A stretch of DNA of 47,147 nucleotides from Clostridiaceae bacterium. GTDB taxonomy: Bacteria > Bacillota > Clostridia > Saccharofermentanales > Fastidiosipilaceae. The translations under genes were made by a program, and so were the position numbers. The first letter of the stretch is position 1, and the number at the start of each line of letters is the position of its first letter. This document shows positions 1 through 47,147 of this stretch, piece after piece. Where the stretch lies: positions 1 to 47,147 of the forward strand of contig JAAYOA010000061.1 in the NCBI GenBank assembly GCA_012520525.1. Reading direction: 5' to 3'. Below the pieces are notes generated by a model. The model did not search any database and was not told where the DNA came from. It saw nothing but the letters and a program-made list of their open reading frames with translations.

Positions 1-936
1 AAGCTCGGTGCAACGATAAATTTAGATGATATTTCTCACATCGATTATCTTAAAAACTTAATTGGCGAACTACCGAAACGTATGAGCTGTCGCTTTAATC
101 CGGGAGGCATCTTTCAGGTCTCGAATGACATCATGGATAATCCTGGTGAAGCAAAATATGGTTTTACGAGACAACAGATGACACAGGGATTCAAAAAGCT
201 CAAAGCCTATGGCGTGGAGTCTTTCGGAATTCATGCATTTTTGGTAAGCAATGCGGTAACAGACGACTATTATCCCCAGCTGGCTTCCTTGCTATTTAAA
301 ATGGCGGTTGAATTGACAGAAGAGACAGGGGCACGTATTGATTTTATCAATTTGTCAGGAGGGATCGGTATTCCCTATAACCCAAATCAAGAACGAGCCA
401 ATATTTATACAATCGGCGAAGGTGTCCGCCTCGCTTTTGAAAAGATTTTGGTGCCGGCTGGACTAGGACATATCGCTATTTACACAGAGCTTGGTCGCTT
501 TATGTTAGGACCCAATGGTTGTCTCGTCGCTAAGGTACTTCATATTAAAGATACATATAAAAAATATGTAGGTCTGGACGCATGCGCGGCAAATCTAATG
601 CGCCCTGCCATGTATGGTGCATATCACCACATCACGGTAATGGGTAAAGAGGATGAACAATATGACCACATCTATGATATAACCGGCGGACTCTGTGAAA
701 ATAACGATAAATTTGCCATTGATCGCAGGCTTCCACTAATTGAACGCGGTGATCTTATAGTGATTCACGACACCGGAGCTCACGGGTTCTCAATGGGTTA
801 TAACTACAATGGTAAGCTGAGGTCGGCAGAGCTTTTGCTTAAACCGGATGGCAGTGTGGAGTTGATTAGACGAGCCGAGACGCCGGCGGATTACTTTGCT
901 ACATTTGATTTTATGGATCGCTTTAAAGACATATAA
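1..936 (+). CDS. lysA: Diaminopimelate decarboxylase, 5'-truncated by window edge
   Basis: Frame 1 is open from base 1 (KLGATINLDDISHIDYLKNLIGELPKRMSCRFNPGG...). Motifs FINLSGGIGIPY, GGLCENNDKFA and HDTGAHGFSMGYNYNGKLRSAE are typical of PLP-dependent DAP decarboxylase. Confidence 0.9.
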   Translation, partial: KLGATINLDDISHIDYLKNLIGELPKRMSCRFNPGGIFQVSNDIMDNPGEAKYGFTRQQMTQGFKKLKAYGVESFGIHAFLVSNAVTDDYYPQLASLLFKMAVELTEETGARIDFINLSGGIGIPYNPNQERANIYTIGEGVRLAFEKILVPAGLGHIAIYTELGRFMLGPNGCLVAKVLHIKDTYKKYVGLDACAANLMRPAMYGAYHHITVMGKEDEQYDHIYDITGGLCENNDKFAIDRRLPLIERGDLIVIHDTGAHGFSMGYNYNGKLRSAELLLKPDGSVELIRRAETPADYFATFDFMDRFKDI

Positions 937-965
937 TTGATTGTAAATATATTGTGGAGGTTGAT

Positions 966-1703
966 ATGAAAGGTTTAGTGTTGGCCGCGGGTTATGCAAC
1001 TCGGCTTTATCCCCTTACTAAAAATAAGGCAAAGGCATTGTTGCCGATTAAGGGACAACCAATTCTAGACTATATTGTCGATGAGATGTGGACTATGCCA
1101 GATTTGGAGCAAATTATTATTGTTTCTAATCATCGCTTTGCTAAAGATTTTGAGGCGTGGCGTCAGACGAGACCCGGAGAAGATATCGTAGTGATAGATG
1201 ACGGTACGACTAGTGACGATGACAAGTTGGGCGCGATCGGTGATATGCAGTACGTAATCGACAAGCTGAAAATCGACGATGATTTCTTTGTGATTGCCGG
1301 CGATACTCTGTTTACATATAAACTAAAGGATGCCTGGGAGGCTTTCCGCGAAACAAATGATGATATGATTTTAGCATGTGAAATGCCTGAAGGAGAAGAT
1401 TTAACTCGTTTTGCCATTGCCACTGTGAATGATCAAGGTGTAATTACGTCTTTGGAGGAAAAACCTGCCGAGCCAAAGTCAAATCTCGCTGTATTTGCGA
1501 CATATTTTTACCGCCGGGATACCTTGCCTCTGATTAAAACATATTTAGATGAAGGTAATTCACCAGATGCGCCGGGAAATTTTCCAGCTTGGCTTTATAC
1601 GCGAAAAACAGTGAAGCTCTATCAATTTACAGGTAACTGTGTAGATATTGGTACGCCAGAAGCCTATGCAGCAGTGAATGAAACATGGCCTGATGTAAAG
1701 TAA
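966..1703 (+). CDS. NTP-transferase family sugar-phosphate nucleotidyltransferase
   Basis: MKGLVLAAGYATRLYPLTKNKAKALLPIKGQPILDY signature. ATG at 966 follows the SD 'tggagg'; the ORF-track start at 954 is a GTG overlapping that SD. Confidence 0.85.
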   Translation: MKGLVLAAGYATRLYPLTKNKAKALLPIKGQPILDYIVDEMWTMPDLEQIIIVSNHRFAKDFEAWRQTRPGEDIVVIDDGTTSDDDKLGAIGDMQYVIDKLKIDDDFFVIAGDTLFTYKLKDAWEAFRETNDDMILACEMPEGEDLTRFAIATVNDQGVITSLEEKPAEPKSNLAVFATYFYRRDTLPLIKTYLDEGNSPDAPGNFPAWLYTRKTVKLYQFTGNCVDIGTPEAYAAVNETWPDVK

Positions 1704-1787
1704 TGGGTATGGGGTTGCAAGATGACCATTAAAAATTGATATGGTCAAAAGTTCGTCTATGTAGCCCAATATATAAAACGTATAAAT

Positions 1788-1837
1788 GCCCGCTTACAGT
1801 TTTAGCCTTAATAGGTATAGCTGTTTGCGGGCTTTAT
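1788..1837 (+). terminator. Intrinsic terminator, possibly bidirectional between convergent genes
   Basis: GCCCGCttACAG ... CTGTttGCGGGC hairpin followed by TTTATTATTT. Confidence 0.7.
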
Positions 1838-1907
1838 TATTTCTAAATTTAAATATTTTAATATTTTAGCCTGATTATAGTTTTTAAAGCAATTTAGATC
1901 CTTTGAT

Positions 1908-3494
1908 CTATTGTTGGATTTTATAAAAGCAAAATCCACGATTTAAGTGCAGGTTGTATGACCATTTTACTCCAACCGGCAGCTGAGAAATTTGATATGC
2001 TGTCTGGATCAGTTCGGCAAATTGTGTTTGCTCTAATTCAAAATCAATGAGAAATTCTATGAGATAAGGGGGGGCGCTACTGGGATGCTGTAGGGTGTAT
2101 ACCAATACATTTTGCAACTGTTCTGGTGTTTCAACGTAGAGTCCGTTTGCTGTATAGTAATCTATATAGTCCGTAGATGCTGCAGGCTGGAATGTTTCGC
2201 TGGTCTGGTGGTCCACCTCAAAAAATTGATCTGAACAGAGAAACCAAGTATGTTGAACTTCGGGAAAGTCAAATAGTCCTTCCTGGTCGTCCCAAGTGAC
2301 ATCCACGTTATACCATTGACCATAAAGCATTACTTTGTTCCAAGCGTGCATTTCCTCATGCTCACTGCGATCTCTAGCAGTTCCGCTTACAATCCTACTT
2401 TCAAATCCAAGACGTCTGACAATCATATCAAAGGCTTGGCTATATCCCACACACATTGATTTGCCATGGATGAGACAACCAAAGGCATTATTGTTGTTTA
2501 CGTAGTCAAGATCAGCTTCTCCGTTGTCGTAATAGGTTGTTAAGATAATAAAATCATGGGCAAGACGCAGTCTGGCGTAATCATTTTCAGTGACAGCGGC
2601 AATGGCGTCGGCAATGGCATCGGCACGGCGGCTCAACTCTAAATAATCAGCCTGTCTTTTTTCTGGTTCATCATAGCCAGGTCTAATACCGCTCTGTAGA
2701 ACAAAATGAGTAAATCGGATGCCTTCTGTGGTGTCTTCATAATTATATTTATAGGTAAATCCCCGTTGTTCCTGACCAGCAGAATCGGTAAATTGCTGCG
2801 CTTCGATAAAAAAGAGACGGGGGTCAGTCAGTTTCAATTCTTTGAGCCAACGGTTGATTGTTTTCGTTCCCGATTCAATATCGGAAAAATAAATATCGCC
2901 GATCACATTGTCGAGAACAATTTCGGTTTTTCCGTCTAAAAGACCAGCCAAAATAGTTGACTTAATGGTCTCTTCGGCATTCATTTCAGTCTCATTGGAG
3001 TAACCCAAGACGTCGCTGTTTAATTCTCTAACGCCCAGAGAACCATATCGTTCTAAGACTGGAGGACCTGGTTGTTCAGGCATGAGCATGCCTGCTATGT
3101 TTGCAACAAGGGATTCTAGAATTTCCTCATCACGAGTGGACCAAATTTTTATCTTTTCGGCAGTACTATGATCCCCGTCGATCAAATGTCCAGGTTGCAG
3201 CTTGACACAGCTTGCACCAATTTCATTGGTATCAGAATCAGCCAAAAGTGAAGGGTCGGTTGACATATCATCCGTCCCTTCGATGCAGCTCGTTTGGTCT
3301 GATTGAGATTCTGATGAAGCGTTTTCAACATTTTCAGCAATCCCATAAGTCTCATGAGCCTCCGTCTGAGAGCGCCCATTATTTAATAATTCTGCTGTTT
3401 TATACTGTCTCCAAACTCCATAAATAAGTAAGAGACCTCCCGAAATAAAGATCAGCACAAGAACAATAGCACCAAATCTACGCTTGCCACTCAT
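1908..3494 (-). CDS. Membrane-anchored transglutaminase-like (cysteine protease fold) protein
   Basis: N-terminal hydrophobic segment (FGAIVLVLIFISGGLLLIYG). C-terminal transglutaminase core GKSMCVGYSQAFDMIVRRLGFESRIVSGTA...HAWNKVMLYGQWYNVDVTWDD with Cys/His/Asp triad. Confidence 0.85.
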   Translation of the reverse strand: MSGKRRFGAIVLVLIFISGGLLLIYGVWRQYKTAELLNNGRSQTEAHETYGIAENVENASSESQSDQTSCIEGTDDMSTDPSLLADSDTNEIGASCVKLQPGHLIDGDHSTAEKIKIWSTRDEEILESLVANIAGMLMPEQPGPPVLERYGSLGVRELNSDVLGYSNETEMNAEETIKSTILAGLLDGKTEIVLDNVIGDIYFSDIESGTKTINRWLKELKLTDPRLFFIEAQQFTDSAGQEQRGFTYKYNYEDTTEGIRFTHFVLQSGIRPGYDEPEKRQADYLELSRRADAIADAIAAVTENDYARLRLAHDFIILTTYYDNGEADLDYVNNNNAFGCLIHGKSMCVGYSQAFDMIVRRLGFESRIVSGTARDRSEHEEMHAWNKVMLYGQWYNVDVTWDDQEGLFDFPEVQHTWFLCSDQFFEVDHQTSETFQPAASTDYIDYYTANGLYVETPEQLQNVLVYTLQHPSSAPPYLIEFLIDFELEQTQFAELIQTAYQISQLPVGVKWSYNLHLNRGFCFYKIQQ

Positions 3495-4378
3495 ATGTTC
3501 ATGTCCTGGCGATGAAACCGTCGCTCCATTTCCTCCGGCGTCGTGGAAGCGAGAAAATTCTCCAGTCGCTCAATGGTTTCTTGCTGTTCGTCCGGAACTT
3601 CCGCATTAATATTTAAAGCATTTGAAACATGATAGGAGTTGACTAGTAATTTACTTTTGGGTTTTAGTTCTTTAAATAGCGTTAACAATTCTTCAATGCG
3701 CTCGTATTCACCTGCCTCTACATAAGTACCTTCCCGTCGTGCCTGACCCAACGGAGTATCTTCCATTATGACGAGTGAATTACAGTAGAGTACGCGAGCG
3801 TGGATCTGGTTCATTAAGGCAGCAGTATGTTTAGCGTTTTCGATACCTTTGCCATGCCCTGCTAAACCGGTCATTATAATGACACCGTAAGTTATGCCGG
3901 CTGCGGTAAGTCGGTTTAATTGAGTCACGGCTTCGGCCGCGGTGGAGCCTTTACAGAGATAGGTTAATAATTCGTCCCAACCGGTTTCCAGACCGAGATA
4001 CAGTTGATTGATACCCCGTGCTCGCAAGGCTTTTAGATCTTCATCACTTTTATTAATAATATTTTTTACCGAAGCATACATTGTAATTGTTTTAACTTGC
4101 GGCATAAATTCTTCGATGTCGTCACAAATATCGTGTAATTTTGGAGCGGAAAGAACGAAGGGATCACCGCCCACTAGATAGATTCGTGTGGCATGCGGAT
4201 AATATTTTTGGAATTCACTCAAATATACACGGATCCTCTCCCTCGGATAAACTTTAAAAGGTACACCTCGGTACATATTACAGAAACTGCATTTGTTGTG
4301 GCTGCAGCCAGCAGTAACGGGGAGTAAGGGTGAAGTAGCTTCTCTAGGGGGACGGTAAACAACGGTATCATACATCAT
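3491..4378 (-). CDS. Radical SAM protein
   Basis: TAGCSHNKCSFCNMY cluster motif, YLVGGDPF, NQLYLGLETGWDELL. Overlaps the downstream transglutaminase gene by 4 bp. Confidence 0.88.
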   Translation of the reverse strand: MMYDTVVYRPPREATSPLLPVTAGCSHNKCSFCNMYRGVPFKVYPRERIRVYLSEFQKYYPHATRIYLVGGDPFVLSAPKLHDICDDIEEFMPQVKTITMYASVKNIINKSDEDLKALRARGINQLYLGLETGWDELLTYLCKGSTAAEAVTQLNRLTAAGITYGVIIMTGLAGHGKGIENAKHTAALMNQIHARVLYCNSLVIMEDTPLGQARREGTYVEAGEYERIEELLTLFKELKPKSKLLVNSYHVSNALNINAEVPDEQQETIERLENFLASTTPEEMERRFHRQDMNI

Positions 4379-4470
4379 ATTTATTTCCTCTTGCTAATTA
4401 AATTTTGTTATTATACTAAATGATTTTCGATTTGTGTTTGTGCAGTTTTCGTGAAATACAAAGTATTATG

Positions 4471-5658
4471 TCAACTTTGTCCCTGGGTTGCAATGACGCC
4501 CCCACCTAAGACGTAGTCATCTTGGTAAAATACGATAGACTGTCCCCTGGTGATGGCCCGTACGGGTTCGTCAAATAAAACTTCTACAGTTCCATTATCG
4601 AGAGACCGGACTGTGCAAGGTGCTTCCTTATGACTATACCTTATTTTGGCAGTGCAGCGCAGAGTCGTGTTCAGGTTGGAGAGATAAATCCAATTGACAG
4701 AATGGGCAACTAGGTATCGCTGCATCAAGTCATCATTGTGACCGAGATAGACTGCTTTTGTTCTTGGGTCTTTATCTACGACATAGAGCGGCTCAGAGTA
4801 GGAAATACCCAATCCTCGTCTTTGTCCTATGGTGTAAGCTGAAAAGCCTTTGTGTGGTCCCATATCTTGACCATTTTTAAAAAGATAAAAGCGACCTGTT
4901 TCATCGGCGTGTCCAGTATATTTTTGAATAAATTCGTGGTATTTGCCGTTAGGAATAAAGCAGATGTCTTGGCTATCTGGTTTAGTAGCAAGCGGCAATT
5001 CTATTGCGACGGCAAGTTGACGAATCTCTTCTTTGCTAAATTCGCCACAGGGAAAACGCGTATGGGCGAGTTGTTCCTGTGTTAGGTTATAAAGAACATA
5101 GCTTTGGTCTTTTTCATGATCTCTTCCTTTAAGGAGCAGCCACCGCTTGAGGGTTGGATCATATAGTGTGCGGGCATAGTGTCCGGTCACTAAAACATCA
5201 AATCCTAATTCATTTCTTTTATCAAAAAAGGAGGCGAACTTGATCAGTCGGTTGCAATCTACGCAAGGGTTGGGCGTTGCACCCATTAGATAGGCGTTTA
5301 CAAAGCGGTCGACAACCTCCTTTTCAAAGTCTATAGTGTGATCAAGTACCATATGTTGACAACCTAAAATAGCCGCTGCGCGGGCTGCATCTTCGATGTC
5401 TTGAGGGCTACAGCAGGAGCGATCTGTCGATAAATCTAATTTTTCACTGCGTAGCTTTAATGTTGCGCCGATTGTTTCGTAGCCCTGTGCCACCATCAGA
5501 GCGACGGCCACTGTGCTGTCTACACCGCCACTCATTGCGACAAGGGCACGACCTTTACTAGCAGGTACGTGGCGATACATTCTATATGCTGCAATTGTCG
5601 ATTGAATTACAGTTGACCGTTCATTTATATCTACATTTTGCACTAATGAATTCTCCAA
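4471..5658 (-). CDS. mnmA: tRNA-specific 2-thiouridylase MnmA
   Basis: AMSGGVDSTVAVALM PP-loop, TPNPCVDCNRLIKF, VTGHYAR, KPDSQDICFIP, GQRRGLGI. N-terminal start uncertain. Confidence 0.95.
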   Translation of the reverse strand: MENSLVQNVDINERSTVIQSTIAAYRMYRHVPASKGRALVAMSGGVDSTVAVALMVAQGYETIGATLKLRSEKLDLSTDRSCCSPQDIEDAARAAAILGCQHMVLDHTIDFEKEVVDRFVNAYLMGATPNPCVDCNRLIKFASFFDKRNELGFDVLVTGHYARTLYDPTLKRWLLLKGRDHEKDQSYVLYNLTQEQLAHTRFPCGEFSKEEIRQLAVAIELPLATKPDSQDICFIPNGKYHEFIQKYTGHADETGRFYLFKNGQDMGPHKGFSAYTIGQRRGLGISYSEPLYVVDKDPRTKAVYLGHNDDLMQRYLVAHSVNWIYLSNLNTTLRCTAKIRYSHKEAPCTVRSLDNGTVEVLFDEPVRAITRGQSIVFYQDDYVLGGGVIATQGQS

Positions 5659-5774
5659 TCTTATACACTATGATTGTTCTTGAACTATTGTATCAGCTGC
5701 TTATAAACTGTGATTGTAAGTAAAGTGTTAATTCCTAAGGGAATACAAAGAATAAAATATAGAGGCAATTAAAT

Positions 5775-6833
5775 TTGAATAATAATATGAGTGACAAATT
5801 ATCTCTAAAACGAAAAAATAATTTAATCAACGATGAAAATGAAGCGAGTAAAAAAGAATTTGTAACCGAAGGATTGGCTGATTCAACTTTCAAATCTACA
5901 CCAAATCTGTTGAAAAATCGGATTCAAAGGTGGCAAAATTTAATTCTAGTCAACTCGCCTGGTATGCGGATTATCAAAACAGCGATCGCTATTTTGATCT
6001 GTCTGCTCGTCAGCTATATGTTTGATATTAATACAGCGATGCAGTCATCGATTGCAGCGATCGTATGTCTTGGTCAAGATATAAGAAATACTTGGAGGGT
6101 TTCTAAGAATAGACTTATTGGTACATTAATAGCCGGTGTCTATGCTTATCTCTTTATTCTATTTTCTCTCGTTTTTTTAGAAATGACTCCTTTAACTATC
6201 GGTTATTTAATCATGACTGGAATTTTTGTTATTCCATTGATGTCATTTCTTGTGCGCATCAAAAAACCCGGCGGAGTGGTTATTGCAGCGATTGTCTTTA
6301 TTATTATTGCCCTCAGTGTGGAAGGACAAGCGGAAGACCCCTTGCTGTATGTTGCCATTCGTATACTACACACCTTGTTAGGTGTAGCTGCTGCTATGTT
6401 TGTCAACTGGTTCCCACCTCTTAATATGCTAGGTCGACATTTGAAGAAAGTGCAGTTACGAGCTGCTTTCCGTGCGGAAGAGTTGGATGCGATTATGAAA
6501 GAAGCGATGAATTACGACGACGAGGATCTGGATGTCATTGTACAAAAAAGTGATGGAACGATGGTGTCCCGCCGCAGAATAAAGCGCTCTAAGGTGACTT
6601 TCAAAGCCGATCAAGATGTCAGCTTCCTCGACCCCTACGACCCCATCGTCACATTGCCCGATGAAGTTCCCGCACCCGAGCCAGATCCTTATGATCCTCC
6701 CCAACAGAGTGATGCCCTTGACATATATGAAATTCAAACGGCTGATGACAACATTGATATCAAGTTAGTTGTCGAAGAGCCTACAGCAGATGAAATCAAA
6801 TCTGCGGAAAATGAATCTGACAAAACTGAATAA
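5775..6833 (+). CDS. Aromatic acid exporter family (ArAE/FUSC-like) membrane protein with acidic C-terminal tail
   Basis: N-terminal multi-TM region (IKTAIAILICLLVSYMFDINTAMQSSIAAIVCLGQDIRNTWRVSKNRLIGTLIAG) typical of the family; hydrophilic Asp/Pro-rich tail. Confidence 0.75.
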   Translation: MNNNMSDKLSLKRKNNLINDENEASKKEFVTEGLADSTFKSTPNLLKNRIQRWQNLILVNSPGMRIIKTAIAILICLLVSYMFDINTAMQSSIAAIVCLGQDIRNTWRVSKNRLIGTLIAGVYAYLFILFSLVFLEMTPLTIGYLIMTGIFVIPLMSFLVRIKKPGGVVIAAIVFIIIALSVEGQAEDPLLYVAIRILHTLLGVAAAMFVNWFPPLNMLGRHLKKVQLRAAFRAEELDAIMKEAMNYDDEDLDVIVQKSDGTMVSRRRIKRSKVTFKADQDVSFLDPYDPIVTLPDEVPAPEPDPYDPPQQSDALDIYEIQTADDNIDIKLVVEEPTADEIKSAENESDKTE

Positions 6834-6866
6834 CGTCCTAAAATGTGACTGTTTTTGGACGGAGCT
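6833..6866 (+). terminator. Candidate intrinsic terminator
   Basis: CGTCCTAAAA...TTTTTGGACG imperfect inverted repeat just after the stop codon. Confidence 0.35.
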
Positions 6867-6999
6867 TTAAAAACTAATTTACAACGTTAAAATTATTTGC
6901 AAAATTGATACTTTATGCGTTATTTTTGAATTTAACACTTAACGTTTTTTGAATAATGTATATATTTACAAAATAGAAAACATAAGGAGAGGGATCACT

Positions 7000-8289
7000 A
7001 TGGGAATGACTATGACACAAAAGATATTGGCTGCCCATGCTGGACTGGATGAAGTTAAGGCGGGTCAATTGATTGAGGCCGAACTTGATATGGTGATGGG
7101 CAATGATGTCACTACGCCGCCTGCTATCGATGTCTTTCGAAAATCAGGCAGAGACAAGGTATACGATCGCAAAAAAGTAGCCTTGGTACCGAGCCACTTT
7201 ACCCCAAATAAAGATATTAAATCTGCAGAACAAGCGCTGCGACTAAGAGCATTCGCTGAGGAGCAAGATTTATTTTATCGTTTTGAGCAGGGCAAAGAGA
7301 CCATGGGCATTGAACACGTCGTACTGCCAGAGAACGGCATGATTATGCCCGGTGACACCTTGATCGGTGCCGACTCCCATACTTGTACGGATGGTGCCTT
7401 AGGTGCCTTTTCCACGGGCGTTGGCAGCACTGATTTGGGGTGTGCGATGGCTACAGGTAAAGCATGGTTCAAAGTGCCCGGGGCTTTGAAGTTTCATTTA
7501 ACCGGTGAGTTGAAGGACCCTTGTACGGGTAAAGACTTAATTCTCTACATCATCAGTAAAATTGGCGTGGACGGTGCCTTATATCGCTCGATGGAATATT
7601 CCGGTCCAGGTGTTAAGACATTGAGTATGGCCGATCGCATGACGGTCTGCAATATGGCGATTGAAGCTGGCGGTAAAAATGGCATTTTCCCTGTCGATGA
7701 TATCACCTTGGAATATATCAAGCGGGTCGCTCCAGAACGCTATGAAGCAGGAGATTTTACTATTTATGAGGCAGACGAAGACGCAGAGTACGATGAAGTT
7801 TATGAAATCGATCTCAGCGAGATACCTCTTATGGTAGCTTTTCCTCACTTGCCCGAAAACGGTAGAGCGGTAGGCACGTTTGATCCCATCGAAATCGACC
7901 AAGTTGTAATTGGATCCTGTACTAACGGTCGCATCGATGATATGCGTCTGGCTGCTCGCTTCCTTAAAGGTCGCAAAGTAGCTTCCCATGTACGCTGTAT
8001 TATAATACCTGGTTCACAGAGGGTATGGAATCAATGCCTGAAAGAAGGACTGTTCGACATTTTCACCGCAGCCGAAGCGGTGATTAGCGCCCCGACCTGC
8101 GGACCTTGTCTAGGCGGGCACATGGGTGTTTTGGCGGCGGGTGAGCGCTGTGTAAGTACCACTAATCGCAATTTTGTTGGTCGTATGGGTCATCAGACTG
8201 CTGAAATATACTTGGCTGGTCCCCCAGTGGCTGCGAGTTCTGCAATCATGGGCAGAGTAGCCGGACCCGACGAACTGCCTGAACTTTAA
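7000..8289 (+). CDS. leuC: 3-isopropylmalate dehydratase large subunit
   Basis: [53 protein letters not shown] aconitase-family motifs. ATG 7000 follows SD 'aaggagaggg'; the ORF-track start at 6949 lies upstream of it. Confidence 0.95.
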
Positions 8290-8415
8290 ACTGTTGCATA
8301 GCAAAACTATATCTTGTTACAAGCGACATTGTTTTTAAAGCAAGAGGACTATTATTAAGTAAAATATTAAACAGAAATTTGAGCAGAAAATAATAACCAA
8401 ATTGAGCGTCAAGGG

Positions 8416-8442
8416 TTGACATATTGAACGGTCCCTTACAAT
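8416..8442 (+). promoter_or_regulatory. Candidate sigma-A promoter upstream of leuD
   Basis: TTGACA (8416-8421), 15-bp spacer, TACAAT (8437-8442). Spacer is short, so low confidence. Confidence 0.3.
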
Positions 8443-8460
8443 AGAATTACATATATAAGC

Positions 8461-8500
8461 CCAGCAGGCAGTTTGTAGAACTGATTCACCTGTTCGCTGG
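8461..8500 (+). promoter_or_regulatory. Nested RNA hairpin in the leuD 5' leader
   Basis: CCAGC/GCTGG, AGG/CCT and CAGTT/AACTG arms nest around a TGTAG loop just upstream of the leuD SD. Confidence 0.45.
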
Positions 8501-8515
8501 CAAAGGAGTCACTAA

Positions 8516-8998
8516 ATGGATGCAAAAGGTAAAGTTTTTAAATATGGAGAAAATGTAGACACCGATGTCATTATTCCGGCCCGCTATCTCAACACCTCAG
8601 ATCCGGACCACCTGGCTGCCCACTGCATGGTTGACCTAGATCCTAGCTTTGTAGAAAGGGTGAAACCAGGCGATATCATCGTTGCCGGCAGAAACTTTGG
8701 TTGTGGTTCATCTCGAGAGCACGCACCCGTGGCAATCAAAGCGGCTGGAGTCAGCTGTGTCATAGCCCCTTCGTTTGCCCGTATATTTTATCGCAATTCG
8801 ATCAATATGGGGTTGCCGATCCTAGAGTGTGCTGAGGCTGCGGAAGGGATTGAGGATGGCGACGAAGTCGAAGTGGATTTTTCTAGCGGCATGATACACA
8901 ATATCACTAAGGATGAGACATATAAGGCTCAAGCCTTCCCTGAATTCATCCAGAAAATTATTGCGAGCAATGGTTTGATCGGTTATATTACAAAATAA
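8516..8998 (+). CDS. leuD: 3-isopropylmalate dehydratase small subunit
   Basis: [65 protein letters not shown]. Confidence 0.96.
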
Positions 8999-9043
8999 TT
9001 AGAGCTTGTGTTATAGCTCGAAGTACCTAATAATTGATGCTTA

Positions 9044-9086
9044 AACGACTGTACTGTGGTTAATAGACTAGTACAGTCGTTTTTTA
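9044..9086 (+). terminator. Rho-independent terminator after leuD
   Basis: ACGACTGTACT (9045-9055) / AGTACAGTCGT (9070-9080) followed by TTTTTT. Confidence 0.9.
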
Positions 9087-9210
9087 TATCATTATTAAAT
9101 CCAAGAAGTCACTTTAATGATTCTTATAAAATTTGCTGTGGCGGAACATAATGATAATAATTCATTTTATTTTATTTTTTGCAATCTTATCATCTATTTC
9201 CCTGTATTTC

Positions 9211-9252
9211 GTTGACGAGTCAACTAATATAAGTTAATATCTCGTATATTAA
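9211..9252 (+). promoter_or_regulatory. Promoter plus candidate operator of the marR-family gene
   Basis: TTGACG (9212-9217), 17 bp, TAATAT (9235-9240). Palindrome GTTGAC-GA-GTCAAC (9211-9224) overlaps the -35; TTAATAT-CTCGT-ATATTAA (9234-9252) overlaps the -10. Confidence 0.55.
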
Positions 9253-9280
9253 ATTAATGGTGTGATACAAGGTATGACAA

Positions 9281-9739
9281 ATGAAACCATATAAATCGTT
9301 TATAAGGTCAATTTTAAAAATACAGAGAACCTGCCAGTTGTACATCTATCCAAGAATAGCGAAGTTCGGTGTCGGCAGAGGACAGTGGTATTTTTTGAAC
9401 CGTCTGCTTTTTGAAAACGACGGACTTAATCAGGAAACTTTGTCTGAGGAAATGGTCGTTGATAAAGCTCACACAACCAGGGCCATCAGAAATTTAGAAG
9501 AAAACGGTTTTGTTTGTTGTCAAAAAGATGAAATTGACGGTCGCAAAAAGAAGGTTTTTGTGACGGAGAAGTCCAGAGAAATAGAGTCCGATTATCATCA
9601 AATTTTTAAAGACTTGAATGCCATCTTGGTTAAAGACTTTAGCGGTGAAGAAAAAGAAGCTTTACGTAATTATCTTCATCGGATGATGAATAATATTCAA
9701 GAATTTATTGATGAATCGGAACGTACTTCGGGACACTGA
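9281..9739 (+). CDS. MarR family transcriptional regulator
   Basis: Winged-helix pattern LSEEMVVDKAHTTRAIRNLEENGFVCCQKDEIDGRKKKVFVTEKSREIE. Confidence 0.88.
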   Translation: MKPYKSFIRSILKIQRTCQLYIYPRIAKFGVGRGQWYFLNRLLFENDGLNQETLSEEMVVDKAHTTRAIRNLEENGFVCCQKDEIDGRKKKVFVTEKSREIESDYHQIFKDLNAILVKDFSGEEKEALRNYLHRMMNNIQEFIDESERTSGH

Positions 9740-9761
9740 TTTGGTTGAAAATTTAATATTC

Positions 9762-9910
9762 CTGGGTTGCTATGAATTAAAAGAGAATGCGGTGAAAATC
9801 CGCAACAGCCCCGCTACTGTAATCATCGTCAAGCTATGCGCCACAATGTCACTGGTCATTCTGGGAAGACGGCGTGTAGAGATGTAAGTCAGGAGACCTG
9901 CCTAGGAGTT
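9762..9910 (+). ncRNA. Cobalamin riboswitch (aptamer)
   Basis: Conserved GAATGCGGTGAAAATCCGCAACAGCCCCGCTACTGT core, GGGAAGACGG, and the AAGTCAGGAGACCTGCC box. Confidence 0.95.
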
Positions 9911-9944
9911 TGTAAATCATTTTTCGAGGGAAAGGTGGCTTAGT

Positions 9945-10064
9945 ATGATAAATATCAATTCTTATAATTCTTTAATTTATCTTTTATCTCAATCTATATT
10001 TTTAAGTCTCAAGCTAAACCGACTGTGGAGTGGTTTACCTGTTTTTAAGGAGGCTCAAATTTGA
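9945..10064 (+). CDS. Candidate small ORF (39 aa) between riboswitch and trmO
   Basis: ATG with SD AAAGGTGG about 6 nt upstream; MININSYNSLIYLLSQSIFLSLKLNRLWSGLPVFKEAQI; TGA stop overlaps the trmO TTG start (TTGA). No homology known to me. Confidence 0.35.
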   Translation: MININSYNSLIYLLSQSIFLSLKLNRLWSGLPVFKEAQI

Positions 10065-10492
10065 AATTAGTACAAATTGGCTGTGTTCACAGTCCTTATA
10101 AAGAAAAAAAGGATGCACCAAGGCAAGGTAAACTAAAAGACACTGTCAGTCAGATCGAGATTTTTGATGAGTATTTATCAGCTATGCAGCGCCTCTCCGA
10201 TTTGACACACATTATTGTTCTTTATTGGGGAGATCGCGCCGACCGATCTATTACAATGTCACCCACACCTTTTGATAGTGAACCAATTGGTGTATTTGCA
10301 TCTCGTTCCCCTAATCGACCTAATCCCATCGCATTTTGTGTATGTGAGATTGTAGCTATCAAGAATAATATCATTGAAGTTAAGAATTTAGATGCTTTGG
10401 ATAGCAGCCCAGTCCTAGATATTAAAGCATATGCAGCAGCGATCGATGCCTACCCAGAGGCACAAAGAAAGGGGCGGGGTGTACACGGATGA
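10061..10492 (+). CDS. trmO: TrmO/TsaA-family protein (tRNA t6A37 N6-methyltransferase-like)
   Basis: IGCVHSPYKEKKDAPRQ, VLYWGDRADRS, PIGVFASRSPNRPNPIAFCVCEIV, VKNLDALDSSPVLDIKAY. TTG start after SD AAGGAGG. Confidence 0.85.
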   Translation: MKLVQIGCVHSPYKEKKDAPRQGKLKDTVSQIEIFDEYLSAMQRLSDLTHIIVLYWGDRADRSITMSPTPFDSEPIGVFASRSPNRPNPIAFCVCEIVAIKNNIIEVKNLDALDSSPVLDIKAYAAAIDAYPEAQRKGRGVHG

Positions 10493-11571
10493 TGTCTAGC
10501 GATTCACCAACTAAGGGTGTTGATCTGAAAAATATTTACAAGCAAGATATCAGAAAAAAACGCGGCATTATCATAGGTATTTTAGTGCTAACAATTCTCC
10601 TAATGGTCTACGCGTTGAACCAAGGTGCTGTGGACACGACGCCTTTAGAGATCTTGAAAGCTCTTTTTTCAAAAGAAGAGACCAAGGCGAATATCGCCAC
10701 ATGGAATATTAGGCTGCCAAGAATTTTGGGCGCCGTTGTAGCTGGAGCGGGTCTAGGCATTTCTGGCTGTGTTATGCAGACAGGCATGCGAAATCCTTTG
10801 GCTTCTCCATCTACCTTAGGAATATCTAATGCCGCAGCGTTTGGTGCGAACATCGCCATCGTATTTTTTGGTGCTGGTGCGGTTAAAGGTGGCAGTGGCA
10901 AGGTCGGTATATATAATCCTTATTTAGTGACAATTTTTGCATTTATGTTCTCTATCTTGGCGATGGTAATTATTATTATGATTGCTAGGTTAAAAGCTTT
11001 TTCACCGGAGGCGATAGTGTTGGCGGGTGTAGCATTTAGTTCGCTATTTGCTGCCGGTACTACATTGATACAGTATTTTGCAGAAGACCATCAGATCGCA
11101 GCTATGGTGTTTTGGACGTTTGGTGATTTAGGTAGATTGACGTGGAGAGAGTTAAGAATATTATTTGTTTTGATCTTAATTATAGTGATCTATTTAATGG
11201 CCCATCGCTGGGATTATAATGCACTAGACAGCGGTGAAGATGCCGCCCGCAGTTTGGGTGTTAATGTAGACAGAGTGCGGCTTATTACAATGGTTGCATC
11301 CTGTATAATCACAGCAGTCAGCGTCTCTTTTATGGGAATTATCGGGTTTATCGGTTTGATCGCACCTCAGATGATGCGCCGTATTATAGGTAATGATCAC
11401 CGCTTGTTGATTCCGGCAGCAGCAGCCACGGGAGCTTTTATTCTACTATTTGCTGACACAATAGCCAGAGTCATTCTTTCTCCTATCGTGTTGCCTGTGG
11501 GAGCGGTCACTTCATTTTTTGGCGCTCCACTGTTCTTATTCCTGTTGATTAGGGGGTATTCAAGGAAATGA
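10489..11571 (+). CDS. FecCD/BtuC-type ABC transporter permease
   Basis: RLPRILGAVVAGAGLGISGCVMQTGMRNPLASPSTLGISNAAAFGA, MGIIGFIGLIAPQMMRRIIGNDHRLLIP. Confidence 0.93.
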   Translation: MMSSDSPTKGVDLKNIYKQDIRKKRGIIIGILVLTILLMVYALNQGAVDTTPLEILKALFSKEETKANIATWNIRLPRILGAVVAGAGLGISGCVMQTGMRNPLASPSTLGISNAAAFGANIAIVFFGAGAVKGGSGKVGIYNPYLVTIFAFMFSILAMVIIIMIARLKAFSPEAIVLAGVAFSSLFAAGTTLIQYFAEDHQIAAMVFWTFGDLGRLTWRELRILFVLILIIVIYLMAHRWDYNALDSGEDAARSLGVNVDRVRLITMVASCIITAVSVSFMGIIGFIGLIAPQMMRRIIGNDHRLLIPAAAATGAFILLFADTIARVILSPIVLPVGAVTSFFGAPLFLFLLIRGYSRK

Positions 11572-12320
11572 TTTTAAATGTCAACGAAATTTGTTTTGCA
11601 TACCCGGGCAATTCGGTTTTGGAAGATGTCTGTTTTAGATCGAGCAGAGGGGAGTTTGTCGCAATACTAGGTCCCAATGGTACGGGCAAGACAACCCTCT
11701 TGAAGTGTATCAATAAGATTCTCAAACCAGCTTCAGGCACAGTCTACATGAATGAAGATGATCTACATCAATTGAAAGGCAAGGAACTCGCCAAGAAAAT
11801 CGGTTATGTAGAACAAAATCGAGAAAAAACTCGTTCTACTGTTTTTAATGCCGTTCTCTTAGGCAGAAAACCCCACATTAAATGGGATGTAACGGAAAAA
11901 GACATCGCTATTGTCGAACAAATTATGCACTCTATGAATCTCTCGGATTTTGCCATGCGCTACGTTGACGAATTAAGTGGAGGAGAAGCTCAAAAGGTAA
12001 TTATTGCCCGTTCTTTGGCACAAGAACCGGAAATCTTGTTGATGGATGAACCAACTAACCACCTTGATTTAAAGAATCAAGTTGAAGTTATGAATACGAT
12101 CAAAGATATAACAAGGGAGAAAAATCTCACTACAATTGTCACGATGCATGACATTAATCTGGCTTTGCGCTATGCCGATCGATTTATATTAATGAAAGAT
12201 AAGAATATTTATGCAGCGGGAGATGAATCTGTGATTAATCCTGAAACCATAGAGACTGTCTACTCTCTGCCAGTAAAGATTATTTCCCATGAGGGAAGCC
12301 AAATTGTCATTCCAGCATGA
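11568..12320 (+). CDS. ABC transporter ATP-binding protein (BtuD/FepC-type)
   Basis: Walker A GPNGTGKTT, signature LSGGEAQK, Walker B ILLMDEPTNHLD. Confidence 0.95.
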   Translation: MILNVNEICFAYPGNSVLEDVCFRSSRGEFVAILGPNGTGKTTLLKCINKILKPASGTVYMNEDDLHQLKGKELAKKIGYVEQNREKTRSTVFNAVLLGRKPHIKWDVTEKDIAIVEQIMHSMNLSDFAMRYVDELSGGEAQKVIIARSLAQEPEILLMDEPTNHLDLKNQVEVMNTIKDITREKNLTTIVTMHDINLALRYADRFILMKDKNIYAAGDESVINPETIETVYSLPVKIISHEGSQIVIPA

Positions 12321-12388
12321 CATACCACTCTAAATTCGTTGGATAACCCGATAGGGTTATAAATAAATTAGTTTTAAAGGAGTATGAT

Positions 12389-13573
12389 ATGAAAAGATTT
12401 TTAACCGTTCTTTTGACACTTGCTATGTTCGTTTCTCTCAGTGCATGTGGCAGTAAAGAAAATGCCGAACCTGAGGAGGAGACGGAGACAACGGCGGTCG
12501 AAACAGAGGCCGAAGCCACAGTTTCAGAAGAGACAGAGGCAGAAACTGCCGAAGCAGAAGGTACAAGGGTTGTAGTGGATGTTCTGGGCAGAGAAGTAGA
12601 AATTCCTGCAAAACCGGAAAAATTTGTTAATGTCGGTGTCGGTACGTTAAGGCTTTATACCTATGTGGCACCGATTGAAAAATTAGTCGGTGTAGAACAG
12701 ACCGAAGTCGAGGAACAACGTGGTGTACCTTATACTCTCGTCAACGCTGAAAAAGTAAAAGATCTTCCGATCATCGGTGCAGGTGGTCCTCGCGATACCG
12801 CAGATCCCGAAGCAATCTTGGCCACATCCCCCGATGTTATTTTTGACACCTATTCCACAGAAGTAGAAGCTGCCGACGAATTGCAAGAGAAGACAGGCAT
12901 ACCTGTAGTCGTCTTAAGTTATGGCAAAGTCGAACTGGTCGACGAAGACCTGCACCAATCCATTAGACTTATTGGTGACGTCACCGGTGAACAAGAAAGG
13001 GCCGAAGAAGTCATTAATATTATCAACAACTACCTAGATGACATCAGTCAGCGTGTGTCTGACATCGATCCCGCAAGCTCCCCTACAATTTATATTGGCG
13101 CCATGGGCAATAGAGGACAACAAGGCATCGAGAGCACCCGAGGCAACAACATCATGACAAATATCCTTAAGGCCAATAACGTTTCCGACGAAGTTGGAGA
13201 AAAAGGTGGATTCTTCATTGATAAAGAACAGCTGTTAGAATGGGATCCTGAATACATTTTTGTGGACGCTGACGGTTTGCCTTTAGTCAGAGAAGATTAT
13301 CAGAATAGCCCAGCTCTTTATGACGCACTGACTGCAGTTCAGGAAGGCAAAGTTTACAGTCAACTTCCCTTTAAACTCAGACATACAAATTTAGAAACTG
13401 CCATCGCTGACATCTATAACATTGGTAAAGTTATTTACCCTGATGAATTTAGTGACGTCGAACTAGATGCTAAAGCCGATGAAATTTATGAGAGCTTCCT
13501 AGGGGCACCCCTCTATGACCGCATGATCGAGGACTTCGCACCTTTTGGAACAGTAGACATCACCCAGGAATAA
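12389..13573 (+). CDS. ABC transporter substrate-binding lipoprotein (BtuF/FhuD-like)
   Basis: Lipobox LSAC, acidic linker, then VVVDVLGREVEIPAKPEKFV...DPEAILATSPDVIFDTYS periplasmic-binding pattern. Cobalamin specificity is inferred from the upstream riboswitch. Confidence 0.85.
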   Translation: MKRFLTVLLTLAMFVSLSACGSKENAEPEEETETTAVETEAEATVSEETEAETAEAEGTRVVVDVLGREVEIPAKPEKFVNVGVGTLRLYTYVAPIEKLVGVEQTEVEEQRGVPYTLVNAEKVKDLPIIGAGGPRDTADPEAILATSPDVIFDTYSTEVEAADELQEKTGIPVVVLSYGKVELVDEDLHQSIRLIGDVTGEQERAEEVINIINNYLDDISQRVSDIDPASSPTIYIGAMGNRGQQGIESTRGNNIMTNILKANNVSDEVGEKGGFFIDKEQLLEWDPEYIFVDADGLPLVREDYQNSPALYDALTAVQEGKVYSQLPFKLRHTNLETAIADIYNIGKVIYPDEFSDVELDAKADEIYESFLGAPLYDRMIEDFAPFGTVDITQE

Positions 13574-13651
13574 TTAAGCTCGGTTATATTAGAGCAATAA
13601 ATTTGAAAAACAATTTTAAGTGAATGTCAGAATTTATTTGATCAACTAAAA

Positions 13652-13697
13652 GGCATCGGATTTGTAGTGCTTACGAATCCGATGCCAATTTGATTTT
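13652..13697 (+). terminator. Terminator-like hairpin after the transporter operon
   Basis: GGCATCGGATT (13652-13662) / AATCCGATGCC (13676-13686), then a modestly T-rich tail. Confidence 0.7.
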
Positions 13698-13999
13698 ATT
13701 GTTTTAAAGTTTATATGTTGAAACATATATATAATATTCACATAAAATTATATACAAGTATTTTTGTTAACCGAAGACATTGGTTAATTTGCATAAAAAT
13801 CAATGTTACATCGATATTTTAGCATAATTAATGGTTTTTAAACGTATTATTCGACTTAGCTGTGATAGAATATTCAGAATATGAAAAACATCTATCGCTT
13901 TAAATCCAAGTCGTCTGTATGATTTAATCGGTGTGATATTTAGACCAATCTGACGGGATCGATCTTCTCAGCCAGAGTATGTTGAAGAGAGGGGTAATT

Positions 14000-15124
14000 A
14001 TGGAGCACTTGCAACAAGAAAACTTTAGTAAAAAGAGAACATATGAAATTGCTGTTATACCAGGTGATGGTATTGGACCGGAAATCATAGATAGTGCTCG
14101 GTCGATTATGCGTCAGGTTGCAGCTAATTATAATTTTGATGTCATTGAAAAACAATGTTTGGCAGGTGGTGCGGCGATCGACGAATTTGGTGTACCACTG
14201 CCCGAAGTGACTCTTAAGACTTGTCAATCGGCGGACGCCGTTTTGCTCGGCGCTGTAGGTGGTCCCAAGTGGGATCATGTTCCGACCGAACAGCGTCCTG
14301 AAAAAGCTCTTCTAGGTCTTCGAAAAGGTTTAGGCTTATATGCCAATTTGCGCCCCGCAAAGCTTTATCCCGCCCTTTCCGCAGCCAGTCCTTTGCATCC
14401 CACTATTGTCAAAGACGGCATAGATATCTTGTTTGTGAGAGAGTTGATTGGTGGCATCTATTTCGGCGAAAGGGGTAGGTCTGGCAGTGGATCAACCCTG
14501 CGTGGCTATGATACTGAGAGCTATTCAGTTGCCGAGGTAGAACGGATTGCCCGAATGGCTTTCATCGCAGCTGAAGGAAGAAAAAAGCACGTTATCTCGG
14601 TTGATAAAGCTAATGTCTTGGAGAGTTCGCGAGTTTGGCGAGAAACAGTAGAAAAAATAGCTGCCAATCATCCGGCGGTCACATTGGAGCACTTATATGT
14701 TGACAACGCAGCCATGCAGCTCGTTAAACGACCTAGCACGATGGATGTGGTGGTAACGACGAATATGTTTGGTGACATTCTGTCCGATGAAGCGGCGATG
14801 ATTACCGGTTCTATCGGCATCTTGCCTTCGGCTTCCTTGGGAGAACCAGACAAACCAGGTATGTATGAGCCGATCCACGGATCAGCTCCTGATATTGCAG
14901 GTACAGGACAGGCAAATCCCTTGGCAACGATTTTATCGGTAGCTTTGATGTTGCGCTATTCGTTGCATCAATCCGAAGCAGCCAAAGATATTGAGAAAGC
15001 TGTCGATCAAGTTTTATCAGAGGGGTGGCGATCTCGTGATCTCATCCTTCCCAATCAGACAGTCGATCCTGATAAGATCGTAGACTGTGACGGCATGACT
15101 GAGAAAGTGTTAGCCTGTCTTTAA
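14000..15124 (+). CDS. leuB: 3-isopropylmalate dehydrogenase
   Basis: [79 protein letters not shown] 14000 has SD GAGAGGGG; an upstream in-frame ATG lies at 13979. Confidence 0.95.
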
Positions 15125-15247
15125 AGTATTTTGATTATTTACTCTATAAAATAAAGTATATAATTTGAATTTAGTATCCTATATTATGGCATTTTAAAAG
15201 ATGAGACGATCAAGGGAGTATAGTTAAACAATTATTGAAGAAAGGAT

Positions 15248-15277
15248 ATGAATCATCGCATTTCTATATGCCGGTGA
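15248..15277 (+). CDS. Possible leader peptide upstream of ilvD
   Basis: MNHRISICR* with SD AAAGGA; ends 12 nt before the ilvD ATG. Confidence 0.2.
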   Translation: MNHRISICR

Positions 15278-15289
15278 TTTGGTGACAGC

Positions 15290-16948
15290 ATGAGAAGTGA
15301 ACAAATTAAAGTTGGCAAAAGTCGCGCCCCACACCGTTCATTATTATATAGTCTTGGCTTGACAGAGACAGAGATGGAGCGCCCCTTTATCGCCGTTGTG
15401 AATTCATTTAATGAAATCGTTCCAGGCCACATTCATCTGAGAGAAATCACGGAAAAAGTCAAGGACGGTATCCGATTAGCCGGTGGTGTTCCCTTTGAAT
15501 TCCCTGCTATTGCTGTCTGTGATGGTATCGCAATGAATCATGACGGCATGCACTATTCACTGGTTAGTAGAGACTACATTGCCGATTCCTGTGAAATTAT
15601 GCTCCAGGCTCATCAATTCGACGGCGTTGTTTTTATTCCTAACTGCGATAAAGTAGTGCCTGGTATGCTGATGGCAGCAGCTCGCTTGGATCTGCCTTCT
15701 ATTTTTGTAAGTGGCGGTCCTATGTTGCCAGGTGACTCGGCTCGCTTTGGGCGTATGGGCTTGATGTCGGTGTTTGAAGCAGTTGGAGCAGAATCGGCAG
15801 GGAAAATCAGTGAAGCTGAATTAATTCGCGTCGAACAAGAAGTCTGTCCTACCTGTGGTAGCTGTGCTGGTATGTATACCGCTAACACGATGAACTGTTT
15901 GACGGAGGCAATTGGTCTGGGGCTGCCAGGCAACGGCACTATCGCTGCGGTTTTAGCAGACCGTCGCCGGCTTGCCAAAGAGGCGGGCATGCGCATCCTT
16001 GATCTTGTTGAAGAAAATAAAACTGCCCGCATGATTATGAATAAAGGCAATTTAGTCAACGCAATGCGAGTGGATATGGCTCTAGGTGGATCCACCAATT
16101 CGGTGCTTCATATGTTGGCAATTTCCCGGGAAGCAGGTAGTCCGCTTACACTAAAAGAGATTGAAGAACTTTCTGCGACAACCCCACAACTCTGTAAACT
16201 TGACCCCGCTGGAGATGACTTTATAACCGATTTAAATGCCAACGGCGGTATCTCTGCGGTTATGGCAGAATTAGCTAAAAAAGATCTCATTGATAAGTCC
16301 GTCAATACAGTGGATGGTACATTAGCGGAACGCCTAGAAGGCAATGGGGGCAGCAATGGCTATGTGATCCACAGCGTCGATGACCCTGTTTCTCCTGACG
16401 GGGGTCTTGCCATACTGTTTGGCAACATCGCCCCCGAGGGCTGTGTTGTAAAGAAAGGTGCGGTCTTACCTGAAATGCTACAACACGAAGGACCTGCCCG
16501 AGTATTTGAAAGTGAAGAAGAGGCCTGTGAAGCAATCTTTGGTGGCAAAATTCAACCCGGCGACGTGGTCGTCATCCGCTTCGAAGGACCTAAAGGAGGT
16601 CCTGGTATGCGGGAAATGTTAAGTCCCACCAGCGCGCTTGCCGGTATGGGTTTGGACAATTCAGTCGCCTTGTTGACCGACGGTCGTTTCTCCGGCGCCA
16701 GTCGCGGCGCTTCCATAGGTCATATCACGCCGGAAGCAGTGGACGGAGGCTTAATCGGTAAAGTCCTTGAAGGTGATCCAATTGCCATTGATATTCCGGC
16801 TCGTACCATTAGCTTGAAAGTGTCTGAAGACGAGTTGGCAAATAGAAAATTTGCTCCACAACCAGAACGTAATTTAAAAGGTGTTTTGGCTCGTTATGCC
16901 CGGCAAGCTGGCAAAGCTTCGGAAGGCGCAGGCATGGAAATAGGTTGA
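15290..16948 (+). CDS. ilvD: Dihydroxy-acid dehydratase
   Basis: [83 protein letters not shown]. Confidence 0.97.
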
Positions 16949-17027
16949 CTATTCTCTACAAATATTAATTAAAATCAATCTTTAAATAATACTATTATTA
17001 ATCTAAATATGAATATTTTTAAGAGGT

Positions 17028-18743
17028 ATGGATATGAATGGTGCTGAAACTGTAGTCAAATTTTTACAGGACAAAGGGGTTACATGTGGCTTTGGGTATC
17101 CGGGAGGACCTGTTTTGGTTCTCTATGAAGCAATATATAAGTTAAAATTCAATCATATTTTAACGCGCCACGAGCAGGGAGCGGTTCACGCTGCCGAAGG
17201 TTATGCTAAGGCAACAGGTAAACCCGGTGTTGTATTTGCTACATCAGGTCCCGGTGCTACAAACTTGGTCACTGGATTAGCCGATGCTAAGTTGGACTCG
17301 GTTCCGCTTTTAGCGATCACTGGGGCGGTTGCACGGGATGACACAGGAAGTGATGCATTCCAGGAAGCTGATATAACGTGTGTTACAGAGCCAGTCACGA
17401 AGTATAACTACTTTATTATGGATGAGAGTGAATTGTTACCTGCCCTAGAGGAAGCTTGGGAAATGACCACATCTGATCGACCAGGTCCTGTTTTGATTAA
17501 TATTCCCAAAGATATTTTGGCAACCTCTATTCCGGCAGATCACAATGCTACCAATAAAGTGCGTCGTCACCGCCCACAACCGCCGGAATCGGAAACTCAA
17601 ATCCCCGCGGTCTTAGAGGCGCTGTCGCAGTCGGAAAAACCACTGATGTTGGTAGGTGGCGGTTGTAATATCTCACCTTCAGCACCGGCAGCTTTGAAAG
17701 GCATCGTTGATGCCATTGGTTTGCCCTGTGCTACCACTTTGATGGGTAAAGGTACATTAGCAGCTGATCAACGCCACTACCTCGGTCACATCGGTATGCA
17801 TGGAACCGTTCAATCTAACCATGCCCTAGCCGAGTGTGATTTACTTTTAATTGTCGGTTCCAGACTGAGCGACCGGGTGGTCGCACTGCCAGATGATATG
17901 CGCGCAGCTGTGCGCACCATTATCCATGTAGATATAGATGGCTCTGAAGTGGGGAAGCGTATTCGTCCAGATATTCCTATCGAAGCTGACGCCGGAAAAT
18001 TTTTATCCGGATTGTTAGATGCTGTTACCAATAATGGGTGGCGTGCGCCCGAGGTCTGGCAATCTTGGCGAGATATGCTGGAGGATTTGACAATTCGATT
18101 TAATCGTCTAATAACAAAACGCCTTGCAGCGACAGATCCACTGCGAGCATCATTTATTATCGACCGAGCGTCACACTTATTTGCGGGGCAAGATCCCTTG
18201 GTTGTTACGGATGTAGGTCAGCACCAGATGTTTGCAGCCCAATACTTTAAAATTGAATCACCCAACTCATTTTTGACCTCTGGCGGATTGGGTACAATGG
18301 GTTTTGGTCTTCCGGCGGCGATCGGAGGATCTTATGGCTGTCCTGAACGACCGACAGTGCTAGTCGCAGGGGATGGCGGACTCCAGATGACCATACAGGA
18401 ATTAGGTCTGTTAGCAGCCCTCGATCTGCCTGTTTTTATTATGATCATGGATAACTCTACACTAGGTATGGTGCGTCAATGGCAGACCCTTTTCTTTGAC
18501 GAACACTACAGCCAGTCCATGCTTGGTAATAACCCTGACTTTGTGAAAATTGCCGAAGCCTACGATATCACTGGAAAAAATATCCATACCGTTGAAGAAT
18601 TTGATGCCGCAGTGTCTGATTTTCAGGCTAATCCGCGCCCTTATTTAACACGGATTTATGTAGAAACGTTCGAGAATGTATTTCCGATGATTCCAGCGGG
18701 AAAGGGTCCTGGTGATTTGATTATGCCAGGTTTTGAAGCATGA
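17028..18743 (+). CDS. ilvB: Acetolactate synthase large subunit
   Basis: ThDP-enzyme motifs RHEQGAVHAAEGYAKATGKPGVVFATSGPGATNLVTGLADA, TDVGQHQMFAAQY, TSGGLGTMGFGLPAAIG, MVRQWQTLFF. Confidence 0.93.
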   Translation: MDMNGAETVVKFLQDKGVTCGFGYPGGPVLVLYEAIYKLKFNHILTRHEQGAVHAAEGYAKATGKPGVVFATSGPGATNLVTGLADAKLDSVPLLAITGAVARDDTGSDAFQEADITCVTEPVTKYNYFIMDESELLPALEEAWEMTTSDRPGPVLINIPKDILATSIPADHNATNKVRRHRPQPPESETQIPAVLEALSQSEKPLMLVGGGCNISPSAPAALKGIVDAIGLPCATTLMGKGTLAADQRHYLGHIGMHGTVQSNHALAECDLLLIVGSRLSDRVVALPDDMRAAVRTIIHVDIDGSEVGKRIRPDIPIEADAGKFLSGLLDAVTNNGWRAPEVWQSWRDMLEDLTIRFNRLITKRLAATDPLRASFIIDRASHLFAGQDPLVVTDVGQHQMFAAQYFKIESPNSFLTSGGLGTMGFGLPAAIGGSYGCPERPTVLVAGDGGLQMTIQELGLLAALDLPVFIMIMDNSTLGMVRQWQTLFFDEHYSQSMLGNNPDFVKIAEAYDITGKNIHTVEEFDAAVSDFQANPRPYLTRIYVETFENVFPMIPAGKGPGDLIMPGFEA

Positions 18744-20446
18744 CAAAACCATTAAAAATTGCACTTGTTGCTCATAATGCCCGTTTCACGCATACCAATC
18801 CTTCTGTACGAAGTATGCTTGTAAATGCTAACAAACAGCTGTCCGCCGCCATTGACGACGGACGGCTGACTTTTGTGGCGTGTGAATTAACAATTAATGA
18901 TCCCCTCGATGACCGGGCTGCTAAACTTCACGATTTGGATGCTGACATCTATCTTTTTTCCGCCTATATATGGAATATCGAAGAAACCAAAGCAGTTGCT
19001 GAGATCATTAAGAAGGCGAATCCAAATCGTTTAATCGGCTGCGGTGGTCCTGAAGTGTCTTATACTCCCGAAACTGATTTAATAGAAACCCCTTGGTTTG
19101 ATTTTATTCTATGTGGTGAGGGAGAAGTGCAGATTGTTGAGCTAGGGAAAGCTATATTAAAGCATTGGATTCCTCTTTTATCCAGTAGCAAAATTCAGAT
19201 TTCAAGTTTTTTTGCAGCAGCCTTGGCTTCTATGACAACTGCAGTCAGAGGCATGGTCTGTCGCGACAGATATGCAGAAATACGCGTCGATCAATCGTCG
19301 GCATTAAATCTAGAAAGACCTGAGATTAAGTTCGTATATGGTCCAGCTAATGAATATGTGGATCTCAACCAACTACCATTTTTATGGGATCAATCACTAG
19401 GAGAGGAAATCAATTCTGATGAGCAAATCAAAAACCGGATGCTTTACTATGAGAGCAGCCGCGGCTGTCCTTTTCATTGTGTCTATTGTCTGTCTTCGGT
19501 AGAAAAAGGGTTGCGCCTGCGGGATTTGAATAAGGTTTTCATTGAATTGAAGGAATTGGTCGATCGGGACGCCATGCTCGTTAAATTCGTTGATCGCTCC
19601 TTTAATGCTGTTCCGTCTAGAGCTCAAGCGATTTGGCAGTATTTAATTGATATCTATCGTCCTGGTCAGAAGACTCGCTTCCATTTTGAAATTGAAGCAG
19701 ATCTTATGGACCAAGCAGCGCTGGATTTATTGACCACTGCACCCTCCCATTTATTTCAATTTGAAATCGGCGTTCAGACAACTAACAACAAAGTTTTAAA
19801 GACAATTAAAAGACAGCAGAATAACGATCATGTGGCATCTGTAGTGTCTGCACTTCGTCGCACATGTGATATTCATCTACACTTAGATCTAATTGCCGGT
19901 CTTCCTGGCGAAGATATGAATTCCTTTAAACAGTCATTCAATGATGTTTACGCTATGAAACCTGACGTTATTCAGTTAGGATTTTTAAAGATTCTTAAGG
20001 GCACACCCATGGCGCAGATGGCGACAGAACGGGGTTACACCTGGCGTACAACACCCCCCTACGAAGTGATTACAAGCGATGGGATGTCCTATGCCGATTT
20101 GCAATCATTAAAAAGAATTGAAGCAGTCTTGGACCGGTTTTATAATCAACCGTGGTTAGATAATGTATTGGAACCTGTTCTCGCTGCCTACAGCGATGCA
20201 TTTTCTTTTTATGAAGATCTGGCGGCTTTTGGTCAAAAACGAGATTTGTTATATCGCCGGGTGTCAGCTGAAGAATGGTATGCCGAACTATTGCGCTTTG
20301 CTAAAGAATGGGTCTTTAAAGATAATGAAAACCCTCAAAAAGCTCAGGCGTGGCATACCTATTTTAAATCCTGCTATCAGGCTCAACAACGTAGAGGTAG
20401 GATTAATTGGGATGTGTTTGTGTCTCGATATGGCATAGAAGAATGA
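18740..20446 (+). CDS. B12-binding-domain radical SAM protein (DUF4080-like C-terminus)
   Basis: N-terminal corrinoid-binding-like Rossmann domain (VAHNARFTHTNPSVRSMLV...LIGCGGPEVSYTPE), SSRGCPFHCVYCLSS radical SAM motif, FQFEIGVQTTNNKVLKTI. Overlaps ilvB by 4 bp. Confidence 0.85.
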   Translation: MTKPLKIALVAHNARFTHTNPSVRSMLVNANKQLSAAIDDGRLTFVACELTINDPLDDRAAKLHDLDADIYLFSAYIWNIEETKAVAEIIKKANPNRLIGCGGPEVSYTPETDLIETPWFDFILCGEGEVQIVELGKAILKHWIPLLSSSKIQISSFFAAALASMTTAVRGMVCRDRYAEIRVDQSSALNLERPEIKFVYGPANEYVDLNQLPFLWDQSLGEEINSDEQIKNRMLYYESSRGCPFHCVYCLSSVEKGLRLRDLNKVFIELKELVDRDAMLVKFVDRSFNAVPSRAQAIWQYLIDIYRPGQKTRFHFEIEADLMDQAALDLLTTAPSHLFQFEIGVQTTNNKVLKTIKRQQNNDHVASVVSALRRTCDIHLHLDLIAGLPGEDMNSFKQSFNDVYAMKPDVIQLGFLKILKGTPMAQMATERGYTWRTTPPYEVITSDGMSYADLQSLKRIEAVLDRFYNQPWLDNVLEPVLAAYSDAFSFYEDLAAFGQKRDLLYRRVSAEEWYAELLRFAKEWVFKDNENPQKAQAWHTYFKSCYQAQQRRGRINWDVFVSRYGIEE

Positions 20447-20637
20447 TCCAAAGAAGTAGTGGAATTCATGAATTTCAAGTGATTAAAAATTCTCCTGATT
20501 TAACAATTATTAGACCTGTGATTATTGGCATGAAAACTCTAATTAGGGAAATTTAAAAGTAAATCCTAAAATCATAATTTTTTCTATAAATATGATAAAA
20601 TTAACATATTATAGGTACAGATCTTTGGAGGTGTAAT

Positions 20638-21990
20638 ATGTTGCAATTTAATATGAAGAATGCAGCTCAATTTGTCTCTCAGCAGGAAATGGATAATCTG
20701 AGAGCACAAATGAAACTGGCTCAACTACAAACGCTAGAAAAGAATGGCCCGGGCAATGACTTTTTGGGCTGGGTCGATTTACCCGTCGACTATGACAAAG
20801 AAGAATTTAATCGCATCAAAAATGCGGCAACTCGCATCCAAGAGCATTCTGGCTTACTGGTCGTGGTCGGAATTGGTGGCTCTTACCTAGGTGCCCGTGC
20901 TGTAATTGAACTATTGTCACATCACTTTAATGACTACTTGCCTGGCAACAAACGTAAATTCCCGCGCATTGTCTTTGCCGGCAACAACATTAGTGGAGCT
21001 TATCTGGCAGATTTGATGGATGTGCTAGATGAGTATTCTGTCTCGTTAAATGTGATTTCTAAATCGGGTACAACGACTGAACCGGCCATTGCATTCCGTA
21101 TTTTGCGCAACTATATGGAGGATAGATACGGCAAAGAAGCAGCCAAAGATCGTATATTCTGTACCACAGATCGCAACAAAGGTGCTTTGAAGCATCTTGC
21201 GGATCAAGAAGGATACGAGACGTTTGTCATACCCGATGATATCGGCGGACGTTACTCCGTTTTGACAGCGGTAGGACTCTTACCAATTGCCGTCGCTGGC
21301 ATTTCTATCGACGATTTAATGGCTGGAGCTGCCCAGGGCAGAGAACGCTTTGCAAATACGAGTTTTACAGATAATGATGCCGCCCAGTATGCCGCAGCCA
21401 GAACTTGCCTGATGCGCAAGGGTTATGAAATAGAGATTCTGGTCAATTACGAACCGGCCTTCCATTATATGACGGAGTGGTGGAAACAACTCCAAGGTGA
21501 AAGTGAAGGCAAGGACAATCGAGGTCTTTTCCCTGCCGGTGTTGATTTTTCCACCGACTTGCATTCGATGGGGCAATATATTCAGGCGGGACGTCGCATT
21601 CTGTTCGAGACGGTTGTCAGCTTTGAGGATGCCGGCCGCACAGTTGAGATACCCAAAGATGAAGCCAATCTTGATGGCTTAAACTTCTTGGCTGGAATGG
21701 GCATGGATGAAGTTAATCAAAAAGCAATGCAGGGCACAGTGTTAGCCCACGTCGACGGCGGTGTGCCAAATTTAGCTATCAATCTCAGTGAGCGGACAGC
21801 CTTTAGTTGCGGCGAACTTATTTATTTCTTTGAAATTGCATGTGCCTTTGCAGGTTATCTCAATGCCATCAATCCATTCGATCAACCAGGCGTCGAAGCA
21901 TATAAGAACAATATGTACAGCTTGCTCGGTAAACCCGGCTATGAAGAAGAGGGTAAAAAATTGCAAGCGCGCATTGACGCTACAAAATAA
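20638..21990 (+). CDS. pgi: Glucose-6-phosphate isomerase
   Basis: [88 protein letters not shown]. Confidence 0.97.
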
Positions 21991-22084
21991 TTGTATAACA
22001 TATAATCTAGATATTATTTAATGCCAATCATTTTATGTATAAAATAATTTTATATATTTAATAGACGCATTGAGTTCCATTTAA

Positions 22085-22116
22085 AACTGTCGCTGCTACG
22101 GTAGCGGCAGTTTTTA
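22085..22116 (+). terminator. Rho-independent terminator after pgi
   Basis: CTGTCGCTGC-TACG-GTAGCGGCAG followed by TTTTT. Confidence 0.88.
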
Positions 22117-22146
22117 GAGAAAAAATATTCAGGGGTAAGGTAAAAT

Positions 22147-24084
22147 TTGAATTGCGTAAACTTATCGCGCAGTTTGTTGCGCAGTGTTGAGAAGCCCGCC
22201 CGTTATGTTGGTGGTGAAGTTAATAGTGTAGTAAAAGAGGTCACAAAAGACTTAGTTCGCTTTGGATTTTGTTTTCCTGACACATATGAAATCGGCATGT
22301 CAAATATGGCGTTGCGGATTATTTATAATATTTTAAACCGCCGCAATGATGTGTGGTGTGAGCGGGTTTTTTCGCCGTGGATTGATATGGAAGCTGCTAT
22401 GAGGGAACAAGGTATTCCGCTATTTACGATCGAATCCCGAACACCAATAAATGAGTTAGATGTGCTAGGATTTACCCTGCAGCACGAACTGTCTTACTCT
22501 AATATCTTAAATATGTTAGATTTAGCTTCCATTCCTTTCTACACCCATGAGCGCGAAGATTTGTTTCCGCTGATTTGTGCCGGCGGTCCCATTGCCTATT
22601 GCTGCGAACCTATTGCCGACTTTTTAGATTTCGTAATGGTTGGCGATGGCGAGGGGTTAATTGATGATGTCATGGATATTATTGTTGCTGCGAAGACCAA
22701 ACCGAATATGACAAAGGAGGCTTTATTAGCAGAACTCTGTGGTTTGCAAGGCATCTATGTACCTTCTTTTTATGATGTAAAATATAATAACGATGGAACA
22801 GTAAAAGAGATTGAGCCTAATCATCCCGCCGCTCCAAAAAAAGTTTTAAAATATATCGTGCGGGATCTTGATCGCGTTCCTTTTCCGACACAGATGTTGG
22901 TTCCCAATACCGAGATCGTACACGACCGCATGTTTTTGGAAATTTTTCGAGGCTGTCCGCGGGGTTGTCGTTTTTGTCAAGCGGGTCAACTTTATCGTCC
23001 GGTAAGAGAGAAATTGCCCAATACCTTAGTTCAAAATGCCCTTGAAATGACAAGATCTTCTGGGTATGACGAATTGGGATTACTGTCTCTATCTACTTCG
23101 GACTATGGTTGTTTAGGTCCTTTGACAGACAATCTTTTAGAACTATTGGAACCAAAGCAAGTCAGCCTTTCCCTGCCGTCTCTGCGTCTCGATAGTTTTT
23201 CGATGGATTTGATGGAAAGGGTTTCGAGGGGACGTAGAAGTGGACTTACATTCGCCCCGGAAGCTGGGACGCAGCGCCTGCGAGATGTCATCAACAAAGG
23301 TATTACTGAAGAAGATCTTTTGACCGCTGCTGCGACTGCCTTTGCCGGAGGTTATGCCGGTATAAAACTATACTTTATGTTGGGTCTTCCTACAGAAACT
23401 GAAGAAGATGTGGCTGGCATAGCAGATTTAGCAAATAAAGTAGCAGAGGTCCATAGGAATACAACCCCTGTCAAGGGTAAACGCCGTCGACTTAGCATGG
23501 TCGTCAGCACATCAATGTTTGTACCTAAACCATTTACACCTTTCCAATGGGCAGCTCAAGACAGCATTGAAAAGATGCAGGAAAAGCAAGATATCTTGAA
23601 AGAAAACATTAAAAATAGGGGAATTCGATACAATTGGCATGATGCAACTGTTTCCCGTTGGGAAGCTGTACTGGCTAGAGGAGACAGACGGTTAGCTCCA
23701 GTTTTAGTGCGCGGTCTAAGACAAGGTCAGACTTTTGATGCATGGGACGAACAGTTTAACGGCGAAGTTTGGTTTGAAGCCATGGCTGTAGAAGGGTTGG
23801 ATCCTGACTTTTATACGACGCGACAACGCACAAAAGAGGAAATCTTTCCATGGGATCATATTGACTGCGGAGTAAGTAAGTCATTCTTCTGGTCTGAGTG
23901 GGAAAAAGCACAGCGCGCCGAATTGACGGCAGAGTGTCGCACCGCCTGTCATGCTTGTGGCGCCCAGCAATTTAAATGCGGTATTTGTCCTACCGCTCCA
24001 ACGCAAATAAAGTCAGAGCAACCCCAATCAAATGACTTTAAATCTAGTCATAGTCGTGAACAAGGAGGAGCCGCCTATGTCTGA
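22147..24084 (+). CDS. TIGR03960-family B12-binding radical SAM protein
   Basis: RYVGGEVNSVVK...FGFCFPDTYEIGMSNMALRIIY, FRGCPRGCRFCQAGQLYRPVREK, TFAPEAGTQRLRDVINKGITEEDL. TTG start. Confidence 0.93.
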   Translation: MNCVNLSRSLLRSVEKPARYVGGEVNSVVKEVTKDLVRFGFCFPDTYEIGMSNMALRIIYNILNRRNDVWCERVFSPWIDMEAAMREQGIPLFTIESRTPINELDVLGFTLQHELSYSNILNMLDLASIPFYTHEREDLFPLICAGGPIAYCCEPIADFLDFVMVGDGEGLIDDVMDIIVAAKTKPNMTKEALLAELCGLQGIYVPSFYDVKYNNDGTVKEIEPNHPAAPKKVLKYIVRDLDRVPFPTQMLVPNTEIVHDRMFLEIFRGCPRGCRFCQAGQLYRPVREKLPNTLVQNALEMTRSSGYDELGLLSLSTSDYGCLGPLTDNLLELLEPKQVSLSLPSLRLDSFSMDLMERVSRGRRSGLTFAPEAGTQRLRDVINKGITEEDLLTAAATAFAGGYAGIKLYFMLGLPTETEEDVAGIADLANKVAEVHRNTTPVKGKRRRLSMVVSTSMFVPKPFTPFQWAAQDSIEKMQEKQDILKENIKNRGIRYNWHDATVSRWEAVLARGDRRLAPVLVRGLRQGQTFDAWDEQFNGEVWFEAMAVEGLDPDFYTTRQRTKEEIFPWDHIDCGVSKSFFWSEWEKAQRAELTAECRTACHACGAQQFKCGICPTAPTQIKSEQPQSNDFKSSHSREQGGAAYV

Positions 24085-24757
24085 TCCTAATGCGGTACAA
24101 AAGTGGCAAGTTCGTCTTTGTTTTTCTATTAAAGGTGCCCTAGTTTGGTTGGGACACCTAGACATGATGAGAACAATGGAAAGGTCTTTGCGCCGAGCGG
24201 AACTGCCGCTATTCTATTCCCAGGGATTTAATCCCCGCCCTGAATTGGTTTTTGCGCTGCCGGCAGGTGTAGGCATTGAGACTGAAAGAGACTATGTGGA
24301 TATTTTTTTGAGAGAACACGTTTCGATCACTAATTTTCTAGATCGTTTGGCTAAAACAGTTCCACCAAACCTAACCCTTTTGGATGCTCATCTGGTTGTA
24401 GATGAGAAGAAAAGTATTATGGGTCGAGTATGCGCTGCAGACTACGGTTTGTATTTTCCTAAAGCAGCTTCTTTTGGGACCTTGATATGGGAAGCCCAAG
24501 CGATGCAAGTAGAAAAACATTCCAAGAAAAAAAGTCGCATCATAGATCTGCGTCCAATGCTTCTTGAAGTGTATGATAGTGAAGACTCTAATGCCCTTGA
24601 AATTAAAGTTAAGGCAGGAAGTGCTGAAAATATGCGTATGGACTTATTGAGCCAAGTTTTAGTCGACCAATTTGGCGCTTCAGAAGATAATGTTAACAAT
24701 GCTCGCATCGTTCGACATGACTTGTATTTTTTGCCGGTAAAAACAAATAAAGGATGA
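24077..24757 (+). CDS. TIGR03936-family radical-SAM-associated protein (DUF2344)
   Basis: WQVRLCFSIKGALVWLGHLDMMRTMERSLRRAELPLFYSQGFNPRPELVFALPAGVGIET. ATG 24077 has SD AAGGAGGAG and overlaps the previous stop. Confidence 0.92.
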   Translation: MSDPNAVQKWQVRLCFSIKGALVWLGHLDMMRTMERSLRRAELPLFYSQGFNPRPELVFALPAGVGIETERDYVDIFLREHVSITNFLDRLAKTVPPNLTLLDAHLVVDEKKSIMGRVCAADYGLYFPKAASFGTLIWEAQAMQVEKHSKKKSRIIDLRPMLLEVYDSEDSNALEIKVKAGSAENMRMDLLSQVLVDQFGASEDNVNNARIVRHDLYFLPVKTNKG

Positions 24758-24963
24758 GCAAGACCTTTTGCCCAATCCATCTATGTGTCATTAACCGGTT
24801 TATATTATTGTATTTTGAAGTTACAATATCATATAGAAAGTTAGTTAGTTGAACTTAGGATCTAGCACTTAATTTTATTAACTCAACTCAGAGACTGCTA
24901 TTTATAATTAATTAAGTTAAAGAAAACGACCGACGATTGAACAGAGTATAAAAGGAGAACGAG

Positions 24964-27588
24964 ATGACAGTTCCATCAATTGTGCTGCCACCATACTTTT
25001 CATCTGGTATAGTCATTCAACAGCATGTACCTTTGCAACTAAAAGGAACGGCACCACCGGGATCATCCCTGGCTCTTGAATTATATTGCGAGGCACCGCC
25101 AGAAGGTGTGCCCGTTATTGTTGAGAAAAAAATTGGTCTGGTGCATACCGATCGTTGTGATGTGGATGCAGATGGCAATTTTGCACTTTTTATACCATCT
25201 TTGGGTGCTTCGTTTCACCGTTATACTCTTCATATTTATTTTATTACTCAACCGGATTCCGAAGAAGAGAAGACCTCCGAAGAAACAGATGAAGCTGATC
25301 AAAGCAAGGACGCTGAGAAAACAAAGAAAAAAAAGACACTTGTAAAACCAAGTGAAAGACTTATTGTAGAAAATATTTTGGTCGGTGAAGTCTGGGTGAC
25401 TGGTGGACAAGGCAATATGGAAATGCCCCTTTATGCCGTCAACGAAGGTCGCGATATACCCCTCTTTCAAAAGGCAGATTATGTACGTTTCTTTGTTCAA
25501 GATGCTTTTGGTATTGATCCTACAAAAGGTGCATTTAGTTATAGACCAAAACGGCGCTTTGCCAATGCCTTTTGGGTAACCAGCAATGATGATCAGAATT
25601 TACGTCATATAAGCGGACTGGCCGCTTATATCGGCATAGAATTAGAAAATGCCTTACAAGTTCCCATTGGAATTATTGATACTGCTTTAGCTGAATCAAT
25701 GGTTCATACCTGGATTGATCGAGGAACCATCCAATCAGATCGCAAGTATGTTCAGCAGTTGCAGGAGCGGGGACTATGGGTGGACAAGAAGACATGGGCA
25801 CCAAGAAGTCGTCGCAGTATTCGCCAACCGTCGGTGTTTTTTAATCACAAAATTGCACCGTTCGAAGGTATGTCTGTACGTGGATTTATTTTTGCTCAAG
25901 GTGAAAATGAAGTTGGCGATGAATATTTTTTCCAGAGAGGTTTCCTACTGCAAATCGAGAGCTGGCAGAAAGTATTTAAACCAGTTCCCGGGGAAAAATT
26001 GCGCGTCGTTTATACCGGACTATCGCCTTGTTCTTACTATGAGGAATCGGCGTCAGCGTTGCCTCGTTTTAATTTAATGTTGGCTCGACTTAGAAAAGCT
26101 GTACCCGTGCCAGCTGGGTTTGTCGCAGTTCAAGACTTAGATCCGTCTTGGGTAACTTCGCCCCCGCAGTGGCGCAACCCGCGTTATCCAGTATATAAAA
26201 GAGAACTGGCCATCCGAATCGCTACGATTATTTTAGGTATGGCTTACCGTCGTAAACTTCCGGTAACTTCCCCTGAAATCAGCCGGGTTAAACGGGTTGG
26301 CAATAAGCTCATGTTATCCCTGCGTCACCTGGAACAAAATTTAAAACTCCGCAGCGGAGATACGTCCTTGAAAGGTTTTGCCATCTGCGGTGAAGATAAT
26401 GTTTATCGACCTGCTTATGCAACCATTTTGTATGGCATCGAGGTCATGGTATGGCATCCAGACATCGCCATTCCCAAACAAATTACTTACGCATACCGCG
26501 AAATGGCTTTGGAAGCAAATCTGCAGACTGGTGAAAATTTAACGATTGCCCCCTTTTCAACATCTAATGATCCCGGAGAACCGGCGGCTGAAAATGAGTG
26601 GACGTACTGTGACCAATTATTTACTTGGGCAACGACCAAGGGTATACAAGTACAAAATAAGACCAATCTAGATAGTAAGACTAATCACGTTAGACCAGCC
26701 ACATCTGCGGTCCATACCCCAAAGGACAAGATTCGCAAACCAAAAATGGATTTGTCCTCGGATATGCTGTATCCTGGCGGTGTGTTGCCCACTGAATTCA
26801 TTTCTCAGTGGCGGGATTTGGAAGAAGTGGATGTCCGCCTAAAGCTAAACACACAGACTTTTTATTCTGGAGGTAATTCTCTAGCTGTAAGTTATGCTGG
26901 CAGCGAGGCAGATATGCCCATTTTATCGCCAGAATTAGATGCATTTTCTATGCGTCCCCATTTATATCTAAAGAATTATCATAGTTTACAAATCATGGTC
27001 TTCAATATGGACGGTCGTGTAAAAGAACTTCGTTTGGAAGGCAGTTCGCAGTGGCATCGTTTGGAAGCTTCTGTTGAATGGCATACGTTTATTTTTGACC
27101 TAAAGCCGCTGCATGAACAAAATATCAATCATATTGTTTTGCGTATTATGGATAAAATGAGGGTCGGTCTCATTTTAATCGATCACTTTGAATTGAAGCG
27201 AAATTTATTTGAACCTTTTAAAATAGAAGGTGAGGATTTCCGCTACGGTTCTAACGAACTATATGATGAAGAGTTAGAAAGGTCAAGCATTCAGTCTACT
27301 CAGTCAAAATCCACTGATGGCACGAAGGCTAAGTCAGAATCAGATGAAAAAGACATAGGTATTAGAAAACCAGATCTAAACGCCAGTCCACCACCGCAAA
27401 TTCGTCGGGTTACATTGGATAAACTTGATTTGAATGATTTTGCGGGTGTCAATGCCGACGGCAAGGCTCCTACGGAAATGGAGTTAGATAAAGCTAAAAA
27501 TATCGACAAAAGCGAGACAGAAAAGAACGGAGGATCATCCGAATTAGACCAAACTGTGGAGAGTGACGAGACCGATGCAAAAGAATAG
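24964..27588 (+). CDS. Sialate O-acetylesterase (SASA/SGNH)-like protein, probable pseudoenzyme, with C-terminal jelly-roll-like and charged tail regions
   Basis: ILVGEVWVTGGQGNMEMPLYAVNEG, FAQGENEVGDEYFFQ, SLKGFAICGEDNVYRPAYATILYGIEVMVWHPDIAIPKQITYAYREMALEANL match the SASA layout; the nucleophile Ser of GQSNM is Gly. Confidence 0.75.
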   Translation: MTVPSIVLPPYFSSGIVIQQHVPLQLKGTAPPGSSLALELYCEAPPEGVPVIVEKKIGLVHTDRCDVDADGNFALFIPSLGASFHRYTLHIYFITQPDSEEEKTSEETDEADQSKDAEKTKKKKTLVKPSERLIVENILVGEVWVTGGQGNMEMPLYAVNEGRDIPLFQKADYVRFFVQDAFGIDPTKGAFSYRPKRRFANAFWVTSNDDQNLRHISGLAAYIGIELENALQVPIGIIDTALAESMVHTWIDRGTIQSDRKYVQQLQERGLWVDKKTWAPRSRRSIRQPSVFFNHKIAPFEGMSVRGFIFAQGENEVGDEYFFQRGFLLQIESWQKVFKPVPGEKLRVVYTGLSPCSYYEESASALPRFNLMLARLRKAVPVPAGFVAVQDLDPSWVTSPPQWRNPRYPVYKRELAIRIATIILGMAYRRKLPVTSPEISRVKRVGNKLMLSLRHLEQNLKLRSGDTSLKGFAICGEDNVYRPAYATILYGIEVMVWHPDIAIPKQITYAYREMALEANLQTGENLTIAPFSTSNDPGEPAAENEWTYCDQLFTWATTKGIQVQNKTNLDSKTNHVRPATSAVHTPKDKIRKPKMDLSSDMLYPGGVLPTEFISQWRDLEEVDVRLKLNTQTFYSGGNSLAVSYAGSEADMPILSPELDAFSMRPHLYLKNYHSLQIMVFNMDGRVKELRLEGSSQWHRLEASVEWHTFIFDLKPLHEQNINHIVLRIMDKMRVGLILIDHFELKRNLFEPFKIEGEDFRYGSNELYDEELERSSIQSTQSKSTDGTKAKSESDEKDIGIRKPDLNASPPPQIRRVTLDKLDLNDFAGVNADGKAPTEMELDKAKNIDKSETEKNGGSSELDQTVESDETDAKE

Positions 27589-28435
27589 TTGGTCGGATCC
27601 ATTCGAGTACATTTCTTTGGGCAAACTTTTAAAACAATATAATATCGCCCTCAATAAACGTCTCGGACAGCATTTCTTAAGCGACTGGAACACACTACGT
27701 CGCATAGTTGAATTGGCGACTGTAAGCGAGGAGGACTTGGTTTTAGAGATAGGATGCGGCGCCGGCACGTTGACAACGACTATAGCAGCGACGGGTGCTT
27801 CAGTGATCGGTATTGAAATCGATCGTTCTTTAGCTCCCCTGCTAACAGATCGTTTTATGGACCATACGAATGTTAATATCATTTATGACGATGCGTTAAA
27901 TCTGGATTTTCAGAAGTTGCTAAATCAACAAAAAAATTTTTCTCAACTAAAGATCATAGCTAATGTGCCCTATTATATTACGTCAGCTTTGGTAGAAAAA
28001 TTTTTGCTCGAAATACCTTTTGCCGAAACTATTGTCGTTCTTGTACAACAGGAAGCGGGTGAGCATTTTACAGCAAAAAGCGGCAAATCTTTTGGACCTC
28101 TGACTGTTCTTTGTCAAACTTATGGTGAAGTGAGGGAAGTTTTTAAAGTTAAACCGTCACTTTTTTTGCCGCCCCCTCAAGTTATATCGTCGGTCATTCA
28201 GATGACTTCCAGAAAGCTACCTGTAGTTTTAGATTATTTAGCATTCTATGATTTTTTACAGAGTTGTTTTAAACAGAGAAGAAAGACATTGATCAATAAT
28301 TTGCACCACGCTTTCCCACAATTTGAAAAATCTAGTTTAGAAAAAATATTGCAAGAATTGGGTTTAGAACTTGCAATTCGACCAGATCGAGTGGATGTAA
28401 AAACATTTTGTAATTTATTCAAATATTTTTGTTAA
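27575..28435 (+). CDS. rsmA: 16S rRNA dimethyladenosine transferase RsmA/KsgA
   Basis: NKRLGQHFLSDWNTLRRIV, VLEIGCGAGTLTTTIA, IIANVPYYITSALVEKFL, RRKTLINNL. Start taken as ATG 27575 (ORF track uses GTG 27563). Confidence 0.93.
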   Translation: MQKNSWSDPFEYISLGKLLKQYNIALNKRLGQHFLSDWNTLRRIVELATVSEEDLVLEIGCGAGTLTTTIAATGASVIGIEIDRSLAPLLTDRFMDHTNVNIIYDDALNLDFQKLLNQQKNFSQLKIIANVPYYITSALVEKFLLEIPFAETIVVLVQQEAGEHFTAKSGKSFGPLTVLCQTYGEVREVFKVKPSLFLPPPQVISSVIQMTSRKLPVVLDYLAFYDFLQSCFKQRRKTLINNLHHAFPQFEKSSLEKILQELGLELAIRPDRVDVKTFCNLFKYFC

Positions 28436-28647
28436 AGTATTGAATGTTTTATGTTATACAATGATAATCTTTTGAATCTTTTGTGAAAATTTATTCATTC
28501 TCATGGTTTGTTAATCATTTTTCATAAATTATTGTATACCTAATCCACCTGACTATGATAATATTATCCATAGTGTGAAAATTGGCTTAGTAGAGAATTT
28601 GCGTGTTTTTTAAGTTCTATTGAGTTAAAATAAGAAAGGATTTTGCT

Positions 28648-30411
28648 ATGAGTTGTCAAAGTAAAGCTGTAAAACAATGGGTCGATGAAATGATCGAACT
28701 TTGTCAACCTGACAAAGTTGTTTGGCTGGACGGTTCTGAAGAAGAAAAGAAACGTCTAGAAGAAGAAGCCCTTTCAACGGGTGAAATGCAGCTTCTCGAC
28801 CAAGAAAAATGGCCAGGTTGTCTCTATCACCGCACGGCGGTAAACGACGTTGCACGTGTTGAAGGCAGAACGTTCATTTGTACTAGAAAAGAAGAAGACG
28901 CTGGTCCAACTAATCACTGGGCAGACCCCAAAGAGATGTATGAAAAATTAGGTGCGATGTATGACGGCGTTATGAAAGGCCGCACAATGTATGTCATCCC
29001 CTATATCATGGGTCCCGCCGGTTCACCGTTCTCTAAAGTGGGCGTTGAATTGACCGACAGCATTTATGTTGTATTAAACATGCGCATTATGACCCGTATG
29101 GGTGATGTCGCCTGGAAACAACTCGGCGATAGCGATGAATTTGTTAAAGGTCTGCACTCCAAAGCAGCTGTGGATCAGGATAAGCGCTACATCGTACATT
29201 TCCCCGAAGACAATACCATCTGGTCCATTAACTCGGGTTATGGTGGAAATGTTCTGTTGGGTAAGAAGTGCTTTGCTCTGCGTATTGCTTCTTTCCAAGC
29301 TAAGAATGAAGGATGGATGGCTGAGCATATGCTCATTCTCGGCATTGAGAACCCCGAAGGCAAGACTCAATATCTTACCGGTGCGTTCCCAAGTGCCTGT
29401 GGCAAAACAAATCTAGCCATGTTGATTCCTCCGGCATACGCCGAAGGTTACAAAGTTTACACCGTCGGTGACGATATCGCTTGGATGCGTCCTGATAAAA
29501 ATGGTGAAAACTTATTGGCGATTAATCCGGAATCCGGCTTCTTTGGCGTCGCTCCTGGTACCAGCATGAAGTCCAATCCGAATGCCATGTTGACAACAAA
29601 AACAAATACGATTTTCACCAACGTTGCATTGACAGATGATATGCAGCCTTGGTGGGAAGATATGGGCATACCAGCTCCGGCTCACTTGACCGACTGGATT
29701 GGCGACGACTGGACTCCTGACAGTGATAAGAAAGCGGCCCATCCTAACTCTCGCTTTACTGCTCCTGCCGGACAGTGCCCCTGTATTTCTGATCAATGGG
29801 AAGATCCGAATGGTGTACCTATTTCTGCGATCTTATTTGGTGGTCGTCGTGCTAAGACTGCTCCCTTGGTCTATCAATCGTTTGACTGGAAGCACGGTGT
29901 CTTCGTAGGTTCTACAATGGCATCTGAAACTACAGCTGCCGCAGCCGGCGCAGTCGGTGTCGTACGTCGTGATCCCATGGCTATGTTGCCTTTCTGCGGT
30001 TATAACATGGGCGATTATTTCCAACACTGGCTTGATATGGAAGACAAGATTAAAAATCTACCTAAGATCTTTAATGTTAACTGGTTCCGTCTTGACGATA
30101 ACGGCAAGTTTATTTGGCCGGGCTTCGGCGATAACTTCCGCGTTCTGCAGTGGATTCTGAAGCGTTGCAACGGTGAAGTCGATGCCGTCGAATCCCCCAT
30201 CGGTTATCTGCCTCATCCAGAAGATATTTGTCTTGATGGTCTTGATGACTTCACGACTGAAGACGTGGCAGACTTGCTAAGTGTGGACATCGACGTCTGG
30301 GAAGAAGAGATTGCTGACATCGAAGAACACTACAAGAAATTTGATCGTCTGCCTCAAGAGTTAACTGATCAGCTAGCAGCAATGAAAGAACGCTTTGCCA
30401 AGTTGAAATAA
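28648..30411 (+). CDS. pckG: Phosphoenolpyruvate carboxykinase (GTP)
   Basis: GTP-type signature [109 protein letters not shown]. Confidence 0.97.
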
Positions 30412-30515
30412 TTCTTCAGACGTGAAATATATTACTTTAAAATTATAAATAATAAGCCAAGCAATATATAAAGTTTTCTTTGCAAAAGGCTAATATAATT
30501 TTCTAATTAAGAGTT

Positions 30516-30554
30516 AAGAAGCGGCACATCCATGAAAGACGTGTCGCTTCTTTA
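30516..30554 (+). terminator. Rho-independent terminator after pckG
   Basis: AAGAAGCGGCACATC / GACGTGTCGCTTCTT hairpin followed by TTT. Confidence 0.8.
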
Positions 30555-30731
30555 TGCTTGACTTGTTGATATAGAATTAAAGACCTGCTCTTCGCTGTGA
30601 TCGAGTTTATTGGTCTGTTAAAAATCTATATAAATAAATGAGCAAAATCATTTTCAAATAATTATGTAAAGGTACATAAGTATGTATAATAAATAAGAAC
30701 ATATTGAGATTAATTTTTGTGGAGGTTTACC

Positions 30732-31607
30732 ATGAACCATTATATTGCACATATTGGTAATTTAAAATATGCCTTGAATATTGTCAGAGATGAAGCTTGG
30801 ATGGATAAAATTACTTCGGCGATATCAGATCGGGTAGAAAATCTTAAAGACAGCAATCCATCGTTAGGCACACTTCAAATTACTACCCTAGCCTTTATTA
30901 ATTTTATGAATGACTTTTACGAACTTGAAGAACAGCGCGATGAGCTTTTGGCAGCTCTTGAAAAAGCAGATCCCGAACAAGCAACCGCGTTTAAAGATAA
31001 GCTTGCCCAGGAGTTAGCATCACAGGCAAATGCATCCAAGGGAAAAAAACAAGAAAGATTAACACAGAATAATGTCCCAATCCGCACGAGCAACGAAAAA
31101 AGTCTAAAAAACAGTCCTAATCGAGCGGAGACGAAGAAACGTATAGAACCAAGTCAGAATTCTGAACAGAAACCGACAGGCTCTGATGTATCAGGAAGTT
31201 CTGAAACAACCATGTCTACATCAACGACTTCACCCTTCCAGTCATTGAGTCAGGTGCCAACAACGGAAACACCAAAAGCTCCGGCGCGCCCTGTACGTAA
31301 ACCCGGTGTTTCTATTGATCCATTGACGGGTAAACCTCGGGAGGTAGACCGCAGCAAGCAGTCGACGGCGATCGACCCTTTAGCGCCGAAACGAAAAAAG
31401 ACAGAAAAAGGGGATATTAATCCTTTTGCACATAGGACGAAAAAAGAATCATATTCGATTGATCCATTTACCGGTAAACCACGCCAAAGTCAATCTGCTA
31501 AACGTTCTGGAACTGGTACTTCTAAATCATCCCGAGAGCACGATTCAAAGAAAGACAGATCGGATCACAAAGGACGCCGCGGTAGCAGTATTAATCCTTT
31601 TAAGTAA
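30732..31607 (+). CDS. ZapA-like cell-division protein with long low-complexity C-terminal extension
   Basis: N-terminal about 90 aa fit ZapA (short beta region, then KITSAISDRVENLKDSNPSLGTLQITTLAFINFMNDFYELEEQRDELLAALEKA). ATG 30732 has SD GGAGG. Tail has repeated SIDPxTGKPR-like motifs. Confidence 0.65.
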   Translation: MNHYIAHIGNLKYALNIVRDEAWMDKITSAISDRVENLKDSNPSLGTLQITTLAFINFMNDFYELEEQRDELLAALEKADPEQATAFKDKLAQELASQANASKGKKQERLTQNNVPIRTSNEKSLKNSPNRAETKKRIEPSQNSEQKPTGSDVSGSSETTMSTSTTSPFQSLSQVPTTETPKAPARPVRKPGVSIDPLTGKPREVDRSKQSTAIDPLAPKRKKTEKGDINPFAHRTKKESYSIDPFTGKPRQSQSAKRSGTGTSKSSREHDSKKDRSDHKGRRGSSINPFK

Positions 31608-31659
31608 TCCTTATTCATAAGATGTATTATTAAATTCTTTACTTGGTTGGAGGGTAGCT

Positions 31660-34278
31660 ATGAATTTTAGCGGTGAAATTCTCGCACCGGTAGGTAACTT
31701 CGAAATGTTAAACGCGGCTTTAGCCTATGGTGCCGATGCCGTCTACTTCGGCTGCGGTCATCTCAATGCACGCAGCGAAACTGCAGCCTTCTCATTGACC
31801 GACCTGCCTAGAATTGCTAGATTATGCCACCGTCATAATTGCCGTGCCTATTTAGCTTTAAACACGTTGATTTATTCACATGAAATTGATTTAGCTATGA
31901 CATATGGGAATGCGGCAATGGCAGCAAATATAGACGCTGTGATTGTCCAAGATATCGGCTTAGCCGCTGCACTCCACAAAGCTTTTCCCGAAATGATTTT
32001 ACACGGCAGTACCCAAATGACCATCGGTTCTTTGGCTGCACTTTCCTGGGCACGGGAGATTGGAATATCCCGTGTTATTCTGCCTCGTGAGTTATCGCTA
32101 TCAGAGATTAAATACTACACCGATTTTGCCCACTCAATTGACTTAGAAGTCGAAGTGTTTGTCCATGGAGCACTCTGTGTTTCCGTTTCTGGGCAATGTG
32201 GATTAAGTCGTCTCGCCGGTGGTCGCAGTGCCAATCGAGGCGAATGCGCTGGACCATGCCGACATGAATGGATGCTTTTTCAAGATAATCAAAAAGTAAA
32301 AGAGGGTGCTATCCTGTCTCCGCGAGATCAGAGTATAATCACACAAATACATCAGTTGGCATCTTTAGGAATAGATTCCTATAAAATTGAAGGACGTTTG
32401 CGTCAACCTGTTTATGTGGCGACAGTTGTGGAAGCTCTCCGCAACGCTTTGACAGGGCAACCTGTTGATGAGGAAGCATTGCTATTAGCCTATAATCGCG
32501 GCGGACATTTTACGACTGCTTTTATGCACGATGAAGACGGCACTGACTTTTTGTCTGGCTCTTATGTTGGCAGTTTTGGAATTTGTAACGGTGTTGTTGT
32601 GGAATTAGATCCGGACCAGGGTTGGTTGTATTATCGACCAGAAAAAAATCGGTCTTTACCCGGTGACGGCGATGTATTATCTGTACGTACCCCTGATGGC
32701 AGCAGAGAATTAGCAAGTTCTCCGGCAAGGCAAATTAAAGAAACAGGAGGACTTGTCGGTTACCGAGGGCTTCATCCCGATGTTTTGCGCAAACTTAATC
32801 GGGGCGATCGCATCTACCGCATGACAAATGTCAGCAAAGAAAAAGAAGTCGCCTCTGCGAAATTACCGCGGTTGCCTGTCGTTATGTCTCTCGAGGCCGC
32901 AGGTTCAGTTGTGCAGTTGACAGCCCACTTACAAAATGAACCTGATAGTCAATTTAGTTCGCAAACTGAAGTGATACCAGATCTACCAGCACTGCCAAGC
33001 GAACGACTTATAAAACAATTGCGTAAAACCGGCGGAACTCCGTTTTGCGCTACTGAGGTATTGTTGAATTCAAATATTAATATAAGACTGCCGATTTCGG
33101 CTGTGAATCAGTTGAGACGCCAAGTCTTGGACGGATTGCTGGGAGTGATCGACGACACAGATGGTGTTGCGTATTCTGGTTCAACCAGTGCAAAAAAAGA
33201 TGACAGTGGATCAGATTTAAAACGTCCCTTTGTGTTGTCCCTGACTACAGCCAATATGACTGATAAGTTATTCGCTGATCCAGGTGTTTCTTCGGAACAG
33301 ATACAAGGTTATATAGAAAGGGATCAAACGATTCAAGATAAGGCACAATTTGTTATAGACAACAGACCCGTTACTTCGATCCGTGCCACATATCCTGTTT
33401 ATCGCTATCCTGATCCTTTACCTGAATTAGAAAATCTGCATATAGGTATTCCAATTCAGGCCATCATTGAATGGCAGCAAAATGACCCTCAACATTTTGC
33501 TGCGTGGCGACAGTCTCGGAATGTACAGTCTTTAGCTGCTATTTTGCCGCCTGCTGCCGATCTTTCATTGTGGCAAAAGTGGTTTGAATTTTTACATCAA
33601 TGCCCTCCAGGTCTAATTGACCATATTCTTACCCAACAACTTTTGAAGGCAACTTTTAAGAATGTTGATCATTCTGCGGGGCGAAACGTGTCTTCGATAG
33701 AGATCAATGGAGATTTCGGACTTAATATTATCAATGAATTATCTTTTTCTATAATTGCTGCAGCTAATATAACAAGTATTGCCTTGTCACCTGAACTTAC
33801 ACCTGGTGAGACATTCACTCTTATCAAAGAAATTGCCGAACTTTCTGACCAAGGTCAATCGAGACATATCAACTTCTCAAAACGCTCGACAAATCCGCCA
33901 GTAAGTTCAACGGTACGAATTGCAGATGTTCTACCTGCTGTAGAAATTCTCACCTATGGCAAAGAGAGGGTTATGTACATGAAACACTGCCCCGTGGGTC
34001 TCAGGCGAGAAGGCTGTTTCCGTTGTTTAGGGCATCGATATATGATGCGTAATCTTCGTTTTGAAACGGATCAATACGAATTACACTGTCACAGAGCGTA
34101 CAATTGTTGGACTGAGTTGAGGACAACTGATCCCACAGATCGCAGGCAATTGTGGAGTGAACTTATGCAATGGCAAAAGCTCAGTCCACAACTAGAACTT
34201 ATTGCTAGATTGGAATTTACAACTGAATCTGCGACTGTACAAAGGGACATCGTGCACAAATTAATTTCCGCAATATAA
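31660..34278 (+). CDS. Peptidase U32 family protein with C-terminal extension (DUF3656-like)
   Basis: EILAPVGNFEMLNAALAYGADAVYFG, ILHGSTQMTIGSLAALSWAREIGISRVILPRELSLSEI, EVEVFVHGALCVSVSGQCGLS...NRGECAGPCR, SYKIEGRLRQPVYVA. Confidence 0.92.
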   Translation: MNFSGEILAPVGNFEMLNAALAYGADAVYFGCGHLNARSETAAFSLTDLPRIARLCHRHNCRAYLALNTLIYSHEIDLAMTYGNAAMAANIDAVIVQDIGLAAALHKAFPEMILHGSTQMTIGSLAALSWAREIGISRVILPRELSLSEIKYYTDFAHSIDLEVEVFVHGALCVSVSGQCGLSRLAGGRSANRGECAGPCRHEWMLFQDNQKVKEGAILSPRDQSIITQIHQLASLGIDSYKIEGRLRQPVYVATVVEALRNALTGQPVDEEALLLAYNRGGHFTTAFMHDEDGTDFLSGSYVGSFGICNGVVVELDPDQGWLYYRPEKNRSLPGDGDVLSVRTPDGSRELASSPARQIKETGGLVGYRGLHPDVLRKLNRGDRIYRMTNVSKEKEVASAKLPRLPVVMSLEAAGSVVQLTAHLQNEPDSQFSSQTEVIPDLPALPSERLIKQLRKTGGTPFCATEVLLNSNINIRLPISAVNQLRRQVLDGLLGVIDDTDGVAYSGSTSAKKDDSGSDLKRPFVLSLTTANMTDKLFADPGVSSEQIQGYIERDQTIQDKAQFVIDNRPVTSIRATYPVYRYPDPLPELENLHIGIPIQAIIEWQQNDPQHFAAWRQSRNVQSLAAILPPAADLSLWQKWFEFLHQCPPGLIDHILTQQLLKATFKNVDHSAGRNVSSIEINGDFGLNIINELSFSIIAAANITSIALSPELTPGETFTLIKEIAELSDQGQSRHINFSKRSTNPPVSSTVRIADVLPAVEILTYGKERVMYMKHCPVGLRREGCFRCLGHRYMMRNLRFETDQYELHCHRAYNCWTELRTTDPTDRRQLWSELMQWQKLSPQLELIARLEFTTESATVQRDIVHKLISAI

Positions 34279-34324
34279 TAATACTTATAATGAGGTTTTA
34301 TATAATTATATAAAGAGGCTTTTT

Positions 34325-34900
34325 ATGAAAAACTTAAATCATCAAAAAGGAGAGGGGGGTATATTTTCAAGGCAAGAAGAAAAAACAATCGTGCCGGAAC
34401 AACTCATTGTCGATGTAGAAATATGTCGCCCCCACGTAACTTTACCCGAATATGTTCATATCGGTGACGCCGGCATGGATGTAAGGGCAGCTGAAGACGT
34501 AGAACTGGCACCGGGAGAAACAGTGCTCGTGCCTACAGGATTAAAGTTTGATTTACCTTTAGGTTGGGAAATTCAGGTACGTCCACGCAGTGGGCTTAGT
34601 TTGAATACGCCTCTGCGATTGGCAAACGCTCCGGGTACGATCGACTCAGGATTTAAAGATGAGCTTCATATTATAGTTCATAACAGCAGTTGTCATTGCC
34701 AAGTCGCGGAAGAGAATAAAACTGCTATATTCAATGTCAAGAGCAAAGGAAATAAAAAGGGTACCTACCGAATTGCAGCGGGTGATCGCATTGCCCAAAT
34801 TTTATTTGCGCCAGTGCATCAGACCCAAATAAGACCTGTAGAAAAACTACAAGAGCATTCACCCAATCGCGGCGGAGGCTTTGGACACAGCGGATTTTAA
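34325..34900 (+). CDS. dut: dUTP diphosphatase
   Basis: GDAGMDVRAAEDVELAPGETVLVPTGLKFDLP, VRPRSGLSL, APGTIDSGFKDEL, GDRIAQILFAPV, NRGGGFGHSGF. Confidence 0.9.
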   Translation: MKNLNHQKGEGGIFSRQEEKTIVPEQLIVDVEICRPHVTLPEYVHIGDAGMDVRAAEDVELAPGETVLVPTGLKFDLPLGWEIQVRPRSGLSLNTPLRLANAPGTIDSGFKDELHIIVHNSSCHCQVAEENKTAIFNVKSKGNKKGTYRIAAGDRIAQILFAPVHQTQIRPVEKLQEHSPNRGGGFGHSGF

Positions 34901-34944
34901 AAATGATCGGCAAGATCTCTGACGCAGGCAGATAGGAGAATTAA

Positions 34945-36294
34945 ATGGCAATCATGAATCATATTCGTACTCAAATTCCCCCTTCCATTTACGACAATGT
35001 ATATCAATATTTGACTGCTGCAAACTGGCCTTGTGATGGTCTGAATCTGGAAAAAGAAACAACCGCCTTTCGAGAAAATCTGCAGTATGGCTTGAATCAC
35101 TGGGACACAGTCATGCATATGTTTCCTTCTTTTATTAATGTCAGCGAGGCAATCCCTGTAAATGAAACGGCCATTGTTATTGATGCAGGGGGAACGAATT
35201 TGCGTCTAGCAACAGTGTATTTTGATGATCAATATGAACCGATAATAGAACATTTTGAACAACACTTAATGCCTGGTATGGACGGACCTTGTGGATATGA
35301 AGAGTTCTATGATATTTTAGCAGCACTTGTTGAACCACTTTTAATTTATAGTACTAAGATTGGTTTTTGTTTTAGTTTTGCAACGAAAATGTTGCCTAAT
35401 AAAGATGGTTTGCCCAAACCTTTTAGCAAAGAATTACAATTAAACGCCATAGTCAACCGTCCCATCGGACAGTCACTTCATGAAGCTTTGATCAGAAGAG
35501 GCGCTTTGTCTGAAAAAGATAAATTTGAAATCGTTATTTTAAATGATTCGGTGGCAGCCCTGCTCGGCGGTCTACAACATGTTAAGCAAGAAGGCTTATC
35601 TGTTTAAAATTACATCGGTTATATCTTAGGTACGGGAACTAATACTGCATATATTGAAGACAATTCTAGGATTACTAAATTAAAAGATCATTCAAATGTC
35701 GGACGGATGGTTATGAACACCGAGTCCGGTACTTATCCTATTGAAAACCGCAGTCGGTTTGACAGGGACTTGGATGCAAAAACCCAGTATCCCAACGATC
35801 ATTTGTTTGAAAAAATGATTTCAGGGCGCTATAAAGGGGATTTATTGGATGAAATTATAAGTCAATCTATTAAACATACAGATCTATTTTCTACTGCTTT
35901 CAGAATAGCTTATCGCGATTGTGATTGTGTGAACACAATCGCCATGAGTTCTTTTATAGAAGACCCCTATGCAAGTGGTTCTCTGGCTGATCTTTGTGCT
36001 GAGGAAACTGACAGAGCGACAATGATGTTGCTTGCCCATGCCATCGAAGATAGAGCTGCTCAACTGGCATGCTGTAATATCGCAGGCATTTTGACCCATC
36101 TCAAACCAGACAACCAACTGCCAGTTGCCCTTATAATTGACGGCAGCACTTATTTTAAATCCCCGACTTTTAAAGCATATTTAGATCATTATTTTTCAAA
36201 ATATATAAATAAAAAATTAAATTATAAATTACAGATCATACCTTCAGTGAACGGCAATCTCGTTGGAGCAACGGTGGCAATTTTAACAAATTAA
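34945..36294 (+). pseudogene. Eukaryotic-type hexokinase family protein interrupted by one in-frame TAA (35605-35607)
   Basis: ORFs 34945-35607 and 35707-36294 share a frame, and the intervening codons encode NYIGYILGTGTNTAYIEDNSRITKLKDHSNVGRM. Motifs VIDAGGTNLRLA, FCFSFATKMLPNKDG, VILNDSVAALLGG and LGTGTN flank the stop. Confidence 0.8.
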
Positions 36295-36336
36295 TAATCC
36301 TAGTAAACCTAATGCAAAGAGTTAATGTCACATCGT

Positions 36337-37407
36337 TCACTGCTTAGAATTGTCAAGTTTTTTTAGGTAATTTAAAACAATTTCAATGTATCGTTCCTGA
36401 TCATCAAAAAATGATTCGTAAAGCCCTGTACTTTTGCTAGTATAGACATCCGTCAAACCATGATGCTGAGTCAGTCGTGCTGTAGACACAGCATTTGTAT
36501 TTTGTGAATCTATCTCGCCGTACGATGTTTGTTGAATGATTAAAACTGGGATGGGCAAGTCGCGGACACTTTTTGTAATATCAATATTTTTTGCGAGGCC
36601 TGCAGTGAGGCGAACAGCGTAGGGAACGGTGTGTTTGGTAATTGAGTGCAAGAAGAAATCACCCTCTTGTACAGCATATTTAATATAATCATCGGAAAAG
36701 GGCAGGGGAGAGTCGAGAATCATGCCTTTGATAGCGTTGCGTCTAAATGTTAAGTTGTGGAGAGCCTCATTGGCAACTTCTTCAATGACTTCGGTTGCTT
36801 GACCGTCACTGACTTCACCTTTAGAGTTAGGAAGATAGCCCTCTGGCAAGTGATTCCAGGCGGCTATTGCGGAAGTCACCCCACATCCGATGCCGTATAA
36901 AACGACATCAGGAGATCCGGTCGCATTATAAAGATAACGCATGGCGGCAACCACATCCTCCCACTCGGTATAACCGAAAGTTGATAATTCGCCATCTGAT
37001 GAACCAGCATGACGTTGGTCAAAGGTTAAAACATTATAACCGACCTTGTTGGCAATTTGAATTAGCTCCCTCGTCTCGTTGCCGAAGGGCAAGCGATGGC
37101 TGGCATGGGGGTGAATGATAATTAAACTGATGCCATTTGAATTTTTTGCCGGAAAAAACCAACCATTTAAATTAGTATGGTCATCTAATGATAGAAATGT
37201 CACTGGAATGAAAGAATGCATATTGTTAGCAGCATAGGTATCCAATGAAACTTTTTCGTCCCGCATTAGTTTATTTCCTTGGATAAAAGTCAACCCAGCA
37301 AAAAGAATGGCCATCAAAGCGACCAAAAGAAGAATTATGGTAAATCTAATAAAGCGTCCTTTGCCTTTTTTAGGTTTAGACGCGACAGCAGTCTGTGTTC
37401 TTCGCAT
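36337..37407 (-). CDS. Membrane-anchored alpha/beta hydrolase-fold protein, catalytic triad apparently absent
   Basis: N-terminal TM segment; LIIIHPHASHRLPFGNE...VLTFDQRHAGSSDGELSTFGYTEWEDVVAAMRYL; nucleophile elbow reads YGIGCG. Confidence 0.8.
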   Translation of the reverse strand: MRRTQTAVASKPKKGKGRFIRFTIILLLVALMAILFAGLTFIQGNKLMRDEKVSLDTYAANNMHSFIPVTFLSLDDHTNLNGWFFPAKNSNGISLIIIHPHASHRLPFGNETRELIQIANKVGYNVLTFDQRHAGSSDGELSTFGYTEWEDVVAAMRYLYNATGSPDVVLYGIGCGVTSAIAAWNHLPEGYLPNSKGEVSDGQATEVIEEVANEALHNLTFRRNAIKGMILDSPLPFSDDYIKYAVQEGDFFLHSITKHTVPYAVRLTAGLAKNIDITKSVRDLPIPVLIIQQTSYGEIDSQNTNAVSTARLTQHHGLTDVYTSKSTGLYESFFDDQERYIEIVLNYLKKLDNSKQ

Positions 37408-37711
37408 ATAGAACTCCCAAATTCAGTTGATTTGAAGAGAATATTATCAGTCTTTGGCATCCGTAATTTTACTCTAGTTTGAGTATATGAATGATAAAAT
37501 TAATAAGCAAGGTAAAATGATAGTGTGAAACATATAAAATGCGTGAAACAGTACATTGAAACTTGATGTAATAAAGCTTTAATCATAACGAAATATTTTT
37601 AGTTGGTTGTTCACTAAACAAGCGATATAAAAGTTAATTATTATTTTTATTTTATATTATGGACAAAGCTAGCTTTATTCTTCACTTTAAAATAATATTG
37701 CCTTTTTACAG

Positions 37712-37738
37712 TTGACTTAAACTAGGTTAAAGTATAAT
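37712..37738 (+). promoter_or_regulatory. Candidate promoter upstream of tsaD
   Basis: TTGACT, 15 bp, TATAAT. Confidence 0.3.
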
Positions 37739-37799
37739 TCATAATTGTTTGAAAATAGGTATATGGATAGAAAATATATTAAAACAGGGATATCGTTAT

Positions 37800-38861
37800 A
37801 TGTATATTTTAGGCATAGAATCTTCCTGCGATGAGACAGCGGCGGCTGTGATTAAAGACGGCAGAGAAATTTATTCAAATATAATAGCGAGTCAGATTGA
37901 TATTCATAAGGTGTATGGTGGCGTGGTGCCAGAAATTGCTTCCCGACACCATCTCGATGGTATTCTGCCAGTTATTTATGAAAGTCTGAGCGAAGCGGAT
38001 ATCACACTTGCAGACTTAGACGGCATAGCGGTTACTTTTGCACCGGGGCTGGTGGGGGCTCTTTTGGTTGGTGTAGCGTCGGCAAAGGGCTTGGCCTTAG
38101 CTACAGGGTTGCCACTTTACCCAGTTCACCATATCGCTGCTCATATTGCTGCTAGTTTTCTTTTGGATCAAGCACCGCAAACACCGTTTATAAGTCTGGT
38201 TGTATCTGGCGGACATAGTCATATCATTCGGGTTGTTAGCATGACAGAATATGAAATACTCGGCAGTACAAGGGATGATGCAGCGGGAGAAGCCTTTGAT
38301 AAAGTTGCCAGAGCTGTGGGACTAGGCTATCCTGGCGGTCCTTTAATTGACCAAGCATCCACTGGCGGTAATCCTCGAGCTATTCGTTTTCCAGAGACTG
38401 ATTTTGGGGACGGTAATTTTGATTATTCATTTAGTGGTGTTAAAACAGCGGCCTTGAATTATTTAAACCAAATGGAGCAGTACCGCAGTCGCAAGCCTGA
38501 ATTATATGAAAAATATTTTAATCTCGCTGACTTTTGCGCGAGTTTCCAATTTGCGATTACCCATGCACTGACGCGACAACTGATGGAAGCGGCAGCAGCT
38601 TATCCCAGTGAAGATATTATTTTGGCAGGCGGTGTGGCGGCAAATCGCAGTCTTCGAACAGCCCTTGAAGCTGCTTGCATGGAGACAGGGCGAAGATTTA
38701 TTTGCCCACCGCCCCAACTTTGCACAGACAATGCAGCGATGGTGGGTGCTCTAGGTTATCAACTGGCGATAGCCGGAGTTGAGCCTGCTACAGGGCGACT
38801 TGATGCTATAGCTAATCTACCGATCGACATTTGGGCTAAAAATCTCAAATACCTGAGCTAA
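37800..38861 (+). CDS. tsaD: tRNA N6-adenosine threonylcarbamoyltransferase TsaD
   Basis: MYILGIESSCDETAAAVI, GGVVPEIASRHHLDGILPVI, VTFAPGLVGALLVGVASAKGLA, VSGGHSHI, ILAGGVAANRSLR. Start set to ATG 37800. Confidence 0.97.
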   Translation: MYILGIESSCDETAAAVIKDGREIYSNIIASQIDIHKVYGGVVPEIASRHHLDGILPVIYESLSEADITLADLDGIAVTFAPGLVGALLVGVASAKGLALATGLPLYPVHHIAAHIAASFLLDQAPQTPFISLVVSGGHSHIIRVVSMTEYEILGSTRDDAAGEAFDKVARAVGLGYPGGPLIDQASTGGNPRAIRFPETDFGDGNFDYSFSGVKTAALNYLNQMEQYRSRKPELYEKYFNLADFCASFQFAITHALTRQLMEAAAAYPSEDIILAGGVAANRSLRTALEAACMETGRRFICPPPQLCTDNAAMVGALGYQLAIAGVEPATGRLDAIANLPIDIWAKNLKYLS

Positions 38862-38972
38862 AAGCATTTGTCAGGACAATTTAATGAGGTTTGATATCGC
38901 AGCAAAAATATAGACATATAAAGTCGAACTTTTGTATTATTGATTGCAAATTTGGAATTTGGGTGTAAATAT

Positions 38973-39434
38973 ATGAAAGACAATATAAAACTAATTACAA
39001 AAAATCGTAAAGCCAGAAGGGAATACGAAATTATTGAGACCTATGAAGCTGGTATTGAATTAAAGGGTACCGAAGTTAAATCGATCCGATTGGGCAATGT
39101 CAACATTGCCGATAGTTACGCAATGATAAAGAATAACGAGCTTTATCTTGTAGGTGCCCACATAAGTCCCTATGAACAGGGCAACAGATATAATGTGGAT
39201 CCCACCCGAGATCGCAAATTATTGATGCACAAGAAAGAAATTATGCGTCTATTCGGTCGCACTCAACAACAGGGATTAACATTGATTCCCCTGTCCTTGT
39301 ATTTCAAAAATAGCCGGGTAAAAGTAGAATTGGCTTTAGGTAAAGGTAAGAAGTTACATGACAAGCGGGAGGATATAATAAGACGAGAAACCGACCGTGC
39401 TGTTGCACGTAACATTAAAAATTTCAATAATTAG
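38973..39434 (+). CDS. smpB: SsrA-binding protein SmpB
   Basis: ITKNRKARREYEIIETYEAGIELKGTEVKSIRLGNVNIADSYAMI, LGKGKKLHDKREDIIRRETDR. Start set to ATG 38973. Confidence 0.96.
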   Translation: MKDNIKLITKNRKARREYEIIETYEAGIELKGTEVKSIRLGNVNIADSYAMIKNNELYLVGAHISPYEQGNRYNVDPTRDRKLLMHKKEIMRLFGRTQQQGLTLIPLSLYFKNSRVKVELALGKGKKLHDKREDIIRRETDRAVARNIKNFNN

Positions 39435-39614
39435 CGTCGCGTTAAAATAATAAAATATTAATATTTAGTTAATCCTCTCTTTTTATAGGGGGTAAAATGC
39501 CTTGAACTGAACAAGATAAACATAAATCAAATTGCACAAATTATTGTTAAGTTTACAGCAATAATCTGCCAAATTTACAATTCTTAAAGTATAATATTAA
39601 AAAGATAAATTATT

Positions 39615-39650
39615 CGTCGGTATAGTTGTTAAACTACCGGCGTTTATTTC
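39615..39650 (+). terminator. Hairpin upstream of the MMPL gene (terminator or leader element)
   Basis: CGTCGGTAtAGTT-gtta-AACTACCGGCG followed by TTTATTT. Confidence 0.45.
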
Positions 39651-39677
39651 AGTCTAATAAAACTGAGGAGTCTATCA

Positions 39678-41831
39678 ATGCGCAAGCTCAGCTATTTTAT
39701 TGTTCGCCACCGCAAACTAATTATGGTTGTCTTCATTATTCTATGTGTCTTATCCGTGATCGGTATGACACAAGTAAAAATCAACTACAGTTTACAGGAT
39801 TATTTGCCAAAAGATGTTCCTTCAACCCAGGCAATTGATAAATTGTCTGAAGAATTTGATATGACACTTCCTAATGCACAGGTCATGGTGCCAATCGACT
39901 CGATCCAAGAGGGTCTGCAAATTAAAAACGATTTGAGACGAAGCGACGGTGTTATATCTGTTCTCTGGTTGGACGATAGTGTTGATTTGGCAGTACCTAT
40001 CGAAATGGCCGATCAAGCTACTGTAGAGGGCTTTTATAAAGACGGAATGGCTCTCTATCAAGTAGCGATCAACACCAACGATGCCGAGAGTAAGCTAGAA
40101 GCAATATATGACTTACACGAAGATGTGAGGGTGAGTGGCAATTTAGTAGATTTAGCCAATGCCCAATTCTCGTCCCAGCATGAAATTGGAAGAATTACAT
40201 TATTTGTAATCCCAATTGCTTTGATCATTCTATTAATTAGTACCCATTCATGGTTAGAACCATTTGTGTTTGCTGTTGCGATTGGTGTCGGCATTTTATT
40301 AAACATGGGTACAAACTTTTTTATAAAAGAAATTTCATTTATAACCCAGACAATAGCCGCTGTTTTACAGCTCGCTGTTTCGATGGACTATGCCATCTTT
40401 TTATTGAATCAATTTAATCAACTACGCCAGGAAGGTTATGATGCAGAAGAGGCCATGGCCTTGGGCATTCAAAAGTCGGTAACGGCAATCGCTTCGTCAG
40501 CTATGACAACGGTCTTTGGATTTTTAGCACTAATCTTTATGCGGTTTTCATTAGGAGCTGACTTAGGCTTAGTCATGGCTAAGGGAATATTATTTAGTTT
40601 TATCTCTGTCATTATTTTCATGCCTGTTTTACTTTTAGGTGTTTATAAATTTATAGATAAGACAACCCACCGACCTTTTATACCAGATTTTACTTTTCTC
40701 GGACGCTTTGTCATTAAAGCCCGTTGGGGAATAATAATTTTAGGTGCCATATTAATTTTACCGGGTTTTCTCGGCAGTCGCAGCAACAAATTTATTTATG
40801 GCAACATAGGTTATCCTGATGACTCTAAAATTTTTGAGGATCGACAACTTATTAATGATCATTTTGGCATCAATCAACAGCTTTCGCTATTAGTCCCTCG
40901 TGGCAATATACCAAAAGAATTAGAACTCGAAGAAAAGTTAGAATCAGTGCCAGAAATAAAGTCGGTCATCTCCTATGTGTCCACGGTAGACAAAGCTATT
41001 CCGACCGACGTGGTTCCTGAGGATCAATTGTCCATGCTGATGTCGGACAACTACAGCAATTTTATAATCACGGCAGAGATGCCCGGTGAAGGAGATAAAA
41101 CCTTCCGAGTTGTTGAAGAAGTGCGTCAAATTGCTCACTCCGTTTATGATGAGAATTATTATCTAAATGGATTAAGTGTTGTCATGATGGACATGAAAAC
41201 AACCATAGAGGCGGACGAGAAGATCGTCAACGGTTTAGCCATTTTGGCTATCGCCTTGACCATTATGTTTGCCTTCAAATCTTTAACTTTGCCCCTTATT
41301 TTAGTACTGACGATCGAGCTCGCTATTTGGATTAACTTATCGGTGCCCTATTTTTCTAATATTGAAATCAGTTATGTCGGTTACCTCATTATTAGTACTG
41401 TTCAGTTGGGTGCTACGGTGGACTATGCAATTTTCTATACCGATAAATATTTGACGCATCGACGAACCATGAAACGAAAACAGGCTATTTTAAAGACGTC
41501 TGGAACAGTTATAAAGTCTCTTTTACCACCTGCCCTGATTTTGACTTGTACAGGCCTTGTTCTGAACATGATTTCTTCGTTGTCTATTGTTAGTGAACTG
41601 GGAGAAATTTTGGCTAGAGGAGCAGTACTATCATTCACAATGGTTATTTTTTTACTGCCTTGCCTGTTGTACTACTTTGACTTTATTATTCGCAAAACAA
41701 CGAGGGGTCTACACCTTATGCACGATGAAGTACTGCATCATCGATTACATCATCGAAAGCGTTCATCTAAAAATGAAGCAACAAATTCTTTGGCTAACAA
41801 ACCTTCTCACACAGAGAGGAGCAATCCATGA
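39678..41831 (+). CDS. MMPL/RND-family transporter
   Basis: Two repeats of the RND/MMPL membrane core: TIAAVLQLAVSMDYAIFLLNQF...ALGIQKSVTAIASSAMTTVFGFLAL and ISTVQLGATVDYAIFYTDKYL. Confidence 0.92.
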   Translation: MRKLSYFIVRHRKLIMVVFIILCVLSVIGMTQVKINYSLQDYLPKDVPSTQAIDKLSEEFDMTLPNAQVMVPIDSIQEGLQIKNDLRRSDGVISVLWLDDSVDLAVPIEMADQATVEGFYKDGMALYQVAINTNDAESKLEAIYDLHEDVRVSGNLVDLANAQFSSQHEIGRITLFVIPIALIILLISTHSWLEPFVFAVAIGVGILLNMGTNFFIKEISFITQTIAAVLQLAVSMDYAIFLLNQFNQLRQEGYDAEEAMALGIQKSVTAIASSAMTTVFGFLALIFMRFSLGADLGLVMAKGILFSFISVIIFMPVLLLGVYKFIDKTTHRPFIPDFTFLGRFVIKARWGIIILGAILILPGFLGSRSNKFIYGNIGYPDDSKIFEDRQLINDHFGINQQLSLLVPRGNIPKELELEEKLESVPEIKSVISYVSTVDKAIPTDVVPEDQLSMLMSDNYSNFIITAEMPGEGDKTFRVVEEVRQIAHSVYDENYYLNGLSVVMMDMKTTIEADEKIVNGLAILAIALTIMFAFKSLTLPLILVLTIELAIWINLSVPYFSNIEISYVGYLIISTVQLGATVDYAIFYTDKYLTHRRTMKRKQAILKTSGTVIKSLLPPALILTCTGLVLNMISSLSIVSELGEILARGAVLSFTMVIFLLPCLLYYFDFIIRKTTRGLHLMHDEVLHHRLHHRKRSSKNEATNSLANKPSHTERSNP

Positions 41832-44407
41832 CTTTTATTTCTAAAAAATTAGATAAATTGGGGAACAAATTATTGCGTCACAAATCTGGTTGGATAAAGT
41901 TCTGTAGTGGAATTTTAAGCGTTGGTCTGCTTATACCGACTGTGACAGTTTTTGCAGAGACTGAAACTGCAACGACCTCAAACTCTAATAATGAAATTCA
42001 AGATTTTGTAGGTCTAAGCGAGGGCAAGAGCGAAATTATCTATGCCAGCTTAAGTGGCGATGGAACTGTAAAAGATGTCTATGTGGTCAATCGATTCAAT
42101 GAGGACGCTGATTCGATCATTAAGGATTATGGCGATTATACAGATGTTCATATGCTTTCACGACAGGGCTCTATAACAAAAAAGGACGGTTACGTCGAAG
42201 TTAAGACGGGAGATGAACCGCTCTACTACCAAGGTCGATTAGGCTCGAAAAAGTTACCCTGGAAGTTCAATTTCAAGTACAAACTGGATGGAAAAGATGT
42301 TGATATTGATGAGCTATCGGGTGCTAGCGGAAAATTGTCCTGCGAAATAAATATTGAAGCTTTAAAAGAGACTTCTGAACCAGATCAATATAATCCTTGG
42401 GCAGATGGAAATATGCTACAAATAACTGTTACGCTTCCCAGTGACAGGGTAAAGAATCTAGAAACTTCTTCGGGAACACTGGCGGAAGCTGGCAGCAATT
42501 ATACGATCGCTTTTATAGTCATGCCCAGAACAGCCCAAAGTACCTTTAAGTTTTTCGCAGATGTGGAGAATTTCTATATGCCTTCCATGCAAATCGCGGG
42601 TGTACCCTTTAGTATGGATTTATCCGGTGTTAATGTATCCTCGATTATGGAAAACGATGAAATTCAAAAATTACAGGATGGGACCAACGATCTTGCTCAA
42701 GGTTCGCGAAAACTGGCTGAAGGGTTAGCTGAATTAAACAATGCTAACGAGACTTTAAAAAGTGGATTAGGTGAAATTACAACTGGCGGCAGTGAATTGC
42801 AGAGCAGTGGTAATCAGGTTGCCGACGGTATTAATCAATACACTGGAGGTGTTCAAAAATTAGCCGGCGGAAGTAGCTATCTTTCATACGGTCTGAAAGA
42901 ATCTGTCAATGGAGCTCAAGCTCTGACGGCTGGGGCAAAGAATTTGGAATCTGGTGTTAAACAATATACTTCCGGTGTTAATCAGTACGTAGAAGGAACT
43001 GAGCAACTGCTCGATGGTGTCGTTAAGTTAGATGAGGAAACTGAACCTCTTATGACGGGGCTGGATCAGCTGGCGATAGGGTTGGATGAACTAGCTAAAG
43101 GAGATCAGTTAGTTGAAAGTTCTGCCCAGATTCAACAGACATTACAACAGATTAGTACCGAAATTTCGGCGTCGGGAGGATCTCTTAATTTAGACGAGTT
43201 AGACCAGATGTTAGAGTCTTTAAATCAGGCAGGTGCGAATTTAGCAACTGGTTCAAGTGAATTCTTAACAGCGTTAGATAACGTCATAACCTCTGTAAAT
43301 GGATTAAATCAGGCAGCTGATGGATTGGCCGCAGGTATGACCAGTCTTATACAAGGATTAGAACAACAGACTGCCATGAGCAACGAAACCATCTCTGCTA
43401 CCCTTGGCTTGTCGTCTGAAGCATTGAATAATCCAGATGTTTTGACGGTGTTAGCCTATCATCGTCAAATGTCGGAAGAAACATTATCAGGATTAAAACA
43501 AATGACAGACTTACAGGTCAATCCACAAGCACCCGTTCCAATTTTACAAAATGGTTTGAGTCAATTGGCTACTGGCTTAGCTGAAATGAGGTCTCAATAT
43601 GCCGCTCTAGATACCGGTATTCAACAGTTTAGTTTAGCCCTGCCAAAGTTGGCCGCTCTGACTGATTTGGTTAAATTGGGAGGAGGTCTGCAAACGTTGA
43701 GTGTACACTATAACCAGTTCCATCAAGGGTTGACGTTATATGTAAGTGGCGTCAATATGTTTCGACAGTACTTTGATAAAAATGATCCAAACAGTGTGTA
43801 CGTAGGTCTGCAAAAAATGGTTGGTGGCATCAACACCTTGAGTAATGGAGCGAAACAATTAAAAGGAGCCGGCGAACAATTGAAAAATAGCGGTTCCGAT
43901 TTGATCAACGGTCAGTCTCAAATGTATCAAGGTTTGACAGGTCTTTCGTCAGGTCTACAAAAGTTATCCGCAGGTTTTGAGCAATACATTTCAGGTCTAG
44001 AACAAATTGCCGGTCGCTCAAAAGAGCTTTCAGGCGGAGTGCGTCAGTATCTGGATGGCACAGATCAATTAATTACAGGTCTAAATGAGTGGGCTGGAGG
44101 CTATCATCTCTTTGGCGAAGGCATTGACAAAAGTGCGGCAGGGGGAAACGAATTAGCAGACGGTATGGGAACGTTTAACGAAGAAATACTGGATATCGAC
44201 GATCAGTTTGAAGATATGATGGATGACTTGCTAGCCGAATACGAGGGCGAGACACCTCCTTCTTTCACATCTTCAAATAACAAAATAGCCTTGGTACAAT
44301 TTGTCATCTTGACGGAATCAATTCCCGAAGTTGAAGAGGAGGTGCCCGTGGAGACACCTGAAGAACCAAAGGGTTTCTGGGATAAATTATTAGATCTTTT
44401 TCGTTGA
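41828..44407 (+). CDS. Secreted L-x-x-G heptad-repeat coiled-coil protein, coupled to the MMPL transporter
   Basis: Signal-peptide-like N-terminus (FCSGILSVGLLIPTVTVFAE); two blocks of XXXLXXG heptads (LQDGTNDLAQGSRKLAEGLAEL...; LSSGLQKLSAGFEQYISGLEQ...); 4-bp overlap with the upstream gene; C-terminus GFWDKLLDLFR. Confidence 0.85.
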   Translation: MTFISKKLDKLGNKLLRHKSGWIKFCSGILSVGLLIPTVTVFAETETATTSNSNNEIQDFVGLSEGKSEIIYASLSGDGTVKDVYVVNRFNEDADSIIKDYGDYTDVHMLSRQGSITKKDGYVEVKTGDEPLYYQGRLGSKKLPWKFNFKYKLDGKDVDIDELSGASGKLSCEINIEALKETSEPDQYNPWADGNMLQITVTLPSDRVKNLETSSGTLAEAGSNYTIAFIVMPRTAQSTFKFFADVENFYMPSMQIAGVPFSMDLSGVNVSSIMENDEIQKLQDGTNDLAQGSRKLAEGLAELNNANETLKSGLGEITTGGSELQSSGNQVADGINQYTGGVQKLAGGSSYLSYGLKESVNGAQALTAGAKNLESGVKQYTSGVNQYVEGTEQLLDGVVKLDEETEPLMTGLDQLAIGLDELAKGDQLVESSAQIQQTLQQISTEISASGGSLNLDELDQMLESLNQAGANLATGSSEFLTALDNVITSVNGLNQAADGLAAGMTSLIQGLEQQTAMSNETISATLGLSSEALNNPDVLTVLAYHRQMSEETLSGLKQMTDLQVNPQAPVPILQNGLSQLATGLAEMRSQYAALDTGIQQFSLALPKLAALTDLVKLGGGLQTLSVHYNQFHQGLTLYVSGVNMFRQYFDKNDPNSVYVGLQKMVGGINTLSNGAKQLKGAGEQLKNSGSDLINGQSQMYQGLTGLSSGLQKLSAGFEQYISGLEQIAGRSKELSGGVRQYLDGTDQLITGLNEWAGGYHLFGEGIDKSAAGGNELADGMGTFNEEILDIDDQFEDMMDDLLAEYEGETPPSFTSSNNKIALVQFVILTESIPEVEEEVPVETPEEPKGFWDKLLDLFR

Positions 44408-44521
44408 TTAATGTGGGATTATGTGCCAAAAATTATACAGACCCATTTCAACTTTTTACCAAAGCTATCTTTTTGACAAAGATTTGATATATTTTTATTA
44501 AATTATTTATTATGGTTGTTT

Positions 44522-44560
44522 AGAACAGGATCAGTTTAAACTGACCCTGTTCTATTTTTA
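44522..44560 (+). terminator. Rho-independent terminator
   Basis: AGAACAGGATCAGTTTAAACTGACCCTGTTCT followed by ATTTTT. Confidence 0.92.
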
Positions 44561-44590
44561 AATTTAACTTCATTTAAACAAAATATAATT

Positions 44591-44618
44591 TTGACAATTT
44601 TTTATATTCCGGTATACT
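44591..44618 (+). promoter_or_regulatory. Sigma-A promoter of rpsB
   Basis: TTGACA (44591-44596), 16 bp, TATACT (44613-44618). Confidence 0.75.
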
Positions 44619-44630
44619 TATAACGCTAAT

Positions 44631-44700
44631 ACGCACATGGAGGTATCCTGTTGAATAAGAGTGACCCTCCATGGAGGCATAAACAGGAGGTATTTTAATT
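44631..44700 (+). promoter_or_regulatory. Structured rpsB mRNA leader
   Basis: CATGGAGG (44636-44643) complements CCTCCATG (44666-44673); TCCTGTT (44646-44652) complements AACAGGA (44682-44688), which contains part of the rpsB SD. Confidence 0.5.
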
Positions 44701-45492
44701 ATGTCAGTTGTTAGTATGAAACAATTATTAGAGGCCGGTGTCCACTTCGGTCACCAAACACGTCGCTGGAATCCCAAGATGGAACGCTATATTTATACCG
44801 AACGCAACGGTATTTATATTATTGATTTGCAGCAGACAGTCAAACTGATCGAAGATGCTTATATGTTTGTTCGCGATATTTCAATGAACAACGGTCACGT
44901 TTTATTTGTTGGCACCAAGAAACAAGCCCAAGATTCGATCCGTGAAGAAGCAGAACGCTGTGGCATGCACTTTGTAAATAATCGTTGGCTCGGTGGTACA
45001 TTAACCAACTTTGCAACCATTAAAAAGAGTGTCAAGCGCCTATTTGATCTCGAAAAGATGTCCGAAGACGGAACTTATGATCTTTTGACAAAAAAGGAAG
45101 TATCTAAGTTAGAGCTCGAACAAGAAAAATTACAGAAAAACCTTGGCGGTATTAAATACATGAAAAATTTGCCAGACTGTATTTTTGTTGTTGATCCCCG
45201 TAAAGAATATATCGCTGTAAACGAAGCTCGCCGTCTAAATATTCCTGTCATTGCGATCGTAGACACAAACTGTGATCCGGACGACATCGATTATGTCATT
45301 CCTGGTAACGACGATGCCATCCGTGCCGTCAAACTGATTGCAAGCGTAATGGCCAACGCCGTTCTTGAAGGTCAGCAAGGTCGTCAAGAAATTTTGGAAC
45401 AGGATCAGGATACCCTTGAAGAAGAAATGTTAGCCGAAGCTGAAGCAGAGGACGACGGCGAGAAACCTTCACTGGAAAGTATTTTCGCGTAG
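44701..45492 (+). CDS. rpsB: 30S ribosomal protein S2
   Basis: [75 protein letters not shown]. Confidence 0.99.
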
Positions 45493-45607
45493 AAATATTT
45501 AATAATAGTCCTAACGAGTTAGCATAATTAGGGTTAGTTAAACCAATTATATGATCAGATGACCTAGTGCGCTGGATAGACCGTACTTAGGTCGATGGGA
45601 GGATAAA

Positions 45608-46258
45608 ATGTCTGAAATCAACATTAAATTAATCAAAGAGCTATGAGAAAAAACCGGTGCCGGTATGATGGATTGCAAAAAAGCTCTGATGGAAAACGAT
45701 AGCGACGTCGAAAAAGCACAAGCATGGCTTCGGGAGCAGGGCATTCTCAAGGCAAGCAAGAAATCCAGCCGTATTGCTGCGGAAGGCGTTGTATTATCTT
45801 ATATTCACGGTGGTGGTCGCGTCGGCGTATTGATCGAAGTTAACATTGAAACAGATTTCGCCGCCAAGAACGAGGACTTCCTGCAGTTTGTGAAAGATTG
45901 TGCTATGCAAGTTGCCGCTATGAAGCCACGCTGGGTCAGCCGCGATGAAGTTTCTGATGAAGCGCTTGAAAAAGAGCGTGAAATTATTCGTAACACAGCC
46001 CTGAATGAAGGTAAACCAGAGAAGATCGTTGACAAGATCGTTGACGGTAAGATGGGTAAATTCTACGAGGAGAACTGCTTACTGGATATGCCTTTTGTTA
46101 AGGATGAAAGCATGACTGTTGGTGAATTGCAGAACTCTTTGATTGCTAAGATTGGTGAGAATATCAAAGTTCGTCGCTTTACCCGTTACGAAGTAGGCGA
46201 AGGAATTGAGAAAAAAGAAGAAGATTTCGCCAGCGAAGTTATGAGTCAGATTAAATAA
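45608..46258 (+). CDS. tsf: Elongation factor Ts, with an in-frame TGA at codon 13 (45644-45646)
   Basis: ATG 45608 with SD [50 protein letters not shown]... Canonical EF-Ts has [17 protein letters not shown]. The ORF-track start at 45665 is only the first ATG after the stop. Confidence 0.9.
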
Positions 46259-46287
46259 CTTAAAATTTTTCAATCAATTTTCAACAT

Positions 46288-46336
46288 AAATCCTCATGAT
46301 CGTGATTTTAATATCGTCCGGTTATGGGGATTTTTA
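46288..46336 (+). terminator. Rho-independent terminator after tsf
   Basis: AAATCCTCAT / ATGGGGATTT hairpin followed by TTT. Confidence 0.7.
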
Positions 46337-46603
46337 TATTTATCAGTGTAAAATATTTAGTCCATAGCGTATTACATTACAATTTCACATTAAATTTGTA
46401 AGACATACAATAATTAACTTTATCTCAACTTTATTTTAAGGCAATAGTAATGAAAGCAAAAAATACATTCTTTCCATTTTTAAAGATTTTATAATTACAA
46501 TACTGTTGCATAATATTTATTAATATATAGAACTTTGTTGCTCTTCATTCATTGAACACATACAATAAACAAGGAAAGATTAAACGAAAGTTGAGGAAGA
46601 TAT

Positions 46604-47147
46604 ATGGAACAACCTGTTTATAAGCGAATTTTATTAAAGTTATCTGGTGAAGCATTGGCTGGTGAACAAAAAAGTGGACTCAATCAAGCTATTTTAAAAT
46701 CTGTTGGTCAAACCATTAAACGTATCGTCGATATGGGTGTAGAAGTAGGCATTGTCGTCGGAGGCGGTAATTTTTGGAGAGGTCGCACCAGTGAAGGAAT
46801 GGATCGGGTGACCGCTGATCATATTGGCATGTTAGCAACTACAATGAATTCACTTGCTCTTTCAGATGCCCTGGAACAGGCAGGGTGTACAACACGGGTA
46901 ATGAGCGCCATCGAAATGCGCCAGATTGCCGAAACATATATCAGAAAAAGGGCGATCCGCCACCTAGAAAAGGGACGGGTCGATATTTTTGCCTGTGGCA
47001 CTGGCAACCCATATTTCTCCACAGATACAGCTGCGGCTCTCCGGGCTGCAGAAATCAATGCCGATGTCATTCTCAAAGCAACCAACGTAGACGGCGTATA
47101 CGATAAAGATCCCAGTAAATATGCAGATGCCATTAAGTATGACAACG
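46604..47147 (+). CDS. pyrH: UMP kinase, 3'-truncated by window edge
   Basis: Read from DNA because the ORF runs off the window: [28 protein letters not shown]...[15 protein letters not shown]...[21 protein letters not shown]...[41 protein letters not shown]. Confidence 0.97.

What the first reader, a model, noticed from the sequence alone, without database searches (positions are those of the whole stretch)
24964..27588. Sialate-O-acetylesterase-like protein with Ser-to-Gly nucleophile loss
The protein keeps the SASA layout, but the block I motif GEVWLxxGQSNMEMPL reads GEVWVTGGQGNMEMPL; the codon is GGC (Gly) at the nucleophile position. The usual Asp-x-His (DIHP) segment aligns by eye with PSWVTSPPQWRNPRYPVYKRELAIRI, which has neither residue. 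The surrounding fold is well conserved, suggesting a maintained binding or structural role. It also has an insert of KKKK/EE-rich residues, a beta-rich CBM-like C-terminal region and a charged tail, and no obvious signal peptide.
Basis: partly seen in the sequence, partly recalled or inferred. Interest (0 to 1): 0.66.

Follow-up and report, generated by a model that had tools for sequence, protein, structure and literature searches.

The report
Conserved pseudo-esterase of Clostridia
This gene makes a protein with the full shape of a sugar-acetate-removing enzyme (CE20/sialate O-acetylesterase) but without its cutting residues, and its relatives across one bacterial order have lost those residues several separate times while the gene stayed in place and, in the relatives that could be tested, under selection, which points to a second, non-enzymatic job.

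Summary
ORF 24964-27588 (874 aa) is a CE20/SIAE-type SGNH protein with Gly150 (GGC) at the nucleophile, Glu244 at the oxyanion-hole Gly and Tyr408 at the catalytic His. The missing block V Asp is not diagnostic: Pro there is shared by Ser/His-intact relatives. The change is neither recent nor private. The gene is a syntenic ortholog (PGI-radical SAM-DUF2344-here-rsmA) with homologs in 138 of 148 genomes of the order. Ser and His are both kept in only 10 of 41 sampled orthologs, against 10 of 10 outgroup CE20s. One common loss is rejected (AU p 1.6e-39); at least five losses are needed, with Ser-to-Asp arising independently in two families. Pairs lacking Ser or His still show dN/dS 0.06-0.16, like intact pairs, and a fully degenerate member still folds as CE20 (TM 0.82). 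Best reading: a cytosolic CE20 esterase repurposed as a non-catalytic, probably carbohydrate-binding pseudoenzyme. The ligand is unknown. Cautions: selection on the window's own copy could not be measured (no close relative), its branch is long, one family member is nearly unrecognisable, and four relatives lack the gene.

The parts
24964..27588 (+). CE20/SIAE-like pseudo-esterase, 874 aa
24964..25245 (+). N-terminal beta domain (residues 1-94), starts with LPPYFSSGIVIQQ at residue 8, no signal peptide
25246..25356 (+). charged EE/KKKK insert (residues about 95-131), predicted disordered; shorter, different or absent in relatives
25357..26253 (+). SGNH-fold domain (residues about 132-430), no ancillary-domain insertion
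25384..25431 (+). block I GEVWVTGGQGNMEMPL
25411..25413 (+). Gly150 (GGC) at the nucleophile Ser position
25693..25695 (+). Glu244 at the oxyanion-hole Gly position (Gly199 in Fl8CE20_II)
   Evidence: PMC12313940
25897..25905 (+). block III QGE (residues 312-314), retained
   Evidence: PMC9487903
26179..26187 (+). block V: Pro406 at the Asp and Tyr408 at the catalytic His position
26269..26568 (+). beta-sandwich (residues 436-535), the most conserved region among the non-catalytic orthologs
26821..27201 (+). C-terminal CBM11/CBM22-like beta domain (residues about 620-746)
27211..27585 (+). charged, mostly predicted disordered tail (residues 750-874), specific to this lineage in the alignment
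20638..21990 (+). glucose-6-phosphate isomerase (PGI), conserved upstream neighbour
22147..24084 (+). radical SAM protein (Radical_SAM_N2 type), conserved upstream neighbour
24032..24757 (+). DUF2344 protein, conserved upstream neighbour
27563..28435 (+). rsmA/ksgA, overlapping the 3' end of the pseudo-esterase; likely start ATG 27575

Best explanation
A cytosolic CE20-type acetylesterase (Ser-His dyad, SIAE-like, no ancillary domain, extra C-terminal CBM-like domain) became fixed in a housekeeping operon (PGI, radical SAM, DUF2344, then rsmA in this family) early in this order of Clostridia. It then lost hydrolysis repeatedly while its fold was kept. The window copy (Ser to Gly, His to Tyr, oxyanion Gly to Glu) cannot hydrolyse esters by the CE20 mechanism. 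It most likely works as a non-catalytic binding protein: the former active-site cleft and/or the beta-sandwich and CBM-like domains bind a cytosolic carbohydrate or a protein partner. Shown here: homology, residue losses, order-wide orthology and synteny, repeated independent loss, purifying selection in relatives lacking Ser or His, retained fold by prediction. Inferred: inactivity in vitro, the binding role, the ligand, and maintained function in this particular lineage.
For: Ser, His and oxyanion Gly are all replaced. No other CE20/SASA gene in the genome (PF03629: 0 matches; one homolog), so no intact paralog was found. Homologs in 138 of 148 genomes of the order. Gene order PGI-RSAM-DUF2344-gene in most f3/f4 loci and PGI...gene-rsmA in f1. 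The gene tree recovers f1, f2 and f3 as single clades with strong support and f4 with at most two changes, so inheritance is mainly vertical. Ser+His kept in 10/41 orthologs against 10/10 outgroups; all class-level CE20s outside the order with a readable block I have GQSNM. One common loss rejected, p-AU 1.6e-39; one origin of Ser-to-Asp in f1+f3 rejected, p-AU 9.5e-9. dN/dS 0.056-0.16 in pairs lacking Ser or His, the same range as intact pairs 0.12-0.16. Among non-catalytic orthologs conservation is higher in the beta-sandwich (2.76 bits) than in block I (2.63); in outgroup CE20s it is the reverse (2.48 against 3.19). AlphaFold core pLDDT mostly above 90 with TM 0.90 to 7kmm; an f2 member with block V deleted still matches 7kmm at TM 0.82.
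Against: No other species of the window's genus is held, so selection on this copy cannot be measured; its branch is long (1.36), and this gene, unlike PGI, is more diverged in the window than between its relatives (34% against 45%). The gene is cleanly absent between PGI and rsmA in four f1 genomes (G001, G004, G005, G008) and hardly recognisable in a fifth, G006. No ligand, partner or phenotype is known; glycogen synthase and NeuB presence do not track the gene. An unrelated chemistry in the old pocket is not excluded.
Confidence: 0.68

Rival explanations
1. Slow decay: the gene is a remnant under weak constraint on the way to loss, with no present role; the ORF stays open because its 3' end overlaps rsmA and frameshifts or stops would be polar on rsmA.
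For: Clean absence in four f1 genomes and an extremely degenerate copy in G006, all in the same PGI-rsmA slot; long window branch; charged low-complexity insert and tail; overlap with rsmA.
Against: dN/dS 0.06-0.16 in Ser/His-lacking lineages; 23 columns invariant across the non-catalytic orthologs, many in the beta-sandwich; 874 codons without a stop; the predicted fold is intact; f2 keeps the gene in a quite different operon without rsmA next to it.
Confidence: 0.18
2. A new enzymatic activity in the old pocket: Ser-to-Asp with His kept (f1 g4/g8, f3 g21) and Ser-to-Gly here mark a changed chemistry (for example a metal- or water-activating Asp-His pair), not loss of catalysis.
For: GQDNM arose independently in f1 and f3 with Gln149 and Asn151 kept and, in several genera, His kept.
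Against: The window copy has neither Asp nor His; other lineages of the same ortholog group have Ala, Val, Asn or a deletion there, and f2 and f4 g12 lack block V altogether, so no residue is shared that could be a common new catalyst.
Confidence: 0.09
3. Still an esterase, using another residue as nucleophile or a substrate-assisted mechanism.
For: Gln149 and the QGE of block III, which build the oxyanion hole, are retained (PMC9487903).
Against: Ser, His and the oxyanion Gly are all gone, and no Ser, Thr or Cys lies at the nucleophile turn GGQGNM.
Confidence: 0.04
4. Sequencing error at one base (AGC read as GGC).
For: One base separates AGC (Ser) from GGC (Gly).
Against: His to Tyr and Gly to Glu in the same protein are separate changes, and relatives have non-Ser residues there too.
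Confidence: 0.01

Closest known systems
CE20 carbohydrate esterases (XacXaeA/XAC1771 7kmm, PpCE20_II 9ega, Fl8CE20_II 9h4u)
   Same: Same N-terminal beta domain, SGNH domain and C-terminal beta-sandwich; best sequence and fold match; block III QGE and Gln149 kept.
   Different: Nucleophile Ser, block V His and oxyanion Gly replaced; no ancillary domain inserted in the SGNH domain; extra C-terminal CBM-like domain and charged tail; no signal peptide, in a housekeeping operon.
Mammalian sialic acid esterase SIAE (8f9o-8f9r)
   Same: CE20 without ancillary domain; uses a Ser-His dyad without an Asp side chain (PMC12313940), the likely ancestral chemistry of this group (PLHP/PIHP block V).
   Different: SIAE keeps Ser and His; the window protein keeps neither.
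Pfam SASA PF03629 (NanS, CE6-type)
   Same: Orthologs in the order hit this model above cut-off; NanS also lacks the block V Asp (PMC9487903).
   Different: The window protein itself does not match the model and lacks Ser and His.
Clostridial CE20-like proteins outside the order (L037, L040, L165)
   Same: Same PIHP-type block V with Pro at the Asp position.
   Different: Ser, His, oxyanion Gly and Gln intact.

Membership tests
CE20/SIAE esterase (active) | SGNH fold with the CE20 domain order | tested here: met
   Foldseek 7kmm_B TM 0.90, E 4e-37; phmmer 9ega E 2e-23
CE20/SIAE esterase (active) | block I nucleophile Ser (GQSNM) | tested here: not met
   Gly150, codon GGC
CE20/SIAE esterase (active) | block V catalytic His | tested here: not met
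   Tyr408
CE20/SIAE esterase (active) | block V Asp/Asn (ancillary-domain CE20 only; not used in SIAE-type dyads) | tested here: not met
   Pro406, also Pro in Ser/His-intact relatives, so not diagnostic
CE20/SIAE esterase (active) | oxyanion-hole Gly of block II | tested here: not met
   Glu244
CE20/SIAE esterase (active) | oxyanion-hole Gln held by block III QGE | tested here: met
   Gln149, Q312-G313-E314
CE20/SIAE esterase (active) | hydrolysis of O-acetyl sugars | not testable with these tools
   needs an assay
Pfam SASA PF03629 | score above the curated cut-off | tested here: not met
   no match for the window protein; orthologs in sister genera do match
CE20-derived pseudoenzyme ortholog group of this order | orthology by conserved gene order and tree | tested here: met
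   PGI-RSAM-DUF2344-gene-rsmA; f1 clade 99/97 in the gene tree
CE20-derived pseudoenzyme ortholog group of this order | loss of the catalytic dyad | tested here: met
CE20-derived pseudoenzyme ortholog group of this order | purifying selection after loss, in this lineage | tested here: inconclusive
   dN/dS 0.06-0.16 in relatives; no close relative of the window is held
carbohydrate-binding protein (CBM11/CBM22-like) | CBM-like C-terminal fold | tested here: inconclusive
   modest Foldseek matches to CBM11 and CBM22, TM about 0.45-0.50 by target length
carbohydrate-binding protein (CBM11/CBM22-like) | glycan binding | not testable with these tools
   needs binding assays

The most novel reading that the evidence does not exclude
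A whole order of Clostridia has turned a sugar acetylesterase into a cytosolic glycan sensor or scaffold tied to central carbon metabolism, by parallel losses of the active site, with independently evolved Ser-to-Asp changes marking a shared new ligand-binding chemistry in the old pocket.
Probability: 0.15. Interest if true: 0.68.

Novelty: new variant of a known kind. Interest (0 to 1): 0.45.

Why it matters
Pseudoenzymes are well known, but here one ortholog, mostly fixed in one place in the genome, shows every stage side by side: intact Ser-His members, single losses, parallel Ser-to-Asp changes, deleted active-site loops, a nearly unrecognisable copy, and clean absence. That makes it a natural series for asking what a catalytic fold is kept for once catalysis has gone. 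It also warns that a sialate O-acetylesterase label transferred by similarity would be wrong for most members of this group.

Tried and rejected
Single-protein scan of genome contigs found no relative, and an alignment of 26 diverse members was too varied to scan with; a narrower alignment worked. Presence of glycogen synthase and NeuB as a clue to function: no correlation. Literature for SASA or SGNH pseudoenzymes: nothing found in this library. Sequencing error rejected because several catalytic positions changed. A secreted protein rejected because the N-terminus begins directly with the first beta domain (by eye; no signal-peptide program was available). An intact paralog in the same genome: none found.

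Full report
What was checked. The ORF at 24964-27588 (+) is real: 874 codons, a good Shine-Dalgarno site and homology to solved CE20/SIAE esterases over both halves of the SGNH domain (9ega E 2e-23, 7kmm, 9h4u, mammalian SIAE). Block I reads GGQGNM with codon GGC at the nucleophile; block V reads WRNPRYP.

Which residues matter. In ancillary-domain CE20 enzymes the catalytic residues are Ser112, His515 and, through a water, Asp513, with Gly199 in the oxyanion hole (PMC12313940). In SASA enzymes the Gln next to the Ser is held by a block III QGE motif (PMC9487903). Placing the window protein on these: Ser to Gly150, Gly199 to Glu244, Asp to Pro406, His to Tyr408; Gln149 and Q312-G313-E314 are kept. 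The Asp is not diagnostic: clostridial CE20s with intact Ser and His also have Pro there (L037, L040, L165), as do all sampled orthologs in this order that still have block V except four with Ala, and SIAE works as a Ser-His dyad without it (PMC12313940). The real losses are Ser, His and the oxyanion Gly.

Fold. AlphaFold with 26 sequences gives pLDDT mostly above 90 over the N-terminal beta domain, the SGNH domain and the beta-sandwich; Foldseek matches 7kmm at TM 0.90 by target length. There is no ancillary domain in the SGNH domain. A C-terminal beta domain (about 620-746) resembles CBM11/CBM22, at modest TM. Three stretches are predicted disordered: the charged insert (about 95-131), 554-620, and most of the tail from 750.

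Not a private mutation. Homologs occur in 138 of 148 genomes of the order, with a single homolog and no PF03629 match in the window's own genome. A named member of the same family is Oscillospiraceae bacterium HV4-5-C5C (G007). The gene sits in a conserved neighbourhood: PGI, radical SAM, DUF2344, gene, and in family f1 rsmA. In family f2 it sits instead beside a cupin-like regulator and folate-synthesis genes (gene names there by eye). The gene tree recovers f1, f2 and f3 each as one clade, f4 with at most two changes.

Repeated loss. Of 41 sampled orthologs, 10 keep both Ser and His; of 10 outgroup CE20s, all do. The nucleophile column shows S, D, A, G, V, N, L or a gap. Read on the tree without regain of the dyad, at least five losses are needed: f2, f3, the f1 subgroup with the window, one f4 subgroup and the single f4 row L124 (my count). 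Holding all dyad-less orthologs together as one clade is rejected (p-AU 1.6e-39), as is one origin of Ser-to-Asp in f1 and f3 (p-AU 9.5e-9). These groups were named after the tree was seen, and the tests share the usual caution about long branches, of which the window is one.

Selection after loss. Pairwise dN/dS (Nei-Gojobori) is 0.056-0.16 in pairs lacking Ser and/or His and 0.12-0.16 in Ser/His-intact pairs; three pairs were too diverged for dS. So in those lineages the protein is held by purifying selection without its esterase residues. The window has no close relative in the collections, so this could not be measured for it; it is on a long branch and somewhat faster than its neighbours. 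An f2 member with block V deleted and GSDYL in place of GQSNM still models as a CE20 fold (mean pLDDT 85.6; TM 0.82 to 7kmm). Conservation among dyad-less orthologs is highest in the beta-sandwich, in outgroups in block I; the two sets differ in depth, so this is a pointer, not a test.

The other side. In family f1 the slot between PGI (or DUF2344) and rsmA is empty in G001, G004, G005 and G008, and in G006 it holds a 759-aa ORF that matches the family only weakly, without GQSNM, WYQGE or the His. The gene is therefore dispensable and may be eroding in part of f1, which is where the window lies.

Function. I think it most likely that the protein works without catalysis, binding a cytosolic carbohydrate or a protein partner through the old cleft, the beta-sandwich or the CBM-like domain. 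This rests on the retained fold, the selection in relatives, the CBM-like domain and the PGI-linked location; no ligand or partner is known. Decay (0.18) is the main rival for this particular copy.

Novelty. I found no description of such a group in the paper library, which lacks most subscription journals. CE20 and pseudoenzymes are both known; a CE20 pseudo-esterase group with this many parallel losses at a conserved locus is a new variant of a known kind.

Noticed in passing
30717-31607: ZapA-like protein with a roughly 200-aa charged, low-complexity tail; together with the pseudo-esterase it is one of only two proteins in the window with such a tail.
   Followed up: partly
L181 6101-8377 (of the reverse complement): G006 (same family) has a 759-aa ORF between PGI and rsmA that is barely recognisable as the same family, with all esterase motifs gone.
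   Followed up: partly
L201, L202, L203, L204: Four genomes of the family lack the gene cleanly; PGI (or DUF2344) is followed directly by rsmA.
   Followed up: yes
L141-L150: In family f2 the gene lies next to a cupin-like regulator and folate biosynthesis genes, then thymidylate kinase, and has lost block V; this neighbourhood is itself conserved.
   Followed up: partly
L113, L031, L130-L136: Independent Ser-to-Asp replacement (GQDNM) in two families, with the catalytic His kept in several genera.
   Followed up: partly
39678-44407: MMPL transporter followed by an 859-aa protein with only weak family matches.
   Followed up: no
36337-37407: 356-aa ORF on the minus strand with no Pfam match.
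   Followed up: no
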